In this document: positions 1-64,000 of the stretch, one piece after another
Layout of the letters: each line of letters starts with the position of its first letter
Position numbering within the stretch: the stretch's first letter is position 1
From: Candidatus Bathyarchaeota archaeon
GTDB taxonomy: Archaea > Thermoproteota > Bathyarchaeia > 40CM-2-53-6
Direction: 5' to 3'
DNA length: 64,000 bases
NCBI GenBank assembly: GCA_005884195.1
Contig: VBBP01000050.1
Coordinates: 36,345-100,344 of the forward strand
The notes under the pieces: model-generated
Told to the model about the DNA's origin: nothing
Database searches by the model: none
What the model saw: the letters and a program-made list of their open reading frames with translations, nothing else
Translations under genes and position numbers: made by a program

Positions 1-60
1 ATACTGCTTCTGTTGGTCATCAGGTATCGTGTCGTCCTGAAGAGAGAGGTGTCCTATCTG

Positions 61-711
61 ATGACCCGTGAAGGGCTGGCTCTTTTGGGCGTGTTCGTTA
101 CAGGATTTTCTCTCATTCTCTTTGCTTTCGGGTCGTTGAGTTTTGGAACACCTCTCGCGCTTGTCGGAATCGTCGTCATTCTGAGAGAGGTGTTAGTGAA
201 GCACGACACAGTTCTTGAAGGTAGGATGCCTAGAGGTGTCTCGTTCATAGCGGCCTTGTCTATTCTCGGTGGAGCAAACCTCATACTTGCTGGAATCGGA
301 AACATTCTCTTTCCACCAGTCATCAATACGTATGACTTTGCTGGAATAGGCCTCCCTGCTGGAAGTGTTGCATTAATCTCAGCAATCTTCTTGCTTCTTG
401 CCTTCGTCGCATTGGCTCTCGGCTCTCTCAAGATTCTGGCGGGGCTGGTGCTCCGGACGGGCAAGAGCTGGGCTTGGAGTCTTGGAATAGCAACAAGCAT
501 ATCCTCGATTTTCCTCGACGCATCCTCGCTGGGGGCGAGTCCTGAATTGCTTTCTGGATTGCTCACAGGGAACGGTATCGAGTTTCCGACATCCATCATT
601 GCGATTATCTATCTAACGAGACCGTATGTGAAAGCCTTCTACAGAAATGTTCCCAGCGCAGTCGCACAAACGAAAGGCTCTGAGCCAGGGATTGCCGAGG
701 TCAGCCGTTGA
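61..711 (+). CDS. multi-pass membrane protein, unknown function
   Basis: I do not recognise a family. The protein is about 216 residues if it starts at the ATG at 61, which has a purine-rich GAGAGAGGTG stretch about ten bases upstream; an in-frame TTG at 13 gives a longer version and an earlier start outside the window cannot be excluded. It has about five or six hydrophobic segments (for example LLGVFVTGFSLILFAFG and ALISAIFLLLAFVALALG) and a short charged tail, so it is an integral membrane protein. Its 3' end overlaps the convergent DUF1634 gene by 11 bases. Confidence 0.6.
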   Translation: MTREGLALLGVFVTGFSLILFAFGSLSFGTPLALVGIVVILREVLVKHDTVLEGRMPRGVSFIAALSILGGANLILAGIGNILFPPVINTYDFAGIGLPAGSVALISAIFLLLAFVALALGSLKILAGLVLRTGKSWAWSLGIATSISSIFLDASSLGASPELLSGLLTGNGIEFPTSIIAIIYLTRPYVKAFYRNVPSAVAQTKGSEPGIAEVSR

Positions 712-1087
712 AGAGAGGGATCAGGGGCGTCGCTAGCATGCTGAATAGAAGAATTGCTAGGACAGTTGCTGTCAGATAGACAAACATCCGATCCTTCTCG
801 GCCGCAAACAGGAATAGGGAAAGTGCAACCCTAACGATGGGGGTTGCGAGAAGGACGAGGAAGCCGAGCGCTATTATTGAAAAGGGGTTGAGAGATAGGA
901 GTCCCGAGGATATGCTAGCGAGGCTGACCGGGAAGTTGCCGTGCGGAATCAAGCCTGGATTGTACTGGAGATATGCGGATGTATCGTCGAGGGAATGATT
1001 CGCTACGAACAGTGCTGCTCCGATGGCGATTACACCGCCCGAGAGTAGGACGCCAACCCTGAGCACTATTCCGAGGATGCGGTTCAT
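701..1087 (-). CDS. DUF1634 membrane protein, partner of TauE/SafE exporter
   Basis: 128 residues with three transmembrane segments: one at the N-terminus (ILGIVLRVGVLLSGGVIAIGA), one near the middle (FSIIALGFLVLLATPIVRVAL) and one at the C-terminus (TATVLAILLFSMLATPLI). The GV-x-LSGG start and the central ATPIVRVA stretch fit the DUF1634 family, which is commonly encoded next to TauE/SafE sulfite exporters. Here it lies 62 bases downstream of such a gene on the same strand, so the two are probably one operon. The family's biochemical role is not established; a subunit or modulator of the exporter is inferred from context. Confidence 0.78.
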   Translation of the reverse strand: MNRILGIVLRVGVLLSGGVIAIGAALFVANHSLDDTSAYLQYNPGLIPHGNFPVSLASISSGLLSLNPFSIIALGFLVLLATPIVRVALSLFLFAAEKDRMFVYLTATVLAILLFSMLATPLIPLFNG

Positions 1088-1149
1088 CGATTTAGGGTCT
1101 TTCAGATTTATCGTCTTACCCTCCGCTTTGCCTGTTTCCGCATCCGAAA

Positions 1150-1986
1150 TCAGAATCCTAGTGCCCTGATGATTAGTTCTATAGCTGAGGCTGCTAGGAC
1201 GAGTGCGAAGATCTTTCTGACGGCTGTGTTCTTGGCCCTCACTAAGAAGTGCGTTCCAATGGACGCACCGATGAGGATGCCTAGAGCCACTGGCGCAGTT
1301 ATCAGCGGGTTCACGTCTCCGCGCGCAAAGTAGATTCCAGCACTCGCGGCAGCCGTGACTCCAATCATGAAGTTGGAGGTTGTCGTGGAGACTTTCATCG
1401 GAAGCTTCATCGCGAGATCCATTGAGAGAACCTTGAAAGTTCCGCTTCCTATTCCGAGGAGCCCAGAGATCAACCCGGCTACGAGCATGCCGGCTAGACC
1501 TTTTCCGGGATTTGTGGCATTGTACTCGATCTTCCTACCATCGCGCTCTACATAGTCGCCTTGCAGGTTGAGTTTCTTCGCGAGTCCCTTCAGTTCCTGT
1601 TTTGTTGGATACTCTTCGCCTATCTTGCGTACGAGGGGCACGAGGGATATGATCAGGATGGTTCCGAAGATGGCTTCGAGTATCGTGGCGCTGAGATATG
1701 CAGCGATGGCCGCGCCGATTATTGCACCGGTGGTAGTGGCTGTTTCGAGGAACATGCCGATTCTCAGATTTGTTATCCGGTCCTTGACGTAGGCAGCGGC
1801 GGCGCCGCTGGAGGTTGCTATTATAGAGACGATGCTCGCTCCAATGGCGTAGTGAATGTCAACGCCCAGGAAAAGTGTGAGGATCGGGATCACGATCAGG
1901 CCGCCGCCTATTCCAACGATGGAACCAAGCGCACCGGCTGCGATGGAGGCGATGAACAGTGTCAAGAAGAATAGGATTACAATCAT
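1150..1986 (-). CDS. TauE/SafE family sulfite/organosulfonate exporter
   Basis: 278 residues, close to the usual length of the TauE/SafE family. It shows two pseudo-symmetric halves: the first contains the glycine-rich LGSIVGIGGGLIVIPIL motif near residue 22 and the second contains GLISGLLGIGSGTFKV near residue 170, separated by a charged cytoplasmic loop. This tandem arrangement is diagnostic. About eight transmembrane helices are visible. Members move small anions such as sulfite, sulfoacetate or taurine-derived products across the cytoplasmic membrane; the substrate here cannot be read from sequence. It is followed by its DUF1634 partner. Confidence 0.88.
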   Translation of the reverse strand: MIVILFFLTLFIASIAAGALGSIVGIGGGLIVIPILTLFLGVDIHYAIGASIVSIIATSSGAAAAYVKDRITNLRIGMFLETATTTGAIIGAAIAAYLSATILEAIFGTILIISLVPLVRKIGEEYPTKQELKGLAKKLNLQGDYVERDGRKIEYNATNPGKGLAGMLVAGLISGLLGIGSGTFKVLSMDLAMKLPMKVSTTTSNFMIGVTAAASAGIYFARGDVNPLITAPVALGILIGASIGTHFLVRAKNTAVRKIFALVLAASAIELIIRALGF

Positions 1987-2017
1987 TTTTGCAAGGGTCC
2001 GGAGTACGGTTTCTTAA

Positions 2018-3034
2018 TTAAGCCACGGCACGGCTGGAACTTGCGGGTTCCACGAAGGGCGGGGCGCGGGAAAATCGACCACCCCCGGGGGTCGAGAAGA
2101 GCATGCTTATTTTTGTAGGGTCTGAGGTTCTCTGCAGTTGAAGATATTCGGCTTCTATCTTCCCGCCTGATTTGAGGTAGAGAAGGGATCCGGGTGCAAG
2201 ATGGTCAAGGAGGGCCAGTGTGTAGACTTTCATCCTCTTCTGGTGTAGTCGTTGTGCTTCGCGAATAGCGGCACTCATTAGGGCTGATCCGATCCTCTTT
2301 TCGCGGAACTTGGGAAGCACGTACGCTCCGTTGAATCTAGCTTCACCGGACCCGTAGGCGTCGGGCCGGAGAATGGCTAACCCGGCTAGTTTCTCGTCAA
2401 GGAAGGCTCCTATCCAGCCGGGCTCCGTGCCGACGGACTCTTTGACCCAGCTCTGGAGTTCTTCCGGTCCGCCCTGTTCTTCAATCCACCAGTCCCAATA
2501 GGGACGAAGTCCTTCAACCCATACTTCTGCTGCTTCGTTCGCATGTTCCTTCGACAGTTCCTCGGTCTGAACATTGCCGCGTTCTGTCGGCTGCTCGATT
2601 AGCTCCCAGCCTATCATGATGGATCTCCTGACGGGTTCAAAGCCGGCATTCTTGTAGACGTCGACGTAGGGCTGAATGGCCGGAACGAACGCACTCAAGG
2701 ATTCTGCGTGGTTCGACTCAGCATAATGTCTCGCTTTTGAGACAAGGTTCTGCGCTAGTGGGATCCTCGATTCTCCATTTTTCACCGCTAGGTATCTGAG
2801 CTCATGCCATTTCTTGCGGGGAAGATCTCTAAGACCTACGCACCCAATAGCCGAACCGTTCTTCTCAGCGATTAAAGATCCCTCTCGGTTTAGAGAGGGT
2901 CCGGTTATCTCGGCCTTAAGACGAGGAAGATATTCGAGTGATTCGTACGAATTTCTCAGGAGTTCGAAGAATATGTTTTCGTCTCCAGGTCGAAAACTTC
3001 TGACTGTTACCTCGGACACTTCCTGAATCTGCAT
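2018..3034 (-). CDS. tandem GNAT acetyltransferase
   Basis: 338 residues with two GNAT-like domains. The N-terminal one begins VTVRSFRPGDENIFFELLRNSY and the C-terminal one includes LPKFREKRIGSALMSAAIREAQRL, which has the R/Q-x-x-G-x-G/A acetyl-CoA pyrophosphate-binding loop (REKRIGSAL). The first domain has a weaker loop and may be degenerate. GNAT enzymes transfer acetyl groups from acetyl-CoA to amines; the substrate here is unknown. The C-terminal tail (GGGRFSRAPPF) is encoded by a short dispersed repeat found again near 56.2 kb, so the tail may be an acquired extension. It is divergently transcribed from the TPR gene. Confidence 0.8.
   Translation of the reverse strand: MQIQEVSEVTVRSFRPGDENIFFELLRNSYESLEYLPRLKAEITGPSLNREGSLIAEKNGSAIGCVGLRDLPRKKWHELRYLAVKNGESRIPLAQNLVSKARHYAESNHAESLSAFVPAIQPYVDVYKNAGFEPVRRSIMIGWELIEQPTERGNVQTEELSKEHANEAAEVWVEGLRPYWDWWIEEQGGPEELQSWVKESVGTEPGWIGAFLDEKLAGLAILRPDAYGSGEARFNGAYVLPKFREKRIGSALMSAAIREAQRLHQKRMKVYTLALLDHLAPGSLLYLKSGGKIEAEYLQLQRTSDPTKISMLFSTPGGGRFSRAPPFVEPASSSRAVA
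2054..2093. repeat. dispersed GC-rich palindromic repeat, copy 1
   Basis: A 40-base element that recurs with about five differences at 56183-56223. It ends in a strong inverted repeat (GACCACCCCCGGGGGTC) able to form a hairpin. This copy lies inside the 3' end of the GNAT gene and encodes its last residues; the other copy is intergenic. It resembles a REP-type element. No transposase is near either copy. Confidence 0.55.
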
Positions 3035-3100
3035 TACGGTCTAACCAGATGGCTCTCATGATAATAAGAGAACCGCTATGTATCGTCGTTTGGGGCAAGG

Positions 3101-4009
3101 GTGTCCGTGGTCGAAGTAGCTGATGGGGTGGGGCGAAAAACCAAGCTTCCAGACTTTGACAGCCTCTGGGATTATGACCATCCGGGCGCGACTGAGAGAA
3201 GATTCCGCGAACTTCTCCCCGCGGCACTAGACTCAAGAGACCTGACATATCTGTCACAACTTCTCACCCAGATTTCAAGAGCGGAGGGTTTACAGCGTAA
3301 ATTCCAAGACGCTCATATGACTCTGGACCGAGTCCAGAAGGCCCTAGAAAAGACTGACGACAGGACGAGGGTCCGGTATCTTCTTGAACGTGGAAGAGTC
3401 TTCAATTCCTCGGGAAAGCAGGACGATGCTCGTCCTCTGTTCCTCGAAGCACTAGATCTCGCGGTCAAGTCCAAAGATGACTCTTATGCTGTTGACGCCG
3501 CGCATATGATGGCTATAGTCGAGACAGCCGAGAAACAGTTGCAGTGGAATCTGAAAGCGCTCGATCTTGCTGAGAATTCTGCGGAAGAAAAAGCGAGAAA
3601 GTGGAGGGGCAGCATCTACAACAACCTAGGCTGGACTTACTTCGAACAACAACAGTATGAAGAGTCCCTCCTCATGTTCGAGAAAGCTCTAGAATTCCAG
3701 CAACAGCAGAGTGATCCGAGCAGGATCATGATAGCAAAGTGGTGCGTTGCCAAGACTCTCAGGATGATGGATCATACTGAGGAGGCTCTGGAAATGCAGC
3801 GAGACCTATACGAGCAATATCAGGCGGCCGGCAAGAGGAGCGGATACGTCTATGAGGAGATCGCTGAATGCATGACAGTAATGGGTCAAGAGCAAGAAGC
3901 TCAGGGATGGTTCGCGGCCGCCTACGAGGAACTCTCAAAGGATCCCCGGCTCGCAAACGAACAAGACAGGCTCAACCGGCTCAAAGAACTGGGAAAAATT
4001 GACTCATAA
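3101..4009 (+). CDS. tetratricopeptide-repeat protein
   Basis: 302 residues, GTG start. The body is a series of helix pairs with the TPR pattern; clear examples are RKWRGSIYNNLGWTYFEQQQ followed by YEESLLMFEKALEFQQQQ near residue 170, and VYEEIAECMTVMGQEQEAQGWF near the C-terminus. No catalytic domain, signal peptide or membrane segment is visible. TPR proteins are protein-interaction scaffolds, so this is probably a soluble adaptor; the partner is unknown. The phosphate transporter follows 30 bases downstream on the same strand and may be co-transcribed. Confidence 0.75.
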   Translation: MSVVEVADGVGRKTKLPDFDSLWDYDHPGATERRFRELLPAALDSRDLTYLSQLLTQISRAEGLQRKFQDAHMTLDRVQKALEKTDDRTRVRYLLERGRVFNSSGKQDDARPLFLEALDLAVKSKDDSYAVDAAHMMAIVETAEKQLQWNLKALDLAENSAEEKARKWRGSIYNNLGWTYFEQQQYEESLLMFEKALEFQQQQSDPSRIMIAKWCVAKTLRMMDHTEEALEMQRDLYEQYQAAGKRSGYVYEEIAECMTVMGQEQEAQGWFAAAYEELSKDPRLANEQDRLNRLKELGKIDS

Positions 4010-4039
4010 GACAACTAGGACTGAAGAGGGCCCCCTTCT

Positions 4040-5020
4040 TTGATTTCGCTTGTTGAAGAAATAGGCCTCGCGGCTCTATTCCTTCTAGCCTTCGCCAACG
4101 GGGCCAACGATGCTGGAAAAAGTGTAGCGTCGCTCATGGTCCCGGGACCCTCCGGCTTTGTACCAAGGCGTAAGCCTCTCCTCTGGGGAGGCTTCTTCAC
4201 CGGGATTGGAAGCCTCTCGGCGATTCTGATCTCGAGTAGGCTCTTCTCAGTCTTCACTCCGCAAAGTCTCCTACGGGCGACACCAGAGTCGCATTTCATC
4301 CTAGCGGCGCTTGCTGGTGCAACGTTGTGGATTCTTGGTGCGACTCTACTTCGGCTTCCTGTCTCCTCGACACATGCGATTGTCGGGGCTATTGTATTCT
4401 TGGCGGTTTACCTGTTCGGATTCTCGGGGATTCAATGGGATTTCCTATTGGTCAGGGTTTTACTTCCCCTGGCAGCAGGACCGATAGCTGCGATGATAGG
4501 AGTATACGCGTTCGATCGAGCAACGCGTCGATCAGGAGTGCCTGGTAAAGAGAAGCCTGGGCTGGCGCGCATAACGCACTGGGGGTCGGGAGCGGCCGCT
4601 GCTTATGCGAGAGGGGTTAATGATGCTCCGAAGATGGCGGCGCTGGGGGCATTCTTTCTCCTCGCGAATCCTTCCGAGGCAGTCTGGCTCCCATACACGA
4701 TTGTTGCCGTTGCTGTATTTCTCGGGTCACTGGTGCTGGGTCATCGGGTGGCGCAGACTGTAATGGGCAAGCATGTCACAATGGACCCGGTTCAGCGGTC
4801 GAAGGCCGGCGCGGCCACTGCTCTAGTGGTGGGTGCCGCAGCTTTCCTAGGAGCGCCCATGTCCACAACACAGGTGCACGAGGGATCGAACGCAGGGATA
4901 GGCGGAGAACGAAAGGTTGTCAAGTCCGTTCTAAGAGGGATGATCCTGCCCTGGCTAGTGACCCTGCCCGCCGCAGGCATGCTCGCCATCTCAATGTCAT
5001 ATCTCGGAGCGTTGATCTAG
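4040..5020 (+). CDS. pit: PiT-family inorganic phosphate transporter
   Basis: 326 residues, TTG start. It carries both halves of the PiT (PHO4) signature: FANGANDAGKSVASLM near residue 18 in the first half and YARGVNDAPKMAALG near residue 190 in the second. About ten hydrophobic helices are present and the central loop is short, as in archaeal members. The family imports phosphate, usually as a neutral metal-phosphate complex, in symport with protons or sodium at the cytoplasmic membrane. No PhoU-like regulator is adjacent. Confidence 0.92.
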   Translation: MISLVEEIGLAALFLLAFANGANDAGKSVASLMVPGPSGFVPRRKPLLWGGFFTGIGSLSAILISSRLFSVFTPQSLLRATPESHFILAALAGATLWILGATLLRLPVSSTHAIVGAIVFLAVYLFGFSGIQWDFLLVRVLLPLAAGPIAAMIGVYAFDRATRRSGVPGKEKPGLARITHWGSGAAAAYARGVNDAPKMAALGAFFLLANPSEAVWLPYTIVAVAVFLGSLVLGHRVAQTVMGKHVTMDPVQRSKAGAATALVVGAAAFLGAPMSTTQVHEGSNAGIGGERKVVKSVLRGMILPWLVTLPAAGMLAISMSYLGALI

Positions 5021-5068
5021 CGAGAATATCATATCGGGTGATATGCAGGGGAAATACGTAACCACGAA

Positions 5069-5539
5069 CTATCGTGCTGTGGGTTTCCTGGAGGGCCTCG
5101 AACGCTGGGTGACTATCTCTCTCCCATCATAAGCAATTTCTATCCAGTACCCGTCTGGGTCTCTGATTTTGATGCTTCTATACTTCTCGTCCGTCATATC
5201 TTGGTAAATTCGAATGTTTTTGCTTCTGAGCCAAGCTCGCCACTTGTCAACTTTGAAAGGTGAATCGACACGGAAACCGAAATGGAAGTCAGAGATTCCG
5301 TAACCCTTTCCATGCAGTACGAGCAGATCCGCCCCTGAAGGAACATAGGCTGCTCGCTGCCCGCTGGCCCTGCCTCTCAGGCCCAGAATGTTTCTGTAGA
5401 ACCTCACCGATCTTTCAAGATCGGTCACCATCAGACCGACGTGGCCTATTCCTAAATTTGCCATTGAGCCGGGACGTAACCGCCTTGGCGTTCCGGATCT
5501 CATGAGGATTCGTCGTCCGACGTTGGATTTATCGTTCAT
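5069..5539 (-). CDS. VOC superfamily protein (glyoxalase/dioxygenase fold)
   Basis: 156 residues as drawn; the conserved domain begins at IGHVGLMVTDLERSVRFYRNILG, so the internal ATG at 5464 (131 residues) is an equally good start. The pattern of H in GHVGL, the mid-domain DFHFGFRV and the C-terminal IRDPDGYWIEIAYD is typical of the vicinal-oxygen-chelate fold, with H, H and E as likely metal ligands. Members include glyoxalase I, ring-cleavage dioxygenases and antibiotic-resistance proteins. The substrate cannot be assigned and the neighbours give no clue. Confidence 0.8.
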   Translation of the reverse strand: MNDKSNVGRRILMRSGTPRRLRPGSMANLGIGHVGLMVTDLERSVRFYRNILGLRGRASGQRAAYVPSGADLLVLHGKGYGISDFHFGFRVDSPFKVDKWRAWLRSKNIRIYQDMTDEKYRSIKIRDPDGYWIEIAYDGREIVTQRSRPSRKPTAR

Positions 5540-5603
5540 CAGTAATCAGGCGCCGGGGCAGAACAAGTGCTTGATCGTACGGTTGCGGTTTAGTGGAAGA
5601 TTG

Positions 5604-7622
5604 CTAGAGCGTTTCTGTTATTTCCACGGGCAGGAGGGTTGGCTTCGCTCCTTTCGCGTCTAGGTTCTCTATCGTGACTGGTTCTATCTGTTCGGGAAGG
5701 TTGAACTGGAATATTTTCGAGTAGAAGTACAGCTCGGCTTCGTAAGATCGTTTGATATTCTCTGCTCGCCTGAAGCCGTGTTGTTCCCACTCGTAGGCGA
5801 TGTAAGCGACGGGGAGACCCTTCGTCTTTACCGCTTCAAAGATTTTCTCCGACTGGTCTGGAGGGACAACTTTGTCCTCGAGCCCTTGGAACAGTATCAG
5901 GGCTGAGGATATTCCTACTACGTGGTATATCGGTGATCTTGCGCGATAGATGTCCCGGCGTTCGGGATAGGGTCCGACTAGCTTGTCCAGGTATCTAGAT
6001 TCGAACTTGTGGGTGTCCTTGGCTAGGAGTTCTAGGTCGCTGACGCCGAAGTAGCTTGCTCCCACCTTGAATGTGTTCGTGAAGGCGAGGGCGCAGAGCG
6101 TTGTGTAACCTCCAGCGCTTCCTCCTCGGATAGCAAGTCTCTCTCCATCCGCTTCTCTGCGACTGGATAAGTATCGGGTGGCGTTGACGCAGTCTTGGAC
6201 GTCGACTATTCCCCAGTTGTCATTGAGTCTCTTGCGATAGTCTCTACCATATCCAGTGCTACCGCCGTAGTTGACGTCTACGACGCCAATTCCGCGACTT
6301 GTCCAGTATTGTATCTCGTATCGGAGAGTGGACGGGCTGAAGCTGGTGGGACCACCATGGCTTACAACAAGGAGAGGCGGTCTTTCACCCTCGGGTGCTT
6401 CGTATTCAGGATTCCTAGGAGGATAGAAGAAGGCGAACGCGGTACGTCCGTTCTCTGTAGGAAACTCGATCGAGTTCGGGATAGAAAGGTACTCCTTGTT
6501 GACTGTAATTTCTCGTGATCGGTGTACGATCTCCGTCTCTTTGGTTGAGAGGTCTATCCGTACTATGGACGAGGGTTCGGTGGCCGATCCCCCGATGAGG
6601 AAGACAACTCCGTTTTTCTCGGCCAGGTTGCCCCATATGATCTGGTTGATAGGTGTCTCAATGGGTCTGAGTGTTTTCTTTGTCGGGTTGATGCTGGCTA
6701 GATGCCAGAGCCCGTCCTTCGTGTAAGCGCAGATAATTTGGTTTGAAGAGTCGAAGACGAAGGTGTGAGATCCGAACTCCCACTGGGGGAGGCCGAATTC
6801 AGCCTCCATCGGATAGAGCGGCTCAGTCTGGTTGTTGTGCTGGCGATAGAGGTTCCACCATCCTGTTCGGTCGGAGCTGAAGTATAGCGCGCCATCCGGT
6901 GACCATTCGGGCTGATAGATGGATTCTTCCAATCCCCCCGCCACTTTTTCGGGTTTCTCCAGAGAACCGTCGGGTTTGACGTGGGCAACCCAGAGCTCTG
7001 TCCCGTCCCAGGGCATGTTGGGATGTTTCCATGTAAGCCAGGCGAGCTTGGACCCGTCATTGTTTAGGCGTGGTGTTGAGTAGAAGTCGTTTCCGGAGAC
7101 GAGAATCTTGCCTTCGCCTCCTCTCTCGATGCCAAGGCTGACGATGGTGGTGACAGCTTGCGGGGTCTTGAGAGTATGATCTTCGCGGACGGAGATGATG
7201 CGGTTCCTACGCGGGTCGATGATACTGTCGGCGTACCTCATGTCGACCGGAGGTGTTAGAGGACTGGGATCTGAGCCAGGGTCCTGCCGGTAGAGACGCT
7301 GGTCTGTATAATTGGAAAAATAGATCGTTCCGTTATGGACGAGGTAGCATCCGCCCCCGTACTCGTGAACTCTTGTCCGGGCGCTAAAGCCTGGCGGGGT
7401 AATATCGGTCAGAGTGCCGTCTGGTTTTCTCTGGACGATGACGTTCCGGCCCTTGTCATTTGGACGTAGTTCGTTCCAGTAAACATCATCGCCATCAACC
7501 CTAAGCTCGTCAAGCGTGACATATGTCGAGGCGAGAAGGTCCGCGGTAATGGGTGATTTCCAGGAGCCATAAGGAGAGACATGCTTGGACATTGGAAACA
7601 ATGGCTGGTCTAGGTGTGGCAT
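5604..7622 (-). CDS. S9 family prolyl oligopeptidase / acylaminoacyl-peptidase-like
   Basis: 672 residues. The N-terminal two thirds is a beta-propeller rich in W/Y-containing repeats (for example PEWSPDGALYFSSDRTGWWNLY). The C-terminal third is an alpha/beta-hydrolase domain. The catalytic serine lies in RGGSAGGYTT (GxSxGG), the acid in GLEDKVVPPDQS and the histidine in WEQHGFRRAEN, in the usual order. No signal peptide is visible, so the enzyme should be cytoplasmic and trim peptides. The gene ends before the convergent VOC side and is divergent from the KaiC-like gene. Confidence 0.9.
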   Translation of the reverse strand: MPHLDQPLFPMSKHVSPYGSWKSPITADLLASTYVTLDELRVDGDDVYWNELRPNDKGRNVIVQRKPDGTLTDITPPGFSARTRVHEYGGGCYLVHNGTIYFSNYTDQRLYRQDPGSDPSPLTPPVDMRYADSIIDPRRNRIISVREDHTLKTPQAVTTIVSLGIERGGEGKILVSGNDFYSTPRLNNDGSKLAWLTWKHPNMPWDGTELWVAHVKPDGSLEKPEKVAGGLEESIYQPEWSPDGALYFSSDRTGWWNLYRQHNNQTEPLYPMEAEFGLPQWEFGSHTFVFDSSNQIICAYTKDGLWHLASINPTKKTLRPIETPINQIIWGNLAEKNGVVFLIGGSATEPSSIVRIDLSTKETEIVHRSREITVNKEYLSIPNSIEFPTENGRTAFAFFYPPRNPEYEAPEGERPPLLVVSHGGPTSFSPSTLRYEIQYWTSRGIGVVDVNYGGSTGYGRDYRKRLNDNWGIVDVQDCVNATRYLSSRREADGERLAIRGGSAGGYTTLCALAFTNTFKVGASYFGVSDLELLAKDTHKFESRYLDKLVGPYPERRDIYRARSPIYHVVGISSALILFQGLEDKVVPPDQSEKIFEAVKTKGLPVAYIAYEWEQHGFRRAENIKRSYEAELYFYSKIFQFNLPEQIEPVTIENLDAKGAKPTLLPVEITETL

Positions 7623-7734
7623 GGATATGAGTGTACCTGATACTGGGAGACATACGCTCGAATCTTGGCCGGACCCGTTCAGGATACAATCCGCTTAACT
7701 GGCTGAAACAGAAGGCGATCTATAGTGACGGCCT

Positions 7735-8472
7735 TTGGAGCCGACCGGGATCAAGGTCCTTGACGATATTCTAGGAGGTGGACTTCCTAGACCTTCTGCT
7801 GTCGGAATAACAGGCCCGGTTGGCAGCGGCAAGTCCACCCTCGTCAAGCAGCTGGCAGCTGCTGCGCTAGAGCATGACTTCAGGGTTGTATATTATGCGG
7901 TTGACGAGTCTGCTGAGGATGTGAGGGAGAGTATCATGTCTTGGGGAGTAGATGTGAGCCGATATGAGTCTGAGGGTAGGCTCTCTTTTGTCGACATGTT
8001 TGCGCTGGGAGTTGAAAGGCTTGCGGACTCGTTTCCTTCAGAGCAGCCTGAACAAATAGTCGATAGCACAATGAAGTTTTCTGATCTCATCGCTCAGGGC
8101 CGAAGCTTCACGTTGAAACATCTGGGCAAGAAGACAATGGGGATCATGGACTCGCTGACACCCTTCTTTCTCATGATCGAGGCGAAGAAAGTCTTCCAGT
8201 ATGGACAGGTTCTGAAATATGCTACCCGTTTCGCGAAATCCATCGGCATCGCTACACTTCACACCAGTGTCTTGAACGAGACGATAGAGAACGCGATGAC
8301 AAACTTCGCCGATATCGTCATAGACATGGCGGGACGGAAGAATCCGCAAGGTATCAGTCATGGAGGGACCCTGAGGCTTGTCAAGATGGGCAAAGCGCCC
8401 ACTCCTCCCAGAGGCTACTACTACGAGATGACCCCGAAGGGAATAGACATCAGCACCGCACCAATGATATAG
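7735..8472 (+). CDS. KaiC/RAD55-like RecA-superfamily ATPase
   Basis: 245 residues, TTG start. It opens with TGIKVLDDILGGGLPRPSAV, the standard lead-in of the KaiC domain, followed by Walker A GPVGSGKST near residue 28 and a Walker B-like strand ending MGIMDSLTP near residue 140. It is a single-domain member without HTH or histidine-kinase extension. Archaea carry several such proteins; proposed roles include regulation and DNA-repair accessory functions. None can be assigned here. Confidence 0.8.
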   Translation: MEPTGIKVLDDILGGGLPRPSAVGITGPVGSGKSTLVKQLAAAALEHDFRVVYYAVDESAEDVRESIMSWGVDVSRYESEGRLSFVDMFALGVERLADSFPSEQPEQIVDSTMKFSDLIAQGRSFTLKHLGKKTMGIMDSLTPFFLMIEAKKVFQYGQVLKYATRFAKSIGIATLHTSVLNETIENAMTNFADIVIDMAGRKNPQGISHGGTLRLVKMGKAPTPPRGYYYEMTPKGIDISTAPMI

Positions 8473-8503
8473 CAGTCAGTCTTTCTCCATCGTTGTAAGC
8501 TGG

Positions 8504-8707
8504 CTAGTCGAGATGTGCCCTCTCAAACCTAGTCGTAAGCCGGTCATATTCTGCCAGAGCATCTATTTCGATATCATACTGCGAAAAGTAACGTGCTACA
8601 TTTTCCAAGTCCCGACATAGGAGTGGTTTGGCTTTTTCGAATTGTCGGTGTCGGTTGGGCCGAGACGAGAGGTCCACTGCCTGGGGGAAGTCAATGACGA
8701 AAATGCG
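8504..8707 (-). pseudogene. 3' fragment of a RIO-type protein kinase gene
   Basis: An open stretch of 67 codons without a start codon. Its translation begins RIFVIDFPQAVDL and continues through PLLCRDLENVARYFSQYDIEID, which matches the end of the RIO kinase catalytic domain: the metal-binding IDFPQ motif, then RD and the N-x-x-x-F-F helix. Upstream on the same strand the catalytic loop is not recognisable and a stop codon closes the frame about 70 bases back, before the coiled-coil gene. I read this as the remnant of a duplicated or truncated RIO kinase. It occupies most of the gap between the KaiC-like and coiled-coil genes. Confidence 0.55.
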
Positions 8708-8782
8708 AAAGAGCTGGAGAAGCGAATGAAGGCTCGCGAGTCCCAGTAGATAGTCTCCTCCTGCAACTGTTCTTGGACCTGG

Positions 8783-10123
8783 TCAGGTGTGGGAGGAGCG
8801 TTTGGCCACAATGTTGAAGGGGTCTGAACGGTCTTGACGAAGAGTCTCTTGAGTCAGAGATAGCACTTCTTCACGCAGTTCCCGCGGAATGCTTTTGTTG
8901 AAGTTCTTGGTGGCGAGTTCGTCTACAGTGTCCAGATGGGTTTTTGCCCGGACTCGCAGCAACGAAGCTTCCTCGGCGATGTTCTTGATCTTTGATTCCA
9001 GCAATTCCCTGGAAGCTCGGGATCTAGTGTATTCCGCTCGCAGATCGGACCGTTGGGATCTGAGATGTCTCACGTTGGGGGAGCGTAGAATCTGACTCCT
9101 TGACGTAAAGGCTTCTCGAGCCTCCTTCTGAATTGGTCTGAGTGACCCGTTTATGATTCGTTTCGCCCGCTCAAGTGTCTTTTTCGCCTTTTTCTCGCCG
9201 AGCGGTAGCCTGGTTGATTCGATGGATTCGCATAGTCCTTCGAGCAAGTCTGTCAGTTCCGGATAGCCGTCGGATTCCTTGGCCAAAGTCGTCAGCGGGG
9301 TTTTCACGTATCGCGTCAATACTTCTATTGCCTGTGGATGGGTATGCATTTCTCCCCTATGATGCGACGACAGAAGCCTTGTGAATACCCCGCCCAGTCT
9401 GGACATTTCTTCGTCCAAGAGCTTCTTTCTCAGTCTTTTGAGCTCCGCTTCTTTGGCATTGGCAGCTCGAATCTCGGAATCAGATTCAATCCGCTCTATA
9501 GCTTCTAGAAGGGATCCCTCATTGTAGACAAGTTGGTGAATCTCCTTTTCGAGACGGAAGCGAGAATCTTGAAAATCCTCTAACGTCGCGAGATGCTCGA
9601 CGAGCGTCTTGGAGTGTTCTTGTATTTGGTCATGGATCGACGTGATGTCTCGGGTCCTTGTCCGGAACTGGGACGTTTGGTTGTAGAGCTGCTGCAGCCC
9701 CTCTATCTCCGCTCTAAGCCAACCTCTCTCCGAAGCGTAGTGTGAACCCATCGCTTTCACCGAATCATTGTAGCTTGAACTAGCTACCCGCAACAGTCTC
9801 GTTATGCTCACCTCGAGTTTCGATACCGGCGTGTTCGAACTTGATTTTAGGAACTCACCGCACGCAGCGACAATCTCTCCGGAGACGCGGCTTAGTGCCA
9901 TGGCTGCTCGGAGGCGGCGGGAATCGCCTAAGCCCGACATGTCCCATTTGGTGTTTCGAATGAATTCTCGGCAACGACTCTCCAGAGATGAAGCAAGTGA
10001 ATGTGCGGTCTCTCCTAACTGTCTCGCTTTGGCTTGAAGAGGCTTCAGCTGAGGGTCGATCGCTAAACCCGCCCAGTGTTGGAGAGCTTTCTCGACATCT
10101 GCGGCCTTCTTGCCCTCTTTCAT
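8783..10123 (-). CDS. long coiled-coil protein, unknown function
   Basis: 446 residues with no family I recognise. Nearly the whole chain is helical and heptad-like, with high Glu, Arg, Lys, Leu and Ser content (for example LEKEIHQLVYNEGSLLEAIERI and RASRELLESKIKNIAEEASLLR), so extended coiled coil is expected. There is no Walker motif, membrane segment or signal peptide. It is divergent from the Lrp-type regulator at 10352, and the intergenic region carries a strong dyad. Regulation by that protein is plausible but inferred. Confidence 0.65.
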   Translation of the reverse strand: MKEGKKAADVEKALQHWAGLAIDPQLKPLQAKARQLGETAHSLASSLESRCREFIRNTKWDMSGLGDSRRLRAAMALSRVSGEIVAACGEFLKSSSNTPVSKLEVSITRLLRVASSSYNDSVKAMGSHYASERGWLRAEIEGLQQLYNQTSQFRTRTRDITSIHDQIQEHSKTLVEHLATLEDFQDSRFRLEKEIHQLVYNEGSLLEAIERIESDSEIRAANAKEAELKRLRKKLLDEEMSRLGGVFTRLLSSHHRGEMHTHPQAIEVLTRYVKTPLTTLAKESDGYPELTDLLEGLCESIESTRLPLGEKKAKKTLERAKRIINGSLRPIQKEAREAFTSRSQILRSPNVRHLRSQRSDLRAEYTRSRASRELLESKIKNIAEEASLLRVRAKTHLDTVDELATKNFNKSIPRELREEVLSLTQETLRQDRSDPFNIVAKRSSHT

Positions 10124-10250
10124 AGTTGGGTTGGCCTCTTACTCTGCTTGGAAAGCCTAGGCGGAATCGTTCTCGTTTTCAAAGGTGTAAGATTTCACAA
10201 ACCGCTACACGCTCTGGGTGCCTCCGCAGACGATAGGCAGGGTCGCTCGA

Positions 10251-10269
10251 ATTGCTATATGATAGCAAT
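10251..10269. promoter_or_regulatory. perfect dyad, likely Lrp-type operator
   Basis: Perfect inverted repeat ATTGCTAT-ATG-ATAGCAAT with 8-base arms. It sits in the 228-base divergent region between the coiled-coil gene (start 10123, minus) and the Lrp/AsnC-type regulator (start 10352, plus). The position and symmetry fit an autoregulatory operator for a dimeric HTH protein; binding is inferred. Confidence 0.5.
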
Positions 10270-10351
10270 GTTTTAACAGTTCCTGCTAATGGCAGACATT
10301 GAACAGCAAGTCTTATGATACTCAGTAACATGAGGCCACGGAAGGAACAGA

Positions 10352-10867
10352 TTGACAGGCAAATGGGATCCCACTGGAAGGTTCCCTACTGTGGATTCAC
10401 TTGACATAGCGATATTGGAAAGGATGCTTTCTGACGGCCGAACGACCTTCAAAGAATTAGCAGGAGCCACGAACAACGACAGCCGGACCATTGCAAGCAG
10501 GTTCCAACGACTGGTAGAAACGGGCGTATTGAAACGTGCTACCGTAGAGGTGGACTGGTCAAAGATTGGTTTCACAGCCTCGGCGTACATGGGAAGCACC
10601 ACTGCACTAGGTGAAGATGATAGGAGAAAACTGCTCGAATTCTTGCGGCATGAGCCTCGTGTTCTTGAAGCCTACACCACAATCGGCTCGAATGAGTATT
10701 TCATGAAAGTCGTTGACTTCGACATCGCAACACTTAGATCTGGTATTTGCGCGCCGCTGGAACCTCTAACTGTAGACCTCACCACATCGCTCATTGTCGA
10801 CCCTATCAAATCGACCGACTATTCTGGACTGCTTCGATATCTAAAACATAGGAAAAGCTCCAGTTGA
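10352..10867 (+). CDS. Lrp/AsnC-family transcriptional regulator
   Basis: 171 residues. The N-terminal winged-helix has the AsnC pattern: VDSLDIAILERMLSDGRTTFKELA, then NNDSRTIASRFQRLVETGVLKR as the recognition helix and turn into the wing. The C-terminal part resembles the ligand-binding/dimerisation half of the family but lacks a clear RAM-domain signature, so the effector may differ from an amino acid. A perfect dyad lies 83 bases upstream. Targets may be itself and the divergent coiled-coil gene. Confidence 0.78.
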   Translation: MTGKWDPTGRFPTVDSLDIAILERMLSDGRTTFKELAGATNNDSRTIASRFQRLVETGVLKRATVEVDWSKIGFTASAYMGSTTALGEDDRRKLLEFLRHEPRVLEAYTTIGSNEYFMKVVDFDIATLRSGICAPLEPLTVDLTTSLIVDPIKSTDYSGLLRYLKHRKSSS

Positions 10868-11101
10868 AACCGCTCATTCTAAAGCGAAGCCGAGTAAAGA
10901 CAATCTACGTAACCCTTAGCCTGGTCTAGCGAGGTTCTAGATTCCACTTGAGATTCCTGTGCCATCTGCCTTGGGCATTTTCCAGATAAAAGCGAGAACC
11001 CGTACGTTATGAAATTCTTCTCACGTTCATGTCGCTAGGCCAGATTGTCTTATCGAGCAAGTGTGAACAGATTTATCTCGAGTCTTGACCCATCATGAAG
11101 C

Positions 11102-11437
11102 ATCCTAGCGCCTGAAGAGTCGATTCGTGAAGTTGTCAAGGATTGCATGGACGCCTGGAACAAACATGACGCGAACGCATTTGCATCGCTCTTCGCGAAA
11201 GACGCTGACTTCAAGGACAGCCATCAAACGACCGAGAATATCAAGGTCCCGCTCATAAAACCAGACGTAGCCTCCGTGAATATCTGGTGGAATATGACAG
11301 GTGCCTCGGATGATTCCGGCCAACCTCGACCTCCAAGGCGGGGGATCCTCAACTGGATCATGACGAACGAGGAAGGGAAGTGGCTGGTCAAAGTCATGCA
11401 CAATTTGGACTTGACAGCGATAACCCCGATAAAATAG
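11102..11437 (+). CDS. NTF2-fold (SnoaL/DUF4440-like) protein, start unclear
   Basis: The first ATG (11147) gives 96 residues, but the frame is open back to a stop at 11096 and the upstream codons read LAPEESIREVVKDC, which is a typical first helix for this fold, continuing into MDAWNKHDANAFASLFAKDADF. No ATG, GTG or TTG lies between the stop and 11147, so the start may be non-canonical (ATC or ATT) or there may be a small indel: an ATG at 11095 is in a different frame. The fold forms a small pocket used by isomerases, cyclases and many uncharacterised proteins; the function here is unknown. Confidence 0.6.
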   Translation: MLAPEESIREVVKDCMDAWNKHDANAFASLFAKDADFKDSHQTTENIKVPLIKPDVASVNIWWNMTGASDDSGQPRPPRRGILNWIMTNEEGKWLVKVMHNLDLTAITPIK

Positions 11438-11519
11438 CCCCCGTGAGACAACCACACGACGGGAACGGAATGACGATCGAGCTAATGCTAGGTCAAATGC
11501 AGCATCCTTAATTGCGTTG

Positions 11520-11951
11520 TCAATGACTCAGCGTGGCTGCTTTTGCCTTCGGATATGGTAGCGGATGGACGATGCTTGGGGTCCACTTCTCCCCCCATTT
11601 TCTGTAAGCGGACAAGATATCTCCGAGGTCTTGTCCTTTCTCTGTGAGACTGTAGACAACTGAGAAGGGTTCTGTACCGGTTACCCTCCTCTCAACGATT
11701 CCCATATTCTGCAAATACTTGAGAGTTCGGGAAAGTGTTCGCGCGTTCAGAGCGTCGGGCTTACCCTTTCTCAGTAGATCGTTGAATCGGAGGGGGTTGT
11801 CAAGGAGGTAGTATGAGATGAGGATTCTCCACTCTGAGCCTAGCTTCCTTACCGCTTTGATGACCGCGCATATGTCTCTCCTGCAAAGCTCGCTCCTTCC
11901 CGATGTGATGCTGGAGATATCGGGTTGGCAGCTAGACGCAAGCTTACTCAA
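11520..11951 (-). CDS. HxlR-family winged-helix transcriptional regulator
   Basis: 143 residues, TTG start. The domain order matches HxlR: VRKLGSEWRILISYYLLDNPLRFNDLLR, then NARTLSRTLKYLQNMGIVERRV and a wing with the VVYSLTEKGQDLGDIL motif. HxlR proteins are dimeric repressors or activators that often respond to redox or electrophile stress. A perfect palindrome lies between the gene's TATA-like box and its start codon, which indicates autoregulation. The neighbouring NTF2-fold genes are candidate targets. Confidence 0.88.
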   Translation of the reverse strand: MSKLASSCQPDISSITSGRSELCRRDICAVIKAVRKLGSEWRILISYYLLDNPLRFNDLLRKGKPDALNARTLSRTLKYLQNMGIVERRVTGTEPFSVVYSLTEKGQDLGDILSAYRKWGEKWTPSIVHPLPYPKAKAATLSH

Positions 11952-11962
11952 TGTTATCTATT

Positions 11963-11988
11963 GTAACCTGGTTACCCAGAGATATAAG
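11963..11988 (-). promoter_or_regulatory. HxlR promoter with palindromic operator
   Basis: On the minus strand a TATA-like CTTATATC (11981-11988) is followed by the perfect palindrome GTAACC-A-GGTTAC (11963-11975), then the TTG start at 11951. GTAAC/GTTAC half-sites are typical of HxlR-type operators. Occupancy would block the transcription start, so autorepression is the simplest reading. Confidence 0.6.
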
Positions 11989-12028
11989 CAGAAAGGGACA
12001 CTGGCGTTAGTGCACTATTTTCTTTGAC

Positions 12029-12793
12029 TCATTTTCTTGAATCTTGGGACGTTGAAGTTCCTGTGGAGAGTGAAGGAACACTCTCAATGTCAGTTCCCAT
12101 AAGGTAGCCGCCAAATGCAAGGGCCCATACTAGGATAGGGTAGGCAACGATGCGTTCAATGCCTCCGGGGCCCAAGCCAAGGTCCATTCCAACGCCTGAT
12201 AAGACTGCGGCAACAATGGCGACAGCCCCCGCTACCGGGAACAGTCTGTCTAACGGTTTCACCACGAGTTTTCGAGACTCTATGGCCGACAGGCCGCCGA
12301 AGAAAAATACCAGACCCGAGAGCGCATCGTGCACTATTGCCCCCGCGATAAGAAGGGCTGGAACGTTCGAGATCGGTTGCATGATTTGTTGATCCGCGTA
12401 GACGTAATATGGAATGTACGACAGCGGGAGGGCGACTAGTCCGGCTGCGAAGACAAAGAAAACCTTCCAGAACCTTTTGGCAGGGAACGTCTGCCGAAAT
12501 TGCCAAGCTGCCTCGAGGGACAAGACGGTCAAGATGCTGAGGGAGAGAATGTAGATGATTGATGCTGGCTGGTGTATTGTCAGCATACCCGGGGGGTTTA
12601 GTGGAACTGCTATTGGGGCGCCAAGGTCGCTGATGAAATCCCTGGAGACGCTATAGCCCGGGAAGACAGATTCCGCCACCGCAAGACCGAGGATGAACAC
12701 GGTGTTCCCGATGAACAGCATCATACCCGCTAGTCTTCGAGGAGGAGTATCCTTCAGCAAGGAAAACACCGAGCTACGTTTTGAATGGCACAC
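12029..12793 (-). CDS. DUF998 family membrane protein
   Basis: 254 residues with six or seven transmembrane helices. After the first helix the sequence GYSVSRDFISDLGA matches the DUF998 signature (a conserved S/N-x-x-x-S-D-L-G stretch after helix one). The internal methionine before LFIGNTVFILGLAV is the likely start of the conserved region. The role of DUF998 proteins is unknown. It lies on the same strand as, and upstream of, the HxlR gene. Confidence 0.75.
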   Translation of the reverse strand: MCHSKRSSVFSLLKDTPPRRLAGMMLFIGNTVFILGLAVAESVFPGYSVSRDFISDLGAPIAVPLNPPGMLTIHQPASIIYILSLSILTVLSLEAAWQFRQTFPAKRFWKVFFVFAAGLVALPLSYIPYYVYADQQIMQPISNVPALLIAGAIVHDALSGLVFFFGGLSAIESRKLVVKPLDRLFPVAGAVAIVAAVLSGVGMDLGLGPGGIERIVAYPILVWALAFGGYLMGTDIESVPSLSTGTSTSQDSRK

Positions 12794-12819
12794 GTCAGAT
12801 TTTGACGTGTGGGTCTCCC

Positions 12820-13245
12820 TTACGCGTGCTCATTCGGGGCGGGGTCGTCATTCCAGATGTCGACAACGCACTTCCATGCTCTGTTCTCTATTCGCCAAAT
12901 CGTCACGGCTTTGCCGCGCAATGTGACGCGATTGCCCTTGTCGTCGTTGAACGAGACCTGGTTCGTGCCGACACCGTAGGCGAGGTCGCAATCTCGTGCG
13001 ATCGCGAACCGAGTTGTCTTCCATTCGATGCTGAAACCCGGGATCTTCAAGCTGTCAATCACATAGTTCCTAATTGCATTCTTGCCGATAATAGGGGTCT
13101 GTCCTGGTGGAATAACAATCGCATCGTCGGCCCAAAAGGAGACAATTTGTTCCACGTCGCGAGCAGCCGCGGCCGCTGCGCACCACGCCTCATCGGCTCG
13201 CTCCAGTTCGACTCGAGCCCTGTCCATATCTCGTTTGAGGCTCAA
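12820..13245 (-). CDS. NTF2-fold protein of the DUF4440/SnoaL type
   Basis: 141 residues. It starts with a long helix (ARVELERADEAWCAAAAAARDVEQIVSFWADDAIVI), then PPGQTPIIGKNAIRNYVID, and ends with a strand pair including TIWRIENRAWKCVVDIWNDD. This order of helix, threshold loop and sheet is standard for DUF4440 proteins. The reaction is unknown. It is the second of three NTF2-fold genes within 3 kb and is transcribed toward DUF998 with a 26-base gap. Confidence 0.78.
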   Translation of the reverse strand: MSLKRDMDRARVELERADEAWCAAAAAARDVEQIVSFWADDAIVIPPGQTPIIGKNAIRNYVIDSLKIPGFSIEWKTTRFAIARDCDLAYGVGTNQVSFNDDKGNRVTLRGKAVTIWRIENRAWKCVVDIWNDDPAPNEHA

Positions 13246-13394
13246 TCGTATCCTTCTCTCTCCATTCTCGACTGGAGAGCACTCAGATAAGAAAGCTTAG
13301 ACGAGGATGAGAAACGCATCGGAGGGCGGCATTGAGCAGTCAAGGCACAGCGGCTCCAAGATCTCAAGCATGAACTCTGATATAGCTAGCTCAG

Positions 13395-13835
13395 GTGATT
13401 GTCAAGGATGACCTGTTGACCTCAGAAGAGGTTGCGAGAAAATCTATTGACGCTTTCAACCGCCACGACAAGGCTGCTTATGCTGCATTGATCGCGCCAG
13501 ACGCGGTGGCCTATGACCCTGTCTACCCGGAGCCTTTGCGGGGCAAGACAGCGATCATGAAAGATTTGGACGCGTCTTTTGCCGCGCTTCCTGATGTCCA
13601 CTACGAGATTCTGAGACTGCTCGCCAAGCATAGGGATGCCGTGGTCGAATTCAGGATCGTAGGGACCCATACCGGCTCCATCCAGGGGCTTTCAGGATCG
13701 ATTCCCGCCACCAACAAGAAGGCCAGCTGGACCGGAGCCGAATTTCTCAGAATCGATTCCAAAGGACTCATCATGGAGGAGAGAAGATATTTCGATCCAG
13801 AAAATCTCCCCAAACAATTCGGACTAGCAAAATAG
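13395..13835 (+). CDS. NTF2-fold protein, SnoaL-like ester cyclase family
   Basis: 146 residues, GTG start. The sequence ARKSIDAFNRHDKAAYAALIAPDAVAYDP followed by LRGKTAIMKDLDASFAALPDVHYEI and a long antiparallel sheet is characteristic of SnoaL-like polyketide-cyclase relatives, which are widespread and mostly uncharacterised. It is divergent from the second NTF2-fold gene across 149 bases. No polyketide genes are present, so the name should be read as a fold label. Confidence 0.82.
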   Translation: MIVKDDLLTSEEVARKSIDAFNRHDKAAYAALIAPDAVAYDPVYPEPLRGKTAIMKDLDASFAALPDVHYEILRLLAKHRDAVVEFRIVGTHTGSIQGLSGSIPATNKKASWTGAEFLRIDSKGLIMEERRYFDPENLPKQFGLAK

Positions 13836-13931
13836 TTCGAGCTTCGATTGCTCCACGAGCGATCCTCGAACGCCGATTGTGGTCTGCAGTCCTAAAGGAC
13901 TAAATTTCTGAGAGAGAACTAGTCTCTCGAG

Positions 13932-14231
13932 ATGCAAAGGATCATCAAGGTTCTTCTGCTCTCCATAGCGCTCGGTCTGGTCGGACTAGGCGCCTCAACA
14001 ACTCGCGAGCCTTGGGGAGTGTGGGACGGCTTCCCTTTCCAGTACGCCTATTCAAACCCAATCACTTGTTTACCCAACCCATTCAACGGATGCGGCTATT
14101 ACTACGACCCAGCGATGATCGTTCTGGACTATCTCTTTTGGCTGGGAACAGCTGCAGTAGTGGTCTCCGTGATCAGCTTGTGGTGGAACCGCGTCGCTCT
14201 AAGAGGAGATGCGAGCCCCGACCACGAATGA
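13932..14231 (+). CDS. small two-helix membrane protein, paralogue of the one at 25.7 kb
   Basis: 99 residues with an N-terminal helix (VLLLSIALGLVGLGA) and a C-terminal one (LFWLGTAAVVVSVISLWW) around an outside-type loop containing WDGFPFQY, a cysteine, and GCGYYYDP. The same pattern (W-x-G-Y-P-F, cysteine, QCGYYFD, then L-L-D-x-L-F) occurs in the 96-residue protein at 25743-26033. The two conserved cysteines in the loop could form a disulfide. No known family is recognised. Confidence 0.65.
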   Translation: MQRIIKVLLLSIALGLVGLGASTTREPWGVWDGFPFQYAYSNPITCLPNPFNGCGYYYDPAMIVLDYLFWLGTAAVVVSVISLWWNRVALRGDASPDHE

Positions 14232-14386
14232 CCAAGACCCACCTGGAACGACCGCTCGATCAAAGTGATCTTTCCCAGACCGCAGTACTGAAGATAACAT
14301 TCGGGTCCGCTGTGGACTTGGGTTTCCGCTCAGAATTATTAGCGCCTCAGGCAGTCGTTCAGACAGGGAAACGAAGCAGACGATTT

Positions 14387-14965
14387 ATGGCCCGACTCCA
14401 AATTTCAGACTCCGAAAAGAAGAGAGCGGCAGTTCGGATTCTAGGAATATCTGGGAGTGGACGAAAGAAGTCGTACAACACCGCCCTGCTTGAGGGGGCA
14501 AAAACTCTCGTCCCTGAGGGTGCCGTGGTGGAGATTCTTGAACTGTCCCGTTTCCAGTTGTTCAATGAAGACCTGCTCGCTGAAATGCCTGCGGAGATAC
14601 GGGAGTTCAAGGAGAGGGTCAAACAGTCGGACGCGATACTCTTCGCGACGCCTGAGTACAACTACTCGATCTCTGCTGTTTTGAAGAACGCGATCGAGTG
14701 GGGGAATCAGCCGGACAACTCGTGGGATGGTAAACCCGCGGCGATCATCAGTGCTTCTAGTTCTCTACGGGGTGGCGCGAGGGCGCAGGCGCATCTCAGA
14801 CAGATAATGGTGGACTTGAACATGCACCCGATCAACCAGCCCCAGCTGCTCTTGGCAAGAGCGGGGGAGAAATTCGACGCCAACCTCAAACTCGTAGATT
14901 CGGCTTCCTTGAAGACTCTGCAAAGCCTGCTCGAAGCCCTTGTAGAATGGTCACGGAGATTCTAG
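14387..14965 (+). CDS. NADPH-dependent FMN reductase family flavoprotein
   Basis: 192 residues from the ATG at 14387; the frame is open further upstream but that part overlaps the preceding gene and has no family character. The flavodoxin-like fold is clear: RILGISGSGRKKSYNTALL is the phosphate-binding loop for FMN, and FATPEYNYSISAVLKNAIEW near residue 92 is the family signature. These enzymes reduce FMN or quinones with NAD(P)H. The DUF4346 gene starts directly after its stop codon, so co-translation is likely. Confidence 0.88.
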   Translation: MARLQISDSEKKRAAVRILGISGSGRKKSYNTALLEGAKTLVPEGAVVEILELSRFQLFNEDLLAEMPAEIREFKERVKQSDAILFATPEYNYSISAVLKNAIEWGNQPDNSWDGKPAAIISASSSLRGGARAQAHLRQIMVDLNMHPINQPQLLLARAGEKFDANLKLVDSASLKTLQSLLEALVEWSRRF

Positions 14966-16213
14966 TTGGGAATAGCGAGTAGCATGAAGAAGAGCGCTTC
15001 ATGGCCTCCTATGCCAGGAACCTATCAGGTAGGCGATCCAAATGGCCCCGTGGCGGTTTGTGCGCTTACGTCGGAGGGTTTGATCGCTCCGCTCGTAGCT
15101 CTTCCGGGAGTGGCCATTGCGGGCATGGTCTATACGGCCAATCTTGGCATTACCCGGATCATTGTCAATATCACGTCTAATCCTGCGATTCGTTTCTTGC
15201 TAATCTGTGGCAAGGATTCTGCGTTATTCAAGCCGGGACAATCTCTTGTCTCTTTGTCCGAGAAGGGTGTTGACGAGAAACGAAGGATCATCGATGCAGC
15301 GGGCTATGACCCAGTCTTACCCTCGATAGCCCCTGAGCAGGTCGCGCAATTCCGGAAACAGGTAGAAATTCTTGACTGGACCGGCGAAGAAGATCTTCAG
15401 GTCTTACAAGAACGGGTGAAGAGTCTCTCTGACCGTAACCCGGGCGTTTTCGTGACGGGACAAAAGGAAGCGAGTTCGCCTAGAAGTCAAGAGGAGTTTG
15501 TGTCTATTCGGCCGGGTGGGCAGCGTGAGCCGTTGTTGTATGATCCGAAGGGATACTTCGTCATCACGATCGAGCCTGAGCAAGGGGAGATACTGCTTCG
15601 ACACTATTTACCTAATCATACGCCGGCTCATGAGATGCGGGGCCGGGGAGCAACCTCGATGCTCCTTGGTCTCTTGCGTGCTGGACTTGTCACACAACTG
15701 AGTCATGCGGGCTACTTGGGCGAGGAATTGGCCAAGGCACAGACAGCGTTACAGTTTGGGTTGCGGTACGATCAGGACCGGTCTTTGAGGGCCAGGGAAA
15801 CGGTTGCTCCTCCACCGTCGTCAGAGGCAAAGGCTCCTGAACCCGCGGCTCCGAAAATAACGCCGACCCAGGCCTATTCTCTGAAGAAACTTGGAGAGAT
15901 CGGTCCCGAAACCTCGGTCGATCTGTTTTTCTCGGTAACTGACACTCCTCGGGACCATGTTCTGGGAGGAATGTTCCTCGATATGGATGAGAGTGGCGCA
16001 TCCCGGGTGTACACTCGAACCTCTCAACGTCTCGAGGTTGAGTGGACGGGGTCGAGTAAGCTGATCATGGGCGGTCTAGCCGACGTGGTCGTGGGAGCGA
16101 TACTGCGGGTTTTTGGTAAGCTGGACGAGAAAAAACTGGTTCACGCGGAGACCCTGATCATCCTGACCAATCTGGCCAAGATCACCGAGCCAAACAAGGG
16201 AAAGGACCAATGA
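14966..16213 (+). CDS. MtrA-like / DUF4346 fusion protein
   Basis: 415 residues; the TTG start abuts the stop of the FMN reductase gene. Residues about 20-150 resemble the corrinoid-binding subunit A of methyl-H4MPT:coenzyme M methyltransferase: YQVGDPNGPVAVCAL, then NLGITRIIVNITSNPAIRFL and GQSLVSLSEKGVDEKRRI. Where methanogen MtrA has GHxTGQ, whose histidine contacts cobalt, this protein reads LFKPGQ, so the ligand is absent. Residues about 190-265 match DUF4346 (GYFVITIEPEQGEILLRHYL). A third domain of unknown type follows a Pro/Ala linker. No membrane segment is present. A role in methyl or C1 transfer is possible but unproven. Confidence 0.72.
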   Translation: MGIASSMKKSASWPPMPGTYQVGDPNGPVAVCALTSEGLIAPLVALPGVAIAGMVYTANLGITRIIVNITSNPAIRFLLICGKDSALFKPGQSLVSLSEKGVDEKRRIIDAAGYDPVLPSIAPEQVAQFRKQVEILDWTGEEDLQVLQERVKSLSDRNPGVFVTGQKEASSPRSQEEFVSIRPGGQREPLLYDPKGYFVITIEPEQGEILLRHYLPNHTPAHEMRGRGATSMLLGLLRAGLVTQLSHAGYLGEELAKAQTALQFGLRYDQDRSLRARETVAPPPSSEAKAPEPAAPKITPTQAYSLKKLGEIGPETSVDLFFSVTDTPRDHVLGGMFLDMDESGASRVYTRTSQRLEVEWTGSSKLIMGGLADVVVGAILRVFGKLDEKKLVHAETLIILTNLAKITEPNKGKDQ

Positions 16214-16219
16214 TCTACC

Positions 16220-16393
16220 ATGTCTGAGGTCGTAGTAAGGTCGACGGAGAACGGTCCGAATCTTGTGATCGTTGACGGGAAGGTTGTTCAGGCATGGTGC
16301 CCGTGCGGAGGGTCCACGCTGATGCCTTTCTGCGACGGGACGCACAAGAGAAACGGGTTCATAGCCAAAACGCACGAGGTCAAAGTCCACTGA
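16220..16393 (+). CDS. CDGSH-type iron-sulfur protein
   Basis: 57 residues, ATG start, six bases after the DUF4346 stop. The core WCPCGGSTLMPFCDGTHKR is an exact CDGSH motif (C-x-C-x2-S/T-x3-P-x-C-D-G-x-H), which binds a [2Fe-2S] cluster through three cysteines and one histidine. The protein is a minimal soluble form with no anchor. With the FMN reductase and the MtrA-like protein it forms a three-gene operon of redox character; electron transfer between the flavin and the cluster is inferred. A degraded copy of this gene lies at 18564-18646. Confidence 0.9.
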   Translation: MSEVVVRSTENGPNLVIVDGKVVQAWCPCGGSTLMPFCDGTHKRNGFIAKTHEVKVH

Positions 16394-16529
16394 TGAAGCC
16401 GTAGTGGAAGTGTGCGTGTTTAGCTCGGGCTGCGGGATGCTGGAGTTCTGACAAAAAACGGTCTAGTACTCATAGTCTGACGAAGAGAGGAACACAGTAG
16501 CCATAACGCCCGATCGCCTGCTCGGCTCA

Positions 16530-18515
16530 GTGTTCTCGCAGATGACTGGCCGATCTCGCTCCCGGATCACGTCCATGGTATTACTGTTTCTCGGGCTCGC
16601 TCTCACCTCGACCAGTCCAGTGTGGGTCCATGCAGATACGGAGCCTACTGGAATATTCAGAATAACGCTGATGGTTCCTCAGCCGAATCAGGCCCGACAG
16701 AGCTGGTCATTGCTCGTCCAGAGCAACCTTCAGGCGTTGGGCATCGACGCGCAGAGAGTTGTTCTTGACTGGCCCACGATATTCGATAGGGCGCTCACGC
16801 CTGCCTCTGACGTCCTCGGGAGAAGCTATGACAACGGCGGCTTTGACGCACTCTTTCTCGGCTATGCTCTCGGGATAGATGCCGATCCATATTCTTACTA
16901 TCACAGTACACAGTATGCACCGATAGGTAACAACTACTATCTCTGGAACAACAGCCAGAACGACCAGCTGACCACACAGATCAAAGGAACACTAGACAAA
17001 ACACAACGGTTAGATTTGCTAAAACAGTGGCAGGCGTTCACGTATGACCAGCAACCCTCCGCCACGATACTCTACACGAAGGAAATCGTTGCCTTTGATT
17101 ATACAATGCCAAATGCTCAATACGTGTTCAGCACCTACCACTCACCGTATTGGCCGCCGATCGAACAATTGTCGATGCTCGGAGGATCGACGACGGGCTC
17201 GATTACGTTGGCGCAGACGGGACCGGCTCCGTCAGAGGGTTTCAACCCGGCAGTGAGCAGTTCCTACTACGACCAGACCGTGTACGGAGCAATGTTCAGC
17301 GCGTTGGCGCAGAGGAATGATACGATCTTCAAGAACATGATTCCTCAGCTGGCGACTGGCTGGTCTGTCGGGTTAGATCAGAAGACCTGGACCGTATCAT
17401 TGCGTCCCGGGGTGACATGGCATGACGGGGTGCCTTTCAATGCGACAGATGTGAAGTTCACATTTGACGCGCTCCAGGATGACACTCTGGCAGCGGACAA
17501 TGAGGCGTTCATCAAGGGAATAGTAGGCGGAAAAAGCGACGTATCAATCGTGGGCCCGTACACGATCAAGTTCACTCTACCGAATCCCTACGCGTACTTC
17601 GCGGAGAACATTCTCACCACCCCAATCATACCCGCCCACGTGCTAGCGAGTGTTCCATATGCAAACTGGAGAACGAACCCGTTCAACACCGGGATCGGTG
17701 GCGGGCCCATTGGAACAGGGCCCTACAAGTTTGTCAGCTATAATGCAACAACTGAGACTAATCGCCTGACAAGGAACGATAACTACTTTGATTTTCCACA
17801 GAACGGGAAGACCGCTCTTCAGAGCCGGGGAGCTTTCGAAGTTAAGGACTATTATGTCAAACACATACCCAGCTCCGATAATGCCGTTTCCGCCCTGAAG
17901 ATGGGCTCGGTAAACGTTCTAGACGCACAGTACGCTCTGGAGACCCAGACGAGTTTTCTCGCCTCCTGGCCGTCGAGCCAGTGGACGTCTTACGACGGGT
18001 TCGGGGTCCAGGAGCTAGGCTTCAACATGAAACACCCAATATTTGGAACAGGCGTCAATACCCCGCTGGGCCTTAGTGATTCTTCAAAGGCCTCTCTTGC
18101 CGCCAAATATGTTCGTCAAGCTATCAGCTACGCGATCCCGAGAGATCTGATAATACAGCAACTTCTCGCCGGATACGGTAACCCAGGGATAACCACTCCG
18201 GTCGTCGGCAACTACCGGACGGGCTTCGCGGTCACCGATGGGTTCAACACTGCTCTCACCCCGTACAGTTTCAACCTCACAAAATCCCGACAGTTACTGC
18301 AGGCTGCGGGCTTCTTCCCGGCCGCCCCTCCAAGCATCTGGCAAACCTGGGGATTCGCCGTCACCGTCATGCTACTGGCAACAGCGATCACGCTTGCAGC
18401 CCTCTACGCAGTAGAGGCGAGGCGAAACCGTGCTACCCGCTCAATACCATCAACATTACAGTCGTCGGCAGCGTCATCGAGCAATCCAGTGCGTCCGCCT
18501 TCCGCCGGCTCCTAG
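16530..18515 (+). CDS. circularly permuted family-5 solute-binding protein
   Basis: 661 residues, GTG start (or ATG at 16542). A signal peptide (MVLLFLGLALTSTSPVWVHA) is followed at residues about 45-215 by what is normally the C-terminal lobe of an oligopeptide-binding protein: NLQALGIDAQRVVLDW, DALFLGYALGIDADPYSYY and DKTQRLDLLKQWQAFTYDQ. The normal N-terminal part then follows (TWTVSLRPGVTWHDGVPFNATDVKF; GTGPYKF), ending with YVRQAISYAIPRDLIIQQLL and SRQLLQAAGF, where a C-lobe would usually begin. A C-terminal helix (WGFAVTVMLLATAITLAALY) anchors it. No permease or ATPase is adjacent, so it is an orphan receptor. The ligand is unknown. Confidence 0.85.
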   Translation: MFSQMTGRSRSRITSMVLLFLGLALTSTSPVWVHADTEPTGIFRITLMVPQPNQARQSWSLLVQSNLQALGIDAQRVVLDWPTIFDRALTPASDVLGRSYDNGGFDALFLGYALGIDADPYSYYHSTQYAPIGNNYYLWNNSQNDQLTTQIKGTLDKTQRLDLLKQWQAFTYDQQPSATILYTKEIVAFDYTMPNAQYVFSTYHSPYWPPIEQLSMLGGSTTGSITLAQTGPAPSEGFNPAVSSSYYDQTVYGAMFSALAQRNDTIFKNMIPQLATGWSVGLDQKTWTVSLRPGVTWHDGVPFNATDVKFTFDALQDDTLAADNEAFIKGIVGGKSDVSIVGPYTIKFTLPNPYAYFAENILTTPIIPAHVLASVPYANWRTNPFNTGIGGGPIGTGPYKFVSYNATTETNRLTRNDNYFDFPQNGKTALQSRGAFEVKDYYVKHIPSSDNAVSALKMGSVNVLDAQYALETQTSFLASWPSSQWTSYDGFGVQELGFNMKHPIFGTGVNTPLGLSDSSKASLAAKYVRQAISYAIPRDLIIQQLLAGYGNPGITTPVVGNYRTGFAVTDGFNTALTPYSFNLTKSRQLLQAAGFFPAAPPSIWQTWGFAVTVMLLATAITLAALYAVEARRNRATRSIPSTLQSSAASSSNPVRPPSAGS

Positions 18516-18563
18516 CCGAACTCCCTTTCAACAATCCGGGACCCGCCACGAACCCAGTCAACT

Positions 18564-18646
18564 AAGAACGGTCCCAACCCGTCATAATCAACAGGAAGGT
18601 TGTTCAGGCTTTGTGCCGGTGCAAGTTACAAATCGATATGGACTAA
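18564..18646 (+). pseudogene. degraded copy of the CDGSH gene
   Basis: The stretch around AACGGTCCCAACCC to GTTGTTCAGGCTTTGTGC aligns base for base with the middle of the CDGSH gene at 16220 (NG-P-N, then V-I-x-x-K-V-V-Q-A, then C-x-C), but a one-base deletion breaks the frame and the second half of the motif is lost. It is the only content I see in the 261-base gap between the solute-binding protein and the M20 peptidase. Confidence 0.6.
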
Positions 18647-18776
18647 GGGTGACTTTGAGAGGCTTCAAAATGCCCGAAGGACTTCCTGGTGAAAACATAC
18701 GATAACAAGTATGTTCTCGTGGAACTCGAGAGTCCCTTGGACAAACTTAACTCGCCTTTCATTTCCTGTAATATTC

Positions 18777-20063
18777 CTATCGAGCGGGAAAAGCCAACAG
18801 TTCGAGGTATGAGTGTGTTAGGATTTTTGTGATGCTTACTAGGTCGTTTATGCGTACGTGTTCGTCGATTCCGTGGATGTTGCTGTCTTGTCGTGTAGCG
18901 CCTAGCACGGCTACGGGGATTCCTAGGTTAGTGACAACTGCCATATCGGTAGACCCTTGACTTCCCGCCAGTGGCGTGTCTCGTCCTAGAACCTTTCTCG
19001 CTTGTTTCCGGACCACTTTGACTAGCCTGTGGTTGGGATCAGTGAGCATCGGATCGTATCCGAGAATCTTTTTCATCGATACCTTAGCGGGACTACTCTT
19101 TGCGAACTCTCTTACGACTGTGTTGATCTCTTTCTCGACTATTGCGGCTTTTTCTTCTGGTATGAATCGTCTGTCGACTAGGATCTCACATGTGTCAGGT
19201 ATGATGTTGCCTTTCAGGCCGCCTTTGATCATGTTCACGTAGAGGCCTGGCCGCATCTTCTTGGTCCCGTACATCGGCTCCGAGGGAATCTTCGATCTTC
19301 TCTTCCCGATTTCCTGACCTAGAGCTTTCAATTTCTCGATCAAACCAGCCGCCACCTCAATCGCATTGACTCCAGTCCAGCCCCGGCCCGAGTGAGCCGC
19401 CACACCTTTCACAGTGATGACATACTCGGCATCTCCTAACGCTGCTACATGGAGCACTTCTATTCCGCTGTCACTGGATATGCAATAATTGATATCCTTC
19501 GTAATCACGTGTTTATCGACTAGATAGTTGACGCCGGTGTACCCGCCTACTTCTTCATCGGTTGTAAAGGTCGGAATAATCACCCCGGAGAACTTTGCAC
19601 CAGTCTCGACTAACGCCTTCAACGAAAAGATTGTACAAGCGTCCGCCCCTTTCATGTCAGCCGCGCCCCGCCCATAGATCTGGTTATTCCTGATTGTAGG
19701 CTCGAACGGGTCGTTGGTCCATCCTGACGGGTCCGCTGGGACAACATCCACATGCCCGTTCAGAAGTATCTTCGGCCCTTCGCCCTCCCCCTTGAGAGTC
19801 GCATACGTATTCGGCCTAGGACCCTTCAATCCGACTTCGGGGCTAACCCTCTTTTTGATCGTGGCCTCGGGAATATGGCTCACAGTAGGCGTAACACCCA
19901 GCTCCTTGAGCTCCCGAGCAAGAACCTGCGAGATCTTCGGATAGTTCAAACCCGGAGGAACAGTAGTATCAATACTGACGAGGCGGCAGGTAAGATCAAC
20001 CAGATCCTTCTTGTGAGCATCAATCCAACGATCAACCTGTCTAACGGCAGTTTGGGACTGCAA
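18777..20063 (-). CDS. M20 family metallopeptidase (ArgE/DapE/CPG2 type)
   Basis: 428 residues, TTG start. The zinc-site motifs occur in order: LLNGHVDVVPAD (His), GRGAADMKG (bridging Asp), TTDEEVGGYTG (catalytic Glu pair) and a late NIHGIDEHV histidine. The lid/dimerisation domain lies between about residues 205 and 325. Members hydrolyse amide bonds in N-acyl amino acids, succinyl-diaminopimelate or dipeptides; the position does not specify the substrate. Its first 55 codons and promoter region are duplicated at 21697-21917. Confidence 0.9.
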   Translation of the reverse strand: MQSQTAVRQVDRWIDAHKKDLVDLTCRLVSIDTTVPPGLNYPKISQVLARELKELGVTPTVSHIPEATIKKRVSPEVGLKGPRPNTYATLKGEGEGPKILLNGHVDVVPADPSGWTNDPFEPTIRNNQIYGRGAADMKGADACTIFSLKALVETGAKFSGVIIPTFTTDEEVGGYTGVNYLVDKHVITKDINYCISSDSGIEVLHVAALGDAEYVITVKGVAAHSGRGWTGVNAIEVAAGLIEKLKALGQEIGKRRSKIPSEPMYGTKKMRPGLYVNMIKGGLKGNIIPDTCEILVDRRFIPEEKAAIVEKEINTVVREFAKSSPAKVSMKKILGYDPMLTDPNHRLVKVVRKQARKVLGRDTPLAGSQGSTDMAVVTNLGIPVAVLGATRQDSNIHGIDEHVRINDLVSITKILTHSYLELLAFPAR

Positions 20064-20109
20064 ACAGCATCATGATGAAGTAGGATAACCCGTTAATTGT
20101 TCTTTCGGA
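19890..20109. repeat. 220-bp direct repeat, copy A
   Basis: Covers the 5' end and upstream region of the M20 gene. It matches 21697-21917 in the same orientation, with a central stretch of more than 80 identical bases. Together the copies bracket the dprA-phosphoribosyltransferase pair. Confidence 0.85.
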
Positions 20110-20138
20110 AGGCGATGATGCAAATTTCGCTTCTTCGT

Positions 20139-20795
20139 CTATGGCTTTCGCACGGTACCTTCTGTATTGGGGCTATATTGAACTGTACCTATTACAGGAT
20201 TAAACAATGATTGAAACTTAAACGGGTCGCTGATTGTTCTCATCGCGGCGAAAGCTCGTATCTGTGCAAGTGGGAATGCTTCGGCTAGCTTGTTTGCAGC
20301 CCCTAGCGCGGTCGCACCGCGCGTGATGATATCGTCAACTAGTAAGATTTGGGCCGGAGGCTCGGGGATTCGCTTCTGAACGCTCATCGATCCAATGTGG
20401 TCTTTGGCCTTCGGTCTCTCTGAAGACTTGCTCCAGGCTGCCTTCGGTACTGGTGTTTCTCTAACAAGAAGCGGGGTCGATTCTTTGCCTAAGCCCACTT
20501 TCACCAGCGCGGTTGAAATCCGTTCGGGAACCCACAGAGAGTCACGCTGCATCAATGAACTGCTCGGCAAAGGAACCAAGACCGGGTCGTCTCGAAAAAA
20601 TGAGGCGAATGGCAGTCGTTCTCTGAAATCGCGGACCGTCTCAGCGATCCATTGCGACGTCAGTTTGGGCGGGTTTCCGACATATCTTTCAGCTTTGATC
20701 ATCTTCATCAGTTCTCTTGCCTCGTCCATATCTGCCGATTCTCCTCGAGGAACGTAGCTTAGAAGTGATCCGTAGTCAAGAAGCGTTATGCGCAC
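20139..20795 (-). CDS. phosphoribosyltransferase-domain protein (ComF-like)
   Basis: 218 residues, GTG start overlapping the end of dprA by 20 bases. The C-terminal half carries the PRPP-binding motif ILLVDDIITRGATALGAA, the hallmark of type-I phosphoribosyltransferases. The N-terminal half (VLVPLPSSSLMQRDSLWVPERIS) resembles the segment preceding that motif in ComF proteins, but no zinc-ribbon cysteines are present. Its overlap with dprA indicates translational coupling. In bacteria both ComF and DprA serve uptake of transforming DNA; a role in DNA uptake or in immunity is inferred from that pairing. Confidence 0.78.
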   Translation of the reverse strand: MRITLLDYGSLLSYVPRGESADMDEARELMKMIKAERYVGNPPKLTSQWIAETVRDFRERLPFASFFRDDPVLVPLPSSSLMQRDSLWVPERISTALVKVGLGKESTPLLVRETPVPKAAWSKSSERPKAKDHIGSMSVQKRIPEPPAQILLVDDIITRGATALGAANKLAEAFPLAQIRAFAAMRTISDPFKFQSLFNPVIGTVQYSPNTEGTVRKP

Positions 20796-21627
20796 GTTTC
20801 GGAACTTGCAGGACTATCTCACTTAGACCTTTGGATGATGGTAGTGCTTCCAAGATCTGTTTTGGGTCGTTGAGTACGGTGGCACCGTATCTGATCATTT
20901 TCCTTGTCCAGCTCAATGAGGAGTCGTTGACGATGGCCTTCCAGATGAACAATGGTCGGCCCAGTCTCAGGGCTTCCCAACCTTGGTGAAGGGACCCACT
21001 ACTGTCTCCAGCTTCAACTATGATTGAAGCATTCGAAATGAGGGCCATGGTTCTGTTTCGAATGACGAAATTCTTCCGTTGAATAGGGTATCCTATTGGA
21101 AACTGCGATATTGCAAGATGGTTTTTCATTATCTCGTTTTGAAGTCGCAGATTTTTCTGAGGATAGGTACGGTTCAGGGGTGTTCCGAGGACTGCAATAG
21201 TCTTTCCACCCTCCGAGATAGCGGTTTCGTGAGCCATCGTGTCGATGCCTTCAGCAAGACCGCTGACTATCACAACTTCGTGGTCTGTGAGGGTTTTTGT
21301 AATGCGGGCTGCAGTTGCTAGACCACGTTCTGAGGCTTTCCTCGAGCCAATAATGGCTGCTCTGGGTTTCGGAAGCGGGAGCTTCATTGGGCCGGTCGTG
21401 AAGATCTTCGAAGGGGCATATTTTCTTTCAATGTCGTTAAGTGGTCCTAAGAGTTCTAGAGGCGTGACTGTGGAAATCTTGTGACTTGAAGGGGTAGCCA
21501 TCGCGTTCGACTCATTAGGGTAACTAATGATTCTCTTACTCCATAAGGCAGTTTCAGCGCTCGTGAAGATTCCCGCTTGGTTACTAGACCTATTGCGGGC
21601 AGATATCACGACACTTTTCAATTTCAA
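20776..21627 (-). CDS. dprA: DprA/Smf-family DNA-processing protein
   Basis: 283 residues as drawn from a TTG; an ATG at 21501 gives a shorter form that keeps the whole domain. The Rossmann-like DprA core is clear: AAIIGSRKASERGLATA, then VVIVSGLAEGIDTMAHETAI, GGKTIAVLGTPLNRTYPQKN and the later VEAGDSSGSLHQGWEALRLGRPLF. In bacteria DprA loads RecA onto incoming single-stranded DNA. Here it is translationally coupled to a phosphoribosyltransferase, and the pair is flanked by direct repeats, which suggests recent acquisition or duplication. Confidence 0.88.
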   Translation of the reverse strand: MKLKSVVISARNRSSNQAGIFTSAETALWSKRIISYPNESNAMATPSSHKISTVTPLELLGPLNDIERKYAPSKIFTTGPMKLPLPKPRAAIIGSRKASERGLATAARITKTLTDHEVVIVSGLAEGIDTMAHETAISEGGKTIAVLGTPLNRTYPQKNLRLQNEIMKNHLAISQFPIGYPIQRKNFVIRNRTMALISNASIIVEAGDSSGSLHQGWEALRLGRPLFIWKAIVNDSSLSWTRKMIRYGATVLNDPKQILEALPSSKGLSEIVLQVPKRAHNAS

Positions 21628-21696
21628 TTTGGAAAGCTTTCATATTTAAGGTGATGAGGCGCTGGAAACCCAGAACGATCCCTCGCTTGCATCTTG

Positions 21697-21917
21697 CATA
21701 ACATCCAGGTGTTTGAGACCCCGAGCAAGGACCTGCGAGATCTTCGGATAGTTCAGACCGGGAGGAACAGTAGTATCAATACTGACGAGGCGGCAGGTAA
21801 GATCAACCAGATCCTTCTTGTGAGCATCAATCCAACGATCAACCTGTCTCAGGACAGTTTGAGAGGCCTACGGATATCGCTTGGAACTGGGCCCCACCCG
21901 TTAATTGTTCCTTCGGA
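21697..21917. repeat. 220-bp direct repeat, copy B (5' fragment of the M20 gene)
   Basis: A partial duplicate of the M20 gene start and promoter. On the minus strand it would encode the first 50 or so residues of the peptidase (VDRWIDAHKKDLVDLTCR and following) but the frame then runs out, so it is a gene fragment. It fills most of the 314-base gap between dprA and the small membrane protein gene. Confidence 0.85.
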
Positions 21918-21941
21918 CCCTTGCCGAGGTACGCTTAATTC

Positions 21942-22331
21942 TTGGAGCCTCCAATCTCTGTAGTCGGAGGAGCGAAAGCGGACCTCTTGAGACTCGTTCT
22001 CGACGGTGTGCTTATTCTGGTCTTGGTTGCTTGCATCGTCTGGATGGTGAGATTCAACATTTCCCAGCAGAAAGGGGAACGATCGACCCTCAAATGGCGA
22101 GATATGGACCCGATCAGAAAGACCGTAGCCGGTCTCATATCTGTCTGGATTTGTTTGAACCTGTACCTATCGGTCGGAAACGAGCTCGCCAATCTCAATG
22201 TAGTAGTTCTACCGCTTGGCTCGATCTACTCTTTCTACGGACCTATTCTGGTATGGGCATCAGCCTCTTCTATAGTGGGGTTGGCTCTCCTGCTTTCAAT
22301 CCGGTTCCCCAGACGCCCAGTTATTGCCTGA
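21942..22331 (+). CDS. small membrane protein, unknown function
   Basis: 129 residues from a TTG. Three hydrophobic helices are visible (LVLDGVLILVLVACIVWMVRF, VAGLISVWICLNLYL and PILVWASASSIVGLALLL). I recognise no family. A short basic loop (SQQKGERSTLKWRDMDPIRK) separates helices one and two. It begins directly downstream of repeat copy B. Confidence 0.5.
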   Translation: MEPPISVVGGAKADLLRLVLDGVLILVLVACIVWMVRFNISQQKGERSTLKWRDMDPIRKTVAGLISVWICLNLYLSVGNELANLNVVVLPLGSIYSFYGPILVWASASSIVGLALLLSIRFPRRPVIA

Positions 22332-22411
22332 CTTTTCTCGATACCAATTTGGAGGGCGTTGCTGGCTGAGAGAGCGCCGGTCTTGGATGTTGTATTCTCG
22401 TTAGGGAGAGG

Positions 22412-23146
22412 CTAGGTTACAATGTTAATTGTTCTTTTCGGTAGATGCTTCTCGATTTCCTCATCGAGCCAGCGTCTGACCACCGTGTTGCTTCTCATCG
22501 TGTCCATCGTTACCTTCTCGACCCCATCAAGGCCCTTGAGCCAATTGTGAATATCCTCGGCCTCTGAAATGTTCAGGCAGAGCATGGCATCGATCGAAAA
22601 TCCTTTAGCGTCAATAAACGAAAACACGAGTCTGTCAGTCTTGACACGCATAAGGTTGTCGACTTCCGCCTTCTTTGCCGGATCAGGACAGAAAATCAGA
22701 AAATCACAGGCAACGCCTGGATACTTGTCGTAGTCAAGCATCGGCAACAGATAGAAAGCCATGCCCTTCGTTAATGCCGTTAATCGCCTCTTCACTGTCC
22801 GTGTCGAGACCGCGACCTCTGTTGCTATTTCAGAAGCGCTTCTTCTAGGGTCCTTCCTCAACGCCCTCACAATTTGCCAATCTGTCCCTTTGAGTGCCCG
22901 ACTAGACGGCGGAAAACCACCCTTCCAAACAATCGCCTGCTTGCTCTGACAGACCAACTTGAACTTCTGAATCTTGTCATCCAGATCTTGCTCGTCCTTG
23001 TGATAGAATACTACTCGCAAACCCTTGCAGTGAAAATTGATCACGATCACGACGCCCTCCAACTGTTCGATCTGAGAAATCACCGAACTCTTCGTCTCTT
23101 CCTTATCTACAGTCAATTGTGCGCCCGCAGACTCGGTGCGTTGCAA
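22412..23146 (-). CDS. Lrp/AsnC-like transcriptional regulator with N-terminal extension
   Basis: 244 residues. An N-terminal domain of about 80 residues (VISQIEQLEGVVIVINFHCKGLRVVF) resembles a degenerate ferredoxin-like sensor domain. The HTH follows near residue 88: KGTDWQIVRALRKDPRRSASEIATEV, with STRTVKRRLTALTKG as recognition helix. A C-terminal ferredoxin-like domain closes the protein. Sensor-HTH-sensor order is seen in several archaeal Lrp relatives. Three CAATTG hexamers (23114, 23151, 23163) lie at its 5' end and just upstream and could be binding sites. Confidence 0.75.
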   Translation of the reverse strand: MQRTESAGAQLTVDKEETKSSVISQIEQLEGVVIVINFHCKGLRVVFYHKDEQDLDDKIQKFKLVCQSKQAIVWKGGFPPSSRALKGTDWQIVRALRKDPRRSASEIATEVAVSTRTVKRRLTALTKGMAFYLLPMLDYDKYPGVACDFLIFCPDPAKKAEVDNLMRVKTDRLVFSFIDAKGFSIDAMLCLNISEAEDIHNWLKGLDGVEKVTMDTMRSNTVVRRWLDEEIEKHLPKRTINIVT

Positions 23147-23369
23147 GGTTCAATTGGCGGAACAATTGTGGCTGTAATAATCAGTCTTGCAATACTAGTC
23201 CTCCTGGGCAAGGAAAAAACCCGGTTCACAATGCCAAGAAACTAGACCACGGCACGCGACCTCAACACCTTCTCGAGGTTTCTGTGGGAAGGGCATCGCG
23301 AGACGCAAGTTGGTCGTTAAGTATCGCTTCCCGCTCTAGGTCATCTAGTCTCCAGATCGGGTCAACGCC

Positions 23370-24125
23370 ATGGTCGAGATATCAGTCGAGAATCTAAAGA
23401 AGCATTACGGGACGCTGGTGGCTCTCGACAATGTCAGTCTCAAGATAGGTTCAGGCGAGGTCTTCGGGCTTCTCGGACCCAACGGGGCAGGCAAGAGCAC
23501 CCTTCTCAAGATCCTGGTCGGAATTCTCAGACCAACAAGCGGGACCATTCGCATAGGCGAGTATGACATTGTGGCGGACCCCGAGAAAGCGAAGAAACTG
23601 ATCGGATATTTGCCGGAGAATCCCAGCCTCTACACTGGACTAACAACCCTGGAGTTTCTCCAGTTCGTCGGCAAGATTCGCGGAGTCGCAGATGAGCTTC
23701 TCGACCGGGAAGTATCCGACTCTCTCAAGAGCTTCGGATTGGAGGAGAAACGTAACAGTCTGGTTGGTAGCTTGTCGAAGGGTATGAAGCAGAAGGTGGC
23801 CTTGATTGCTACGAGCCTCCACAGTCCTCAGGTTCTTGTCTTGGATGAGCCATTGACGGCGTTGGATCCGAAGACTCGGGTCTCGGTGAAAGACTGGATA
23901 GGTAACCAGACAAAGCGTGGCGTGACGACGATCTTGTCGACTCACGACTTGGACGTGGCTCAAACGCACGCGGGGAGGATCGCCATAATCGATCACGGGA
24001 AGATTGTTGCAGTGGGAGACATTGAGAGTCTGCGGAAAATTGCGAATACAAAAAGTGATGCAGGATTGGAGGACGTGTTCTTACGGTTGACCGAGGAGAA
24101 GGGCGAGGAGCGAACCCGACACTGA
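23370..24125 (+). CDS. ABC transporter ATP-binding protein
   Basis: 251 residues. Walker A is GPNGAGKST near residue 36, the Q-loop region lies near IGYLPENPSLYTGL, the signature is GSLSKGMKQK near residue 134, and Walker B is VLVLDEPLTALDP followed by the switch histidine in STHDL. The arrangement is that of exporter-type (CcmA/ABC-2) subunits. The permease frame overlaps the stop codon of this gene, so the two form one transporter operon. Confidence 0.93.
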   Translation: MVEISVENLKKHYGTLVALDNVSLKIGSGEVFGLLGPNGAGKSTLLKILVGILRPTSGTIRIGEYDIVADPEKAKKLIGYLPENPSLYTGLTTLEFLQFVGKIRGVADELLDREVSDSLKSFGLEEKRNSLVGSLSKGMKQKVALIATSLHSPQVLVLDEPLTALDPKTRVSVKDWIGNQTKRGVTTILSTHDLDVAQTHAGRIAIIDHGKIVAVGDIESLRKIANTKSDAGLEDVFLRLTEEKGEERTRH

Positions 24126-25729
24126 GCGTCCCTGGCCCAGTCGGGACAATAGGCACTCTCATCCGCTATTGGATTAAGGGACGCTTCACAAGAGGGGCGA
24201 TTCTCGGTCTTGTTATCGGGGAAGCGTTCTCGATAATCTTCATCCTGTTCGGTAGCTCCACCTATCTCTCCTTCTCAAACAGGGTTGGCTTGTCGAGCGG
24301 TCTCTCGGAAGTCGCTCTGAGTCTTCTCCTCGCATTGTTTCTTGTCGGTTTGATACAGAGCGGTTTCAACGGAAGCGGGCTAGCGGTGAATGGGAGCGAT
24401 GTGGATTACGTGTTCACTTCCCCGGTGCCGCCGCGAGAGGTTTTCGCGGCCAAGGTCCTGATGAATTCACTTACCACCGTCCTGTTCGGGTTTCCCCCGA
24501 TCATTGTACTCTACCTGAGATTCTCCTCATACTATCACACCTCTTGGTCCGCTGCTGTCTTGGCTGGGCTCGTGACCCTGGTCTTTCTCGTAATCGGATT
24601 GCTGCTGAGCGCGGACATTACGCTCTCACTTGGGCATGGGTTGGGGGAGAGGAAGAAGCTGTGGAGGAACATCTTCATCGTACTCGTCATGGTGGTCAGT
24701 TTGCTCCCCATCACCCTGCTTATTCCCGGAATCCCATCGGGAATAGGTGATGTCGCTGGGGTCCTGCCGAGCGGCCTAGCAGCGGCGGTAAGCGTTGGTC
24801 TTGTCAGCGGGACTCCAGGAGGGCTCGCGTATCTTGCAGAGGTATCGCTGTTGTTTGCCTGGCTTGGAGGGGTATTGATCTTGGGTGTGAGAATGTCGCG
24901 CCAGCACTTTTACGACCTCCTCGAAGTCTCGGTACCCGGCGGAGAAAAATTCGACAAACCCAACCAGGTTTCCCGTCTGGACCCGAAGGGAAAGTCGATC
25001 TGGTCGATCGTAAGACTCAAGGAGAAGATCATGATCAGCCGGACCCGGGAAGCGAGGGCGCAGTTCATCAGCGCCGTTTTTCTCTCAGGCTTCATGATCA
25101 TCTACGCCTTGTCAGGTTCTTTCCAATCCTCGCCGACCTCGTTTCTTTTCATCCTCTTCATAATCGGGTCATTCGGGTCCGGGACGGCGTCTAGATGGAT
25201 AGAGAAGGAACGGCTTTGGATCCTGAAGTCGTCACCTGTCAGTATGCGGAGATACGTGAAAGAGGTCTATCGGGCCCGCGGCGTACCTTTGCTACTCTAT
25301 CTCGTCCCAGTAATCGTTGCAGTGGGCGTTCCATTGATTCTGGGAGGATTGTCCCAGCCCTCGCTCTTACTAGGCGTGATCCTAGCACTTCCAGGCGCAC
25401 TAGAGATAGCTGGCATTACAATGGCAGGAGGAGTGTTCTTCGCATCGAAGTATGGACAGAGTTCCACAGACGACATCCTGTCGTCTCAGCAGCAGGAATT
25501 AGCGGACATTCGAAGATTCCTTTTCCAGACAATCATCAATCTCGTTATGGTCTCGCCAGTAATCCTGCTGGTCTTTGTCTCAGAAACTCTCGTCACTATC
25601 CTCGGATCAGGCTACCTTCCAATCCTTGCACTGGGACTCGTAACGGTCTCGATCGCTTTCACAGGTCTCTCAATCAACTTCCTCCTGAACAAAGCAGGAG
25701 ACGCGGTCAGCAAGAGGGAAGACCTGTAG
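24122..25729 (+). CDS. ABC transporter permease, probable CTG start
   Basis: The first ATG/GTG/TTG (24290) gives 479 residues, but the same frame is open back to a stop at 24056 and encodes a convincing N-terminus: GTLIRYWIKGRFTRG and then a hydrophobic helix (AILGLVIGEAFSIIFILFG). The only good start signal is CTG at 24122, which overlaps the ATPase stop as CTGA with a GAGGAG motif 12 bases upstream, giving 535 residues. About twelve helices follow. The motif VDYVFTSPVPPREVFAAKVL is typical of ABC-2-like exporters. The exported substrate is unknown. Confidence 0.8.
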   Translation: MSVPGPVGTIGTLIRYWIKGRFTRGAILGLVIGEAFSIIFILFGSSTYLSFSNRVGLSSGLSEVALSLLLALFLVGLIQSGFNGSGLAVNGSDVDYVFTSPVPPREVFAAKVLMNSLTTVLFGFPPIIVLYLRFSSYYHTSWSAAVLAGLVTLVFLVIGLLLSADITLSLGHGLGERKKLWRNIFIVLVMVVSLLPITLLIPGIPSGIGDVAGVLPSGLAAAVSVGLVSGTPGGLAYLAEVSLLFAWLGGVLILGVRMSRQHFYDLLEVSVPGGEKFDKPNQVSRLDPKGKSIWSIVRLKEKIMISRTREARAQFISAVFLSGFMIIYALSGSFQSSPTSFLFILFIIGSFGSGTASRWIEKERLWILKSSPVSMRRYVKEVYRARGVPLLLYLVPVIVAVGVPLILGGLSQPSLLLGVILALPGALEIAGITMAGGVFFASKYGQSSTDDILSSQQQELADIRRFLFQTIINLVMVSPVILLVFVSETLVTILGSGYLPILALGLVTVSIAFTGLSINFLLNKAGDAVSKREDL

Positions 25730-25742
25730 CCCGTTCCAAGTC

Positions 25743-26033
25743 ATGGACCGCTACCTGCTGCTAATCTATCTAGTGGGCGCGCCCATTGTTGCGCTAACTA
25801 CTCTGTACGAGCTTGGCTTTGCGCATTTGTGGTCAGGCTATCCTTTCGTCTGGGTAAATTGTCTGCTAATCTTGAGTATAGGCCCAGCTTACGGTCAGTG
25901 CGGTTATTATTTCGATTTGTTCGCCCTTTTGTTAGACGTACTATTCTACACGAGTTGGGCGTATGCGCTACTCGGCTGCTACAAACTTCTCCGAAGCACT
26001 AAAGGTCGGGGCAACTTCCAATCGGCCCTCTGA
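25743..26033 (+). CDS. small membrane protein, paralogue of the one at 13.9 kb
   Basis: 96 residues with three hydrophobic segments. The loop has LWSGYPFVW, a cysteine and GQCGYYFDLF, then LLLDVLFYT, matching the layout of the protein at 13932-14231. It lies 13 bases after the ABC permease and is probably co-transcribed with it, so it may be an accessory subunit. No family is recognised. Confidence 0.6.
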   Translation: MDRYLLLIYLVGAPIVALTTLYELGFAHLWSGYPFVWVNCLLILSIGPAYGQCGYYFDLFALLLDVLFYTSWAYALLGCYKLLRSTKGRGNFQSAL

Positions 26034-26046
26034 GGTAGGGACCTGA

Positions 26047-26685
26047 CTAAGATTTTCCAGCACGTGTCTTTTGTCTTGCAGCTCCGGCCGTGGCTGTGAG
26101 CAGTCCTCTCAATAATCTTCTCAGTTCCTTTTGTAGCCCGAGCCATTCTTGGAACTGTTTGTCTGTTAGCGATATCATTGTGGCGACGCTTGCCAGTTCT
26201 TGTTTGCCGAGAAAATCGACGCCATCCAGCTTCGACACCCTCTCCTCTAGTTCTTGTCTGCTGCCAAAGGTTTCGATTTTTCCTTGGGTCTTGATAATTT
26301 GTGCCACGGTCCCTTCTTCAACTCGGACCTTGATTCCTAGCTTGTCGAGTGACATCAGAGTGTCTCTCAGCCGTTGCTCGGCTTGAGCCTGGTTTTTGCC
26401 GCTTGTTCCCCAGGAGAACGAGAAGACTTCTGCAGTTGCTCGGTAGTATGTTTCGATGAAATTGTCAACTCTCTCTTCTCGCGTAATTTCAACCATCTCC
26501 GCAGGCAATAATTTCTTGATATGATGGTAGATAGCTTGGGGGGTCATTCTGAGTTCTTCGGCGATCTGGCTGATGGTGAGTTCTCGGGCCCGCAGCAAAT
26601 AGATGATCCGTCGCCTCGTGTCATCTCCCAGAAGCTCCATTGCGACTGGGTCAGTGATCATTTTGACCGGTTTCATTCTCGTCAA
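26047..26685 (-). CDS. ArsR-type helix-turn-helix regulator
   Basis: 212 residues. The N-terminal winged helix reads AMELLGDDTRRRIIYLLRARELTISQIAEEL, with MTPQAIYHHIKKLLPAEMVEI as recognition helix and wing, typical of archaeal ArsR/DUF-type HTH proteins. The C-terminal two thirds is helical (a predicted coiled coil near QAEQRLRDTLMSLDKLG) and of unknown function; no metal-binding cysteines are seen. It is divergent from the M29 peptidase gene, with an inverted repeat between them. Confidence 0.8.
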   Translation of the reverse strand: MTRMKPVKMITDPVAMELLGDDTRRRIIYLLRARELTISQIAEELRMTPQAIYHHIKKLLPAEMVEITREERVDNFIETYYRATAEVFSFSWGTSGKNQAQAEQRLRDTLMSLDKLGIKVRVEEGTVAQIIKTQGKIETFGSRQELEERVSKLDGVDFLGKQELASVATMISLTDKQFQEWLGLQKELRRLLRGLLTATAGAARQKTRAGKS

Positions 26686-26751
26686 ACGACGCTTTGTTGG
26701 GGGTTGAAATCCCTATTCTTACCGAGGGGATAGTGTTATTAGTAAGCCGTT

Positions 26752-26786
26752 ACTTTTACGCTAAAGCAAGGATTTGAACGTAAAGT
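26752..26786. promoter_or_regulatory. inverted repeat in divergent promoter region
   Basis: Arms ACTTTTACG (26752-26760) and CGTAAAGT (26779-26786) face each other across 18 bases, between the ArsR-type regulator and the M29 peptidase gene. The right arm covers a possible GTG start at 26785, which favours the ATG at 26791 as the real start. It may be the regulator's operator. Confidence 0.4.
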
Positions 26787-26790
26787 GACA

Positions 26791-27906
26791 ATGACTCAAC
26801 AACTCTCCAAACCCCAATCAACCAAACAGATCGCCACACGCCTCGTCAACGAATGCCTACAAGTCCAACCAAATGAGCAAGTAATCATCGCTTCATGGGA
26901 CCACACCCTCGAATACGCCAACGCCCTAGCACTGGAAGTCGAACATGCGGGCGGTATCTCGACGTCGACCCTCATGGGCAACGATTTCTATTGGGCATAC
27001 CTCAAAGAGGTCCCAGAGGAACAATACACCCGCCGACAGAAGGGTTTCCTCTCCCTACTTGACCAGACAGACGCAATGATCCAGCTGGGAGGACCAAAGG
27101 ATCCATCAATCTACCCGACAGTAGCAGGCGAGAGAACCGGCAAGATGTTCGAAGGACAAAAAGCCATAGGCGACAAGTTCCTCGAACGAAAAATCCGCGT
27201 CCTCAACCTACCAGTCGGACTAGTAACACCTGAACGAGCGAGAACATACGGATTCGACTATGAAAACTGGCAACGCGTTACCACAAACAGCCTCGACGTT
27301 GACCACGAGAAAATCTCGGCCCAAGCCGCGAAGATCGAGTCAAAACTACGAAACGCGACCAACCTCAGAATAACCGCAGCAAATGGCACTGATCTCCAGC
27401 TCAAACTGAAGAACCGGCCAGTACACATTCACGATGGTATCATTGACAAGACTGATCTTGACAAAGGAACACTCTTCGAAGCACTACCTGCCGGAGCAAT
27501 CGAACTGGCACCGGACGAGACAAGCGCTCAGGGAAAAGTGCTCTTCGACCAGCCAACAGCACTCGCTGGAAAGGTCCTGTCAGGTCTACAACTGGAATTC
27601 CAGAACGGGCAACTAACAAAATACACCGCACAGTATAATCTAGACTCTTTCAAGTGGCTCTACGAGAACGCGTCCGGCGACAGGGACCGCGTCGGTGACA
27701 TCGCAATAGGTCTCAATCCGAGAGCAGAACTGATCGGGTTCTTCAACGACCGCGTCGTCCAGGGCACCGTGAGCATCGGTATCGGCGGCAACAAGGGCAT
27801 CGGCGGAACCAACGAGGCGCAATTCGGCCACGAAGAGACCCTGAGAAAACCAACCCTAGTAGTGGACGGTTACAAGCTCATCGACAACGGCAAGATCCAG
27901 CTCTGA
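26791..27906 (+). CDS. M29 family aminopeptidase (AmpS/PepS type)
   Basis: 371 residues from the ATG at 26791; GTG at 26785 is also in frame. The length and order match M29 enzymes: an N-terminal domain with LVNECLQVQPNEQVII, then LRNATNLRITAANGTDLQLKL, the metal-site region LPAGAIELAPDETSAQGKVLFD, IGLNPRAELIGF (a metal-ligand Glu) and FGHEE. Family members use a two-metal site and release N-terminal residues from peptides in the cytoplasm. It is divergent from an ArsR-type regulator, which may control it. Confidence 0.85.
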   Translation: MTQQLSKPQSTKQIATRLVNECLQVQPNEQVIIASWDHTLEYANALALEVEHAGGISTSTLMGNDFYWAYLKEVPEEQYTRRQKGFLSLLDQTDAMIQLGGPKDPSIYPTVAGERTGKMFEGQKAIGDKFLERKIRVLNLPVGLVTPERARTYGFDYENWQRVTTNSLDVDHEKISAQAAKIESKLRNATNLRITAANGTDLQLKLKNRPVHIHDGIIDKTDLDKGTLFEALPAGAIELAPDETSAQGKVLFDQPTALAGKVLSGLQLEFQNGQLTKYTAQYNLDSFKWLYENASGDRDRVGDIAIGLNPRAELIGFFNDRVVQGTVSIGIGGNKGIGGTNEAQFGHEETLRKPTLVVDGYKLIDNGKIQL

Positions 27907-28021
27907 AACAGCGATTCTCACACATAAATCTGCCAATTTTTCCCCCTCCTGCTCCTAGAGTCCTTCTTGAACTGGGCCAAACGCCTGACGATGCAGAACA
28001 AAAGTATCATCTGATATCCAG

Positions 28022-28225
28022 ATGACGGCCGGCGAATATTCTGATTCCTCTTTGGCCGTCAAGACGAAATGGAATATGGAAGCGGAATATATCCAGAGCT
28101 GTAACTGTGACTGGGGAACAGAAAATGAGAATACTGGACAACTACCTCTTCATGTCTTCAAAACCCTTCCCCAACTTCTCCAACTACGTGCTGTATCCGA
28201 CAGGCGCGATGCTCTAGAATCATAA
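28022..28225 (+). pseudogene. remnant of a DUF1326 gene
   Basis: The frame encodes WNMEAEYIQSCNCDWG, which matches the start of DUF1326 proteins (W-x-x-E-x-x-Y-x-x-x-C-N-C-D-x-G-C-P-C), but the following CPC and PTxGxC part is missing and the sequence becomes unrelated. The rest of the 424-base gap between the M29 and FAD-oxidase genes shows nothing else I can identify. I read it as a truncated gene. Confidence 0.45.
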
Positions 28226-28330
28226 GCATCTGACTAGGTCTCTTACGGAAGGCCGAAACTCCTCGCGCTTACTGCGAATTCTTAGAAACCGTTTTATCAC
28301 TCGAGAAGCTTCCCGTCGAGGACTCGAAAC

Positions 28331-29746
28331 TTGCAGGTTGTCACTTCAAGAGGGAGATCCGATATAACTGAAACAGCAGTCAAAGAACTGAAGGGAAACA
28401 TTCGGGGAGAACTCCTCACATCCGACTCGCCCGGCTATGACAAGGGGCGAGTTATCTGGAACGCAATGATTGACAAACGGCCCGCGATCATTGTGCGGTG
28501 TGCTGGAGCTGCAGATGTAATACATGCCGTGGATTTTGCTAGAAAGAACGATCTACTGGTCTCCGTACGCGGTGGCGGCCACAACATTGCCGGCAACGCC
28601 GTATGCGACGGAGGACTAGTAATCGACCTCTCGCCGATGAAATCGGTACGGGTAAATCTGAGGGACAAGCGTGCATTTGTTGAGCCAGGCGCGACCCTTG
28701 CGGACTTCGATCACGACACCCAGGTCTTTGGGCTAGCCACTCCCCTAGGAATAAACTCGACCACGGGCGTGGCCGGGCTCACCCTCGGCGGCGGTTTTGG
28801 ATGGCTTAGTCGAAAATACGGAATGTCAGTGGACAACCTCGTATCAGCGGACGTGGTGACAGCCGACGGAAAATTGGTCCGAGCAAGTGCGAGTGAGAAT
28901 CCGGACCTGTTCTGGGGAATACGCGGTGGCGGCGGGAACTTTGGCGTTATCACATCCTTCGAGTTCCAGTTGCATCCCGTTGGTCCCGCTGTGTTCAGCG
29001 GGTTGATTGTTTTTCCCTTCGACCAAGCCAAGACGGTCCTGAAGAAATACCGGGAGTTCGTCGAAAATATTCCAGACGATCTCTCCGTCTGGGTAGTCTT
29101 GAGAAAGGCGCCACCCCTGCCATTTCTACCCGCCGAAGTCCACGGAAAAGAAATCGTGGTGTTCGCTATATTCTACGCTGGAGATCCGGCCAAGGGCGAG
29201 AAACTGATTGCCCCCATTCGGAACTTCGCAAAAATCCTCGGTGAACACGTAGGCTCCCAGCCCTATGTCATGTGGCAACGCGCCTTCGACCCCCTGCTCA
29301 CCCCTGGCTTCCGTAATTACTGGAAGTCGCACAATTTTTCTACCTTGACCGACCCGGCCCTCGATACGATGGTCGAGTACGCGAGCAAACTTCCAACACC
29401 CCATTGCGAGATCTTTATCGGCCTCATTGGAGGCCAGGCCTCGCGGGTTACAGCGGATGAGACGGCCTATTCCCAGAGGGACGCCAAGTTCGTATTAAAC
29501 GTACACGGCCGATGGGAGACACCAAACGAGGACCAGAAATGTACCTCATGGGCCAAGGCATTCTTCAAAGCCTCCACACCCTATTCCACAGGTGGGGTAT
29601 ACGTGAACTTCATGACCGCAGAGGAGACCGACAGAATACAGGCCGCCTACAAGCCAGCAGTATGGAAGCGTCTCGTAGAAGTGAAAAACAAGTGGGATCC
29701 GAAAAACCTCTTTCACATGAACCAGAACATCAAGCCTTCGGTCTGA
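28331..29746 (+). CDS. FAD-linked oxidoreductase, berberine-bridge (PCMH) type
   Basis: 471 residues. The PCMH FAD-binding domain is clear: VSVRGGGHNIAGNAVCDGGLVIDLSPMK contains the histidine usually bound to FAD, followed by GLTLGGGFGWLSRKYGMSVDNL, where many relatives have a second, cysteinyl linkage that is absent here. The C-terminal BBE motif WDPKNLFHMNQNIKP closes the chain. Such enzymes oxidise sugars, alkaloids or other alcohols with O2 as acceptor, so the organism may live with oxygen. No signal peptide is visible. Confidence 0.9.
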   Translation: MQVVTSRGRSDITETAVKELKGNIRGELLTSDSPGYDKGRVIWNAMIDKRPAIIVRCAGAADVIHAVDFARKNDLLVSVRGGGHNIAGNAVCDGGLVIDLSPMKSVRVNLRDKRAFVEPGATLADFDHDTQVFGLATPLGINSTTGVAGLTLGGGFGWLSRKYGMSVDNLVSADVVTADGKLVRASASENPDLFWGIRGGGGNFGVITSFEFQLHPVGPAVFSGLIVFPFDQAKTVLKKYREFVENIPDDLSVWVVLRKAPPLPFLPAEVHGKEIVVFAIFYAGDPAKGEKLIAPIRNFAKILGEHVGSQPYVMWQRAFDPLLTPGFRNYWKSHNFSTLTDPALDTMVEYASKLPTPHCEIFIGLIGGQASRVTADETAYSQRDAKFVLNVHGRWETPNEDQKCTSWAKAFFKASTPYSTGGVYVNFMTAEETDRIQAAYKPAVWKRLVEVKNKWDPKNLFHMNQNIKPSV

Positions 29747-29775
29747 GAACATCGACGGCGTGTCAGACAACCCGA

Positions 29776-29943
29776 TCAACAGTCCGCGCATCCAGTTCTT
29801 AGCGGTTCGAACACTGTTTCGCCGCAGTGTTCGCAGACAAGAATTTTTCCGATGAACTCGTTGTCAGAACGATATCTCGTTTCATGAATCGTCGGAGTGT
29901 TACATGTCTGGCAGAACAGCTGGGGTTCGAGACTACGATCCAT
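29776..29943 (-). CDS. small zinc-ribbon protein
   Basis: 55 residues, ATG start. Two CxxC knuckles (FCQTCNTPTI and LVCEHCGETVF) lie 22 residues apart with sheet-like sequence between them, which is a typical zinc ribbon. A final CADC adds two cysteines at the very end. Proteins of this size often act as adaptors of nucleic-acid-binding complexes, but the role is unknown. It converges with the FAD oxidase gene. Confidence 0.65.
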   Translation of the reverse strand: MDRSLEPQLFCQTCNTPTIHETRYRSDNEFIGKILVCEHCGETVFEPLRTGCADC

Positions 29944-30030
29944 AGGAGAGGTTATCCTGGAAAGTGAGGATAAGCGATAGAGTACAAGAAATCTAATGGC
30001 TGGCGTCGGTCCTACTATAATCCATTCTCG

Positions 30031-30537
30031 CTATCGTCCTTGTAATATTCCTCCTTCTTCTCTGAACCTTTGAGCACCTGGGCCTGCGAAGATGTAGATT
30101 CCCAACCTTCTGTAGTTCTTTCGTAACCAGCCATCTATCGACTCGAACCATCTCCTGAATTCCGCAGGTTTCTTAGCCAGATCATGTTTGTCGCTGTCAA
30201 TGTAGGTCATGTCGGCCTGTATCCCTCCCGGCAGCATGATCTGCGAGACAGTCCAAGAACGCCAGAACTCGATAACAGGTGATTGAAACCCGTCAACCGC
30301 ATAGTATTCCTTCTCCGGGACCTGTTCTGTAACTAGAGGCATCCCGGCCCCCGTATACTGCAACCAAAACCTCCTAGTAGACTCGTCTTGTGACGGTTCG
30401 GGAAAACTGCCCACCGGCGCAAAAACAGAACTCGGAGATGTAGCCGGCAGAATCAGCAGGTTTCCAAGAGACCGCGCATATTCTAAGAACTGATCCTCGT
30501 CTTCTCTGGACATGTAGAGAACCAATAGCTTGGGCAT
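30031..30537 (-). CDS. hypothetical protein, mixed alpha/beta
   Basis: 168 residues with no recognised family. It opens with LLVLYMSREDEDQFLEYARSLG, a strand followed by an amphipathic helix, and later has ADMTYIDSDKHDLAKKPAEFRRWFESIDGWLRKNY, which looks like a soluble domain. No membrane segment or metal motif is seen. Upstream on the same strand, 30550-30660 contains a protein-like stretch in another frame (RIRRILPHQGFDIVTIDYPE) without a start, possibly a remnant of another gene. Confidence 0.55.
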   Translation of the reverse strand: MPKLLVLYMSREDEDQFLEYARSLGNLLILPATSPSSVFAPVGSFPEPSQDESTRRFWLQYTGAGMPLVTEQVPEKEYYAVDGFQSPVIEFWRSWTVSQIMLPGGIQADMTYIDSDKHDLAKKPAEFRRWFESIDGWLRKNYRRLGIYIFAGPGAQRFREEGGILQGR

Positions 30538-30773
30538 GAGTTAGGGTCCCTCCTCGAGAGGCTAACTCCTTGCCTTTATGTCTCTCCGGTTCAGGGTAAT
30601 CGATGGTAACGATATCAAAGCCCTGGTGGGGCAAAATTCTCCGGATGCGATTCTGCGCGGGTCAATGTGGTGATAGCTTGGGATTGAATGTTATACCTGT
30701 GGAGTCCCGCGTAGGCTGCTTTCCTCGTGAATCGGTTCAAACTGGGGCGTTCAAAACCCTTGATTCATATCCC

Positions 30774-31040
30774 ATGGAACTACTAGGCTCAATAGGAAAA
30801 AGCATGAAATCAAGAATGCTCGCCCTGCTAGCGATCACATTGGTCGCTGCAGCATCGCCAGCAATGATAGCACTAGCCTCAGGCGTAAGCCAAGCCGCCG
30901 CGCACGCCAACCATTCACCCGGAACCGCGCAATGCACCTTCACGCATCCAACCTCTCTTCCAAGCCAAGCATCAGCCAACGCTAGAGACGCGCTCGCTGA
31001 CCGGTCAGATCACTGTCCCCCAACGCACACCACGCGGTAA
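30774..31040 (+). CDS. small secreted protein with signal peptide
   Basis: 88 residues from ATG 30774 or 78 from ATG 30804. The N-terminus (KSRMLALLAITLVAAASPAMIALASG) is a good signal peptide. The mature part is short, rich in His, Ala, Ser and Thr, with two cysteines (TAQCTFTHP and SDHCPPTH) that could pair outside the cell. No homologous family is recognised, and the gene could be spurious. Confidence 0.4.
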   Translation: MELLGSIGKSMKSRMLALLAITLVAAASPAMIALASGVSQAAAHANHSPGTAQCTFTHPTSLPSQASANARDALADRSDHCPPTHTTR

Positions 31041-31110
31041 CAGCCAGCAAACGTCCTCTCCATAGCCTGACCACTCTCTTTCCACAATTTTTCTTTTTGA
31101 CCAGACAGCA

Positions 31111-31713
31111 TTATTTGGTTTTCCGAAGAGTTCTCAGCCTTGAGATGACCTTCTCTAGGTCTATCTTGTAGAATACTACGCCTAGGATCAAGAAGACCAC
31201 TGACAAGAGGATGGATGTTTCTAGACGGGACAGCCCCGTCAGACCCGTGGCCGTGTACAGCCTTCCGAGCCCCGCATACTCTATCCCAATTTCGAGGAAG
31301 CTCTTCAGAACTTTCGCTGCGAATGTGACGATGAACATGCCGGTGAGCCTTGAACTGCTCGCCCCTGCCCCTACGTACAAGTAGTCGTCAAGTGGAAGCG
31401 CTGGAATTAGGGCGGTGGCAAAAACGACCGCGAGGCCCGTCTTCCGCTCGAGCATTCTCCCAAGGACCAGAACTGTCTTGTTTTGCGCCAACTTCCCCCT
31501 GAAACTCTTTCCGCCAGCATAGAGAACGAGCTTTCCTAAGGAGGCTCCAGCGGCTGTGACGAAAACGATCAGTACAAAGTTGCCGACCGAGAATCCGTCA
31601 GCGAGCAGCGCCGTTGTCGCGATTAGAGTGTACGATGCTCCAAAGAAAGGAGTCGCGTTAGACCCGAGAGACACGAGGAAAAGGAACAGGATCGAGAAGA
31701 GGCCTACAGCCAA
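31111..31713 (-). CDS. VTT/DedA-like membrane protein
   Basis: 200 residues with four or five helices. The region SLGKLVLYAGGKSFRGKLA followed by ERKTGLAVVFATALIPALPLDDYLYVGAGAS is typical of the SNARE-associated (VTT/DedA) fold, where the re-entrant loop carries a conserved proline-rich stretch. Members are linked to lipid scrambling or flipping and membrane homeostasis. It sits 33 bases downstream of an MMPL transporter on the same strand, so the two may be co-transcribed. Confidence 0.75.
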   Translation of the reverse strand: MAVGLFSILFLFLVSLGSNATPFFGASYTLIATTALLADGFSVGNFVLIVFVTAAGASLGKLVLYAGGKSFRGKLAQNKTVLVLGRMLERKTGLAVVFATALIPALPLDDYLYVGAGASSSRLTGMFIVTFAAKVLKSFLEIGIEYAGLGRLYTATGLTGLSRLETSILLSVVFLILGVVFYKIDLEKVISRLRTLRKTK

Positions 31714-31746
31714 TTTTGAGCAACTAGAACTCTCTGCCTAGCGCCT

Positions 31747-34476
31747 CTAAGGGTTTGCGGATTGTGTCTCGTTTTTCTTGTCGAATCTGACTCTTCTCAG
31801 TCGGTTTGGACCCCACCATGCTCTCTGGCCTAGCATCGACATGATCGCCGGAACAAGATAGGTCCGCACAACCATCGCGTCTAGCACCACTGCCAAAGCG
31901 ATCGCGAAACCGAACCCTTCGAGAAGACGGTTAGACGACAACAACAACGAACCGAGCGCTCCGGCAAGGATGAGCGCTAGAGCGGTTATGATTCCGCCTG
32001 TTCGGTCAACCGCATCGACCACTGCCTGACGGGTCTCCTTGCCCTTCTGAGCTTCCTCTCGGATACGGGTTAGGATGAAGATGTTGTAGTCCATCCCGAT
32101 CCCGTAGAGCAATAGAAACAGTACTAGCGGGATGATGAAGAGAACCCCTGATTGCAATACGTTGTTGAAGAAGAGAAGTGTAGCCGCATAGGCCCAGGTT
32201 ATGCTCAATCCGATCGAGAGGATGCCTGTTATCGCAAGAGGATACGAACCCAGCACCACCAACAATACCAGGAATATGGCCGAGACAGTCAGAATTCTCA
32301 TCGTGTTAAATTGACCAACGGTTTCGCTGGAAAAATCCAGGGTGGACGCTGAAGCGCCCCCGACGAGTATTGTGTCCTGGGCAAGGGACGGTTCCAAGGC
32401 TCGAAGGGTCCTGACCAGGCTTCGGATGTGGCTAACGGTATCGAGAGACCGCTGCGTGAAGGGTTCGTCAACGAATAAGACTGTCACCAACGCGGTCCGA
32501 TTGTCCTTCCCAATATCTCCGAGGATTGCAAGCCTGTCCAGTGACGTCAGCGTTCTCATGTTGGTCGCGTTGACTAGGACCCCGTTGGGACGAGTGGGTC
32601 CAGTGACCATCTTCACATTAGACAAGTTCCCGATGCTCTGGCTCAGCGTTTCCAGGCTAGCCTGTGCAAACTTCGTTAGATTCCCATCAACGAGAATTGT
32701 CCCAGAAAACTGCACGAGCACTTGGGTCGGGCCTATCTGACCCGCGCCGAAGCTCTTTTCCAAAACAGCGAGACCATCGACGCTCTCAGTGTGTGTAAGA
32801 CCCGCTGTGAAATCGTACGAGGTGGATCCGGTGAGTGATATGTAGATGGCGGGGATAGATATGAGAACAGTGAGTCCCAAGACTAGGGCCGGTCGTCTGA
32901 CGCTGAAACTTGCGGCCCGCCTGAAGTATCCCGGTCTCTCTGATCTCTTCTTCCGCGCCTTGACGGCATAGTTCTCGAACCGCTTGCCTGATCTAGGCCA
33001 GAATATTCTATCACCCGCGATGAGGATGAACGACGGGATCAGTGTGAGACTTACTAGAAGGGCGATTAGGACGCCGAAGCCGAGGCCGACGCCTATCGAT
33101 TGAAGGAGGGTGAAGCTGCTTATCGTCATCGCTCCAAAGGCGATGATGACAGTGGTCGCGCTAGTGGCGATGCTTTCCCCTGACCAGGTCACGGATGTCT
33201 GGACAGCCGCCGCTTTGTCGCGGCCTTCGACCCGTTCTTCCCGATAACGGGCCATTAAAAAGATGGAATAGTCGGTTCCTACTCCGAGCATTATCGTGAA
33301 CAGGAAAGTCGTTGTCGTGTCCTGGATTGGAATGATGTATTTTCCCATAAGGTAAAGCCCGCCCTCGGTTATGATCAACGCCATTCCGACAATAGTCAAT
33401 GGGACAAAGGGTGTGGCGATTGCGAAGAAGAACAGTCCTGACAAAATGAGTATCGCTCCGACAGTGACAGGCTCGATGAGGCTCAGATCTCTATCGCTGG
33501 CAAGAGAAGAATCGGCAGAAGTGGCAAGATCGCCTGTAACGTAGGTCTGAGACGGTCCTCCGTACTGTGATTTCAGCTCGGAAATGATATTCCGCATCGT
33601 GATCACGTTTTTCACAATCGGGTCGTTGCTAGCTGAAGCGAACGAGCCAGGCGATTTCGAAAACTCAACCAGGACTAACATGACGGTCTTGTCGGGGCTA
33701 ATGAAATTCTGAAGAACTCCCTGGACTAGCGGAACTGGAATCTGGCAACTTGATAATGTTGCGAGAATCTGGGTGAATGTCTTGGACCATAAAGTCTGGT
33801 TCGCCTGTACAGCGGCAGCCGGGGGAGAGGATCCGCTCCCAATGTAGCATCCTGTAAGAAATGCTCTGAACACGCTGTAGATCGAGGTGACATTCTCTAC
33901 ACTGTTGAGCTGGCCTGGGACAAGGAAACGTTGTTCCAGTCGGAGAGTGAATTCCTTGGTTGAATCATCACTAGCATTCCCCTCCTGGAGGAGAATTATC
34001 GCACTCGTATTCGCTTTTGGCTGAGGAAACTCTTGGGCTAAGAGGTTCGCGGCCTTCTCCGACTCTGAAGTGCTGGATTGACCACCGCTAGTGTTGGAGG
34101 TAACAACCTTTGAGAGCTGTAGAGAAAGTGGCAGACTTGCAACGAATAGCAGGATCCAGAATATGATTATCAGTTTCCACCTTCTACCGACGAACGACCC
34201 GACTCTCCCGAACATAGGAACTCGCGCTCCCACACTGGGTTGCGTGGATGCCATTCTCAGCGAGACAAGATAGCTGACACCCGCGGCAACTAATAGCAGA
34301 CCAGCCGTCATCTCGACTGTAAGGGCAAAATTGTCAGAAACGTACTGTCGGAGGAAGAAATTGTTCTGGTAATTTAGAATGAGAGCCAAAAGCTCGCCAA
34401 GGGCAAGCACGAGAAGAAAGACAACGATCCCCACCAAGCGCGCATGAGAAGAACGAGGCTCGTTCAAGATGTGCAC
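31747..34476 (-). CDS. MMPL/RND-superfamily transporter
   Basis: 909 residues with an extra N-terminal helix pair, then the classic RND duplication. Each half has an extracytoplasmic domain followed by a helix bundle; the first bundle has GVGTDYSIFLMARYREERVEG and the second YGIGMDYNIFILTRIREEAQKG, the MMPL D-Y proton-relay motif. Members move lipids or hydrophobic compounds across or out of the membrane. The cargo is unknown. It is divergent from the EamA transporter over 44 bases. Confidence 0.9.
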   Translation of the reverse strand: MHILNEPRSSHARLVGIVVFLLVLALGELLALILNYQNNFFLRQYVSDNFALTVEMTAGLLLVAAGVSYLVSLRMASTQPSVGARVPMFGRVGSFVGRRWKLIIIFWILLFVASLPLSLQLSKVVTSNTSGGQSSTSESEKAANLLAQEFPQPKANTSAIILLQEGNASDDSTKEFTLRLEQRFLVPGQLNSVENVTSIYSVFRAFLTGCYIGSGSSPPAAAVQANQTLWSKTFTQILATLSSCQIPVPLVQGVLQNFISPDKTVMLVLVEFSKSPGSFASASNDPIVKNVITMRNIISELKSQYGGPSQTYVTGDLATSADSSLASDRDLSLIEPVTVGAILILSGLFFFAIATPFVPLTIVGMALIITEGGLYLMGKYIIPIQDTTTTFLFTIMLGVGTDYSIFLMARYREERVEGRDKAAAVQTSVTWSGESIATSATTVIIAFGAMTISSFTLLQSIGVGLGFGVLIALLVSLTLIPSFILIAGDRIFWPRSGKRFENYAVKARKKRSERPGYFRRAASFSVRRPALVLGLTVLISIPAIYISLTGSTSYDFTAGLTHTESVDGLAVLEKSFGAGQIGPTQVLVQFSGTILVDGNLTKFAQASLETLSQSIGNLSNVKMVTGPTRPNGVLVNATNMRTLTSLDRLAILGDIGKDNRTALVTVLFVDEPFTQRSLDTVSHIRSLVRTLRALEPSLAQDTILVGGASASTLDFSSETVGQFNTMRILTVSAIFLVLLVVLGSYPLAITGILSIGLSITWAYAATLLFFNNVLQSGVLFIIPLVLFLLLYGIGMDYNIFILTRIREEAQKGKETRQAVVDAVDRTGGIITALALILAGALGSLLLSSNRLLEGFGFAIALAVVLDAMVVRTYLVPAIMSMLGQRAWWGPNRLRRVRFDKKNETQSANP

Positions 34477-34520
34477 TCAAACGTCGAGATACTCGCGCTC
34501 GAGTTCGGAACTATTTACGG

Positions 34521-35603
34521 GTGATTGCGTTGGCCAACTACAAGCGGGAGGAAATTGAGGGCAAGATTCAGAGTCAAACTACTTCAACAGGTCAGGTCAT
34601 AGTCAACTCAGGCCTCGTCTTGCCTACGGAGACAAAGATTACCGAAGCTGCCGCTCTGGTTCAAACGGCTGTGAGTCAAGTTGAGCCTCGAACCTGGGCT
34701 GTATACTCTGGGCTCGTTCTCACGATGTTCATCTGGGGACTCGCGTGGCCTGTCGGACGAGCCCTCGAGATAGCAAATCTCCCACCAGTCTCTATAGCCG
34801 CGATAAGATACACAATTGTCGTCCCAATCCTATTCGCTATTCTCTGGTTGAGAGAAGGGTCCTTCAGAATCGACAGATCATGGATACCAACACTTGTGAT
34901 AATGGGCGTCCTCAACACGACACTCTATCAGATCTTCTTTCTCTACGGGGTCAAGTATGCGGCTGCTAGCGACGACTCGTTAGTTATCGGATTCGGTCCA
35001 GTGTTGATAGCCATCATGGCCAGTTTCGTCCTCAAAGAGCGCCTGTCCGGGACCAAGGTTCTGGGATTCGCCTCCGGACTTGCAGGAATCGTCGCGATTT
35101 CCCTGTTCTCACCTAACACCGGCGCTGGGTTTTCCAACCGACTGCTAGGAGTGACCTTGGTTTTTGGGGGCGCCACTGCATATGCTCTGTACACGATAAT
35201 TCTGAGAAGATTCATTGCGGCCAACCATAGCGAGAACCACGGCTCCCAACCTTCTTCGTTATCGATACTCTCATGGATCAGCCTCTTCGGATGGTTCTTC
35301 TTCATACCCTTCTCGTTACTAGAAGCTCCCTGGGACTACACATGGGATGCCGCCTCTTGGGCGGGAATAATCTACCTGGCCGTATTGTCAACCGTCGTCG
35401 GGTACTTCCTCTACATTGAAGGTGTCTCAAAGATCGGAGCAGGACGGTCGGCAATATTTGGGAATCTTGTCCCAGTATTCGGGGTCCTCACGTCGTATCT
35501 TCTGCTCGGAGAGAGCCTTAGCTCCTGGACCGCAGTCAGCTTCCTCCTTATCTTCGCTGGAGTACTATTGGTTAATCGAAAGCCGAAGAGCTCCGGTTCC
35601 TGA
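34521..35603 (+). CDS. EamA/DMT-superfamily transporter
   Basis: 360 residues, GTG start. A polar N-terminal extension of about 55 residues precedes ten helices in two EamA repeats; typical stretches are MFIWGLAWPVGRALEIANLPPVSIAAIRY in the first and LLLGESLSSWTAVSFLLIFAGVLLVNR in the second. Drug/metabolite transporters export metabolites, amino acids or nucleotides; the substrate here cannot be assigned. Confidence 0.88.
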   Translation: MIALANYKREEIEGKIQSQTTSTGQVIVNSGLVLPTETKITEAAALVQTAVSQVEPRTWAVYSGLVLTMFIWGLAWPVGRALEIANLPPVSIAAIRYTIVVPILFAILWLREGSFRIDRSWIPTLVIMGVLNTTLYQIFFLYGVKYAAASDDSLVIGFGPVLIAIMASFVLKERLSGTKVLGFASGLAGIVAISLFSPNTGAGFSNRLLGVTLVFGGATAYALYTIILRRFIAANHSENHGSQPSSLSILSWISLFGWFFFIPFSLLEAPWDYTWDAASWAGIIYLAVLSTVVGYFLYIEGVSKIGAGRSAIFGNLVPVFGVLTSYLLLGESLSSWTAVSFLLIFAGVLLVNRKPKSSGS

Positions 35604-35655
35604 GCCCATTTCTAATACTCTTAACTTCAAGAGAGCGCGAGGAGCGTTACCTCTC

Positions 35656-36561
35656 TTGGGCCTAGACCTTTCAGTATCATCCCGTAGTGCTGAGAAGCGT
35701 CTCTGGATCGCTCTCATCATATCCTCAGTAATTGCCATCATTGAGTTCACCGGGGGTTTTCTGGGCCAGAGCCTCGCATTGGTCAGCGACTCCGGCCACG
35801 TCCTAACCGACGTTCTAGCGGTTGGTGTAGGCATCCTCACACTAAGACTGGGACGGAAGCCTCATACTGCAAGACGGACCTTCGGCTATCATAGAGCAGA
35901 GATTTTCGCGGCCCTGATCAATGGGTCTGTCCTGATAGCTGCTGCCTTCCTGATAATTTTCGAAGCGTACCTGAGACTTCGACAACCTCCAACGGTCCAA
36001 GGACCGCTCGTCCTAGCAATAGCATCAATCGGTCTCCTGGGAAACCTCTCTAGCGCGGTCTTGTTGTCCCAGTCGAGAGGGTCCAATCTCAATGTCAAGG
36101 GCGTATTCCTCCACACGGTCGGAGACGTCCTCTCATCCCTAGCCGTGATCGTTAGCAGTCTGATCGTGATATTCACGGGGTACCTTGGAATTGACCCCCT
36201 CGCCGCAGCTATCATCGGTGTCTTGATTATGCGAAGTGCCCTTGTCCTCGTCAGAGACTCGACAAACATCCTTCTCGAAGCAACCCCGCGACAGATGCAA
36301 CTAGAGACCATAGCCAAGACAATTCGCAGCGTCGACGGGGTGAAGGGAGTGCACGACCTTCACGTTTGGACCATTACATCGGGTCTCTACGCGCTCAGCG
36401 GACACGTTACCGTAGGCACCGACAGCATCGGTCAAGGCTCAACAATCGTGGAGAAGATAGAAGCCAAGCTAAAGGAATCATTCGGAATAGAACACGTCAC
36501 CCTTCAAGTCGAGAAAGAGACGCTAGAGAATATTCAGGAACATGAATCTTCTACGATTTAA
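35656..36561 (+). CDS. cation diffusion facilitator (CDF) metal exporter
   Basis: 301 residues from the TTG at 35656, which has a GAGGAG motif about ten bases upstream; the open frame runs further back but overlaps the EamA gene and has no CDF character. Six helices are visible with metal-site residues in LALVSDSGHVLTDVLAVG (D and H) and LHTVGDVLSSLAVIV, and a C-terminal cytoplasmic domain (VDGVKGVHDLHVWTITSG) with conserved HDLHVW. CDF proteins export Zn, Co, Fe or Mn in exchange for protons. Confidence 0.9.
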   Translation: MGLDLSVSSRSAEKRLWIALIISSVIAIIEFTGGFLGQSLALVSDSGHVLTDVLAVGVGILTLRLGRKPHTARRTFGYHRAEIFAALINGSVLIAAAFLIIFEAYLRLRQPPTVQGPLVLAIASIGLLGNLSSAVLLSQSRGSNLNVKGVFLHTVGDVLSSLAVIVSSLIVIFTGYLGIDPLAAAIIGVLIMRSALVLVRDSTNILLEATPRQMQLETIAKTIRSVDGVKGVHDLHVWTITSGLYALSGHVTVGTDSIGQGSTIVEKIEAKLKESFGIEHVTLQVEKETLENIQEHESSTI

Positions 36562-36586
36562 GCGATCTGTGTTGACCTTCCGGAAA

Positions 36587-37441
36587 TCAATTGGATGACG
36601 GCTTTCGAGGGACAGCGAGCGCGTTCAGCTCGTCAAATGTTATCGCACCCTCGACCAGATTTTCGTACGTTCCTTTCTCAAGCACTTCTTTGGCTGCTCG
36701 TTTCAGGAGGCCCATCGCGGCATAAGATGGGGTGGGACCGAAGCTCACACGGGCGACACCAAGTCTCTGTAGTTCACTGACAGGCGGGAGACCCTTTCTG
36801 ACCATGACATTGATCGGAAAATCCAGCGCCTTCACGAATCTCGCGATAGAGGCCCCATCGATGAGACCCATCGGGTAGACACAATCAGCCCCTGCATCCC
36901 TGTACGCTATGGCTCGACGAGTCGCCTCCTTGAACCGCGCCTCTTCGTCACCGTCGGCAAATCTCAAGGCGTCCGTCCGAGCATTAATCACAAGCGGAAT
37001 TCCCGTGGTCTCGGCTACCTTTCTGATAGCCTTGACGTTCGCGATCTGTCGCTCGACCGGGTGGAGTTTCCTAGTTGCATGAATGAAATCCTCGATGTTT
37101 ACTCCAATGGCTCCAGCTTTGAGAATCGCCTTGGCTGTCGCCAATACTTCTTTGGAGGTCTTTCCAAAGCCTGCGACAATGTCGGCAGAAAGTGGAACCG
37201 ACAGGACCCTTGCGATTCTTCCAACAGCTGAGACAAATTCCTGCCTGTCGATTACTTCGCCGTCAGGATAGCCCAGGGATACCAGCATGCCCGCGCTAGA
37301 CGTCGCGACCGCAGGGAACCCTGCATCTTCAAACACGCGCGCACTCGGAACATCCCACGCGTTCGGAAGAACTAAGATCCGTTTCCCATGGTGAAGGGCA
37401 CGAAAATCCTCTGCTTTTTCCTTTTGAGACTTCAAGGGCAT
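36587..37441 (-). CDS. PEP mutase / isocitrate lyase superfamily enzyme
   Basis: 284 residues. The TIM-barrel signature is present: VLPNAWDVPSARVFEDAGFPAVATSS at the start, SADIVAGFG and NIEDF for Mg2+ binding, and LVINARTDALRFADG. The lyase cysteine loop (KKCGH type) is absent, as in PEP-mutase-like and oxaloacetate-hydrolase-like members. Such enzymes make or break C-C or C-P bonds next to a carboxylate. The specific reaction is not readable here. Confidence 0.85.
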   Translation of the reverse strand: MPLKSQKEKAEDFRALHHGKRILVLPNAWDVPSARVFEDAGFPAVATSSAGMLVSLGYPDGEVIDRQEFVSAVGRIARVLSVPLSADIVAGFGKTSKEVLATAKAILKAGAIGVNIEDFIHATRKLHPVERQIANVKAIRKVAETTGIPLVINARTDALRFADGDEEARFKEATRRAIAYRDAGADCVYPMGLIDGASIARFVKALDFPINVMVRKGLPPVSELQRLGVARVSFGPTPSYAAMGLLKRAAKEVLEKGTYENLVEGAITFDELNALAVPRKPSSN

Positions 37442-37491
37442 CTGGGTTGACTCGTCCGTACTACGTCAACTTTGTTTCAATAATTCTCTTG

Positions 37492-38412
37492 CTAATGGAC
37501 CAGTTCCTTTGGAACCATCCTCATAGCTTCCGCATGTGGGTTCTCTGGGAACAGCTCGGGATGTATCATGTGAGCTAGGATCTCAAGTCCATCTACCACC
37601 CTGGGGCCTGACCTGCTGAAATACGCGGACGCATTGACCGCATAGATTCTCGAGGACTGGAACGCCGGGATCTTCTCCCATCCTTCGTACGACGCCAGTA
37701 CGTGGGCCTCTTCCATAACTTGACTTGTCTCGAACCCGCAGGGAGAGAGTACGACTATCTCGGGTCGGTACTCAACAACTTCGTCCCATCCTATTCTGTG
37801 GGAAGGCTTGCCGAGACGGCCAAGCCCGTCGACTCCTCCAGCGTAATCGACCATCTCGGGAATCCAGTGTCCGCCCGTCCAGGGAGGCTGAAGCCACTCC
37901 ATAAAGAAAACCCGCGGCCTATGTCGTACCGTCTGCGCTCTCTCCTTCACCATGTCTATTCTTTGAAGCATCTGCCGAGCCAGTTTCTCAGCCTCGCCCA
38001 GCCTGCCTGTCATCCTGCCAACCAGCAAGATGTTGTCGACAATCTCTTCCAGATTCGTCGGTTCTAGCGAGACGATCTTCGTATCTGCATTCAAGACCCG
38101 AGCCGCTTCCTTGACCTTAGTATAGGAAACAGCACAAACATGACAGAGTTCCTGAGTCAGAATAAGATCCGGCTTCAACTTCTCAAGAAGCTTCTCATCA
38201 ATCTCGTAAATGTCGCCTCCGCGCTGTCCCACTTCCCGGTCAACTTCCAAGCTTCTGTGGATCCTCTGGTGGATCACCGACTTCGTCAAAACCGGCCGAT
38301 TGGACGCTTCATGAGGATAGTCACACTCATGGGACACCGCGACAACTTGGTCTCCAAGACCGAGAGCGAATGCAATCTCTGTGGCGCTGGGGAGTAGGGA
38401 GCAAATTCTCAT
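37492..38412 (-). CDS. BtuF-like corrinoid-binding protein
   Basis: 306 residues. MRICSLLPSATEIAFALGLGDQVVAVSHECDYP is the start of the cobalamin-binding BtuF fold, with LKPDLILTQELCHVCAVSY and FFMEWLQPPWTGGHWIPEMVDYAGG as further family blocks. There is no signal peptide or lipobox, so it may be cytoplasmic or a scavenging protein, as in many archaeal homologues. It is divergent, across 81 bases, from the ECF S-component gene, and the shared promoter region carries the dyad described under the regulatory features. This places it in the corrinoid-linked regulon. Confidence 0.82.
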   Translation of the reverse strand: MRICSLLPSATEIAFALGLGDQVVAVSHECDYPHEASNRPVLTKSVIHQRIHRSLEVDREVGQRGGDIYEIDEKLLEKLKPDLILTQELCHVCAVSYTKVKEAARVLNADTKIVSLEPTNLEEIVDNILLVGRMTGRLGEAEKLARQMLQRIDMVKERAQTVRHRPRVFFMEWLQPPWTGGHWIPEMVDYAGGVDGLGRLGKPSHRIGWDEVVEYRPEIVVLSPCGFETSQVMEEAHVLASYEGWEKIPAFQSSRIYAVNASAYFSRSGPRVVDGLEILAHMIHPELFPENPHAEAMRMVPKELVH

Positions 38413-38450
38413 TTTCGGACCTTGTAGCTCACTTCATTGTTCTAGGAAAG

Positions 38451-38482
38451 GATATATTTAACGGGCGGGTAACTTTGCCCGC
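38451..38482 (+). promoter_or_regulatory. promoter and 18-bp dyad between BtuF-like and ECF-S genes
   Basis: A TATA-like GATATATTTA (38451-38460) is followed by GCGGGTAACTTTGCCCGC (38465-38482), an imperfect dyad in which 14 of 18 positions are symmetric. The same 18 bases, plus three more downstream, recur at the toroid gene promoter (41381). The element lies nine to eleven bases before the TTG start at 38494, so bound protein would cover the transcription start. Confidence 0.7.
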
Positions 38483-38493
38483 TTCTCCCGCCC

Positions 38494-39174
38494 TTGAGCA
38501 ACCAACTCAGCCCACCAATGGTCTTCGACCGACCGTCAACTAAAGCCATGATTGTATCAGTTTTCACCGCACTTTCCCTTGCGACCAACTATGCGCTCAT
38601 CGGTTTTCAAAACGTCAAACTAATGGACACTCTGGTCTTCATCGTTGCATTTCTCTTCGGCGTTCGGCTTGGAATCGGAGTCGCCGTATCTACTTGGCTC
38701 GTCTATGGGCTGGTCAATCCCAACGGGGTGGACGGTCCCATCATCCTATCTTTCTTGATCCTGGGAGAGTGTTTCTACGCCCTCAGCGGAGCTATCCTCA
38801 GCCGAACCTCTGTCGGCCAAGAACTCTCGAAGGTGAAACCGACTGATGATAGCCCGAGAATTACGGGAAGAACTGGCGTCTTCCGAAGCCTCGGTCGACG
38901 AATTAGAAGACTGAATCCGACCCGGAGCCTTGTATTCGCGCTGGTTGGCTTGCAAGCCACTTTTGGTTACGATCTGCTCACAAACTTTGCAAGCTGGCTC
39001 TTCTTGACCACTTCTCTCTATCAGGCCTTCATCATAGGCAACATTATCGGTGCCCCCTTCTCAGTTGCGCACGAGGGTAGCAATGCAATATTCTTCGCAA
39101 CCGTGGCGCCTGCTGTTATCGTTGCAGCTAGACGTATGGGAATAGGATTCCACGCAAGAGGTCGACTCAATTGA
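38494..39174 (+). CDS. ECF-type transporter S component (putative corrinoid/vitamin binding)
   Basis: 226 residues, TTG start, with five or six helices. The first half (AMIVSVFTALSLATNYALIGF, then LMDTLVFIVAFLFGVRLGIGVAVSTWLVYGLVNPNG) has the look of energy-coupling-factor substrate-binding subunits, in which the early helices bind the vitamin and the group-I site contacts EcfT. No EcfA or EcfT gene is in the window, so shared energising modules encoded elsewhere are expected. The DUF4430 gene starts within its stop codon (TTGA overlap). The vitamin is inferred to be a corrinoid from the neighbours. Confidence 0.7.
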   Translation: MSNQLSPPMVFDRPSTKAMIVSVFTALSLATNYALIGFQNVKLMDTLVFIVAFLFGVRLGIGVAVSTWLVYGLVNPNGVDGPIILSFLILGECFYALSGAILSRTSVGQELSKVKPTDDSPRITGRTGVFRSLGRRIRRLNPTRSLVFALVGLQATFGYDLLTNFASWLFLTTSLYQAFIIGNIIGAPFSVAHEGSNAIFFATVAPAVIVAARRMGIGFHARGRLN

Positions 39175-39692
39175 GGGTCGGTTTCATCAGCCAGCACAAG
39201 GTATTCTTTTCAATCATCATTCTATTAGCCGCGATAATCATCGCGGTCCAAGGTAGCGCTTTCTATTACTATCAGAAATCGAACAGCGCTTGCCCAAGTC
39301 CCTGCCAGGGATCCACGGTCACGGTCGAGACTCTGATAAACTACGGAAATGGAACTAGTCAATGGATTAACAGGACCAACATACCTTCGAGCTGGAATTT
39401 CTACGACTTGACGAATAATATCACGAAGGTTCAAGCCATGTATTATGGACCCCCGACCTCCGAGCACCTGGTGACTGGAATAAACGGTGTGCATATCAAC
39501 GGGCAATACTTCTGGAGCTTGTGGGCTGTATGCCAGAAATCTAAGGCGTGGATAGCGACAAGCGTTGGTGCCGACGCGATTCACTTTACGACCTATCATA
39601 CGCTTGCTTGGTTCTACCAAGCGGCAAACTCGCAAGACTCGTCCAACTGGAACCCACCCGTCGCTGGAGCAGCGAAAGTAACTATGTGCTAG
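39171..39692 (+). CDS. membrane-anchored DUF4430 (transcobalamin C-terminal-like) protein
   Basis: 173 residues. An N-terminal anchor (VFFSIIILLAAIIIAVQGSAF) is followed by a beta domain: STVTVETLINYGNGTSQW, HLVTGINGVHINGQYFWSLW and GADAIHFTTYHTLAWFY. The order, strand, long loop, then I-N-G-V, the Y-F-W strand and a final strand, matches DUF4430, the fold of the C-terminal domain of transcobalamin and intrinsic factor, which caps the corrinoid. The TTGA overlap couples it to the ECF S component, so it probably presents substrate to that protein outside the membrane. Confidence 0.7.
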   Translation: MRVGFISQHKVFFSIIILLAAIIIAVQGSAFYYYQKSNSACPSPCQGSTVTVETLINYGNGTSQWINRTNIPSSWNFYDLTNNITKVQAMYYGPPTSEHLVTGINGVHINGQYFWSLWAVCQKSKAWIATSVGADAIHFTTYHTLAWFYQAANSQDSSNWNPPVAGAAKVTMC

Positions 39693-39695
39693 GAT

Positions 39696-41321
39696 TCAGG
39701 TCTTACCGTCAGCTCTATCCTTCTCCATCTTGTCTTTCATCCTGCGGTTGAATGCTCCGTAGCCACCGCCGCCAGGAGTTGTCACAGTTAGAACGTCACC
39801 ACTGTTTGCAGTAAGGGTTGTCTTTGAAGACAAACCGGTGATCAGGTTTCGCCGTACGATTCCATATGCGCCCGGTGATCCTGACATTCCTCCTGACAAT
39901 CCCCAAGGTCCGTGGCGTTGTCGCTCTCCCATCAACGAGATGGTAGATTCCCCGGCCAACACCTCTGTGTCTCTCCTGATGCCTAGTCCTCCCCGAAACT
40001 TTCCTTTTCCACCAGAGCCTCGTACCAGTTCGTACTTCTTGATCCTCAGGGGATATGCTGATTCCAGGGATTCTACAGGCGTGTTCAATGTATTAGTCAT
40101 GTGACTATGAATTCCGTCAACCCCGTCTTTGCTGTGCCGGGCGCCGAACCCGCCAGCGATAGTCTCATAGTAGGTGAAGTATTTCCCGGTCCGTGGGTCA
40201 ATTCCTCCCATGGTTACGTTGTTCATTGTTCCTTGACAAGCAGCACATACTCTTTCTGGAGTGATACTAGAGAAGGCCTTGAGAGTCACGTCAACAATTC
40301 GTGTCGACGTTTCCACATTCCCACCTGCCACTGGCGCAGGCGGTTCCGCGTTTACAATGGTCCCGGATGGTGCTGTAACCTGAATGGGTTTGAAGCAGCC
40401 TGCGTTTGCGGGAATCGAAGGATCAGTCACGCACCTTACCACGTAGTAGACGGCTGACAGAGTGACGCTGTATACAGCGTTCAAGGGTCCCTGAACCTGT
40501 TTCGCAGAACCGGAGAAATCAAATGCTATTGATTGTGGACCAATAGTGACTTTGACCTTTACCGGGATATCAGTTGTACCAAAACCATCGTCGTCGAGAT
40601 AGTCAACCGCCGAAGACGACTTTCTAGGCAACTCCTGAATCCTCTTGAGCATCAGCTCCTCGGAGTAATCGATCAATTGATCCATACCCGTCTGAACTGT
40701 TGAGGGTCTCGATTTCTTTAGTAACTCTACCAAACGTTTCGCGGCCACAAGATTCGCGGCCCGTTGCGCTCTGAGATCTCCCAATCTCTCGTCAGGCGTC
40801 CGAACATTCGACAAGACGAAGTCGAGGATTTGCCGGTTCTGTTTGCCCCTTGTCCAGATTTTGATAGGGGGAATGCGGATTCCTTCCTGGTTAACGTCTC
40901 TTGATAGAGCCGACATGCTTCCAGGCGTTACTCCTCCAACGTCGGAGTGATGGGCACGGTTTGCCGCAAACCCGATTAATCGCTCCTTGAAGAAGATCGG
41001 TGAAACCATGGTAATGTCCGGAAGATGAGTCCCGCCCCGGTACGGATCGTTGAGGATGATGTCGTCACCTTCCGAAAAGTCATCTTTGAACTCTTTCAGG
41101 ACTGACTGTACCGAGTAGGGCATCGCGCCGAGATGGACTGGAATGTGCTCGGCTTGAGCCACTAGTTGTCCTGATGTGTTGAATAGGGCGCAGGAGAAAT
41201 CTCTCCTCTCTTTGATGTTGGGGGAGAAGCTGGATTTTCGGAGGACGACTCCCATCTCTTCAGCGATCGAAATTAGTGAGTTCTTGAGAATCTCGAAGGA
41301 TATCGGGTCAAGATTCTCCAT
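39696..41321 (-). CDS. hyuB: N-methylhydantoinase B / 5-oxoprolinase B-type subunit
   Basis: 541 residues, typical length. It begins DPISFEILKNSLISIAEEMGVVLRKSSFSPNIKERRDFSCALF, the standard HyuB opening, and includes DIILNDPYRGGTHLPDITMV and the late RGGLGIRRDTEVL and PGGGGYG motifs. With HyuA it forms an ATP-dependent amidohydrolase acting on hydantoins, 5-oxoproline or related cyclic amides, or an acetone/acetophenone carboxylase-like enzyme. The partner hyuA lies 2.5 kb away on the same strand rather than adjacent. Confidence 0.92.
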   Translation of the reverse strand: MENLDPISFEILKNSLISIAEEMGVVLRKSSFSPNIKERRDFSCALFNTSGQLVAQAEHIPVHLGAMPYSVQSVLKEFKDDFSEGDDIILNDPYRGGTHLPDITMVSPIFFKERLIGFAANRAHHSDVGGVTPGSMSALSRDVNQEGIRIPPIKIWTRGKQNRQILDFVLSNVRTPDERLGDLRAQRAANLVAAKRLVELLKKSRPSTVQTGMDQLIDYSEELMLKRIQELPRKSSSAVDYLDDDGFGTTDIPVKVKVTIGPQSIAFDFSGSAKQVQGPLNAVYSVTLSAVYYVVRCVTDPSIPANAGCFKPIQVTAPSGTIVNAEPPAPVAGGNVETSTRIVDVTLKAFSSITPERVCAACQGTMNNVTMGGIDPRTGKYFTYYETIAGGFGARHSKDGVDGIHSHMTNTLNTPVESLESAYPLRIKKYELVRGSGGKGKFRGGLGIRRDTEVLAGESTISLMGERQRHGPWGLSGGMSGSPGAYGIVRRNLITGLSSKTTLTANSGDVLTVTTPGGGGYGAFNRRMKDKMEKDRADGKT

Positions 41322-41351
41322 GGTGGGTTCCGGCCCTTCGGGTTGCCTTGT

Positions 41352-41401
41352 TTAGCTTATATGGAGGTGTTACTTTCTGAGCGGGTAACTTTGCCCGCTT
41401 C
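41352..41401 (+). promoter_or_regulatory. toroid-gene promoter with the second copy of the 18-bp dyad
   Basis: A CTTATATGG box (41356-41364) reads as a TATA-like element in both directions and may serve the toroid gene and hyuB. The dyad GCGGGTAACTTTGCCCGC occupies 41381-41398 and is followed by TTC, identical over 21 bases to the copy at 38465. It overlaps the likely TTG start at 41391. Confidence 0.65.
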
Positions 41402-42815
41402 GAGAGTTCCCGTAGTTCTGACTATCTTGATCGTTCTATCCGCCGCAGCAATCACAATTCCTGCCTACCACCCTCCGATTGCAGGTCAGCCGATTGCACG
41501 ATTAGCTCCCTCTACTTTTTCATCCGCGATAAACTCGGCTCTTCTATGGCTGGCACATAACCAGTCTATAGATGGCTCGTATGGAGCGTATCAAGAGCAC
41601 TTAGCCGCGGCTGCCGCTTACGCTCTATGGCTCAACAGCTCAAGTTCAGCAAAGGCAGCTCTGTCTTATTCATGGTTGGCACATCAACTGAACAGTTCGT
41701 CAGCCTGGTTCTGGGGTCAACACGGAGAGGCTGACGTGCCTGGAGCGGTGTTGTACAGTCTGGCTTCGAGCTCAAACAAAGCTCTCGTCAACATTACTTT
41801 CGTCGAGGACAGTCTTCTACAGTTCCAGAGGCCCGAGGGCGGTTTTGCAGGATACTACGATGTATCCTTGTCCCAGACAGTTACTAGCAGTGTCGACACT
41901 GACATGGCACTCTTCGCACTCACTAGCGCAAAGGCGATCCCTGTCTCTAATCAGACCAATGCGATCAACTACGTTCTCTCGCTTCAGAATTCTGACGGCA
42001 GTTTTAACCTCACTAGCAGTACGCGATTCGACTCGTTCTATTCTCTTGGTCCTGATTCTGTTAGCATCACCGCGTTGACCCTTCTCGCCCTGAAGGGTGC
42101 AGGGTTTTCGCATGATGATTCTCACGTTTCAAACGCGCTAACATTTCTCAGCACTGCAGCTTCTTCCGACTTTGATGGGCATGTGTACGCTGCAGCGATC
42201 TCCGCTCTGGCGTTCAAGGCCTACGACGAGCCTGCGAGCACGGTCACAGCAGCTGTGTACATTCTTTCTCAACAGAACATTGATGGTGGGTTCAGTGATA
42301 CTAGTCGCTCTTCTCATCCTCAATCGAATGCGCTTGATACAGGATGGGCCGCTATCGCGCTCGAGGCCAAATTCTCCGAGGAGGTTCCGCCGGCCACAAT
42401 AAACAGTCCACCCACGGCCGCCTTCGTCTACGATCCTGCATCGCCAAGCGTCGGGGTGACGGTTCATTTCGACGCGAGTTCCTCGCACGACTCGGATGGC
42501 GACCAATTATCGTATCTGTGGACCTTCGGCGACGGTTCCACCGCGGCTGGCTCGACCCCGAGTCATAGCTATTCTCAGCCAGGCAATTACACCGTCACCC
42601 TTACCGCGATGGATTCGGGGACTAACCCGGCAGATCTGTCCAACACCAAGTCTCAAACGGTAAAGGTTCAACCTGCAAATGTTCAGAATACCTCTGGGTT
42701 GCCCTTCACAACTGTGGGGCGGGCCATAGTTCTGGCACTTGTAGGACTAGCTGTCGTCGCCGGGGTCGCTGTCTATCTTGTCCGGAGGAGGGCTGCACGA
42801 CCAGCGACGGTCTAA
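41391..42815 (+). CDS. secreted alpha/alpha-toroid (squalene-cyclase-like) protein with PKD domain
   Basis: 474 residues from the TTG at 41391; ATG 41361 is also in frame but lies within the promoter box. A signal peptide (VPVVLTILIVLSAAAITIPAY) is followed by prenyltransferase/squalene-cyclase repeats, for example INYVLSLQNSDGSFNLTSS and VYILSQQNIDGGFSD, building an alpha/alpha barrel of about 290 residues. A PKD domain (LSYLWTFGDGSTAAGS with PGNYTVTLTA) and a C-terminal anchor (IVLALVGLAVVAGVAVYLV) follow. The barrel is the fold of the N-terminal domain of intrinsic factor and transcobalamin. Together with the DUF4430 protein it would recreate that two-domain corrinoid clamp. Confidence 0.78.
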   Translation: MPASRVPVVLTILIVLSAAAITIPAYHPPIAGQPIARLAPSTFSSAINSALLWLAHNQSIDGSYGAYQEHLAAAAAYALWLNSSSSAKAALSYSWLAHQLNSSSAWFWGQHGEADVPGAVLYSLASSSNKALVNITFVEDSLLQFQRPEGGFAGYYDVSLSQTVTSSVDTDMALFALTSAKAIPVSNQTNAINYVLSLQNSDGSFNLTSSTRFDSFYSLGPDSVSITALTLLALKGAGFSHDDSHVSNALTFLSTAASSDFDGHVYAAAISALAFKAYDEPASTVTAAVYILSQQNIDGGFSDTSRSSHPQSNALDTGWAAIALEAKFSEEVPPATINSPPTAAFVYDPASPSVGVTVHFDASSSHDSDGDQLSYLWTFGDGSTAAGSTPSHSYSQPGNYTVTLTAMDSGTNPADLSNTKSQTVKVQPANVQNTSGLPFTTVGRAIVLALVGLAVVAGVAVYLVRRRAARPATV

Positions 42816-43016
42816 TGCCCAATTCTACCTATTAGAGTAAGAAACATGAATTACGGAATCACCCACTATCAGCTCTGATTCACCTAAGCCCACGATTTCT
42901 AAAACGTGATCTTGCACGCTGATTCCTGGGGGAATACACTGGGGTCGAAGAAGAACAGACGAACCGATAACACGCCCGTCTTTGTGGAAATAAGCCCGTA
43001 ATCAAGCTCGGACAGA

Positions 43017-43203
43017 AACAGGTCCTGGAAAAAAGACCCAGATTGTGATCATGGTCCCGCGACGTAGGATCGGGTTCTCCGGGCTTTTCACACCCAACGT
43101 TCGCTCGCGTAAGAAACGTAGAAGCGAGTGTTCTGAGAATGTCCCGAAAAAGTGGGGCTTTGGTTTTCCAGGAGCCTCGATGAGGCCCCGGGGTTTCTTT
43201 TTT
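43017..43203 (+). ncRNA. candidate structured RNA with terminator
   Basis: The 408-base gap between the toroid gene and the downstream membrane protein gene holds no protein gene I believe. It contains a 10-base perfect pairing, TCCTGGAAAA (43023-43032) with TTTTCCAGGA (43164-43173), closing a 130-base domain that has a further stem CTCG/CGAG with an inner CGT/ACG. Immediately after the closing strand comes a hairpin and a T-run. The strand is inferred from the T-run. I cannot match it to a known RNA family. Confidence 0.45.
43174..43203 (+). terminator. hairpin with T-rich tail
   Basis: GCCTC-GAT-GAGGC (43174-43186) followed after a GC-rich stretch by TTTCTTTTTT (43194-43203). This is an intrinsic-type terminator for plus-strand transcripts. 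It fits the 3' end of the RNA described above or a long 3' UTR of the toroid gene. Confidence 0.5.
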
Positions 43204-43223
43204 GTGGCTAGCTCGTACAGTTG

Positions 43224-43745
43224 TTAGTTGTTCGTGGAGTGCTTCGTGGCCGATGGGCCTTCGATCGCGTGAACCAGGTTGACGACAACTCGCAGCGTTG
43301 GAAGCAGTGCTATCAAGAGGAATATCAGTGGATAAGCCCAAGGTGCGCTGGTAAAGTACTGGCTGGCAATACCATTGCTGACACTGTAGAGTATGACGAT
43401 CGCTATGATCTGGAAGATGTACGCTAGCAATGGGACCCATGTCTGGTAGTTCTTGTACGCGTCCGAGACCGCTTTCGAGAGCTGTGTTCCGAACTTGAAA
43501 ACGATCAGAGCCACGACAAGCCCGATCATGAATACAGCAATGTTCGCGATGGATATGGTGCTGCCTGTGATGTTCTGGCTGATACCCGGAAAGCCGAGCA
43601 CAACCGCCTCGATAATTACCAGTACAATGACGCCCGCGATCAAACGAATGAACGCCGGCATGACTGGAGTAAACGCTCCCCACGTGCTGTTCGAGCCGCT
43701 TTGCGTATTGGTCATATTTTCTTCACTGTTAAAGCAACCTACCAA
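43224..43745 (-). CDS. membrane protein, unknown function
   Basis: 173 residues, or 163 from the internal ATG at 43715, which precedes a polar TNTQSGSNST segment. Four helices are visible (FIRLIAGVIVLVIIEAVVLGF, IANIAVFMIGLVVALIVFKFG, WVPLLAYIFQIIAIVILYSV and PWAYPLIFLLIALLPTLRVVV). No family is recognised. It lies between hyuA and the toroid gene on the minus strand. Confidence 0.6.
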   Translation of the reverse strand: MVGCFNSEENMTNTQSGSNSTWGAFTPVMPAFIRLIAGVIVLVIIEAVVLGFPGISQNITGSTISIANIAVFMIGLVVALIVFKFGTQLSKAVSDAYKNYQTWVPLLAYIFQIIAIVILYSVSNGIASQYFTSAPWAYPLIFLLIALLPTLRVVVNLVHAIEGPSATKHSTNN

Positions 43746-43815
43746 GCGCTATCCGATATTGCCCTGTTGAAACCCGCACCACCAGACTCGAGTAACAGCC
43801 TTGTTCATATCAGGC

Positions 43816-45894
43816 TCAGATCGCGATAGAAACCGATCCACTCCGGTCAACCATGTACCTTGCGCGAGGTGGAATCACCAGGGTTGAATCGTAATCCTCA
43901 ATCACGCACGGTCCCTTTCCCTTAGTGGCAGGAAACAGGGTGTTCCGCTGAAAGACCTGACACTCGACACTGCGTCCATCCGTGAACCAGACTCTTCTCC
44001 TCTGCACCGTGCCCCTCTCTGGTGCAAAACTAACAGTTACTCCAGAGGTAGCACCAGCCTTTCCACGACCGGAGCTTCGAACGTTGACAATCTCGACAGA
44101 CTTGTCCGGTTGAGAATACCCATACTGCGTCTGATGTCTCTGGTGAAAGTCTCGAACAGCAGATCGAACCATGTTCCTAGTAATAGTCCTAGTCCGTAGA
44201 GGAACTGATAATTCGTAAGACTGTCCCTGATATCGCATGTCTAAGAACCTCTGATAATTTGCATCCTTCTCTTCCACCCCTTCTATTCGGAACAGACCTC
44301 TCGCTCTCCCTTCCATCCTGCGAAAGATCTTCTCAAGCTCTTTGACGCTCGCACTCTCTGCGTTTCTCAGTACTGTCTGGACAGAATCATGCAAGGGTTC
44401 CGCAAGAAGGAGACCCATGCTGGACAGCAGCCCCGCAGCCGGAGGCACAACGACCTTCTCTAACTCTAACTGTTCAGCAACCTCACAGGCAAACATTGGC
44501 CCCGCCCCACCAAACGCCACCAGAACCATTTCGCGCGGGTCGAGACCCTTTTCCACCGTCGCCGCCCGCAACGCCTCCACAATCCTCGCGACGGCTATCC
44601 TCACAACACCAATTGCACCAGAAGTAACTCCCATTCGGAGCGGTTTCGCAACCAACTCCGCAACAGCCCTGTAAGCAAGCTGTGGGCTCAACCGCAGATC
44701 CCCTCCAAGCAGGAAGCTAGAGCTCAACCGGCCAAGAACAAGAGACGCATCCGTTAACGTTGGCAACTTCCCACCTTTCCCATAGCAAGCCGGACCCGGC
44801 AGCGCTCCAGCGCTCTGAGGCCCAACATGGAGAACATGAGCATCATCGACCCAGGCGGTGCTCCCACCACCGATCCCGACCTCAACAAGGTCTACGACTG
44901 GAAATCTGACAGGGTATCCTGATCCTTCGACTCGCCTCGTTCCGTGCAAGCGGCCACCAACCTCATACTCGTTGGTCACCTCGAACCCGTGACCAGACCA
45001 TACTCCTGCCTTCGATGTTGTCCCGCCGACGTCGAGAGAGATGATGCTTTGAGAGCCGCTAGAGTAGAACTTGGAAGCCACCGCTCCAGCAACAGGTCCT
45101 GACTCTATGAGACGAGCTGGCTCAAGTGATGCTTGGCGAGAGAGAACAGTTCCACTATTCGATTGCATTACAAACAGAGGCGCGTGAACCCCAAGGTCCT
45201 CCATCCCTTGTTCCAGTTTTTCTAGGTAGTCCGAGAATAACGTCTGCAGACAAGCGTTAACGACTGTAGTGCTGGTTCTCTCGTACTCTCGAAACTCGGG
45301 AAGAAGCTCCGAAGACAAAGACAGCTTCGCACTAGGATGCTCTCTCCCGAAAATCTCCCCGAGCTTCTTCTCATGTCTCGGGTTCGCGTAGGAGTGAAGA
45401 AGGCAAACAGCAACCGTTCCAATACCGAGTCTTCGAATCCTTCTCGCAACCAGAATGGTCTCTGATGTATCAACCGGTTCCAGAATCTTCCCTTCATAGG
45501 TGACTCTCTCCCGGACCTCGAACCTGTATCGCCTCGGGACCAGCGGAGACAGACGCTCGACCTGAAGATTGTACAGTTCAGGCCGGTTCTGACGCCCGAT
45601 CTCCAGAACGTCTCGAAAGCCCGCGGTTGTCACGAGAGCGGCCCTAGGAATGTTTCCCGTCAGGAGCGCGTTCGAGGCGAGCGTTGTTGCATGAATGACG
45701 ACTCTAACAAGCCGAGCGTCAACCTTCTCCTTTTCCAACAATCTTCGAACAGTATCAAGCGCTCCGACCGATGGATCCATTGGCGTGGTCAGGACTTTGA
45801 TCTTCCAGATTCTACGTCTCCCGTCGGTAGCCATGAGATCCGTAAAGGTCCCACCGATGTCGATTCCTACTCTGATCGTTTTAGTCGCAACCAT
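43816..45894 (-). CDS. hyuA: N-methylhydantoinase A / 5-oxoprolinase A-type subunit
   Basis: 692 residues from the ATG at 45894; an in-frame start 66 bases upstream adds a basic, unconserved leader. The opening IRVGIDIGGTFTDLMATDG is the diagnostic phosphate-binding motif, repeated as SIISLDVGGTTSKAGVW near residue 280. Family members use ATP to activate a cyclic amide or a carboxylate. It should work with HyuB. The two genes are separated here by a membrane protein gene, a candidate RNA and the toroid gene. Confidence 0.92.
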   Translation of the reverse strand: MVATKTIRVGIDIGGTFTDLMATDGRRRIWKIKVLTTPMDPSVGALDTVRRLLEKEKVDARLVRVVIHATTLASNALLTGNIPRAALVTTAGFRDVLEIGRQNRPELYNLQVERLSPLVPRRYRFEVRERVTYEGKILEPVDTSETILVARRIRRLGIGTVAVCLLHSYANPRHEKKLGEIFGREHPSAKLSLSSELLPEFREYERTSTTVVNACLQTLFSDYLEKLEQGMEDLGVHAPLFVMQSNSGTVLSRQASLEPARLIESGPVAGAVASKFYSSGSQSIISLDVGGTTSKAGVWSGHGFEVTNEYEVGGRLHGTRRVEGSGYPVRFPVVDLVEVGIGGGSTAWVDDAHVLHVGPQSAGALPGPACYGKGGKLPTLTDASLVLGRLSSSFLLGGDLRLSPQLAYRAVAELVAKPLRMGVTSGAIGVVRIAVARIVEALRAATVEKGLDPREMVLVAFGGAGPMFACEVAEQLELEKVVVPPAAGLLSSMGLLLAEPLHDSVQTVLRNAESASVKELEKIFRRMEGRARGLFRIEGVEEKDANYQRFLDMRYQGQSYELSVPLRTRTITRNMVRSAVRDFHQRHQTQYGYSQPDKSVEIVNVRSSGRGKAGATSGVTVSFAPERGTVQRRRVWFTDGRSVECQVFQRNTLFPATKGKGPCVIEDYDSTLVIPPRARYMVDRSGSVSIAI

Positions 45895-46035
45895 TTCCTT
45901 TCCCCGCCTTCTGACGAATCTTGCACACTTCCTGCTTTGTTCGAGATTCGAGAGGGTCACGTTCGGCTATCTCCAACTCTTAATATCGTTCCAGTTCATC
46001 CGAACATGCCGGTTGCCTTCAGTAGTTAGATTACC

Positions 46036-47187
46036 ATGACAATTCACGTTCTCCTGACAGCCGACAATCACCTAGACCCATCCGCGGTCCAGTACGGACC
46101 CAAGCGGTTCGAACGAAAGCGCGACTTCCAGCGTTGCTTCGAAATTCTAGTCAACTTCGCCCTGGAGAATAAGCCCGATATTCTTCTTATCGGTGGGGAC
46201 TTCTACGATGGCATTCTCCCCGGCAATCCTACAAGAGCGTTCGTTGCAGAACAGTTCAAGCGTCTACATGAGAAGAACATCAAAACCATTCTTGTAAGCG
46301 GTCATCACGATACTCCCCGCAGTGCAGAGCAAGGCGCATCCCCTCTCGCTGTTCATGCAAGGTCGGGACACGTCTACTTCATACAAGAACTACATCCAAC
46401 GAATAAGAAGTTCAATTTTGGAAACGAAACTGTCAACGTGATAGGGATGAGCCTCAACCCATCTCTACCAGCTGAAGCAGATCCCCTCGTCGGTCATGAG
46501 GTCAAGCGAGACGGCGACGTCAACATTTTCCTGACACACTATCCGATCGAAGGCTTCGACGGCTACTTTGGACAAGAAGTCCACATCCAGAAATCCTCCA
46601 TCCCCAGAAACCTCCAACTGTTCGCCTCAGGCCACCTGCACAATCATCAAAGAAAAACCATGAACGCGACACCAGTCGTTTATCCAGGAAGCACCGAGCG
46701 AGCCTCGTTCAATGAAGAAGGCGAGACGAAAGGGTTCGTCTGGCTCGAACTTGATAAGTCAGGAATAATCCAGCAAGAGTTCCATTCAACACCCGCCCGG
46801 CCCATGGAAACCCTCGAGTTCCGGGTCGCCGGCGAAGGAAGCCTTACACGACAAATAGAAGAAGCCTTAGAAAAGAGAATAGACGACGAGAAGATACTTC
46901 GTGTAAAAGTTTCCGGAAAAGTCACACTGAACCAGCTCTCTACCTACAAGCGATCCGCACTCTATACCTACGCAGAGGACAAGTTCTTCCACATCGAGTT
47001 CGACGAAGGACAACTCAACGTACTCACAATGGTCCCCTTGGAGTCGCTTCCAAAGACTACTCCGCTCCAAGAGCTAGACCGGACATTCCAGAATCTATTG
47101 ACAAAAGCAGGCGATCAGGATAGACCTCTGGTCCAAGAGGCCTGGAAGCTCACAGTTGCAAAGCTTCAGGAGGAGGGAGTCGACTGA
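46036..47187 (+). CDS. Mre11/SbcD-like nuclease with altered motif
   Basis: 383 residues. The calcineurin-like phosphoesterase motifs are LLTADNHLDPS (motif I), LLIGGDFYDGIL (II), VSGHHDTPRS (III), LTHYPIEGFDG (IV) and ASGHLHNHQ (V). Motif III is normally GNHD, where the Asn is a metal ligand; here it is GHHD, read from GGTCATCACGAT, so metal binding may be altered. The gene is followed by a Rad50-like ATPase whose probable CTG start overlaps its stop. The pair should process DNA ends, but see the ATPase for a membrane anchor. Confidence 0.85.
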   Translation: MTIHVLLTADNHLDPSAVQYGPKRFERKRDFQRCFEILVNFALENKPDILLIGGDFYDGILPGNPTRAFVAEQFKRLHEKNIKTILVSGHHDTPRSAEQGASPLAVHARSGHVYFIQELHPTNKKFNFGNETVNVIGMSLNPSLPAEADPLVGHEVKRDGDVNIFLTHYPIEGFDGYFGQEVHIQKSSIPRNLQLFASGHLHNHQRKTMNATPVVYPGSTERASFNEEGETKGFVWLELDKSGIIQQEFHSTPARPMETLEFRVAGEGSLTRQIEEALEKRIDDEKILRVKVSGKVTLNQLSTYKRSALYTYAEDKFFHIEFDEGQLNVLTMVPLESLPKTTPLQELDRTFQNLLTKAGDQDRPLVQEAWKLTVAKLQEEGVD

Positions 47188-49550
47188 AACTATTAAGCCT
47201 GTATGCTCACAACTTCAAGAAACTGAAATTCTCCCAACCACTACCCTTCACTGAGGGCATCTCGCTAATCACAGGATTGAACGAGAGCGGAAAATCCACC
47301 ATCCTCGACGCGATCCTCTTCGCTCTCTTCGGCCGCATGATACGCCCAAGCCAGAAACCCAGCAACGAAGAAATCCTGGCCTACGGAACCGGCGAAGCCC
47401 AAGTAAAACTCGAATTCGCCATCGGCGACCTCAAGTACCGAATAGTAAGAGAGGTTCACAAGACAAGACCGAACCGGGCACAGCTCCATGAGCTTGGGCC
47501 GAACGGTCGACAAAAGACAATTGCAACGACTGTAAACGACACCACCAGCGAAGTCGAACGACTTCTAGGAGGCATTACATACAACGAAATTGTCGCAAGC
47601 AGCGTCGTCGCACAGAAAGATCTCGAACGATTAATCAAACAAAGATTGGACGATAGAAGGAAAGTTGTCAACGTGTTCCTTAACCTAGACAGTTTCAACA
47701 GAGTGCAGGACCAGTTTGATACGGAGAGAGCTCGAATCGAAGGCACGACCCGGAATCCGGGACAGCTAACGGTTGAACGCGAGCGTCTCCAATCGCTTCA
47801 AGAACAAATGAAGAGGTACAAGGAAGCGGAGACCCAACTCTCAACGCTGGCAGGAAGAATCGAAAAGCTCAGGCTCGAACTTGTGGGCTTGGAAGAAAAG
47901 TTCGCGACCACAGACTCTCTGTACAAGACTCTGAACAAATACGATGAAGCGGTGAAGCTCCAAAGGTCTCTTCGGCAAGAGATTCAGGACAAGACGCGTC
48001 TTGCAGAGAACCTCCAGCGGCAACTATCCGGTATTTCGTCTCAACGAGAGGAACTGGAGAAAGCTCGATTGGAACTCGAACAGTTCTCTGGGCTTTCCGA
48101 AATAGAGTCCCAACTCACTCAAGCATCGAATATGCTTGAAGAATTTCAATCCGCCGAAATCCGCAGAGTCCAGTCCGAGGAGTCCAGAGATAATCTACAG
48201 GCTAAGATTGCGGAGAAGACGAAAGGCGTCTCAAGTTTTGGAAACCCGAAACCGTTAGACTCTAAGCCAAGAAGGGTCTGGACGTATCTCATTTCAACCT
48301 CAGCTCTGGGTGCGGGAGCCATTCTTGCCTTTTTCCTCAGTCTCCCACAAGTCGCAGTTGCCTTCGGATCTCTGGCTATAGTCTCCCTCCTCCTACTAAC
48401 ACGACAGATCGTCTCACTTTCACAACAAGCCAGCAGCTCGAGATACGAGCAGGAGCAGTTAGCCAGGCTGCAGCTTGTCCGCTCATGGGAGAACGAGCTC
48501 GCGGAGAATCAGCAAAACCTTTCAAAAATCCAACAGGACATTGCTGGAAGGTCCGAGAGCCTGATCGGAACACTGAGTTCAATCACACGATACGCTGCCA
48601 AGATGGGAGCGCCAAAAGACCCTGAGACCGCTTTCGAGACCGTATCCTCACTATTCGACAATGATAGGCAAACGCGTCAATCTCTGGAAGAGAAGGTCAA
48701 ATTACTAAGCCAGCAATTGAGAGAAGAACCCCAAATCAAAGAACGCCTCGACCTCATCCAGCGCGAGATCGAACAGGTCGAGAAGAAATTCGGCGCGGCT
48801 CCATTGCCGGAACTGCCAGAAGGCCTATCCTTCTCCGACACGCTCCTTGAAGAGACCGCTGAAGCGAGAGATACGCTAAAGGAATCCGTTTCGAGGAATA
48901 AGGCCCAGATCGAAGATTCAATTTCTCGACAGTTCGAACTACGCCAGCTACTAGAGGAGAACACGGGTCTCGATGACCAAGTTCAGACGCAAATGAAGAA
49001 GGTGATGCTCCTAGAGAAGGATTGCTCGGTCGTCAAGTTGTCAATCAAAGGACTGGAGCAAACTTCGGAGTCCTTGCGAAACCGTGTCAAGCCCCAGGTT
49101 GAACGCTACATGGGGCTTATTCTCCCCGTAATAACCTCCGGAAGATACAAGGCCGTGCAACTCGACGAAGACTACACTGTCAGAGTTTTCGATCCAGAGG
49201 CCGGAGAGTTCAAGCCCAAGGAAGTTTTCTCTGGGGGCACCGAAGACCAGCTCTTACTGGCAATGAGGCTAGCCTTCGCCCTCGCCCTGATCCCTCAAGC
49301 TAAGGGACATAATCCCGAATTCCTATTCCTCGACGAGCCCCTAGGCAGCTCGGACAGAGTCCGCCGAGAAGGAATTCTCACTCTACTCCACCAAGAACTC
49401 TCACAGAACTTCAAACAAATCTTTCTTATCAGCCATGTTGGGGATCTTGAAGCGGAGGCAGACACCATAATCCAGATGGACAACGGTATGGTTCGGGAGG
49501 TCGTCGGGAGAAAGTCTTCACCACGTCAACCGGTCGAGGTCCCTGCTTGA
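47184..49550 (+). CDS. Rad50-like ATPase with central transmembrane hairpin
   Basis: 788 residues from CTG 47184, which overlaps the nuclease stop as CTGA and has a strong AGGAGGAGGG eight bases upstream; the first ATG/GTG/TTG (47277) would cut into the ATPase fold and remove KLLSLYAHNFKKLKF. Walker A is GLNESGKST near residue 32; the signature FSGGTEDQLLLAMRLAF and Walker B FLFLDEPLGSSD are near the end. Coiled-coil arms occupy residues about 190-350 and 410-640. Between them, residues about 365-410, there are two hydrophobic helices (WTYLISTSALGAGAILAFFLSL and VAVAFGSLAIVSLLLLT) instead of a CxxC zinc hook. The layout resembles bacterial YhaN. Confidence 0.88.
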   Translation: MKLLSLYAHNFKKLKFSQPLPFTEGISLITGLNESGKSTILDAILFALFGRMIRPSQKPSNEEILAYGTGEAQVKLEFAIGDLKYRIVREVHKTRPNRAQLHELGPNGRQKTIATTVNDTTSEVERLLGGITYNEIVASSVVAQKDLERLIKQRLDDRRKVVNVFLNLDSFNRVQDQFDTERARIEGTTRNPGQLTVERERLQSLQEQMKRYKEAETQLSTLAGRIEKLRLELVGLEEKFATTDSLYKTLNKYDEAVKLQRSLRQEIQDKTRLAENLQRQLSGISSQREELEKARLELEQFSGLSEIESQLTQASNMLEEFQSAEIRRVQSEESRDNLQAKIAEKTKGVSSFGNPKPLDSKPRRVWTYLISTSALGAGAILAFFLSLPQVAVAFGSLAIVSLLLLTRQIVSLSQQASSSRYEQEQLARLQLVRSWENELAENQQNLSKIQQDIAGRSESLIGTLSSITRYAAKMGAPKDPETAFETVSSLFDNDRQTRQSLEEKVKLLSQQLREEPQIKERLDLIQREIEQVEKKFGAAPLPELPEGLSFSDTLLEETAEARDTLKESVSRNKAQIEDSISRQFELRQLLEENTGLDDQVQTQMKKVMLLEKDCSVVKLSIKGLEQTSESLRNRVKPQVERYMGLILPVITSGRYKAVQLDEDYTVRVFDPEAGEFKPKEVFSGGTEDQLLLAMRLAFALALIPQAKGHNPEFLFLDEPLGSSDRVRREGILTLLHQELSQNFKQIFLISHVGDLEAEADTIIQMDNGMVREVVGRKSSPRQPVEVPA

Positions 49551-49572
49551 GATCTCCTTTAGAATCGATTGA

Positions 49573-49959
49573 CTACATGATATACACAGGAACGCCGGGC
49601 GACTGCAAGACCTTCAAAGCCAGTAAGAGAGTCTGTTCAGCAATAATCCTGTCATTCCCAACTCCTGAGAGTATTGATGTCCAGAGCATGTAATTGGTAC
49701 CTTCGTTCTCAGCAGCTTGAAAGAATCCCAACCTCTCCAGGGATGATGTTATTTGATGGAACCGGTCTGATCTTGATGAGAGACCAACGGTGATCGTCCA
49801 GTCGCCTAGATTGTCAAGGTTAACCCCCACAGTAGCATCAGAGAGAGCAAATGACAGGCTAGACCCGCGCTTCAGGGAAGCATCAACCATTGTAGCTAGA
49901 GACTTTGGATCTGCGAGACCTAGGTCCAGTCTGGGCTGCGGCTTCTGATTCTCCGTCAT
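49573..49959 (-). CDS. hypothetical protein near the nuclease pair
   Basis: 128 residues, no recognised family. It looks soluble and alpha/beta (PKSLATMVDASLKRGSSLSFAL; DNLGDWTITVGLSSRSDRFHQITSSLERLGFF). It converges with the Rad50-like gene across 22 bases and is divergent from dph2. No motif indicates function. Confidence 0.55.
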   Translation of the reverse strand: MTENQKPQPRLDLGLADPKSLATMVDASLKRGSSLSFALSDATVGVNLDNLGDWTITVGLSSRSDRFHQITSSLERLGFFQAAENEGTNYMLWTSILSGVGNDRIIAEQTLLLALKVLQSPGVPVYIM

Positions 49960-50094
49960 AGATTCAGCCCACGATCAACATTGTGCTTAACAATCGTGTT
50001 ACCTAGCAGGCTGCCACGAAGGGAATTGCTCGGGTTTCTCGGGTGTTTATATTGAGCTCCGCGCTTTTGGTAGCTTCTCTCGGGCGAATTTGAC

Positions 50095-51102
50095 ATGTCC
50101 ATGTTCGACCTCGACGACGATAGGCTTCTAGCTGAGATAACGGGGAGAGGTGCCCGAAGGATACTGATCCAGCTGCCCGATGGTCTCAAGAATGAGGGGA
50201 CCCGGCTTGCCGGTCTGATTCGAGGGAAGACAGGCGCTGACGTGTTTGTTTCTGCGGTGCCTGCCTGGGGAGCCTGCGACCTCTCCTTAGATGCCGCGGC
50301 TCGCTTGAAAGCTGACCTACTAGTCCACTACGGGCATAACGAATTCCTACGAGACGGTTCCAACGGAGTCCCAGTCGTCTACATTCCTGCAAGGAGCAAT
50401 CACGAGGTCATTCCTGTCGTAGAGAAGGCGGCTTCTTTCCTTCAAGGCAGGAACATAGGCCTAGCCACTACAATTCAACATCTGCACAAGTTGGCTGAGG
50501 CGGCAAAACTTCTAGAAGCGAAGGGATTCAATGTTCATGTTCCTGGGCGCGGTCCATGGTCCCACGAGACAGGCCAGGTCCTTGGTTGTGACTATTTTGG
50601 ACTCAGGAAGATTCAACCTCAGGTCGACTCGTTTCTGATCATAGGCAGTTACTTCCACGGTCTCGGGGCAGCCCTTTCCGTAGAAAGACCAACAATTCTC
50701 GCGGACCCCTACGACGGAACAGTCAAAGTTCTAGATCAGGATAGGGACCGGATAATTAGGCAGAGATATGCAATGGTGGACAAAGCCAGTAAAGCCGGGA
50801 ATTTCGGAATAATCGTTTCAACTAAGCCAGGACAGAGCAACCCGCAGATTGCTCTCTCAATTCTCAAGCAAGTCGAGGAAGCAGGCAAAAAAGCGGTTAT
50901 CCTCTACGCGGATGAGATTCTACCACAGAAACTACTCGACTTCACTGACATCGATGTCTTCGTTGATACGGCTTGTCCACGCCTTGCGCTAGACGACCCT
51001 GAAAGGTTTCCGAAGCCGATCATCACGAGAGATGAGATCATGGTTGCTATCGGGGCTTGGACTTGGGAACACCTTTTGGAGCGTGGACTGGTCCGCCTAT
51101 AA
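50095..51102 (+). CDS. dph2: diphthamide synthesis radical SAM-like enzyme Dph2
   Basis: 335 residues. Archaeal Dph2 is a homodimer that cleaves S-adenosylmethionine with a [4Fe-4S] cluster to attach 3-amino-3-carboxypropyl to a histidine of elongation factor 2. The three cluster cysteines are in WGACDLSLD near residue 60, LGCDYFGL near residue 164 and DTACPRLALD near residue 300. The opening RRILIQLPDGLKNEG is characteristic. The METTL5-type gene follows immediately, so both act on the translation machinery from one operon. A TATA-like TTTATATTG lies about 45 bases upstream. Confidence 0.93.
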   Translation: MSMFDLDDDRLLAEITGRGARRILIQLPDGLKNEGTRLAGLIRGKTGADVFVSAVPAWGACDLSLDAAARLKADLLVHYGHNEFLRDGSNGVPVVYIPARSNHEVIPVVEKAASFLQGRNIGLATTIQHLHKLAEAAKLLEAKGFNVHVPGRGPWSHETGQVLGCDYFGLRKIQPQVDSFLIIGSYFHGLGAALSVERPTILADPYDGTVKVLDQDRDRIIRQRYAMVDKASKAGNFGIIVSTKPGQSNPQIALSILKQVEEAGKKAVILYADEILPQKLLDFTDIDVFVDTACPRLALDDPERFPKPIITRDEIMVAIGAWTWEHLLERGLVRL

Positions 51103-51717
51103 TTGGCAGAAAAACGAACAGTTTCCAAACGCCAACTGGAAATTCAGCTTGGAAGGCTGGGGATCTTTCAGGCCCCCAAGTTGGGGCTCGAACAGTATCC
51201 CGTTTCTCCCGAAGTAGCGGCTGAACTGCTATACATGGCCGGATTCGAACATCGCGACTTGAAGGGTGAAACAATCGATCTCGGAACCGGGACTGGGCGT
51301 CTAGCGATTGGAGCTGCCATAATCGGGTCTGTGAAAGTCGTTGGCGTAGATATAGATGAGACAGCCATTGCTTTGGCGCGAGAGAATGCGGTGGCGGCCG
51401 GAGTCCAGGTCGAGTGGCTTGTGTCGGACATTGATGATGTTGAAGGAAAATATGACACCGTGATAATGAACCCTCCATATGGGACGCGGTCTCCCCATCT
51501 TGATGTCCGATTTCTTGAACGCGCTTTCGAGCTTGCCCCTATCTCGTACTCAATTCACAAGAGTTCGACTAGAGATTATCTTAGGGGTGTTATTGCAAAG
51601 AAAGGTCGGAGGGTTGACGCCGTGCGTAGCATGAGCCTAAACATTCCCAACCTCTTCCCATTTCATCACAAGAAATGGGAGAACGTCAAGGTCGACTTGT
51701 ATCGGATAATATCCTAG
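51103..51717 (+). CDS. METTL5-type rRNA N6-adenine methyltransferase
   Basis: 204 residues, TTG start directly after the dph2 stop. SAM-binding motif I is IDLGTGTGRLAIGA near residue 46, followed by VVGVDIDETAIALAREN and the catalytic NPPYGTRSPHLDVRFL near residue 125, the (N/D)PPY motif of adenine-N6 methylases. Sequence and length match METTL5 relatives, which modify one adenine of small-subunit rRNA. The N-terminal LEQYPVSPEVAAELLY is also typical. Confidence 0.88.
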   Translation: MAEKRTVSKRQLEIQLGRLGIFQAPKLGLEQYPVSPEVAAELLYMAGFEHRDLKGETIDLGTGTGRLAIGAAIIGSVKVVGVDIDETAIALARENAVAAGVQVEWLVSDIDDVEGKYDTVIMNPPYGTRSPHLDVRFLERAFELAPISYSIHKSSTRDYLRGVIAKKGRRVDAVRSMSLNIPNLFPFHHKKWENVKVDLYRIIS

Positions 51718-54700
51718 GCTCCCTGCTTCTTCTCCTCCTCCTCCTCACTTGAGTCGGATGGTATTCTAAGGGACCCTCCTTGGTTTTGGACTAGTGGTTT
51801 GAGAGATGTCTCCGTTTTGACTGGAGATCCCAGTGAAGGCAGGCTCGGTGATGGATTGGAAATAGTTGTTACCACTGGCATTTTCGCATGTCTTGGACGA
51901 AGTTTGCCCAGCTGACGGCCCACCTTGCGAAGCAAGGCCGGTTGGTTTGACCCGCTCGGCCTGGATTTGCCACGCAGAAGTATGTATGTAGTCAGGAATG
52001 ACGTCACTCCAAGTATTACTCCAGTCCAGACGTTGATCCCAGCTAGAAGCTTTGAGCTTGTCTGGTTTACGAAGCCCTGGAGATACTGGTTGTTGATGTA
52101 GTCCAGATAGAGTACGAGTCCGAGCCCTACGATCGCAAAGGTTTCGACCGTTACTGCGAGCTTTGTTGTTATTGGAATGGGCGGTATGAGTTTCTCTTCT
52201 GGGGTGATTGGCACTCTTCTTATCCGTCCTGGGGCCCACCAGTTGAGCCGCTTCATGTGCCTCATTATTGATGGTACAAGATAGACTCGGGTGAGAGTTG
52301 CGTCGAGAATGACGACTATGAAGAATGCAAGTCCGAGCTGTTGTAGCATAGGTATTTCCGAGAGCATCATGGTTCCGAAGGCGCCTGCTGTCACTAGACC
52401 AGTGGCTGTGATTATGCCTCCAGTGCGCTCTACTGCAGTCTCGATGGCCTCATCATCTTTCGCGCCGCCAACCACATACTCCCTGATCCTGGTTACTAGG
52501 AATATGTCGTAGTCAAGTCCTAGTCCGAGCATTATCACAAGCAGCATGATTGGTAGTATCCAGATCAGTTCCATTCCAACGTAGGTGTGAAAAATGTAGA
52601 TGACCGCGGCCATCGCCCAGGAAATGCTGAGAAGTATCGTGAAGATAAGCCGGAGCGGAGTGAAGATCGAGCCCAGAGCGATCATGAGAACAACGAAGAC
52701 TCCGACGAGGACTAACGCTGTCATGTTGAAGTAGTCGGCTGCGCTTGAATTGGCAAGATCTGCGACAGAAGCAGTTTCTCCCCCTACAAGCATTGTGGAT
52801 CCAGCGAGCAGCTTGTCATTGCCCTGCAAACTATTGATGTTCTGCCGGATTTTTGTGAGCGTGGTGATGGCCTGGTCCGTGTAAGGCTCGTTGGACAGGT
52901 TAGCCCAGACCATTGCCGATTTCCCATCGCTTCCGAGGAAGGGCTTCATGCTTCTGATCATTGCTTGCTGTTGCGCCGTGTTTAGCTGGCTGAACGATGA
53001 GTAGGGGATCGGGTCGCCTGAAGGATGTGTAAGCCCATAGACTTTCGACACGCCGGAGATCGACAATGTCGAGTTCTCTGCATAGGAGAGGGATCGCAGA
53101 GCAGTGACGTTGATCCAATTGTCGGTTGCGAGCAGGACTGGCGTTTGCACTATCGTGTAAGTTGGGGTTATGGTGCCAGGTCCGAATCCTCGGACCATGG
53201 TGTTGTAGCCGGCCCTGCTCTCAAGAGAGTTTGGGACTTGGGATATGAGGTCGTGGCTTGTCTGCGAGGAAAGAACTGTGCTCGTGGCCGGCAAACTAAC
53301 GGCTAGCGCGACTATGAGGATTAGCTTGGAGTGTTTTGCGGTGAATCTTGCCGCTCGGGCATAGTAGCTACTGCTCTTGGCTTTCTTCTTTCTCCAGAGG
53401 CCTAGCCCACCTGGCCAGAACATCTTGTCCCCGAATATGGACAGAATAGCTGGAACTAATGTGAGGGCAACGAGCAGTGCTATCGATATGCCCATCATCA
53501 CAGCGATCCCGATAGACCGCAGCATTCCAAAGCCAGCAATGGCCAGGCTTCCGAATGCTATGACGACAGTTGCTCCACTCGTGGCGATGCTCTCGCCCGC
53601 CCAAGTAACTGCTCGTTCAACCGCATCTTTCTTTCCTCTTCCCATCCGCCGCTCCTCAGCGTATCTGCTGACGAGAAATATGCAGTAGTCCGAGCCTGCT
53701 CCGAACATGGCGACGGGCAAAAGCGTTAGGATCAGAAAGTGTACACTGGTGAACCAGGTGCCGATTACGTAGACCAGGCCGAAGGCTATGCCTACAGATA
53801 TTCCGATAGCGGATACGGGGATTAGCGGGGCTGCAAGTGACGCGAAGAATATGCCGACGATCACGATAATCAGGAGGACGGTGATGGGGTCTATGCGTTC
53901 CACGTCTCTGATCGATTCTGCTTCAATATCATAATTGAACGCCGGAGCGCCTGTAACATAGACGAGGAGATCGGTGTTGCTGAGGTTGTTCGCTTGTCTA
54001 ACGTCTGCTCTTATGCCGGCGATGCTGTTCTTGGGGTCGAGTCCTTTAGTTTTGAAATCCAGTATTAGCAACATAGTGTCGTTGGATCCCGAGATGAACT
54101 GGGTGTAGACATCGTGGCTTGGCTGGACTGGATAGCTCTTGATACTGTAGTTTCGAAGAAGTGTCCCTGCAAGGGTTGTAAAATCAACGAAATCTGCTGA
54201 GGCGCCTAGCAAATAGATCTCGCTGATGATGAAAGTTTGAGTTGGGGTGGCGTTGACCATTTTCGAGAAAGTGTTGATCACGAAGGTCTGAATCACGGCT
54301 GGGTCGTTCCAGTAATTGTTTGGACACGTGTTCGGGCAGAAGTTGTAGAGGTTGAAGAATTCGGCAGCGTCAACAAACAGGGTTCGGGATGACGCGTCAG
54401 TTATGCTTGACATGAAGAATGGTATTGTTATGTTGTAGTATGCTGGTTGAGTTACGAGGAGCGGGCTTCCTTTGGTCACGTTCTGGGCTCTGGCTAGTGC
54501 TGGCGCGACTATCGTGAGCTGTGTTTGAGTGTAGGTAGAAGCGGTGAATGTCTTGTTCCATGACTGGTAGAACAGGTTCTCGTATGCAAGAGCGATGGAC
54601 TGGTAGGCTTGGGGGGTTTGCGAAGATATGATTGGCCATGCGGACTGGTTGGCTTTCTGGTTGTAGGCGGCGACCTGTGCCTGTGTTATGTCGAAGGGTC

Positions 54701-55187
54701 CAGAGTTTACTAGGGTCGTCCACTGGGTTGCGTAGATCGCAGGTATGCCGAATTCGAGAGACGTGGCAAATCTGGTCAGGTTCTTCTCTTGATAGAGCTG
54801 GAGGTGAACCAGGCTGGTATAGCCGACGAGTAGCTGGTAGTAGATGTCGTAGATGCTTGTGACGTTGCTGAGGTTCGTAATGGTCCGGTCGTTATGGAGG
54901 GTCTTGTTGAACGTTAGAGTGAAATCGCGCACATCGTTGCCTCTCACGTCCGTTGAGGTGATTACCACGACGACGCTGCTGCCCTGGCTAATGCTGAACT
55001 CTTTGCTGACGATGGATTGAGCGATGCTGGACTCCGACGTCTTGGGGTTGTACGCAGTCTCCGTGTAGACGATAACGCTCTGAACCTGGAGAATGGCTGG
55101 GACGCTCAGCGCGAGGGCTACCAGCCAGATGACAAAGACCGCCCGGTTGTGCTTAATGATAGTACGGGCTAGCCTTGTAAAGAGCAA
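51714..55187 (-). CDS. large MMPL/RND-superfamily transporter
   Basis: 1157 residues. The two RND repeats carry FGAGSDYCIFLVSRYAEERRMG and LGLGLDYDIFLVTRIREYVVGG, the MMPL relay motif in each half. The first extracytoplasmic domain is unusually large (about 420 residues, rich in Tyr, Asn and Thr), and a tail of about 160 residues with two more helices ends in an acidic stretch (SDSSEEEEEKK). Cargo is unknown. Its stop overlaps the end of the convergent methyltransferase gene by four bases. Confidence 0.9.
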   Translation of the reverse strand: MLFTRLARTIIKHNRAVFVIWLVALALSVPAILQVQSVIVYTETAYNPKTSESSIAQSIVSKEFSISQGSSVVVVITSTDVRGNDVRDFTLTFNKTLHNDRTITNLSNVTSIYDIYYQLLVGYTSLVHLQLYQEKNLTRFATSLEFGIPAIYATQWTTLVNSGPFDITQAQVAAYNQKANQSAWPIISSQTPQAYQSIALAYENLFYQSWNKTFTASTYTQTQLTIVAPALARAQNVTKGSPLLVTQPAYYNITIPFFMSSITDASSRTLFVDAAEFFNLYNFCPNTCPNNYWNDPAVIQTFVINTFSKMVNATPTQTFIISEIYLLGASADFVDFTTLAGTLLRNYSIKSYPVQPSHDVYTQFISGSNDTMLLILDFKTKGLDPKNSIAGIRADVRQANNLSNTDLLVYVTGAPAFNYDIEAESIRDVERIDPITVLLIIVIVGIFFASLAAPLIPVSAIGISVGIAFGLVYVIGTWFTSVHFLILTLLPVAMFGAGSDYCIFLVSRYAEERRMGRGKKDAVERAVTWAGESIATSGATVVIAFGSLAIAGFGMLRSIGIAVMMGISIALLVALTLVPAILSIFGDKMFWPGGLGLWRKKKAKSSSYYARAARFTAKHSKLILIVALAVSLPATSTVLSSQTSHDLISQVPNSLESRAGYNTMVRGFGPGTITPTYTIVQTPVLLATDNWINVTALRSLSYAENSTLSISGVSKVYGLTHPSGDPIPYSSFSQLNTAQQQAMIRSMKPFLGSDGKSAMVWANLSNEPYTDQAITTLTKIRQNINSLQGNDKLLAGSTMLVGGETASVADLANSSAADYFNMTALVLVGVFVVLMIALGSIFTPLRLIFTILLSISWAMAAVIYIFHTYVGMELIWILPIMLLVIMLGLGLDYDIFLVTRIREYVVGGAKDDEAIETAVERTGGIITATGLVTAGAFGTMMLSEIPMLQQLGLAFFIVVILDATLTRVYLVPSIMRHMKRLNWWAPGRIRRVPITPEEKLIPPIPITTKLAVTVETFAIVGLGLVLYLDYINNQYLQGFVNQTSSKLLAGINVWTGVILGVTSFLTTYILLRGKSRPSGSNQPALLRKVGRQLGKLRPRHAKMPVVTTISNPSPSLPSLGSPVKTETSLKPLVQNQGGSLRIPSDSSEEEEEKKQGA

Positions 55188-55340
55188 TCCATTCCCTCTT
55201 TGAGGGTGTGAAACGAGCCGAAAACGGGCTGAGCGTCATAAAGCCGTACTGTAACCCTGAACTCTTAGCCGAGACGAATTCGGGGCGTTGAGTATGTCTA
55301 TATGGCGAAACTGAGCAGAATCTAGTGTAGGCGAGCGTGG

Positions 55341-56168
55341 ACGAAACCGATAAGCCTTCTACTAGCCCAAACTGGTCCTAGACTTGGGAACAAAGAGCAA
55401 AATCTACGGCAGATCTCGGAACAAGCCGCTAAGGCTCGGAAGAAGAACGTTGATCTGTTGATCTTTCCTGAGCTACACCTGACAGGGTATACGATGCGGG
55501 ACGAGGTCTCCCATTTGGCAGAGTCGATTCCAGGTCCCAGCACACGGAAGGTCGAGAGAGTGGCCAAGGAGCACGGTGTTCACATTATCTTCGGCATGCC
55601 CGAGGAGAGCGAGGTCAGGGGAGTAATCCACAACACAGCAGTGTTTGTTGGCCCCAAAGGGTTGATTGGGAGGTACCGGAAGATCCATCTTCCAACGCAT
55701 TCTGTTTTCGAGGAGCGCCGCTATTATCGTCCGGGACAAGAAGCACCAGTGTTCAAGACAGATATGGGAACCATCGGTTTGAACATCTGTTACGATCTCT
55801 ACTTTCCCGAGCTGACTCGCCTGCAGGCTTTGCAGGGGGCGCAGCTGATTGTCTGCATCTCCGCGAGTCCGGGGTTGCGGCGGAGGTTCTTCGAGGGGTT
55901 CTGTTTGAGCCGAGCGATGGAGAACGCTGTCTACCTCGCCTACGTCAACCGGGTTGGCATTGAGGAGGGCTTGCAGTTCTGGGGCGGAAGTAGAGTCATA
56001 GCGCCGAATGGTTCCGTTCTAGCTCAGTGCAAATATGATGTGGAGGAGTTTCAAACCTTGAAGGTGGATCTGGACGAGGTTTCTCGGGCTAGGGTATTCA
56101 TTCCAACGATAAAGGACCTGGAACCGGGCCTCTTCGACCTGCTGAGAATCAAGAGTCGAGAAGCATAG
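55341..56168 (+). CDS. carbon-nitrogen hydrolase (nitrilase family), start non-canonical
   Basis: The first ATG (55458) yields 236 residues but skips the first strand and helix. The open frame upstream encodes ISLLLAQTGPRLGNKEQNL and QAAKARKKNVDLLIFPE, exactly the nitrilase N-terminus, yet between the in-frame stop at 55323 and 55458 there is no ATG, GTG or TTG; ATA at 55350 or ACG at 55341 are the nearest options, or a one-base indel from GTG 55336. The triad is Glu in IFPELHLTG, Lys in YRKIHLPT and Cys in NICYDLYFPE. Members hydrolyse amides or carbamoyl compounds. Confidence 0.85.
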   Translation, partial: TKPISLLLAQTGPRLGNKEQNLRQISEQAAKARKKNVDLLIFPELHLTGYTMRDEVSHLAESIPGPSTRKVERVAKEHGVHIIFGMPEESEVRGVIHNTAVFVGPKGLIGRYRKIHLPTHSVFEERRYYRPGQEAPVFKTDMGTIGLNICYDLYFPELTRLQALQGAQLIVCISASPGLRRRFFEGFCLSRAMENAVYLAYVNRVGIEEGLQFWGGSRVIAPNGSVLAQCKYDVEEFQTLKVDLDEVSRARVFIPTIKDLEPGLFDLLRIKSREA

Positions 56169-56182
56169 AATCAAAGTTTCAT

Positions 56183-56223
56183 GAAGGGTGGGGTGCGTGA
56201 AAATCGACCAACCTCCGGGGGTC
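56183..56223. repeat. dispersed GC-rich palindromic repeat, copy 2
   Basis: A 41-base copy of the element at 2054-2093, located 15 bases after the nitrilase stop. It may also act as a transcript end because of its hairpin-forming GACC/GGGGGTC arms. Confidence 0.5.
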
Positions 56224-56503
56224 AGTGAAAAAGAATGTTTGGGAAAAATAGTTGGCTAGAAAGAAAGGCTACGAAACCAAGTGTGACGTCGTCTAACAAC
56301 AACACCGCGGCTTGGTAAGCCAAGGCTCGCGTCGAGATCCTCATTTCATTACGAAACCTCCTGAAAACCAGGCCTAATCGGCGCTTGCCGGGGCTAACTC
56401 ATGAACAAAACGGCACAAAACGCAATCCTTGGAATCATTCGGCCTACAAGCTCGCAACAACCCTCATTAGCACCCTCAGCTAATGCCCGTATGGTATTTG
56501 CTC
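56224..56503. other. gene-free stretch with a hairpin upstream of L10e
   Basis: No protein gene is supported between the nitrilase repeat and the L10e start. A stem of GGCTTGG-TAAG-CCAAGGC (56309-56326), extended by outer GCG/CGC pairs, could form in RNA. I see no tRNA or known RNA family. It may be a leader or a leftover of another gene. Confidence 0.25.
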
Positions 56504-57025
56504 ATGAAGGGTCGTAACTATCGTTCCCCGTCGGGCCAAGCCTTCACCCGGATGAAATACATCCGCGGGTCCCCTGCGCCTAAGGTTTCCAAGTTCAACA
56601 TGGGAGACTTGTCCATGCAGTTCGCCCGAAAAATCCGCTTGGTGGCCAGAGAACATGTGCAGATTCGTCATAACGCGCTGGAATCTGCCCGTGTATCCGC
56701 GAACAAGGTTCTAACCGACAGGTGGGGAGAAACAGGATACCGATTACAGCTGTGCGTGTACCCGCATATTATTCTCCGTGAAAACAAGATGATCGCCACT
56801 GCCGGAGCTGACAGATTACAGGAAGGCATGCGGCGAGCCTTCGGAAAACCCACCGGCAGAGCAGCCAGAGTCGAAAACAGTCAGGACCTCTTCATCATCT
56901 ACGTTCCCGAGGACGGCGTCGAAACTGCGAAGAAAGCATTGGAAGTCGCCGGAACAAAGCTGCCAATGAAAACCCGGATCATCGTCGAAGAACCAGTCGC
57001 GCCGCAAATGCCCGCAGGAGCCTAG
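56504..57025 (+). CDS. 50S ribosomal protein L10e (uL16)
   Basis: 173 residues from the ATG at 56504, the usual archaeal length; an ATG at 56483 adds seven unconserved residues. The opening GRNYRSPSGQAFTRMKYIRG and the following PKVSKFNMGD are standard for L10e, as is the core VREHVQIRHNALESARVSAN-like region (AREHVQIRHNALESARVSAN) and YPHIILRENKMIATAGADRLQEGM. It binds 23S rRNA near the peptidyl-transferase centre. PEP synthase follows three bases downstream. Confidence 0.95.
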   Translation: MKGRNYRSPSGQAFTRMKYIRGSPAPKVSKFNMGDLSMQFARKIRLVAREHVQIRHNALESARVSANKVLTDRWGETGYRLQLCVYPHIILRENKMIATAGADRLQEGMRRAFGKPTGRAARVENSQDLFIIYVPEDGVETAKKALEVAGTKLPMKTRIIVEEPVAPQMPAGA

Positions 57026-57028
57026 CCA

Positions 57029-59416
57029 TTGCCCAGGCCTGACGCTATAGTTGTCCGGCTTGAAGATGTCAGAAAAGACGACATTCCGCTAGTTGGTGGA
57101 AAGTGCGCAAACCTCGGGGAGCTAACCGCAAAGGGAGTTCACGTCCCTCCGGGATTCGCCGTCACAGCAGAAGCATTCCGGCGATTTTTGGAAGAGACAA
57201 AGATCGGCGAGATCATTCACAAGACTCTGGGAAGCTCCAACGGTTCCCGCGACCCGAAACAATACGAGGAAGCGTCCGAGGAGATCCGAAAGATTCTAGA
57301 ATCGGCCCTTATGCCCGAGGATATCGCAGGCAAGGTCCGAACCGCATATAGAGAGCTTTGCGAGAAAACAGGCGACAAAAATGTGACTGTCGCAGTCAGA
57401 TCCTCTGCCACCAGCGAGGATCTACCTGACGCATCGTTCGCCGGCCAACAGGACACCTACCTCAACGTGCGAGGTGAGGATCAGCTCGTACACTACGTCC
57501 AGAAATGCTGGGGCAGCCTCTACACGCCACGTGCAATATTCTACCGGGAAGAGAAAGGCTTCCCCCATGATAAGGTGCTGATCAGCGTCGGGGTTCAGAA
57601 GATGGTAAAGTCAAAATGCTCAGGTGTTGCCTTTACTCTGGACCCGATCAACGGCGACCCATCCAAGATCGTCATCGAATCGACGTGGGGGCTCGGAGAA
57701 GCTCTAGTCGCCGGAATCGTCCGGCCCGACAGGTTCATCGTCGACAAGGGCACCATGCAGCTAATCCACAAAGAGATCGTTCCAAAGATGATCGAGCACG
57801 TCCCGAACGATAAGACCGGGCTGACCATGCAGAGCGATGTCCCGGTTGAGCGCCGTAATGTTTCGAGCCTAACTGACGAACAAGTTATTGAAATTGCAAA
57901 TGTGGCCGTGGACATTGAGGATCACTACCACACTGCGCAAGACATCGAGTTTGCCATCGAGCCCGGAGCCACCGGAAGCTCGCTCTTCGTTGTCCAGACT
58001 AGGCCCGAGACGTTCTGGAGCAAAATGAAGAGTCCAACCGGAGAGACCGATTCCCACATCGTTCACAGAGTCGCGGTCGTACACGGTCTGCCCGCGAGCC
58101 CAGGAATGCACGCAGGAAGGGCCAAGATCGTCCCGACTACGCTTGAAGCGGGACGCTTGATGAAAAACAAGGATATTCTCGTTACTCGAATGACGAACCC
58201 CGACTGGGTTCCCTACATGAAAATCGCAGGCGCAATCGTAACAGAAGACGGGGGAACAACCTGCCACGCAGCCATCGTCTCCCGAGAGATGGGCATCCCG
58301 TGCATCGTCGGAGCAAGGAACGCAACGAAACTGATGCAGATGGGACAAGAATATACCGTTGACGCGAATTCAGGAGTCGTCTACAACGGCCTCGTCGAAG
58401 AAATTCTCAAGGCAACCCAGCCCCAACATGAGATTCCTACCGTTATCCCGATAACCTCAACAAAGATCTACGTGAACATCTCACTCCCAGAACTTGCCGA
58501 GAAGGTCGCACGGGAGACACACGCGGACGGTGTAGGTCTCCTCCGTGCAGAGCACATGATGCTCTCAGTCGGGAAACATCCTCGACTGCTGATAGAAGAG
58601 GGAGGCGGGGAGAAAATGGTTGATGCCTTCGCAGAGGGAGTGCGAAAGGTCGCGACGCCCTTTGCTCCAAGACCCGTCGTGTACAGATGCCTCGACTTCA
58701 AACCTGACGAATTCCTCGGACTTCCAGGGGGCGAAAAATACGAACGGGAAGCAGGCCACGTTGGGCCCAACCCACTGCTTGGATTCCGGGGCACCTTCCG
58801 ATACGTGAAAGAGCCTGACATTTTCCGGTTAGAATGCCGGGCAATCAAGAAAGTCAGAGAGGAATACAAGCTCACCAACGTCCACGTGATGCTGCCGTTC
58901 GTCCGAACGCTAGAGGACTTCAGGAACGCAAAGAAAATCCTCGAAGAAGAGGGACTGAAGAGAGGCCCCGACTTCAAGCTCTGGATCATGGTAGAAGTTC
59001 CCGCAACAGTATTGCTAATCGACAAGTTCGTCGACGAAGGAATCGACGGCATATCCTTCGGCACCAACGACCTGACAATGCTGATCCTCGGTATCGACCG
59101 GGACGACGCATCAATCCAGGAAATCTACGACGAACGCAATCTCGCGGTACTCCGGGCAATGAGTCATGTCATCAGGGTCTGCAACGAAAAAGGTGTGACA
59201 ACATCGATTTGCGGTCAAGCACCATCCAACTATCCCGAAGTGGTCGAGTTCTTGGTCAGAGAAGGAGCCGTCAGCATGAGCGTAAACCCCGACAAGGTCA
59301 TCGAGACAAAATTCTTGGTGGCCGCTATCGAACAGAAACTGATCCTTGAAGGAATGAGGAAGATGCGTCAGGCCAACGGGGATCAGGGAGCTATGCAGCC
59401 GCGCTGGCCCAAGTAA
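57029..59416 (+). CDS. ppsA: phosphoenolpyruvate synthase
   Basis: 795 residues, TTG start. The N-terminal ATP-grasp domain includes LVGGKCANLGEL and VAVRSSATSEDLPDASFAGQQ. The swivelling phosphohistidine domain carries EDGGTTCHAAIVSREMGIPC with the catalytic His near residue 412. The C-terminal PEP-binding barrel has GVGLLRAEHMM, LLGFRGTFRYV and TSICGQAPSNYPE with the catalytic Cys. The enzyme converts pyruvate, ATP and water to PEP, AMP and phosphate, the entry step of gluconeogenesis. It is immediately downstream of L10e. Confidence 0.95.
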   Translation: MPRPDAIVVRLEDVRKDDIPLVGGKCANLGELTAKGVHVPPGFAVTAEAFRRFLEETKIGEIIHKTLGSSNGSRDPKQYEEASEEIRKILESALMPEDIAGKVRTAYRELCEKTGDKNVTVAVRSSATSEDLPDASFAGQQDTYLNVRGEDQLVHYVQKCWGSLYTPRAIFYREEKGFPHDKVLISVGVQKMVKSKCSGVAFTLDPINGDPSKIVIESTWGLGEALVAGIVRPDRFIVDKGTMQLIHKEIVPKMIEHVPNDKTGLTMQSDVPVERRNVSSLTDEQVIEIANVAVDIEDHYHTAQDIEFAIEPGATGSSLFVVQTRPETFWSKMKSPTGETDSHIVHRVAVVHGLPASPGMHAGRAKIVPTTLEAGRLMKNKDILVTRMTNPDWVPYMKIAGAIVTEDGGTTCHAAIVSREMGIPCIVGARNATKLMQMGQEYTVDANSGVVYNGLVEEILKATQPQHEIPTVIPITSTKIYVNISLPELAEKVARETHADGVGLLRAEHMMLSVGKHPRLLIEEGGGEKMVDAFAEGVRKVATPFAPRPVVYRCLDFKPDEFLGLPGGEKYEREAGHVGPNPLLGFRGTFRYVKEPDIFRLECRAIKKVREEYKLTNVHVMLPFVRTLEDFRNAKKILEEEGLKRGPDFKLWIMVEVPATVLLIDKFVDEGIDGISFGTNDLTMLILGIDRDDASIQEIYDERNLAVLRAMSHVIRVCNEKGVTTSICGQAPSNYPEVVEFLVREGAVSMSVNPDKVIETKFLVAAIEQKLILEGMRKMRQANGDQGAMQPRWPK

Positions 59417-59439
59417 CCCCGAGGACCCTATCCAGGATC

Positions 59440-59865
59440 TTGTTCGAACAGCTCGTAGACTGGATCAAACAGAACTACGGCGACGCAGAAAAAATCGTTG
59501 AAGTTGGAGTAGGTCACCGGATAGATGTGGCAGAGCGAATATCAGAGGCTCTCCCACGCGCAGAGATACTTGTGACCGACAAGGATGAGTCATGGGTGCG
59601 GTCGCGAAAGACTAGACGGATCAGGGCTGTGGCAGATGATGTCTTGCTTCCAAACCTCAACGTATATCGTGGTGCCTCTCTGGTGTACTCCCTCAATCCT
59701 CCCGGCGAGATCGTACCTGCCCTTGAGAGGTTGGCGGATAGAATTGGCGCAGACCTCATAGTAGTTCCAATAAGCGACGAACAACATGAGCTTCGAAAGG
59801 ACAAATGGCAGGAACTGGTGATTCGCGGGAGAATCATTGGCTGGCTTGTCAACAAGCGCGTTTGA
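59440..59865 (+). CDS. UPF0146 family protein
   Basis: 141 residues, TTG start. The opening YGDAEKIVEVGVGHRIDVAERISEALP and the later SLVYSLNPPGEIVPALERLADRIGADLIVVP match the archaeal UPF0146 family, which has a methyltransferase-like Rossmann fold without a proven activity. It lies 23 bases after ppsA and may be in the same transcript. Confidence 0.82.
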   Translation: MFEQLVDWIKQNYGDAEKIVEVGVGHRIDVAERISEALPRAEILVTDKDESWVRSRKTRRIRAVADDVLLPNLNVYRGASLVYSLNPPGEIVPALERLADRIGADLIVVPISDEQHELRKDKWQELVIRGRIIGWLVNKRV

Positions 59866-59965
59866 TCTATAGAGGTTTCAACTAGTAACGTAAACAAGCC
59901 TCCTTTGGTATTAGACGACTAATAGTGTAGACCCGGGCTCATCGCGGCCTCTCGAGACATCTCCC

Positions 59966-61048
59966 TTGAGTACATGGTACCCACAGGTCACGGAGAAAAA
60001 GGGGCGCGTAGCCCGGATTATCAGGTACCTCAAGGCGCATCCACTGCTCTGCTTGCTAATTCTGACCCCAGGGATTCCAGAGTACCTTTCAGGCTCAAGC
60101 AACATGGCTTTCTTGGTCCTATCTCCTCCAGTATTCCTTCTATTCCTCGCTGCCAACCTGGCACTCTATGGTCCAGGTGTCATATTGATCCGTGAGGCCA
60201 AGATTCGTTGGAACAAAGGCTGGGCATCTGTCTTCCTCCTTGGTGCAGCTTATGGGATCGTTGAGGAAGGGCTAGCTTTGCGGACGCTTTTCAATCCAAC
60301 GTCTTCAGTGGTGGGAAATCTAGGTGTCTACGGGCACTGGCTCGGCGTTAACTGGGTCTGGACCGTTGGATTAGTGATCTTCCATTCAGTCTTCAGCATT
60401 GGTCTGCCAATTTTCATCTTTGGATTAGCTTTCCCAGATCTGAAATCAAAGAGCCTCGTCTCGATAACGGGGATACGAATCAGCATACTAACCTTAGCTG
60501 TTGATTCTGTTCTCCTTTCGTTACTCGTTAATTATTGGCCCGCGGAGATATGGGGTCTGCTGTTTCTGTCAAGCATCGTAGTTATACTGCTCGTTGTGGC
60601 CGCGAAGAAATTGCCAGCTGATTTTCTGAAGACTGTCAGAGCAGAGCCGAGGTGGAGGCCCCGAGCATTCTTCCTGCTCGGAGTAACGTTCTTTCCGATT
60701 TGGCTGCTTGCAGGAGGCTTCGCAGCAAGTGCTAACCTCTTCCCGCCTATCATCGTGGTTTTCGATATCGTTGTCTCGCTGTGGATACTGAGGCTCGTAT
60801 TCAGGTCAATGGGAACCGAACTGAATCAAGCCCACAAAGTCGCGTTCGCCTTCGGACTGATCTCTCCTATCATGATCTTCGGCATCGCGGCCAGCGCATC
60901 TTTCCCGCTCGTCATAATGAACGATGTGCTCGTCATCCTCTTCTCCAAGAAGATGTGGACAAAATGGAAGGCATGGACATTCACCCAGCATTATTCGCTC
61001 ATGCAAGGGCTTCCAAAGTTGGGCGGCGATGGAAGCTCTATGCCATAG
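59966..61048 (+). CDS. multi-pass membrane protein, possibly CPBP-like
   Basis: 360 residues from a TTG, with about ten helices. One helix contains AYGIVEEGLALRTLFNP and a later one VIFHSVFSIGLPIF, which recalls the Glu-Glu...Arg and His motifs of CPBP intramembrane proteases, but the spacing (EE-x4-R) is off by one from the family rule. I therefore leave the function open. No neighbour suggests a substrate. Confidence 0.6.
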   Translation: MSTWYPQVTEKKGRVARIIRYLKAHPLLCLLILTPGIPEYLSGSSNMAFLVLSPPVFLLFLAANLALYGPGVILIREAKIRWNKGWASVFLLGAAYGIVEEGLALRTLFNPTSSVVGNLGVYGHWLGVNWVWTVGLVIFHSVFSIGLPIFIFGLAFPDLKSKSLVSITGIRISILTLAVDSVLLSLLVNYWPAEIWGLLFLSSIVVILLVVAAKKLPADFLKTVRAEPRWRPRAFFLLGVTFFPIWLLAGGFAASANLFPPIIVVFDIVVSLWILRLVFRSMGTELNQAHKVAFAFGLISPIMIFGIAASASFPLVIMNDVLVILFSKKMWTKWKAWTFTQHYSLMQGLPKLGGDGSSMP

Positions 61049-61265
61049 CGTTATCGGACCGCCGGTCAAGAACCTAGGGATTGCGTTCCAGACATGGCGA
61101 CTTCTCCGCCATAGTCTTTGAAGGCCTCTTAACAGAAGAGAGGAACGCTTGAACCAGCGCGCTTTACAGTCGTTCTCAATGGGCTAATCGGAGAAATGCC
61201 CTCGGCGTGCCTGAAGAACCTGTATATGCCCCAGATAGATTGAGCGGGAGAAGTTAGAAGGAAAA

Positions 61266-61505
61266 ATGAGCGCCAAGAGTATGAAGACAGCTCTCAAGGG
61301 AACCAGTATCGAGGAGAAAGACGCGAAGGAGATTATTTCGGGGGTCCAAGCAATGTACGAAAAGGTTCCTGGATTCATCCGGCCTATGCTACCAAGCCTG
61401 CCCGACATTCTCAAACGAATCCCTTCGAGCGCTGGAAAATATACTCTCAACGAGATCATCCAGCTTCTAGACTGGGCCTATGAAAGTGGACAATTGAAGA
61501 AATAG
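61266..61505 (+). CDS. small soluble protein, unknown function
   Basis: 79 residues, ATG start with a GAAGGAAAA purine stretch upstream. The chain is predicted helical (SIEEKDAKEIISGVQAMYEKV; LNEIIQLLDWAYESGQLKK). It lies 15 bases before the CoaBC gene on the same strand and is probably in its operon. No family is recognised. Confidence 0.6.
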   Translation: MSAKSMKTALKGTSIEEKDAKEIISGVQAMYEKVPGFIRPMLPSLPDILKRIPSSAGKYTLNEIIQLLDWAYESGQLKK

Positions 61506-61520
61506 AGAAGCAGGTCGGAA

Positions 61521-62783
61521 ATGACCCACCCGTCCAAGGACATCACTGGAACTTCTGGCTCACAACTCTCCGGAAAGAAGATCGCACTCCTAGTGTCAAG
61601 CAGCGTTGCCGCGTTCAAAGTTCCCGAGATCGCGCGCGAGCTGATGAGACATGGAGCAGACGTGTATGCAGTGATCTCTCCATCGACCGAGAAGATGATC
61701 GGATCCGATCTTCTCGAGTGGGCCACAGGAAATCCAGTAGTCCGGGAGCTTACCGGCAAACTGGAGCATATCGCCCTTGCTGGAAAGAGTTCTGGGCACG
61801 TTGATCTCGTTCTCATCGCTCCTGCAACCGCTAATACGATCGGGAAGCTTGCAACAGGAATTGACGATACGCCAGTCACGACGGTGGCTGCGACCGCTAT
61901 CGGTTCAAAGCTGCCCGTTCTTATTGCTCCAGCGATGCATGAGCCATTGTATGATCATCCGATAGCTCAAGAGAACATTGTGCGTCTCAAGAGGATCGGG
62001 GTCGAGTTTGTCGAACCGGAGATTGTGGAGGGAAAGGCGAAGATTGCCTCAACGGCCAAGATTGTCCAGGCCGTCATCACGCGCCTCTCTTCTCAGCTCT
62101 CATCTCAGAGAAGAGATCTTGAGGGACATAGAGTGCTGGTCACTGCGGGTCCCACGATCGAACACATTGACCCTGTCAGGGTGATTACTAACCGGTCTTC
62201 AGGGAAGATGGGTGTAGCAATTGCTGAGGAAGCATGGTCAAGGGGTGCTGAGACAACGTTGATTCTGGGACCCGGCTCAGTCACGCCTCCTCCTAGCGTG
62301 AAGACTGTCAGGGTTGAAACCACGGACGAGATGCTTGAAGCCACGCTTCGTGAGTTGAAGAAAGGCAAACATGATCTGGTTTTCGCCGCTGCAGCCCCAA
62401 GCGACTATAGGCCATCAACCTCGGCTGGCAGAAAAATAAGCACAAGAAAGGAGAAGACCGTCGAGCTGGAGCTTGAGGCCACCCCGAAGATAATACGAGA
62501 GATTCGCCTTGCAAGCCCAAACTCGTTTCTTGTAGCGTTCAAGACGGAACACGGCGTATCGAACGAGCAACTTGTGACAGAAGCGTTTGAGATACTCAGT
62601 GAGAAAAGCGCGGATCTCGTCGCGGCCAACGATGTCTCGATCGAGGGTGTGGGGTTTCAGACTGACACCAACGAGCTGTTCGTTGTTGACGAGCGAAAGA
62701 AGGTAACCCACATCGCGTTGGCGCCGAAGCGTGAGGTTGCGCGGCAGCTGTTGGACATTGCAGTTAAGAAATTGAAAGGCTAA
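61521..62783 (+). CDS. coaBC: bifunctional CoaBC (PPC decarboxylase / PPC synthetase)
   Basis: 420 residues. The N-terminal flavoprotein half has KIALLVSSSVAAFKVPEIAREL, then LIAPATANTIGKLATGI and the PAMHEPLYDHP substrate clamp (usual form PAMN). The CoaB half begins HRVLVTAGPTIEHIDPVRVITNRSSGKMGVAIAEEA near residue 195 and continues through FAAAAPSDYRP and VAANDVSIEGVGF. The enzyme joins 4'-phosphopantothenate with cysteine and decarboxylates the product, two steps of coenzyme A synthesis. Confidence 0.93.
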   Translation: MTHPSKDITGTSGSQLSGKKIALLVSSSVAAFKVPEIARELMRHGADVYAVISPSTEKMIGSDLLEWATGNPVVRELTGKLEHIALAGKSSGHVDLVLIAPATANTIGKLATGIDDTPVTTVAATAIGSKLPVLIAPAMHEPLYDHPIAQENIVRLKRIGVEFVEPEIVEGKAKIASTAKIVQAVITRLSSQLSSQRRDLEGHRVLVTAGPTIEHIDPVRVITNRSSGKMGVAIAEEAWSRGAETTLILGPGSVTPPPSVKTVRVETTDEMLEATLRELKKGKHDLVFAAAAPSDYRPSTSAGRKISTRKEKTVELELEATPKIIREIRLASPNSFLVAFKTEHGVSNEQLVTEAFEILSEKSADLVAANDVSIEGVGFQTDTNELFVVDERKKVTHIALAPKREVARQLLDIAVKKLKG

Positions 62784-62813
62784 GGTCAGAGGTCCTTTCG
62801 AACGTCGAAAAGG

Positions 62814-63584
62814 ATTGTTCGAGCAGCAGCGGTGCAGACTAGACCTGTAGCGACCTCAGTCAAAGAAACGATTTTCCGGGCGGTCAAGCAGGCAAAGCAG
62901 GCAGCAGAAAGAGAGGCGGACATTATTTGCCTGCCCGAGCACTGGTTGCCTGAAAAGACGATTCCATCACCCATGAGTCCTATTCCGGGGCTGCAATCGA
63001 TTGCTGAGGAGTACGGTGTGGTTGTTGTCGGAGGAGCTTTCTATGAAAAAGCCAAGGGGCGATTATATCTCAATAGCCCAGTCATCGGTCGCGATGGAGA
63101 AATCGTCGGACGACAACCGAAAGTCCACCTGTTTCATTTCGAGAAGAAGATTGCTCATCCAGGAAACGATTACAAGATCTTCCAGTTGGACGGGTTCAAG
63201 ATCGGGGTCCTCGTTTGTTATGATGTTGACTTTCCAGAGGCTTCCAGAATCCTGACGCTTAGAGGCGCGGACTTGTTGATGTGTCCTTCAAGAATTGTGA
63301 GACAAGGGATCGAGCCATGGCATCAATATGTCACGATTCGGTCCCTTGAGAACCGGATAGCGGTTGTGGCGCCCAACGTCTACTCGCCCCCCCTATTCAC
63401 TGGATATAGTATGATTGTCAGTCTCAAGGAAGATCCGAAGATGAGGATATCTCACCCGAGGATGCACGTGTTCAAAGAACGGAGAGAGGGAATAGTCATC
63501 GAGGACATTGATCTCGCGCTTCACGCTAAACTGCGTAAAGAACGGTTCGTTGATCGAAGGCCAGAAACATATGTCTGGAATTGA
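62814..63584 (+). CDS. carbon-nitrogen hydrolase (nitrilase family), start non-canonical
   Basis: GTG 62832 gives 250 residues, but the preceding codons read RIVRAAAVQTRPVATSVKE, the standard first strand of the family. Between the CoaBC stop (62783) and 62832 there is no ATG, GTG or TTG; ATT at 62814 would give a perfect M-V-R-A-A-A-V-Q-T start. The triad is Glu in CLPEHWLPEK, Lys in RQPKVHLFHF and Cys in VLVCYDVDFPEA. It follows coaBC by 30 bases. Confidence 0.85.
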   Translation: MVRAAAVQTRPVATSVKETIFRAVKQAKQAAEREADIICLPEHWLPEKTIPSPMSPIPGLQSIAEEYGVVVVGGAFYEKAKGRLYLNSPVIGRDGEIVGRQPKVHLFHFEKKIAHPGNDYKIFQLDGFKIGVLVCYDVDFPEASRILTLRGADLLMCPSRIVRQGIEPWHQYVTIRSLENRIAVVAPNVYSPPLFTGYSMIVSLKEDPKMRISHPRMHVFKERREGIVIEDIDLALHAKLRKERFVDRRPETYVWN

Positions 63585-63590
63585 AGGAGA

Positions 63591-64000
63591 CTGACCGAGA
63601 GAAGGATTCGCGGAGTCGTCTTCGACCTAGATAACACTCTCATCCAGTCCAAGAAAGGCGCTCGCCAGGGCCTCCGAACAGTCGCAACCATCTTCGCGAA
63701 ACGATTGAGGAAAGAAGGATACCACTACGCTGAGGGAAATTTGCTCAGAAGACTCCGGCTCATCGATTTGGAAATGCACGGCCGAAAATTTCTGTACAAT
63801 CGCGATGTTTGGTGGGAGACTCTGCTCAAGCAGCTGGGTTTGTCGATGCTGAAAGCTTCGTGGATTCATGGAACAACTCGCCGATATTGGAAGACGTACG
63901 CCGGGGCGAGTCCGATTTTCTCCGACACGATGTCGACCATTCAACGACTGAAGAAGGCAGGGTTTAGACTCGGAATGGTCTCCGACTCAGACGGGACGCC
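63591..64000 (+). CDS. HAD-superfamily hydrolase, cut by the window end
   Basis: The frame encodes IRGVVFDLDNTLIQSKKG, the HAD motif I with both catalytic aspartates (D-x-D), a helical cap (IDLEMHGRKFLYNRDVWWETLLKQLGLS) and motif II region RLGMVSDSDGT, then leaves the window. After the in-frame stop at 63582 the first possible starts are CTG 63591 and ATT 63606; no ATG, GTG or TTG exists before motif I. A GAAGGAGA sequence stands directly before CTG. HAD enzymes are mostly phosphatases; the substrate is unknown. Confidence 0.85.
   Translation, partial: MTERRIRGVVFDLDNTLIQSKKGARQGLRTVATIFAKRLRKEGYHYAEGNLLRRLRLIDLEMHGRKFLYNRDVWWETLLKQLGLSMLKASWIHGTTRRYWKTYAGASPIFSDTMSTIQRLKKAGFRLGMVSDSDGT

Follow-up and report, generated by a model that had tools for sequence, protein, structure and literature searches.

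Solute-binding proteins (SBPs) of family 5 (PF00496), among them AppA, DppA, OppA and NikA, have their N-terminal (N), middle (M) and C-terminal (C) modules in the canonical order N-M-C. The only natural permuted SBP met in the literature searched is MglB-2 (Tp0684) of Treponema pallidum, the 'Type Ic / Cluster Bc' representative of the Type I SBPs, which still binds D-glucose and changes conformation in spite of its circular permutation (PMC4990184). A general route to rotated but complete folds is permutation by duplication, as in the DNA methyltransferases and swaposin (PMC3320104). No earlier account of a permuted family-5 SBP was found in the literature searched, the subscription literature lying outside its scope.

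Module order of the window protein

The window, that is, the whole stretch of 64,000 nucleotides that was analysed, comes from a fragmented Bathyarchaeia metagenome assembly of 72 contigs. The earlier note had placed in it an open reading frame encoding a circularly permuted oligopeptide-type binding protein, and the frame was recovered exactly as claimed (Table 1); its ATG is the likelier start, the alignment of most orthologues beginning at this Met.

Table 1. Predicted features of the permuted SBP gene and its conserved neighbours (window coordinates)
Feature	Position	Strand	Basis and remarks
Circularly permuted family-5 SBP, CDS	16530..18515	+	661 aa from GTG 16530; likelier start ATG 16542
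N-terminal signal peptide, residues about 5-36	16542..16637	+	Hydropathy peak and sequence; putative cleavage site VWVHA/DT
C module, residues about 41-215 (AppA 358-515); canonical C-terminal part, here first	16650..17174	+	Relatives' profile; PF00496 profile 288-360 at 16656-16910
N module, residues about 222-430; canonical N-terminal part	17193..17819	+	phmmer, PF00496, relatives' profile; LRPGVTWHDG and GPIGTGPYKF motifs
M module, residues about 431-598; canonical middle	17820..18323	+	phmmer, module and relatives' profiles; PF00496 profile 2-278 at 17337-18314; ends KSRQLLQAAGF, the normal C-module junction
C-terminal transmembrane anchor, residues about 605-628, then basic cytoplasmic tail	18342..18413	+	Hydropathy maximum 606-613
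M20-family peptidase, convergent neighbour	18777..20063	-	PF01546; kept beside the permuted gene in L032-L035 and L038
MtrA-like / DUF4346 protein, upstream neighbour (context only)	14966..16213	+	Domain match and orthologue loci; conserved with the SBP

The family assignment is clear, PF00496 scoring 192.1 bits against a gathering cutoff of 32.4, and the two reversed matches which the earlier note had proposed as a check of its reading were indeed obtained. Among PDB sequences the best phmmer match was Bacillus AppA (1xoc), in rotated form: residues 285-421, 525-594 and 43-188 correspond to AppA 80-209, 280-343 and 360-494, an alignment that is collinear after rotation. A profile of 12 relatives mapped residues 41-207 to AppA 358-515 first and then residues 218-593 to AppA 18-354, so that all the sequence parts of family 5 are present in the protein. 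Only three AppA residues separate the two mapped pieces; the ring is therefore complete, and what has changed is the place of its opening. The module order is C-N-M and not the canonical N-M-C, and on its sequence the protein is classed as a circularly permuted family-5 variant rather than one of canonical DppA/OppA topology. The permuted profiles matched none of the PDB chains listed collinearly across both halves. The 60 PDB matches listed for the window-protein profile are annotated as SBPs for peptides, nickel, heme or sugars or as others of the family-5 type, MglB being absent from them, and the protein does not belong to Type Ic / Cluster Bc, the permuted Type I sugar-binding fold. An AlphaFold2 run on eight closely related rows (the window protein and seven close homologues) gave a pLDDT of 38 and a pTM of 0.28, values too low for the model to be of use.

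The motif order is also as previously described, with GIDADPYSYY at about residue 115 preceding LRPGVTWHDG at about residue 291. By hydropathy the protein carries the secretion signal and the membrane tether looked for in family 5, the peaks falling at residues about 13-17 and within the C-terminal segment, in agreement with the signal peptide and anchor proposed before. No second C half, including a frameshifted normal one, was seen 3' of the stop codon, which bears out the same statement of the earlier note. Its description of a C-lobe placed first stands in so far as the canonical C-terminal part leads; the moved piece, however, is not a whole lobe. In AliD, domain I comprises residues 29-63, 191-296 and 583-617, domain II residues 64-190 and domain III residues 297-582 (PMC11192437). 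Judged by its position against the AliD/OppA layout, the C-N-M cut probably falls inside domain III, and the moved piece (the first ~180 mature residues) probably represents the second half of domain III together with the closing strand of domain I. As a family-5 SBP has its two ends in the same domain, domain I, such a rotation is structurally sensible.

Orthologues of the same order with 88-91% identity were found in several genomes (L003-L008, L032-L035 and L038). Against six orthologues, dN/dS was 0.04-0.13 in each of the C, N and M modules and 0.17-0.43 for the signal peptide and tail; values well below 1 indicate purifying selection and rule out a pseudogene. In the conserved upstream neighbour an MtrA (methyltransferase subunit A) domain is fused to a DUF4346 pterin-binding domain. 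Like the window gene with its M20 neighbour, the SBP operons of L251 (Halorussus), L249 (Nitratireductor) and L250 (Roseomonas) are flanked by M20 or M28 peptidases, and the SBPs of L250 and L251 are C-N-M by module scan.

Circular orders and transporter linkage across family 5

Module HMMs were made from the window protein over the N, M and C residue ranges of Table 1, and the order was read in all fetched loci. After removal of rows with >80% identity within an order there were 45 C-N-M, 39 N-M-C and 32 M-C-N proteins and one M2-C-N-M1 protein (L196, by sequence also M2-C-N-M1, is tallied among the M-C-N rows), so that family-5 SBPs exist in at least four circular orders. The C-N-M order of the window gene is present in several Bathyarchaeia families and in another family of Thermoproteota (f30: L223-L234), and on plasmids both of Alphaproteobacteria (Salipiger, Neorhizobium, Roseomonas) and of haloarchaea (Natrinema, Halorussus, Halobaculum), the order being confirmed there by module scan; the M-C-N order is widespread in Thermoproteota. 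The survey of homologues which had been suggested as a further check thus showed the permutation to be widespread. The gap between the C and N modules has a median of 55 residues in both of these permuted orders, with ranges of 44-72 for C-N-M and 45-82 for M-C-N proteins. Deinococcus plasmid matches (H3/H4) that looked permuted in tblastn were discarded, L247 (H3) being canonical and two pieces having been joined. The viral contigs searched gave one weak match only. In one locus (L009/L037/L054, G018:C65) a 1077-aa C-N-M SBP is followed by PKD/Ig-like repeats and then by a transmembrane anchor.

Most C-N-M relatives sampled directly adjoin dppBC(DF), usually in divergent orientation, in loci of 8-19 kb (L053, L055-L060, L062, L064, L065, L071, L132-L143, L145-L149, L151 and L171), and bacterial and haloarchaeal C-N-M genes have two ABC permease genes and ATPase genes before or after them. 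Proteins of the M-C-N order, too, are encoded in dpp operons (L063, L066-L070, L152-L164, L166, L169 and L170). Permuted SBPs free of nearby dpp genes include L054, L144, L167 and L168. The fetched flanks of the window gene and of its near orthologues held no dpp genes, and the earlier note was right that no transporter genes are adjacent at this locus, while most of the sampled C-N-M relatives do adjoin dppBCDF. The window gene is thus an orphan in a group with transporter linkage. Close homologues (72-100% identity) of the DppB of the operon-linked relatives occur in 3 of 18 members of the genus, the window genome not being among them; its best match, at 43%, is the DppB of contig C68, which carries the one complete dpp operon that was detected in the genome (L052, C68:19400-39393). 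That operon contains two SBPs (2327-5563 and 9459-12557 of the locus), both M-C-N and over 1000 aa long, with a large insert and dockerin-like C-terminal repeats. Transport by the window SBP via the C68 Dpp importer would thus be possible.

We consider it very likely that the window gene encodes a secreted, membrane-anchored binding protein of the DppA/OppA type and a true circular permutant. In this protein a short linker (a C-to-N gap of about 55 residues in the module models) would connect the canonical termini, which both belong to domain I, and the chain would be opened anew at a loop separating M from C, probably within domain III. The permuted chain would fold into the same two-lobed clamp, capture a peptide-like ligand extracellularly and deliver it to an ABC importer of the Dpp type. 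As the window copy is an orphan, its partner transporter would be encoded elsewhere. The neighbouring M20 peptidase would fit a role in peptide use.

A different function, less probable but deserving serious attention, is that the orphan copy has ceased to be a transport SBP and acts as an anchored peptide scavenger or sensor together with other surface proteins or with the M20 peptidase. The lack of nearby transporter genes, the lack in this genome of a close homologue of the relatives' DppB and the conservation of the peptidase neighbour all speak for it. However, a complete Dpp importer is available on C68, the fold modules are as constrained as those of a working clamp should be, and SBPs are commonly encoded away from their own transporter.

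Among bacterial C-N-M SBPs, the two nearest to the window protein (L245 and L246, from Salipiger and Neorhizobium plasmids) lie beside flavin-dependent monooxygenases, and this neighbourhood suggests that their ligand is other than plain peptides.

Repeated origins and different points of opening

In a maximum-likelihood tree of 117 proteins with the modules re-ordered, 31 M-C-N rows form one group (89/78) and 35 non-redundant C-N-M rows form one clade (100/95). Inside the latter lies L040: its order is the canonical N-M-C, but its neighbours in the tree are C-N-M proteins of the same family (100/99), and a topology that groups three near C-N-M relatives to its exclusion was rejected (p-AU 0.004). 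This gene (L192, G018:C66, 3358-5243) adjoins dppBCD and bears a frameshift at the M/C junction which is due either to its being a pseudogene or to a sequencing error. Given its canonical order and its nesting among C-N-M proteins, L040 looks like a return to the canonical order, seen in a frameshifted gene.

A second C-N-M group (L071 and L195, of the window's genus) branches with the canonical L178 and L207 (100/96). Joining it to the main clade was rejected by 115 log-likelihood units (p-AU 2e-60), and this test rules out a single origin of all C-N-M proteins. Further C-N-M rows (haloarchaea, Roseomonas, L149/L062, L171 and L235) are placed elsewhere with weaker support. The well-supported branches alone require at least four changes for C-N-M; support is weak for the deep branches, and the exact count of permutation events is uncertain.

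In the second group, L196-L198 are opened at another point, within M: their chains begin with M positions about 36-48 to 136 and close with M positions 1-43. Over the common C-N part these proteins share 52-55% identity with L071/L194/L195, and they occupy the same operon position next to dppB, so that M2-C-N-M1 and C-N-M are here orthologous transporter genes of one genus opened differently. Beyond what the earlier note had claimed, the permutation is old, is also bacterial, arose more than once and is accompanied by other cut points.

The likeliest genetic route would be tandem duplication or fusion followed by trimming, that is, permutation by duplication, taken several times in the family. 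No intermediate with two full copies of any module was present among the proteins examined. The end of L071 holds a possible leftover beta strand (SLAISLSMFQTDALERNWL, against SITLWYNSTGHY at the start of the same protein), which is no more than suggestive.

The same order of modules could also result from a deletion between two different SBP genes in tandem, by which the C half of the first became joined to the N half of the second, and neighbouring or tandem SBP genes do exist, two of them on C68 of the window genome. We regard such a chimera as unlikely: together the pieces cover a single AppA chain almost without gap or overlap, the arrangement is ancient, being common to the 35 non-redundant proteins of the main clade, and both pieces are under equal constraint. 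If the joined genes had been near-identical paralogues, the event would simply be the duplication route to permutation. An assembly or annotation artefact that swapped the halves, conceivable in a fragmented metagenome assembly, is of negligible probability, as the gene is one open frame without stops and many genomes show the same order, among them single-contig records and complete plasmids (those of Salipiger, Neorhizobium, Natrinema and others).

The family-5 SBPs probably constitute an evolutionary ring with a moving opening, with at least four orders among archaeal dpp-operon proteins (C-N-M being bacterial too), repeated origins, one apparent return in the frameshifted L040 and two cut points among the orthologous operons of one genus. 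This situation is seemingly undescribed.

Significance and comparison with known systems

As far as the searched literature goes, natural permutation of SBPs was previously known from one Type I sugar-binding group. A major SBP family with several rotations in operon-linked genes provides natural material on the cut points that the clamp tolerates, and allows tests of how permutants evolve, with regard to intermediates and canonical return, and of tethering as a driver of the choice of ends. In practice, annotation that is blind to domain order hides such differences in topology, and structure or profile comparisons that depend on order will mis-score permuted SBPs.

The window protein shares with AppA, DppA, OppA and NikA all the modules, the key motifs, the signal peptide and, through its relatives, the link to dppBCDF, but its order is C-N-M where that of the known members is N-M-C. 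MglB-2, the nearest precedent, is likewise a natural circular permutant, a membrane-tethered protein and an SBP of an ABC transporter; in contrast to the family-5 window protein, it has the Type I (cluster B) sugar-binding fold and another cut point, and it belongs to a group found in spirochaetes and Gram-positives. The M-C-N SBPs of Thermoproteota (L030, L067 and those on C68 of the window genome itself) are also permuted family-5 proteins, mostly located in dpp operons, but their cut separates N from M rather than M from C, and they form a separate group in the tree. Unlike the described cases of permutation by duplication, the present one combines several cut points and an apparent canonical return within one family of transporter proteins.

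What the first reader, a model, noticed from the sequence alone, without database searches (positions are those of the whole stretch)
37492..42815. Split transcobalamin-like corrinoid capture system with ECF S component
Four genes combine parts of the animal intrinsic factor/transcobalamin design. The toroid protein (41391-42815) has the alpha/alpha barrel of the N-terminal domain; the DUF4430 protein (39171-39692) has the C-terminal cap fold. They are separate polypeptides, both membrane-anchored with their binding domains outside. An ECF-type S component is translationally coupled to the DUF4430 gene, and a BtuF-like protein is divergent from it. The toroid and S-component units share an identical promoter dyad. 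Seen in sequence: domains, overlap, dyad. Known: fold relationships of DUF4430 and intrinsic factor. Inferred: that all act together on a corrinoid.
Basis: partly seen in the sequence, partly recalled or inferred. Interest (0 to 1): 0.85.

Follow-up and report, generated by a model that had tools for sequence, protein, structure and literature searches.

The report
Split transcobalamin-like vitamin B12 importer
A soil archaeon that apparently cannot make vitamin B12 carries a likely B12 uptake system in which the two halves of the human B12-carrier design are made as separate surface proteins beside a B12-type membrane importer, all switched by the same short DNA signal.

Summary
In a soil bathyarchaeon (names of near relatives), an ECF S component (38494-39174) overlaps by 4 bp an anchored beta-grasp protein (39171-39692). 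An anchored alpha/alpha-toroid protein (41391-42815) lies beyond an inserted gene. The predicted beta-grasp structure matches transcobalamin, haptocorrin and intrinsic factor cap domains far above all else (Z 11.4-12.7; next 6.1). S and cap are adjacent in 18 of 18 family loci, and an S component lies within 400 bp at 60 of 80 DUF4430 loci across Thermoproteota. The family's S profile finds CbrT, the vitamin B12 S component, at 2.2e-21. No genome of the order has CbiC (0 of 38); the window's genome has a B12-dependent mutase subunit, an ECF motor without a neighbouring S component, and no BtuC. The 18-bp dyad is identical at all 17 toroid promoters and nearly so at 17 S promoters. The toroid is a generic alpha/alpha barrel, not specifically transcobalamin-like, and the BtuF-like gene is not a conserved part. 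Best reading: a corrinoid importer, known in outline (SLBB scavengers, 2007; ECF-CbrT, 2018), in a new split, co-regulated archaeal form. Ligand and toroid-cap cooperation remain untested.

The parts
38453..38459 (+). TATA-like box of the S-component promoter
   Evidence: read; 9-13 bp before the dyad in the 17 S promoters
38465..38482 (+). operator-like dyad GCGGGTAACTTTGCCCGC, S-component promoter
38494..39174 (+). ECF S component, CbrT-related family
   Evidence: PF12822 1.8e-6; profile of 50 family members finds CbrT 6fnp_A at 2.2e-21
39171..39692 (+). cap: N-terminal membrane anchor plus DUF4430 / transcobalamin C-domain (beta-grasp)
41357..41362 (+). TATA-like box TTATAT of the toroid promoter
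   Evidence: 22-24 bp before the dyad in 16 of 17 toroid promoters
41381..41398 (+). second, identical dyad; contains the TTG start codon of the toroid gene
41391..42815 (+). toroid protein: signal sequence, alpha/alpha barrel, PKD domain, C-terminal membrane anchor
37492..38412 (-). BtuF-like (Peripla_BP_2) protein without signal sequence; divergent neighbour, probably accessory or unrelated
39696..41321 (-). hydantoinase B, inserted between cap and toroid in the window's clade; not part of the system
   Evidence: PF02538 8.4e-213; absent between cap and toroid in L034, L035, L036, L037, L040

Best explanation
A corrinoid (vitamin B12-type) uptake system. Shown here: a membrane-anchored cap with the transcobalamin C-domain fold and a CbrT-related ECF S component are a conserved, overlapping gene pair; an anchored toroid protein is linked to them and shares their promoter dyad; the genome has an EcfA-EcfA'-EcfT motor without a neighbouring S component, a B12-dependent mutase subunit, no CbiC and no FecCD permease. 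Inferred: the cap (alone or closing over the toroid, as the two domains of transcobalamin do) captures a corrinoid outside the membrane and hands it to the S component; EcfAA'T drives import. A repressor binding the dyads between TATA box and transcription start shuts both transcription units when corrinoid is plentiful; the genome's DUF4443 winged-helix protein is the leading candidate. The BtuF-like protein is not needed.
For: Cap fold: the best 15 PDB entries are transcobalamin, haptocorrin, intrinsic factor and a DUF4430 protein, Z 11.4-12.7, next 6.1 (Foldseek). S family: CbrT 2.2e-21, next S component 5e-10; 6FNP is ECF-CbrT, which imports cobalamin and cobinamide (PMC5997447, passages). 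Linkage: S next to cap in 18 of 18 loci; S within 400 bp at 60 of 80 DUF4430 loci. Operons with all parts: L222 toroid-DUF4430 fusion, DUF4430, EcfT, EcfA, S; L223 DUF4430, EcfT, EcfA-EcfA-S fusion. A toroid-DUF4430 fusion plus S operon lies near corrinoid adenosyltransferase CobA/BtuR (L221). Need: CbiC in 0 of 38 genomes, control 7 of 14; B12-binding domain in 36 of 38; own mutase subunit TIGR00640 above cut-off. Motor. Own FecCD none. Dyad: identical over all 18 columns in 17 toroid promoters, flanks 0.46-0.55. DUF4443 lies within 1 kb of 24 of 80 DUF4430 loci and in FecCD-ABC-DUF4443 clusters in 6 of 6 non-family genomes that have it, beside CbiB or CbiA-type genes in those scanned.
Against: No binding data. 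The window family's own S profile (17 sequences) reaches CbrT only at E 0.34. 20 of 80 DUF4430 loci lack an S component by my criterion; two of these, L222 and L223, have one in the operon. Most DUF4430-S pairs have no toroid nearby (toroid-like ORF at 5 of 80), so the toroid is not essential to the pair. Toroid nearest folds are terpene cyclases. FecCD scores over its cut-off in 2 of 21 family genomes, G005 and G010. DUF4443 is also present in G001 and G020, which lack S, cap and dyad, is missing from 4 family genomes, and the own copy is not next to corrinoid genes. The dyad itself is not found in the other lineages' loci.
Confidence: 0.76

Rival explanations
1. The core is cap plus S component only; the toroid protein is a co-regulated surface protein with another job (for instance holding the corrinoid on the cell surface or an adhesin) and does not form a two-chain clamp with the cap.
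For: 75 of 80 DUF4430 loci have no toroid-like ORF; one family genome with S and cap (G018, 80% complete) has no toroid match; the toroid's nearest folds are terpene cyclases.
Against: In the order the toroid matches outside the family fall in three genomes (G025, G029, G030; E 8e-4 to 4e-5), two of which I read and found to hold toroid-DUF4430 proteins beside S components. Toroid and S share one invariant dyad, and in L033 toroid-S-cap form one unit with a single dyad.
Confidence: 0.35
2. The ligand is not a corrinoid but another vitamin, tetrapyrrole or metal complex; the 2007 SLBB paper suggested this for archaea.
For: PMC1796856 (passages) notes that archaea with such proteins often make B12 and may scavenge a distinct metabolite; the second PDB match of the S family is 4hzu_S (5e-10; recalled as a hydroxymethylpyrimidine-type S component); divergent members hit the riboflavin S family PF07155.
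Against: CbrT scores 37 bits higher and itself hits PF12822 and PF07155; 0 of 38 genomes have CbiC; corrinoid genes lie near related units.
Confidence: 0.18
3. One reading: the BtuF-like protein is a working fourth component that passes corrinoid within this system.
For: Adjacent and divergent in 10 of 18 loci and in the window, with the S dyad in the shared intergenic space.
Against: No hydrophobic N-terminus; no FecCD permease in the genome; absent from 8 of 19 genomes with S and cap.
Confidence: 0.1

Closest known systems
Animal transcobalamin, haptocorrin and intrinsic factor
   Same: Cap domain fold (Z 11.4-12.7); an alpha/alpha barrel partner exists; inferred extracellular corrinoid capture
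   Different: Here cap and toroid are two membrane-anchored polypeptides from two promoters; the barrel is nearest to terpene cyclases; coupled to an ECF importer, not to endocytosis
Transcobalamin-like SLBB proteins of bacteria and euryarchaea (Burroughs et al. 2007, PMC1796856, passages read)
   Same: Secreted or anchored SLBB domain, toroid partner, second SLBB protein, operons with CbiO/CbiQ, hosts lacking B12 synthesis
   Different: Paper describes toroid fusions and stand-alone domains and proposes another metabolite for archaea; the passages read do not describe the S-component pairing, the split pair with a shared operator or Thermoproteota
ECF-CbrT of Lactobacillus delbrueckii (PMC5997447, passages read)
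   Same: S component family (2.2e-21), motor encoded apart from the S component
   Different: No DUF4430 or toroid partner is mentioned in the passages read; host is a bacterium
BtuCDF
   Same: Inferred task; a BtuF-like gene lies next door
   Different: No FecCD permease in the window's genome; BtuF-like protein has no signal sequence

Membership tests
DUF4430 / transcobalamin-like SLBB clade | profile match to PF14478 | tested here: inconclusive
   none for the window protein; 7 of 19 homologues, best 1.4e-4
DUF4430 / transcobalamin-like SLBB clade | beta-grasp fold with the two extra strands after the helix | tested here: met
   model has seven strands with the helix after the second; 95-99 residues align to transcobalamin, haptocorrin and DUF4430 structures at 1.9-2.8 A; clade definition from PMC1796856
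DUF4430 / transcobalamin-like SLBB clade | binds B12 | not testable with these tools
   no binding assay
   two separate genes, 39171-39692 and 41391-42815
Transcobalamin / intrinsic factor | barrel specifically related to the transcobalamin barrel | tested here: inconclusive
   same fold class; listed matches are terpene cyclases and glycosidases; no transcobalamin at E 0.01 by profile
ECF S component, CbrT family | S-component fold/profile | tested here: met
   PF12822 1.8e-6 slightly under cut-off for the window protein; several family members above cut-off
ECF S component, CbrT family | closer to CbrT than to other solved S components | tested here: met
   family profile: CbrT 79.5 bits, next 42.5; window-family profile alone weak, E 0.34
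ECF S component, CbrT family | a motor (EcfA, EcfA', EcfT) in the genome | tested here: met
   one unit in L182 without neighbouring S component
ECF S component, CbrT family | transports cobalamin | not testable with these tools
   needs assay
BtuCDF | BtuC-type (FecCD) permease | tested here: not met
   none in own genome at E 0.001

The most novel reading that the evidence does not exclude
A two-chain transcobalamin: separately anchored toroid and cap close around one corrinoid at the archaeal surface and dock it onto a CbrT-type S component. The cap-S pair, found across Thermoproteota, would be a main archaeal vitamin B12 importer outside BtuCDF, controlled through DUF4443 (or, in one relative, an ArsR-DUF4430 fusion that uses the cap domain as its corrinoid sensor).
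Probability: 0.4. Interest if true: 0.75.

Novelty: new variant of a known kind. Interest (0 to 1): 0.6.

Why it matters
It would give B12-dependent soil Bathyarchaeia, and many other Thermoproteota, a B12 importer that is not BtuCDF, and would settle for these lineages the 2007 doubt whether archaeal transcobalamin-like domains serve B12 at all. A naturally split transcobalamin is also a handle on how the animal two-domain carriers clamp their ligand. The 18-bp operator and the DUF4443 link make the regulation directly testable.

Tried and rejected
BtuF as a core part: rejected. RNA element: no Rfam match in the window; the TATA-like box starts 9-13 bp before the dyad at S promoters and 22-24 bp before it at 16 of 17 toroid promoters, which fits a DNA operator better than a transcribed leader. 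A larger dyad regulon: scattered sites with 2 or 3 mismatches exist, but none with 0 or 1 away from S and toroid promoters in the order; the motif was also sought in the 80 other loci, without a site at an S or cap promoter. Toroid as a close relative of the fused toroids by sequence: not shown; the toroid profile scores 22-38 bits on the toroid proteins of those operons and about 31 bits on squalene-hopene cyclases in the PDB. PDB by cap profile: only chance matches. Transcobalamin was not among the 50 rows shown for the toroid, which excludes nothing. Mutual exclusion of S-cap and strong FecCD: 0 of 19 against 8 of 19, Fisher 0.003, but all S-cap genomes form one family, so this is one contrast; G025 and G030 carry both FecCD and toroid-DUF4430 operons. 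Literature: DUF4430 in 6 papers, none on archaeal uptake by its listing (the one passage opened concerned fish); DUF4443 in none; further searches. PMC2667541 (passages) and PMC3766115 (term search, no match) did not report this system in what I saw.

Full report
What is there. The window lies in a 1.92-Mb genome; close relatives in named records are soil MAGs mostly labelled Candidatus Bathyarchaeota. Reading 37-43 kb confirms a BtuF-like gene (37492-38412, minus), an ECF S component (38494-39174), a small anchored protein overlapping it by 4 bp (39171-39692), a hydantoinase-B gene on the other strand (39696-41321) and a toroid protein (41391-42815). Pfam gives Peripla_BP_2, ECF_trnsprt (just under cut-off), nothing for the small protein, and TED/SQHop/Prenyltrans plus PKD for the toroid.

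The small protein is a transcobalamin-type cap. DUF4430 is found in 7 of 19 members of its family alignment, best 1.4e-4. An AlphaFold2 model from 17 sequences (pLDDT 80.5, pTM 0.68) matches transcobalamin, haptocorrin and intrinsic factor first in Foldseek. In VIA-align the first 15 rows are those proteins and the DUF4430 structure 3u7z, Z 11.4-12.7, mostly about 2 A over 95-99 residues (intrinsic factor 2pmv at 6.0 A over 126), while the next entry falls to 6.1. It has a single N-terminal hydrophobic stretch, so the domain is taken to lie outside.

The toroid is a real alpha/alpha barrel but not specifically transcobalamin-like. Its model (12 sequences, pLDDT 70.8) aligns best with squalene-hopene cyclase (Z 27.2, 3.0 A, 282 residues); the sequence profile finds squalene cyclases and alpha-2-macroglobulin, no transcobalamin, at E 0.01. 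It carries N- and C-terminal hydrophobic stretches.

The S component. Seventeen family sequences reach CbrT (6fnp_A) first among PDB chains but only at E 0.34. Fifty S proteins, most chosen by position beside DUF4430 genes and by likeness to one another, not by likeness to CbrT, give CbrT at 2.2e-21 (79.5 bits), then 4hzu_S at 5e-10, then nothing better than 0.6. 6FNP is the ECF-CbrT complex, shown to import cobalamin and cobinamide (PMC5997447, passages). The window's genome has one EcfT, in an EcfA-EcfA'-EcfT unit without a neighbouring S gene.

Linkage. In the order, the cap occurs in 19 of 38 genomes, all in the window's family (19 of 21). S and cap are adjacent in 18 of 18 neighbourhoods read, and a toroid gene lies in the same locus in 14 of 18; the contig ends in three of the remaining four (L025, L030, L038) and L039 has none. 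In L034, L035, L036, L037 and L040 the order is S-cap-toroid without the hydantoinase gene; in L033 it is toroid-S-cap. So the hydantoinase gene is taken to be a later neighbour. Across the phylum DUF4430 is in 78 of 299 sampled genomes; of 80 such loci read, 60 have an S component within 400 bp (43 on the same strand, 17 opposite), and two more (L222, L223) have it in the same operon with EcfT and EcfA. Of the later 60 loci, which did not supply seeds, 44 score. Toroid-like ORFs are near only 5 of 80. Toroid-DUF4430 fusions stand in such operons in L220, L221, L222 and L239.

Need for an imported corrinoid. CbiC, a step of corrin-ring synthesis, is in 0 of 38 genomes, while the control finds it in 7 of 14. 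B12-binding domains are in 36 of 38; the own genome has a methylmalonyl-CoA mutase C-terminal subunit (TIGR00640, 154.5 bits against a cut-off of 57.45) and a methyltransferase-type corrinoid protein (the latter below family cut-offs). FecCD permeases are absent from the own genome; in the family 5 of 21 genomes have matches (2 over the cut-off, best 2.4e-15), and the 8 strong ones (E below 1e-20) are all outside the family. This is one phylogenetic contrast, not independent evidence.

The dyad. GCGGGTAACTTTGCCCGC is exact at both promoters and nowhere else in the genome. In the order, 34 sites with at most one mismatch occur in 19 genomes, exactly those with S and cap, and every one is at an S or toroid promoter. 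All 18 columns are invariant in 17 toroid promoters, against 0.46-0.55 in the flanks; in S promoters the mean is 0.987 against 0.45-0.60. A TATA-like box starts 22-24 bp before it at 16 of 17 toroid promoters and 9-13 bp before it at S promoters, and the toroid's TTG start lies inside it. The two offsets fit a DNA operator overlapping the polymerase site rather than an RNA leader (inference). The regulator is unknown. DUF4443 winged-helix genes lie within 1 kb of 24 of 80 DUF4430 loci. In the order, outside the family, DUF4443 is in 6 genomes and in all 6 forms a FecCD-ABC-DUF4443 cluster, beside CbiB (L314, L315) or a CbiA/GATase_3 protein (L313) where scanned. The family has it in 17 of 21 genomes, but also in G001 and G020, which lack the system, and the own copy (L310) is not beside corrinoid genes, so this is a lead only.

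How it most likely works. Cap, perhaps with the toroid, catches a corrinoid outside; the CbrT-like S component takes it over; the shared ECF motor imports it; corrinoid-poor cells relieve repression at the dyads. Shown: folds, linkage, operator conservation, gene complement. Inferred: ligand, order of transfer, toroid-cap clamp, repressor identity.

What was known. Burroughs et al. 2007 (PMC1796856, passages) described transcobalamin-like SLBB domains with toroid fusions in bacteria, CbiO/CbiQ operons, hosts lacking B12 synthesis, fewer members in euryarchaea, and doubted a B12 role in archaea. The present system is therefore a new variant of a known kind: a split, anchored, co-regulated form in Thermoproteota with a CbrT-type S component. 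In the searches named under Tried and rejected I found no paper describing it; subscription journals are largely not covered.

Noticed in passing
L221:6482-6970:- (relative G030): An ArsR-type helix-turn-helix fused to a DUF4430 domain, between a CobA/BtuR adenosyltransferase and a toroid-DUF4430/S operon: a candidate corrinoid-sensing regulator that uses the cap domain as sensor.
   Followed up: partly
L311-L316; L310:5035-5724:+: DUF4443 winged-helix genes form FecCD-ABC-DUF4443 clusters in six relatives, in several beside CbiB, CobD-like or CbiA-type genes; DUF4443 is thus a candidate corrinoid-uptake regulator; no paper in the library names it.
   Followed up: partly
L183:4166-5756:-: In the window's genome a NicO-type nickel/cobalt transporter and a NikR-like gene lie next to the methylmalonyl-CoA mutase B12 subunit.
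   Followed up: no
window 35416-36561 (+): A cation-efflux (CDF) gene is a more constant neighbour of the S-cap unit (16 of 18 loci) than the BtuF-like gene (10 of 18).
   Followed up: no
L223:829-3645:-: EcfA-EcfA-S fusion protein of 939 aa downstream of DUF4430 and EcfT.
   Followed up: no
L321:937-1566:- (relative G021): An S component of the same family without a cap or toroid match in the 6 kb read.
   Followed up: no
L127: A contig of this archaeal locus is filed under a Verrucomicrobia genome bin (record title); probably a binning error.
   Followed up: no

Follow-up and report, generated by a model that had tools for sequence, protein, structure and literature searches.

A hookless, probably membrane-anchored Mre11–Rad50 pair in a Bathyarchaeia genome

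Organization of the mre11–rad50 locus

The window, a stretch of 64,000 nucleotides from a Bathyarchaeia MAG (1.92 Mb, 95% complete), carries two overlapping genes whose products resemble Mre11 and Rad50. The genes and the main features of the second product are as follows:

46036..47187, + strand: mre11-like nuclease gene, 383 aa (Pfam Metallophos, NCBIfam Mre11_Sulfo)
47184..49550, + strand: hairpin-type rad50, 788 aa, likely CTG start (profiles, motifs, AlphaFold2, Foldseek)
47274..47297, + strand: Walker A GLNESGKS, residues 31–38 (conserved in the alignment of relatives)
48276..48335, + strand: hydrophobic helix 1 of the tip, residues 365–384 (hydrophobicity, AlphaFold2 helix, dN/dS 0.049 for residues 365–411)
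48345..48416, + strand: hydrophobic helix 2 of the tip, residues 388–411 (same evidence as for helix 1, with charge depletion in addition)
49227..49250, + strand: ABC signature FSGGTEDQ, residues 682–689 (alignment of relatives)
49320..49337, + strand: Walker B FLFLDE, residues 713–718 (alignment of relatives)

The product of the first gene is a Mre11/SbcD-like phosphoesterase, which matched Pfam Metallophos (2.6e-12) and, under the equivalog cut-off of that family, NCBIfam Mre11_Sulfo (1.6e-21). It has the motifs DNHLD (motif I), GDFYD, and GHHD, and its gene overlaps the start of rad50 by 4 nt. The rad50 frame is unbroken, and its likely start is CTG 47184, which overlaps the mre11 stop. The residue aligned to this codon is L, V, or M in the relatives. 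With TTG 47277, the first start on the list and the one that a gene caller limited to ATG, GTG, and TTG would choose, the initial strands would be missing and the P-loop truncated.

The window protein has the bipartite ABC ATPase heads of Rad50, with Walker A, Q-loop, signature, and Walker B. Besides the Walker motifs and the signature, Q144, the D-loop SSD (722–724), and H751 are intact, and all of these motifs were invariant or nearly so in the alignment of relatives. By E-value, the best family was NCBIfam Rad50 (1.2e-35), at 122.8 bits against an equivalog cut-off of 700. The best Pfam match was AAA_23 (E 8e-18), and AAA_27 reached 21.2 bits, under its cut-off of 22. The closest solved sequences were those of archaeal Rad50, and the best solved match in Foldseek was Rad50 of the Chaetomium MRN complex (E 1.1e-20). 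Thus, the preliminary description of this DNA was correct in calling the protein a Rad50-like ATPase with intact ATPase ends.

A profile search of the genome found one Rad50-like and one Mre11-like gene. Rad50_zn_hook (PF04423) had zero matches in this 95% complete MAG, and a search of it for a second, canonical Rad50 found none. The other strong AAA_23 matches were the genome's own SMC (a frame of 1184 aa) and an SMC-like protein of 669 aa without a hook. The latter, an ATPase encoded on contig C41 beside a TFB-like gene, also lacks the hairpin and is possibly an archaeal SMC5/6- or ASRP-like protein.

The tip of the coiled coil

As a core part of Rad50, the zinc hook is considered necessary for joining the two arms. 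The window protein contains a single cysteine (C614) and therefore no CxxC, and the hook was also absent at the coiled-coil tip of all hairpin relatives. A CxxC hidden by a frameshift was rejected: none of the forward frames across the tip contains one, and relatives with 82–96% identity have an intact frame as well. Instead, the middle of the protein holds a hydrophobic pair, KPRRVWTYLISTSALGAGAILAFFLSLPQVAVAFGSLAIVSLLLLTRQ. Its Kyte–Doolittle maxima in a 19-residue window were 1.68 and 2.16, and on this simple scale helix 1 barely exceeds the usual threshold of 1.6. The mean over the 44-residue tip was 1.75, a value that was not reached when the arm region was shuffled 20,000 times (maximum 1.62). 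Charged residues made up 6% of helix 1, 2% of the loop, and 2% of helix 2, with 43% and 33% in the flanks; in the core of helix 2 (residues 389–407) they amounted to 2% versus 34% in whole proteins (34 relatives).

Among nine close relatives, the dN/dS ratio of the hairpin (residues 365–411) was 0.049, which is similar to that of the heads (0.057 and 0.021) and about one third of that of the arms (0.142 and 0.159) and of the linkers adjoining the hairpin (0.175–0.190). Thus, the hairpin is under strong constraint. The AlphaFold2 model, a monomer obtained with 34 sequences in the alignment (mean pLDDT 82.2, pTM 0.48), predicted long arm helices followed by tip helices at residues 365–384 and 388–411, which lie between two low-confidence linkers. 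Two further claims of the preliminary description therefore held: the protein has no CxxC hook, as its one cysteine and the forward frames at the tip indicate, and a hydrophobic hairpin takes the place of the hook, as supported by the hydrophobicity values, the shuffles, and the predicted tip helices. From the sequence and the model, we infer that this hairpin inserts into the membrane.

Distribution of the hairpin type and its gene context

The hydrophobic tip was found in every full-length close relative, and the hairpin rad50 gene is present in nearly all genomes of the window's family, where the profile search gave a hook match in 0 of 21 genomes. All 40 relatives sampled from several families of the phylum had the hydrophobic stretch at the tip and lacked CxxC, whereas in hook Rad50s from this class and phylum the pattern was reversed. 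The central hydrophobicity maximum was 1.93–3.05 in the 40 hairpin proteins versus at most 1.41 in 18 hook proteins, all counted as distinct proteins. Some divergent members, for example L117 and L069, had a single strong helix on the simple hydrophobicity scale. The profile search of the class and phylum was two-peaked: where the tip was readable, matches better than about 1e-40 lacked CxxC and had the hydrophobic stretch, and the weaker-scoring matches that were read had a CPxC hook and no central hydrophobic stretch. Hook matches occurred in 124 of the 256 genomes of the class, although some of these were short frames of 170–200 aa and not Rad50. On the tree of the heads, from which the tip was left out, hairpin and hook proteins were split by one branch with a support of 100/98. 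The loss of the hook spans several archaeal groups and is not an oddity of one genome.

In some genomes of family f48, a Rad50-like protein with a CPVC hook is present alongside the hairpin Rad50 operon; two such second ATPases (L116, 5331–7808; L118, 5297–7720) have no mre11 neighbor. A viral origin of the hairpin type was rejected, since the full-length relatives in viral contigs had CxxC hooks and no central hydrophobic helix pair. The bacterial plasmid relatives that were read likewise had CxxC and no hairpin, and were rejected as members of this type.

The herA–nurA–mre11–rad50 operon is known from thermophilic archaea, and its genes are co-transcribed in Sulfolobus (PMC2288612). The order nurA–herA–mre11–hairpin rad50 was found in ten loci from several families and in one more locus at the start of a contig, and a hook Rad50 occupies the same operon slot in five loci of sister lineages within the class. 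In the window's family, the mre11–rad50 pair is unlinked from nurA and herA; in the window's genome only mre11 and rad50 are adjacent, and weak matches to NurA and HerA occur together on another contig (C38), separated by about 1.2 kb. The search for a canonical rad50–mre11–herA–nurA cluster elsewhere in the genome, as the preliminary description had proposed, returned the window pair as the only Rad50 and the only Mre11. The window Rad50, as the only one of its genome, is therefore not accessory to a canonical rad50–mre11 pair. The window protein shares with the archaeal Rad50 of the classical operon the ATPase heads, the coiled-coil arms, and the adjacent Mre11, and most hairpin lineages have the same four-gene operon with rad50 in the same slot. 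It differs in having a conserved hydrophobic tip hairpin and no CxxC zinc hook.

The two types also differ in their Mre11 partners. Among the partners of hairpin Rad50s, motif I was almost always DNHLD, with DLHLD or DNHLN in the most divergent ones; the partners of hook Rad50s had DxHLG where the motif was recognized. Hairpin rad50 genes with enough flanking sequence had an mre11-like gene directly 5' in every case, usually overlapping. The pairing with Mre11 is strict, the metal-site motifs of Mre11 are kept, and the proposed pairing with an Mre11-like nuclease was supported both by the Metallophos match and by this gene order in the relatives. Motif III of the window Mre11 is GHHD instead of GNHD. 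The varying position is H, N, D, Q, E, or S among the archaeal Mre11s sampled; therefore, GHHD does not mark the hairpin type as DNHLD in motif I does.

Comparison with YhaN/YhaO and possible function

The likeness to the bacterial YhaN/YhaO pair (named SbcEF in PMC6452273), which the preliminary description had pointed out, was supported by a YhaN-like ATPase of the clostridial genus Monoglobus (L205, 701 aa). L205 lacks CxxC, carries a central pair of hydrophobic helices, and is encoded beside a metallophosphoesterase gene; its profile comparison with the archaeal hairpin family covered the hairpin as well as the two heads (99.3%, E 7.6e-21). The window pair has the same central hydrophobic hairpin and metallophosphoesterase partner, and further common features are the lack of a hook and a signature of the SGGT/STGT..Q type. 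However, the best Pfam match of L205 was AAA_27, in contrast to AAA_23 in the window protein, where AAA_27 remained below the cut-off; AAA_27 exceeded the cut-off in some relatives (42.2 bits in one of them), but in some hook Rad50s as well. On its profile scores, the window protein would be classed as Rad50 rather than YhaN. In addition, the YhaN loci examined had no adjoining HerA or NurA, and a proteobacterial record annotated as YhaN, from Sphingomonas (L211), had no hairpin. Another of the four YhaN-like proteins compared had a single strong helix.

When these four proteins were added to the tree, a branch with a support of 100/98 still set the hook proteins apart. YhaN formed its own group on the same side as the archaeal hairpin family, in a tree whose branches are long and in which YhaN is represented by just four sequences. 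A constraint that grouped the archaeal hairpin proteins with only the three hairpin-bearing YhaN proteins was weakly rejected (p = 0.034), because the fourth YhaN belongs with them. This topology would allow a single origin of the hairpin in archaea and YhaN.

The reading that we favor, with a probability of about 0.68, is that the window Rad50 and Mre11 form a hookless, probably membrane-anchored DNA-end-processing complex of this archaeon. Since the hook is lost and a conserved hydrophobic hairpin stands at the tip instead, the repair machine is probably fixed to the membrane and not free in the cell, and its mode of action is best read as that of YhaN/YhaO. The homology, motifs, and predicted fold of the heads suggest that they would bind ATP, DNA ends, and an Mre11 dimer as in ordinary Mre11–Rad50. 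Two antiparallel arm segments would run through the cytoplasm to the tip, where the short, nearly uncharged helix pair would insert into the membrane, with its short uncharged loop outside. Tip dimerization, for which zinc normally bridges two CxxC hooks, would give way to anchoring, to packing of membrane helices, perhaps between two Rad50s, or to both. In most carrier lineages, the operon also encodes HerA and NurA, and by analogy with the classical operon the four proteins may work together; breaks would then be captured and resected at the membrane.

An alternative, which we consider unlikely, is that the hairpin stays outside the membrane as a soluble hydrophobic module that, like the zinc hook or an SMC hinge, joins two Rad50 arms. 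In yeast, an SMC hinge can substitute for the hook, a dimerization module (PMC6969161), so the tip position calls for such a dimerizer. In the window protein, helix 1 has only moderate hydrophobicity (1.68) and many small residues. However, the two helices have 20–24 residues, roughly what a membrane-spanning helix requires, and they are nearly free of charge, with charged flanks and a short uncharged loop. Hydrophobicity rises to 3.05 in some relatives, and the arrangement is shared with the bacterial YhaN-like protein.

The roles in segregation, DNA uptake, or defense put forward in the preliminary description fared less well. A membrane machine for defense or uptake in place of a general repair complex is very improbable. 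The best PADLOC match was the Lamassu ATPase LmuB (92 bits), and YhaN (SbcE) of B. subtilis is reported to act in break repair and competence, according to the title of a paper cited in PMC4205851; however, the likeness to LmuB is a distant, generic Rad50/SMC-type similarity, on which ground a Lamassu system was rejected. The window locus has an Mre11 partner and a tip hairpin and no adjacent effector gene. Against such a role stand also the presence of the hairpin rad50 in nearly all genomes of the family, its status as the only Rad50, and its place in the resection operon elsewhere. A main role in chromosome anchoring or segregation appears more remote still: a membrane-attached SMC-like arm could conceivably hold DNA at the membrane, but the genome has its own SMC, and the strict pairing with Mre11 and the kept metal site do not fit this role. 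Because the window protein is the only Rad50 and its relatives hold the rad50 slot of nurA–herA–mre11–rad50, end resection is far more likely than any of these functions.

A broader and more tentative proposal is that hook and membrane-hairpin Rad50 may represent two ancient architectures. The hairpin, common to these archaea and bacterial YhaN/SbcE, would have arisen once, and in these archaea it would have wholly replaced the hook, with Mre11–Rad50–HerA–NurA resecting breaks at the membrane. A natural lineage that lacks the zinc hook and keeps the other components of the resection operon reveals what can be exchanged in Rad50, and for what, and the function of the Rad50 tip becomes directly testable by swapping hook and hairpin. 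If the favored reading is true, some archaea would carry out DNA-end resection at the membrane, and the bacterial YhaN/YhaO pair, which has been little studied, would gain an archaeal counterpart inside a well-studied pathway. An earlier description of a hookless or transmembrane Rad50 was not found in the open-access papers that were searched, and its absence there is weak evidence of novelty.

Two other genes of the window have counterparts near the rad50 locus of the same two relatives (L113 and L119). A large MMPL/RND-type transporter (51714–55187, 1157 aa) with a charged C-terminal tail lies 3' of the mre11–rad50 pair there as well. The predicted product of the other gene (41343–42815) is a surface protein in which repeats similar to a prenyltransferase/terpene-cyclase barrel are combined with a PKD-like domain and a hydrophobic anchor at the C terminus; a similar frame occurs in both relatives.
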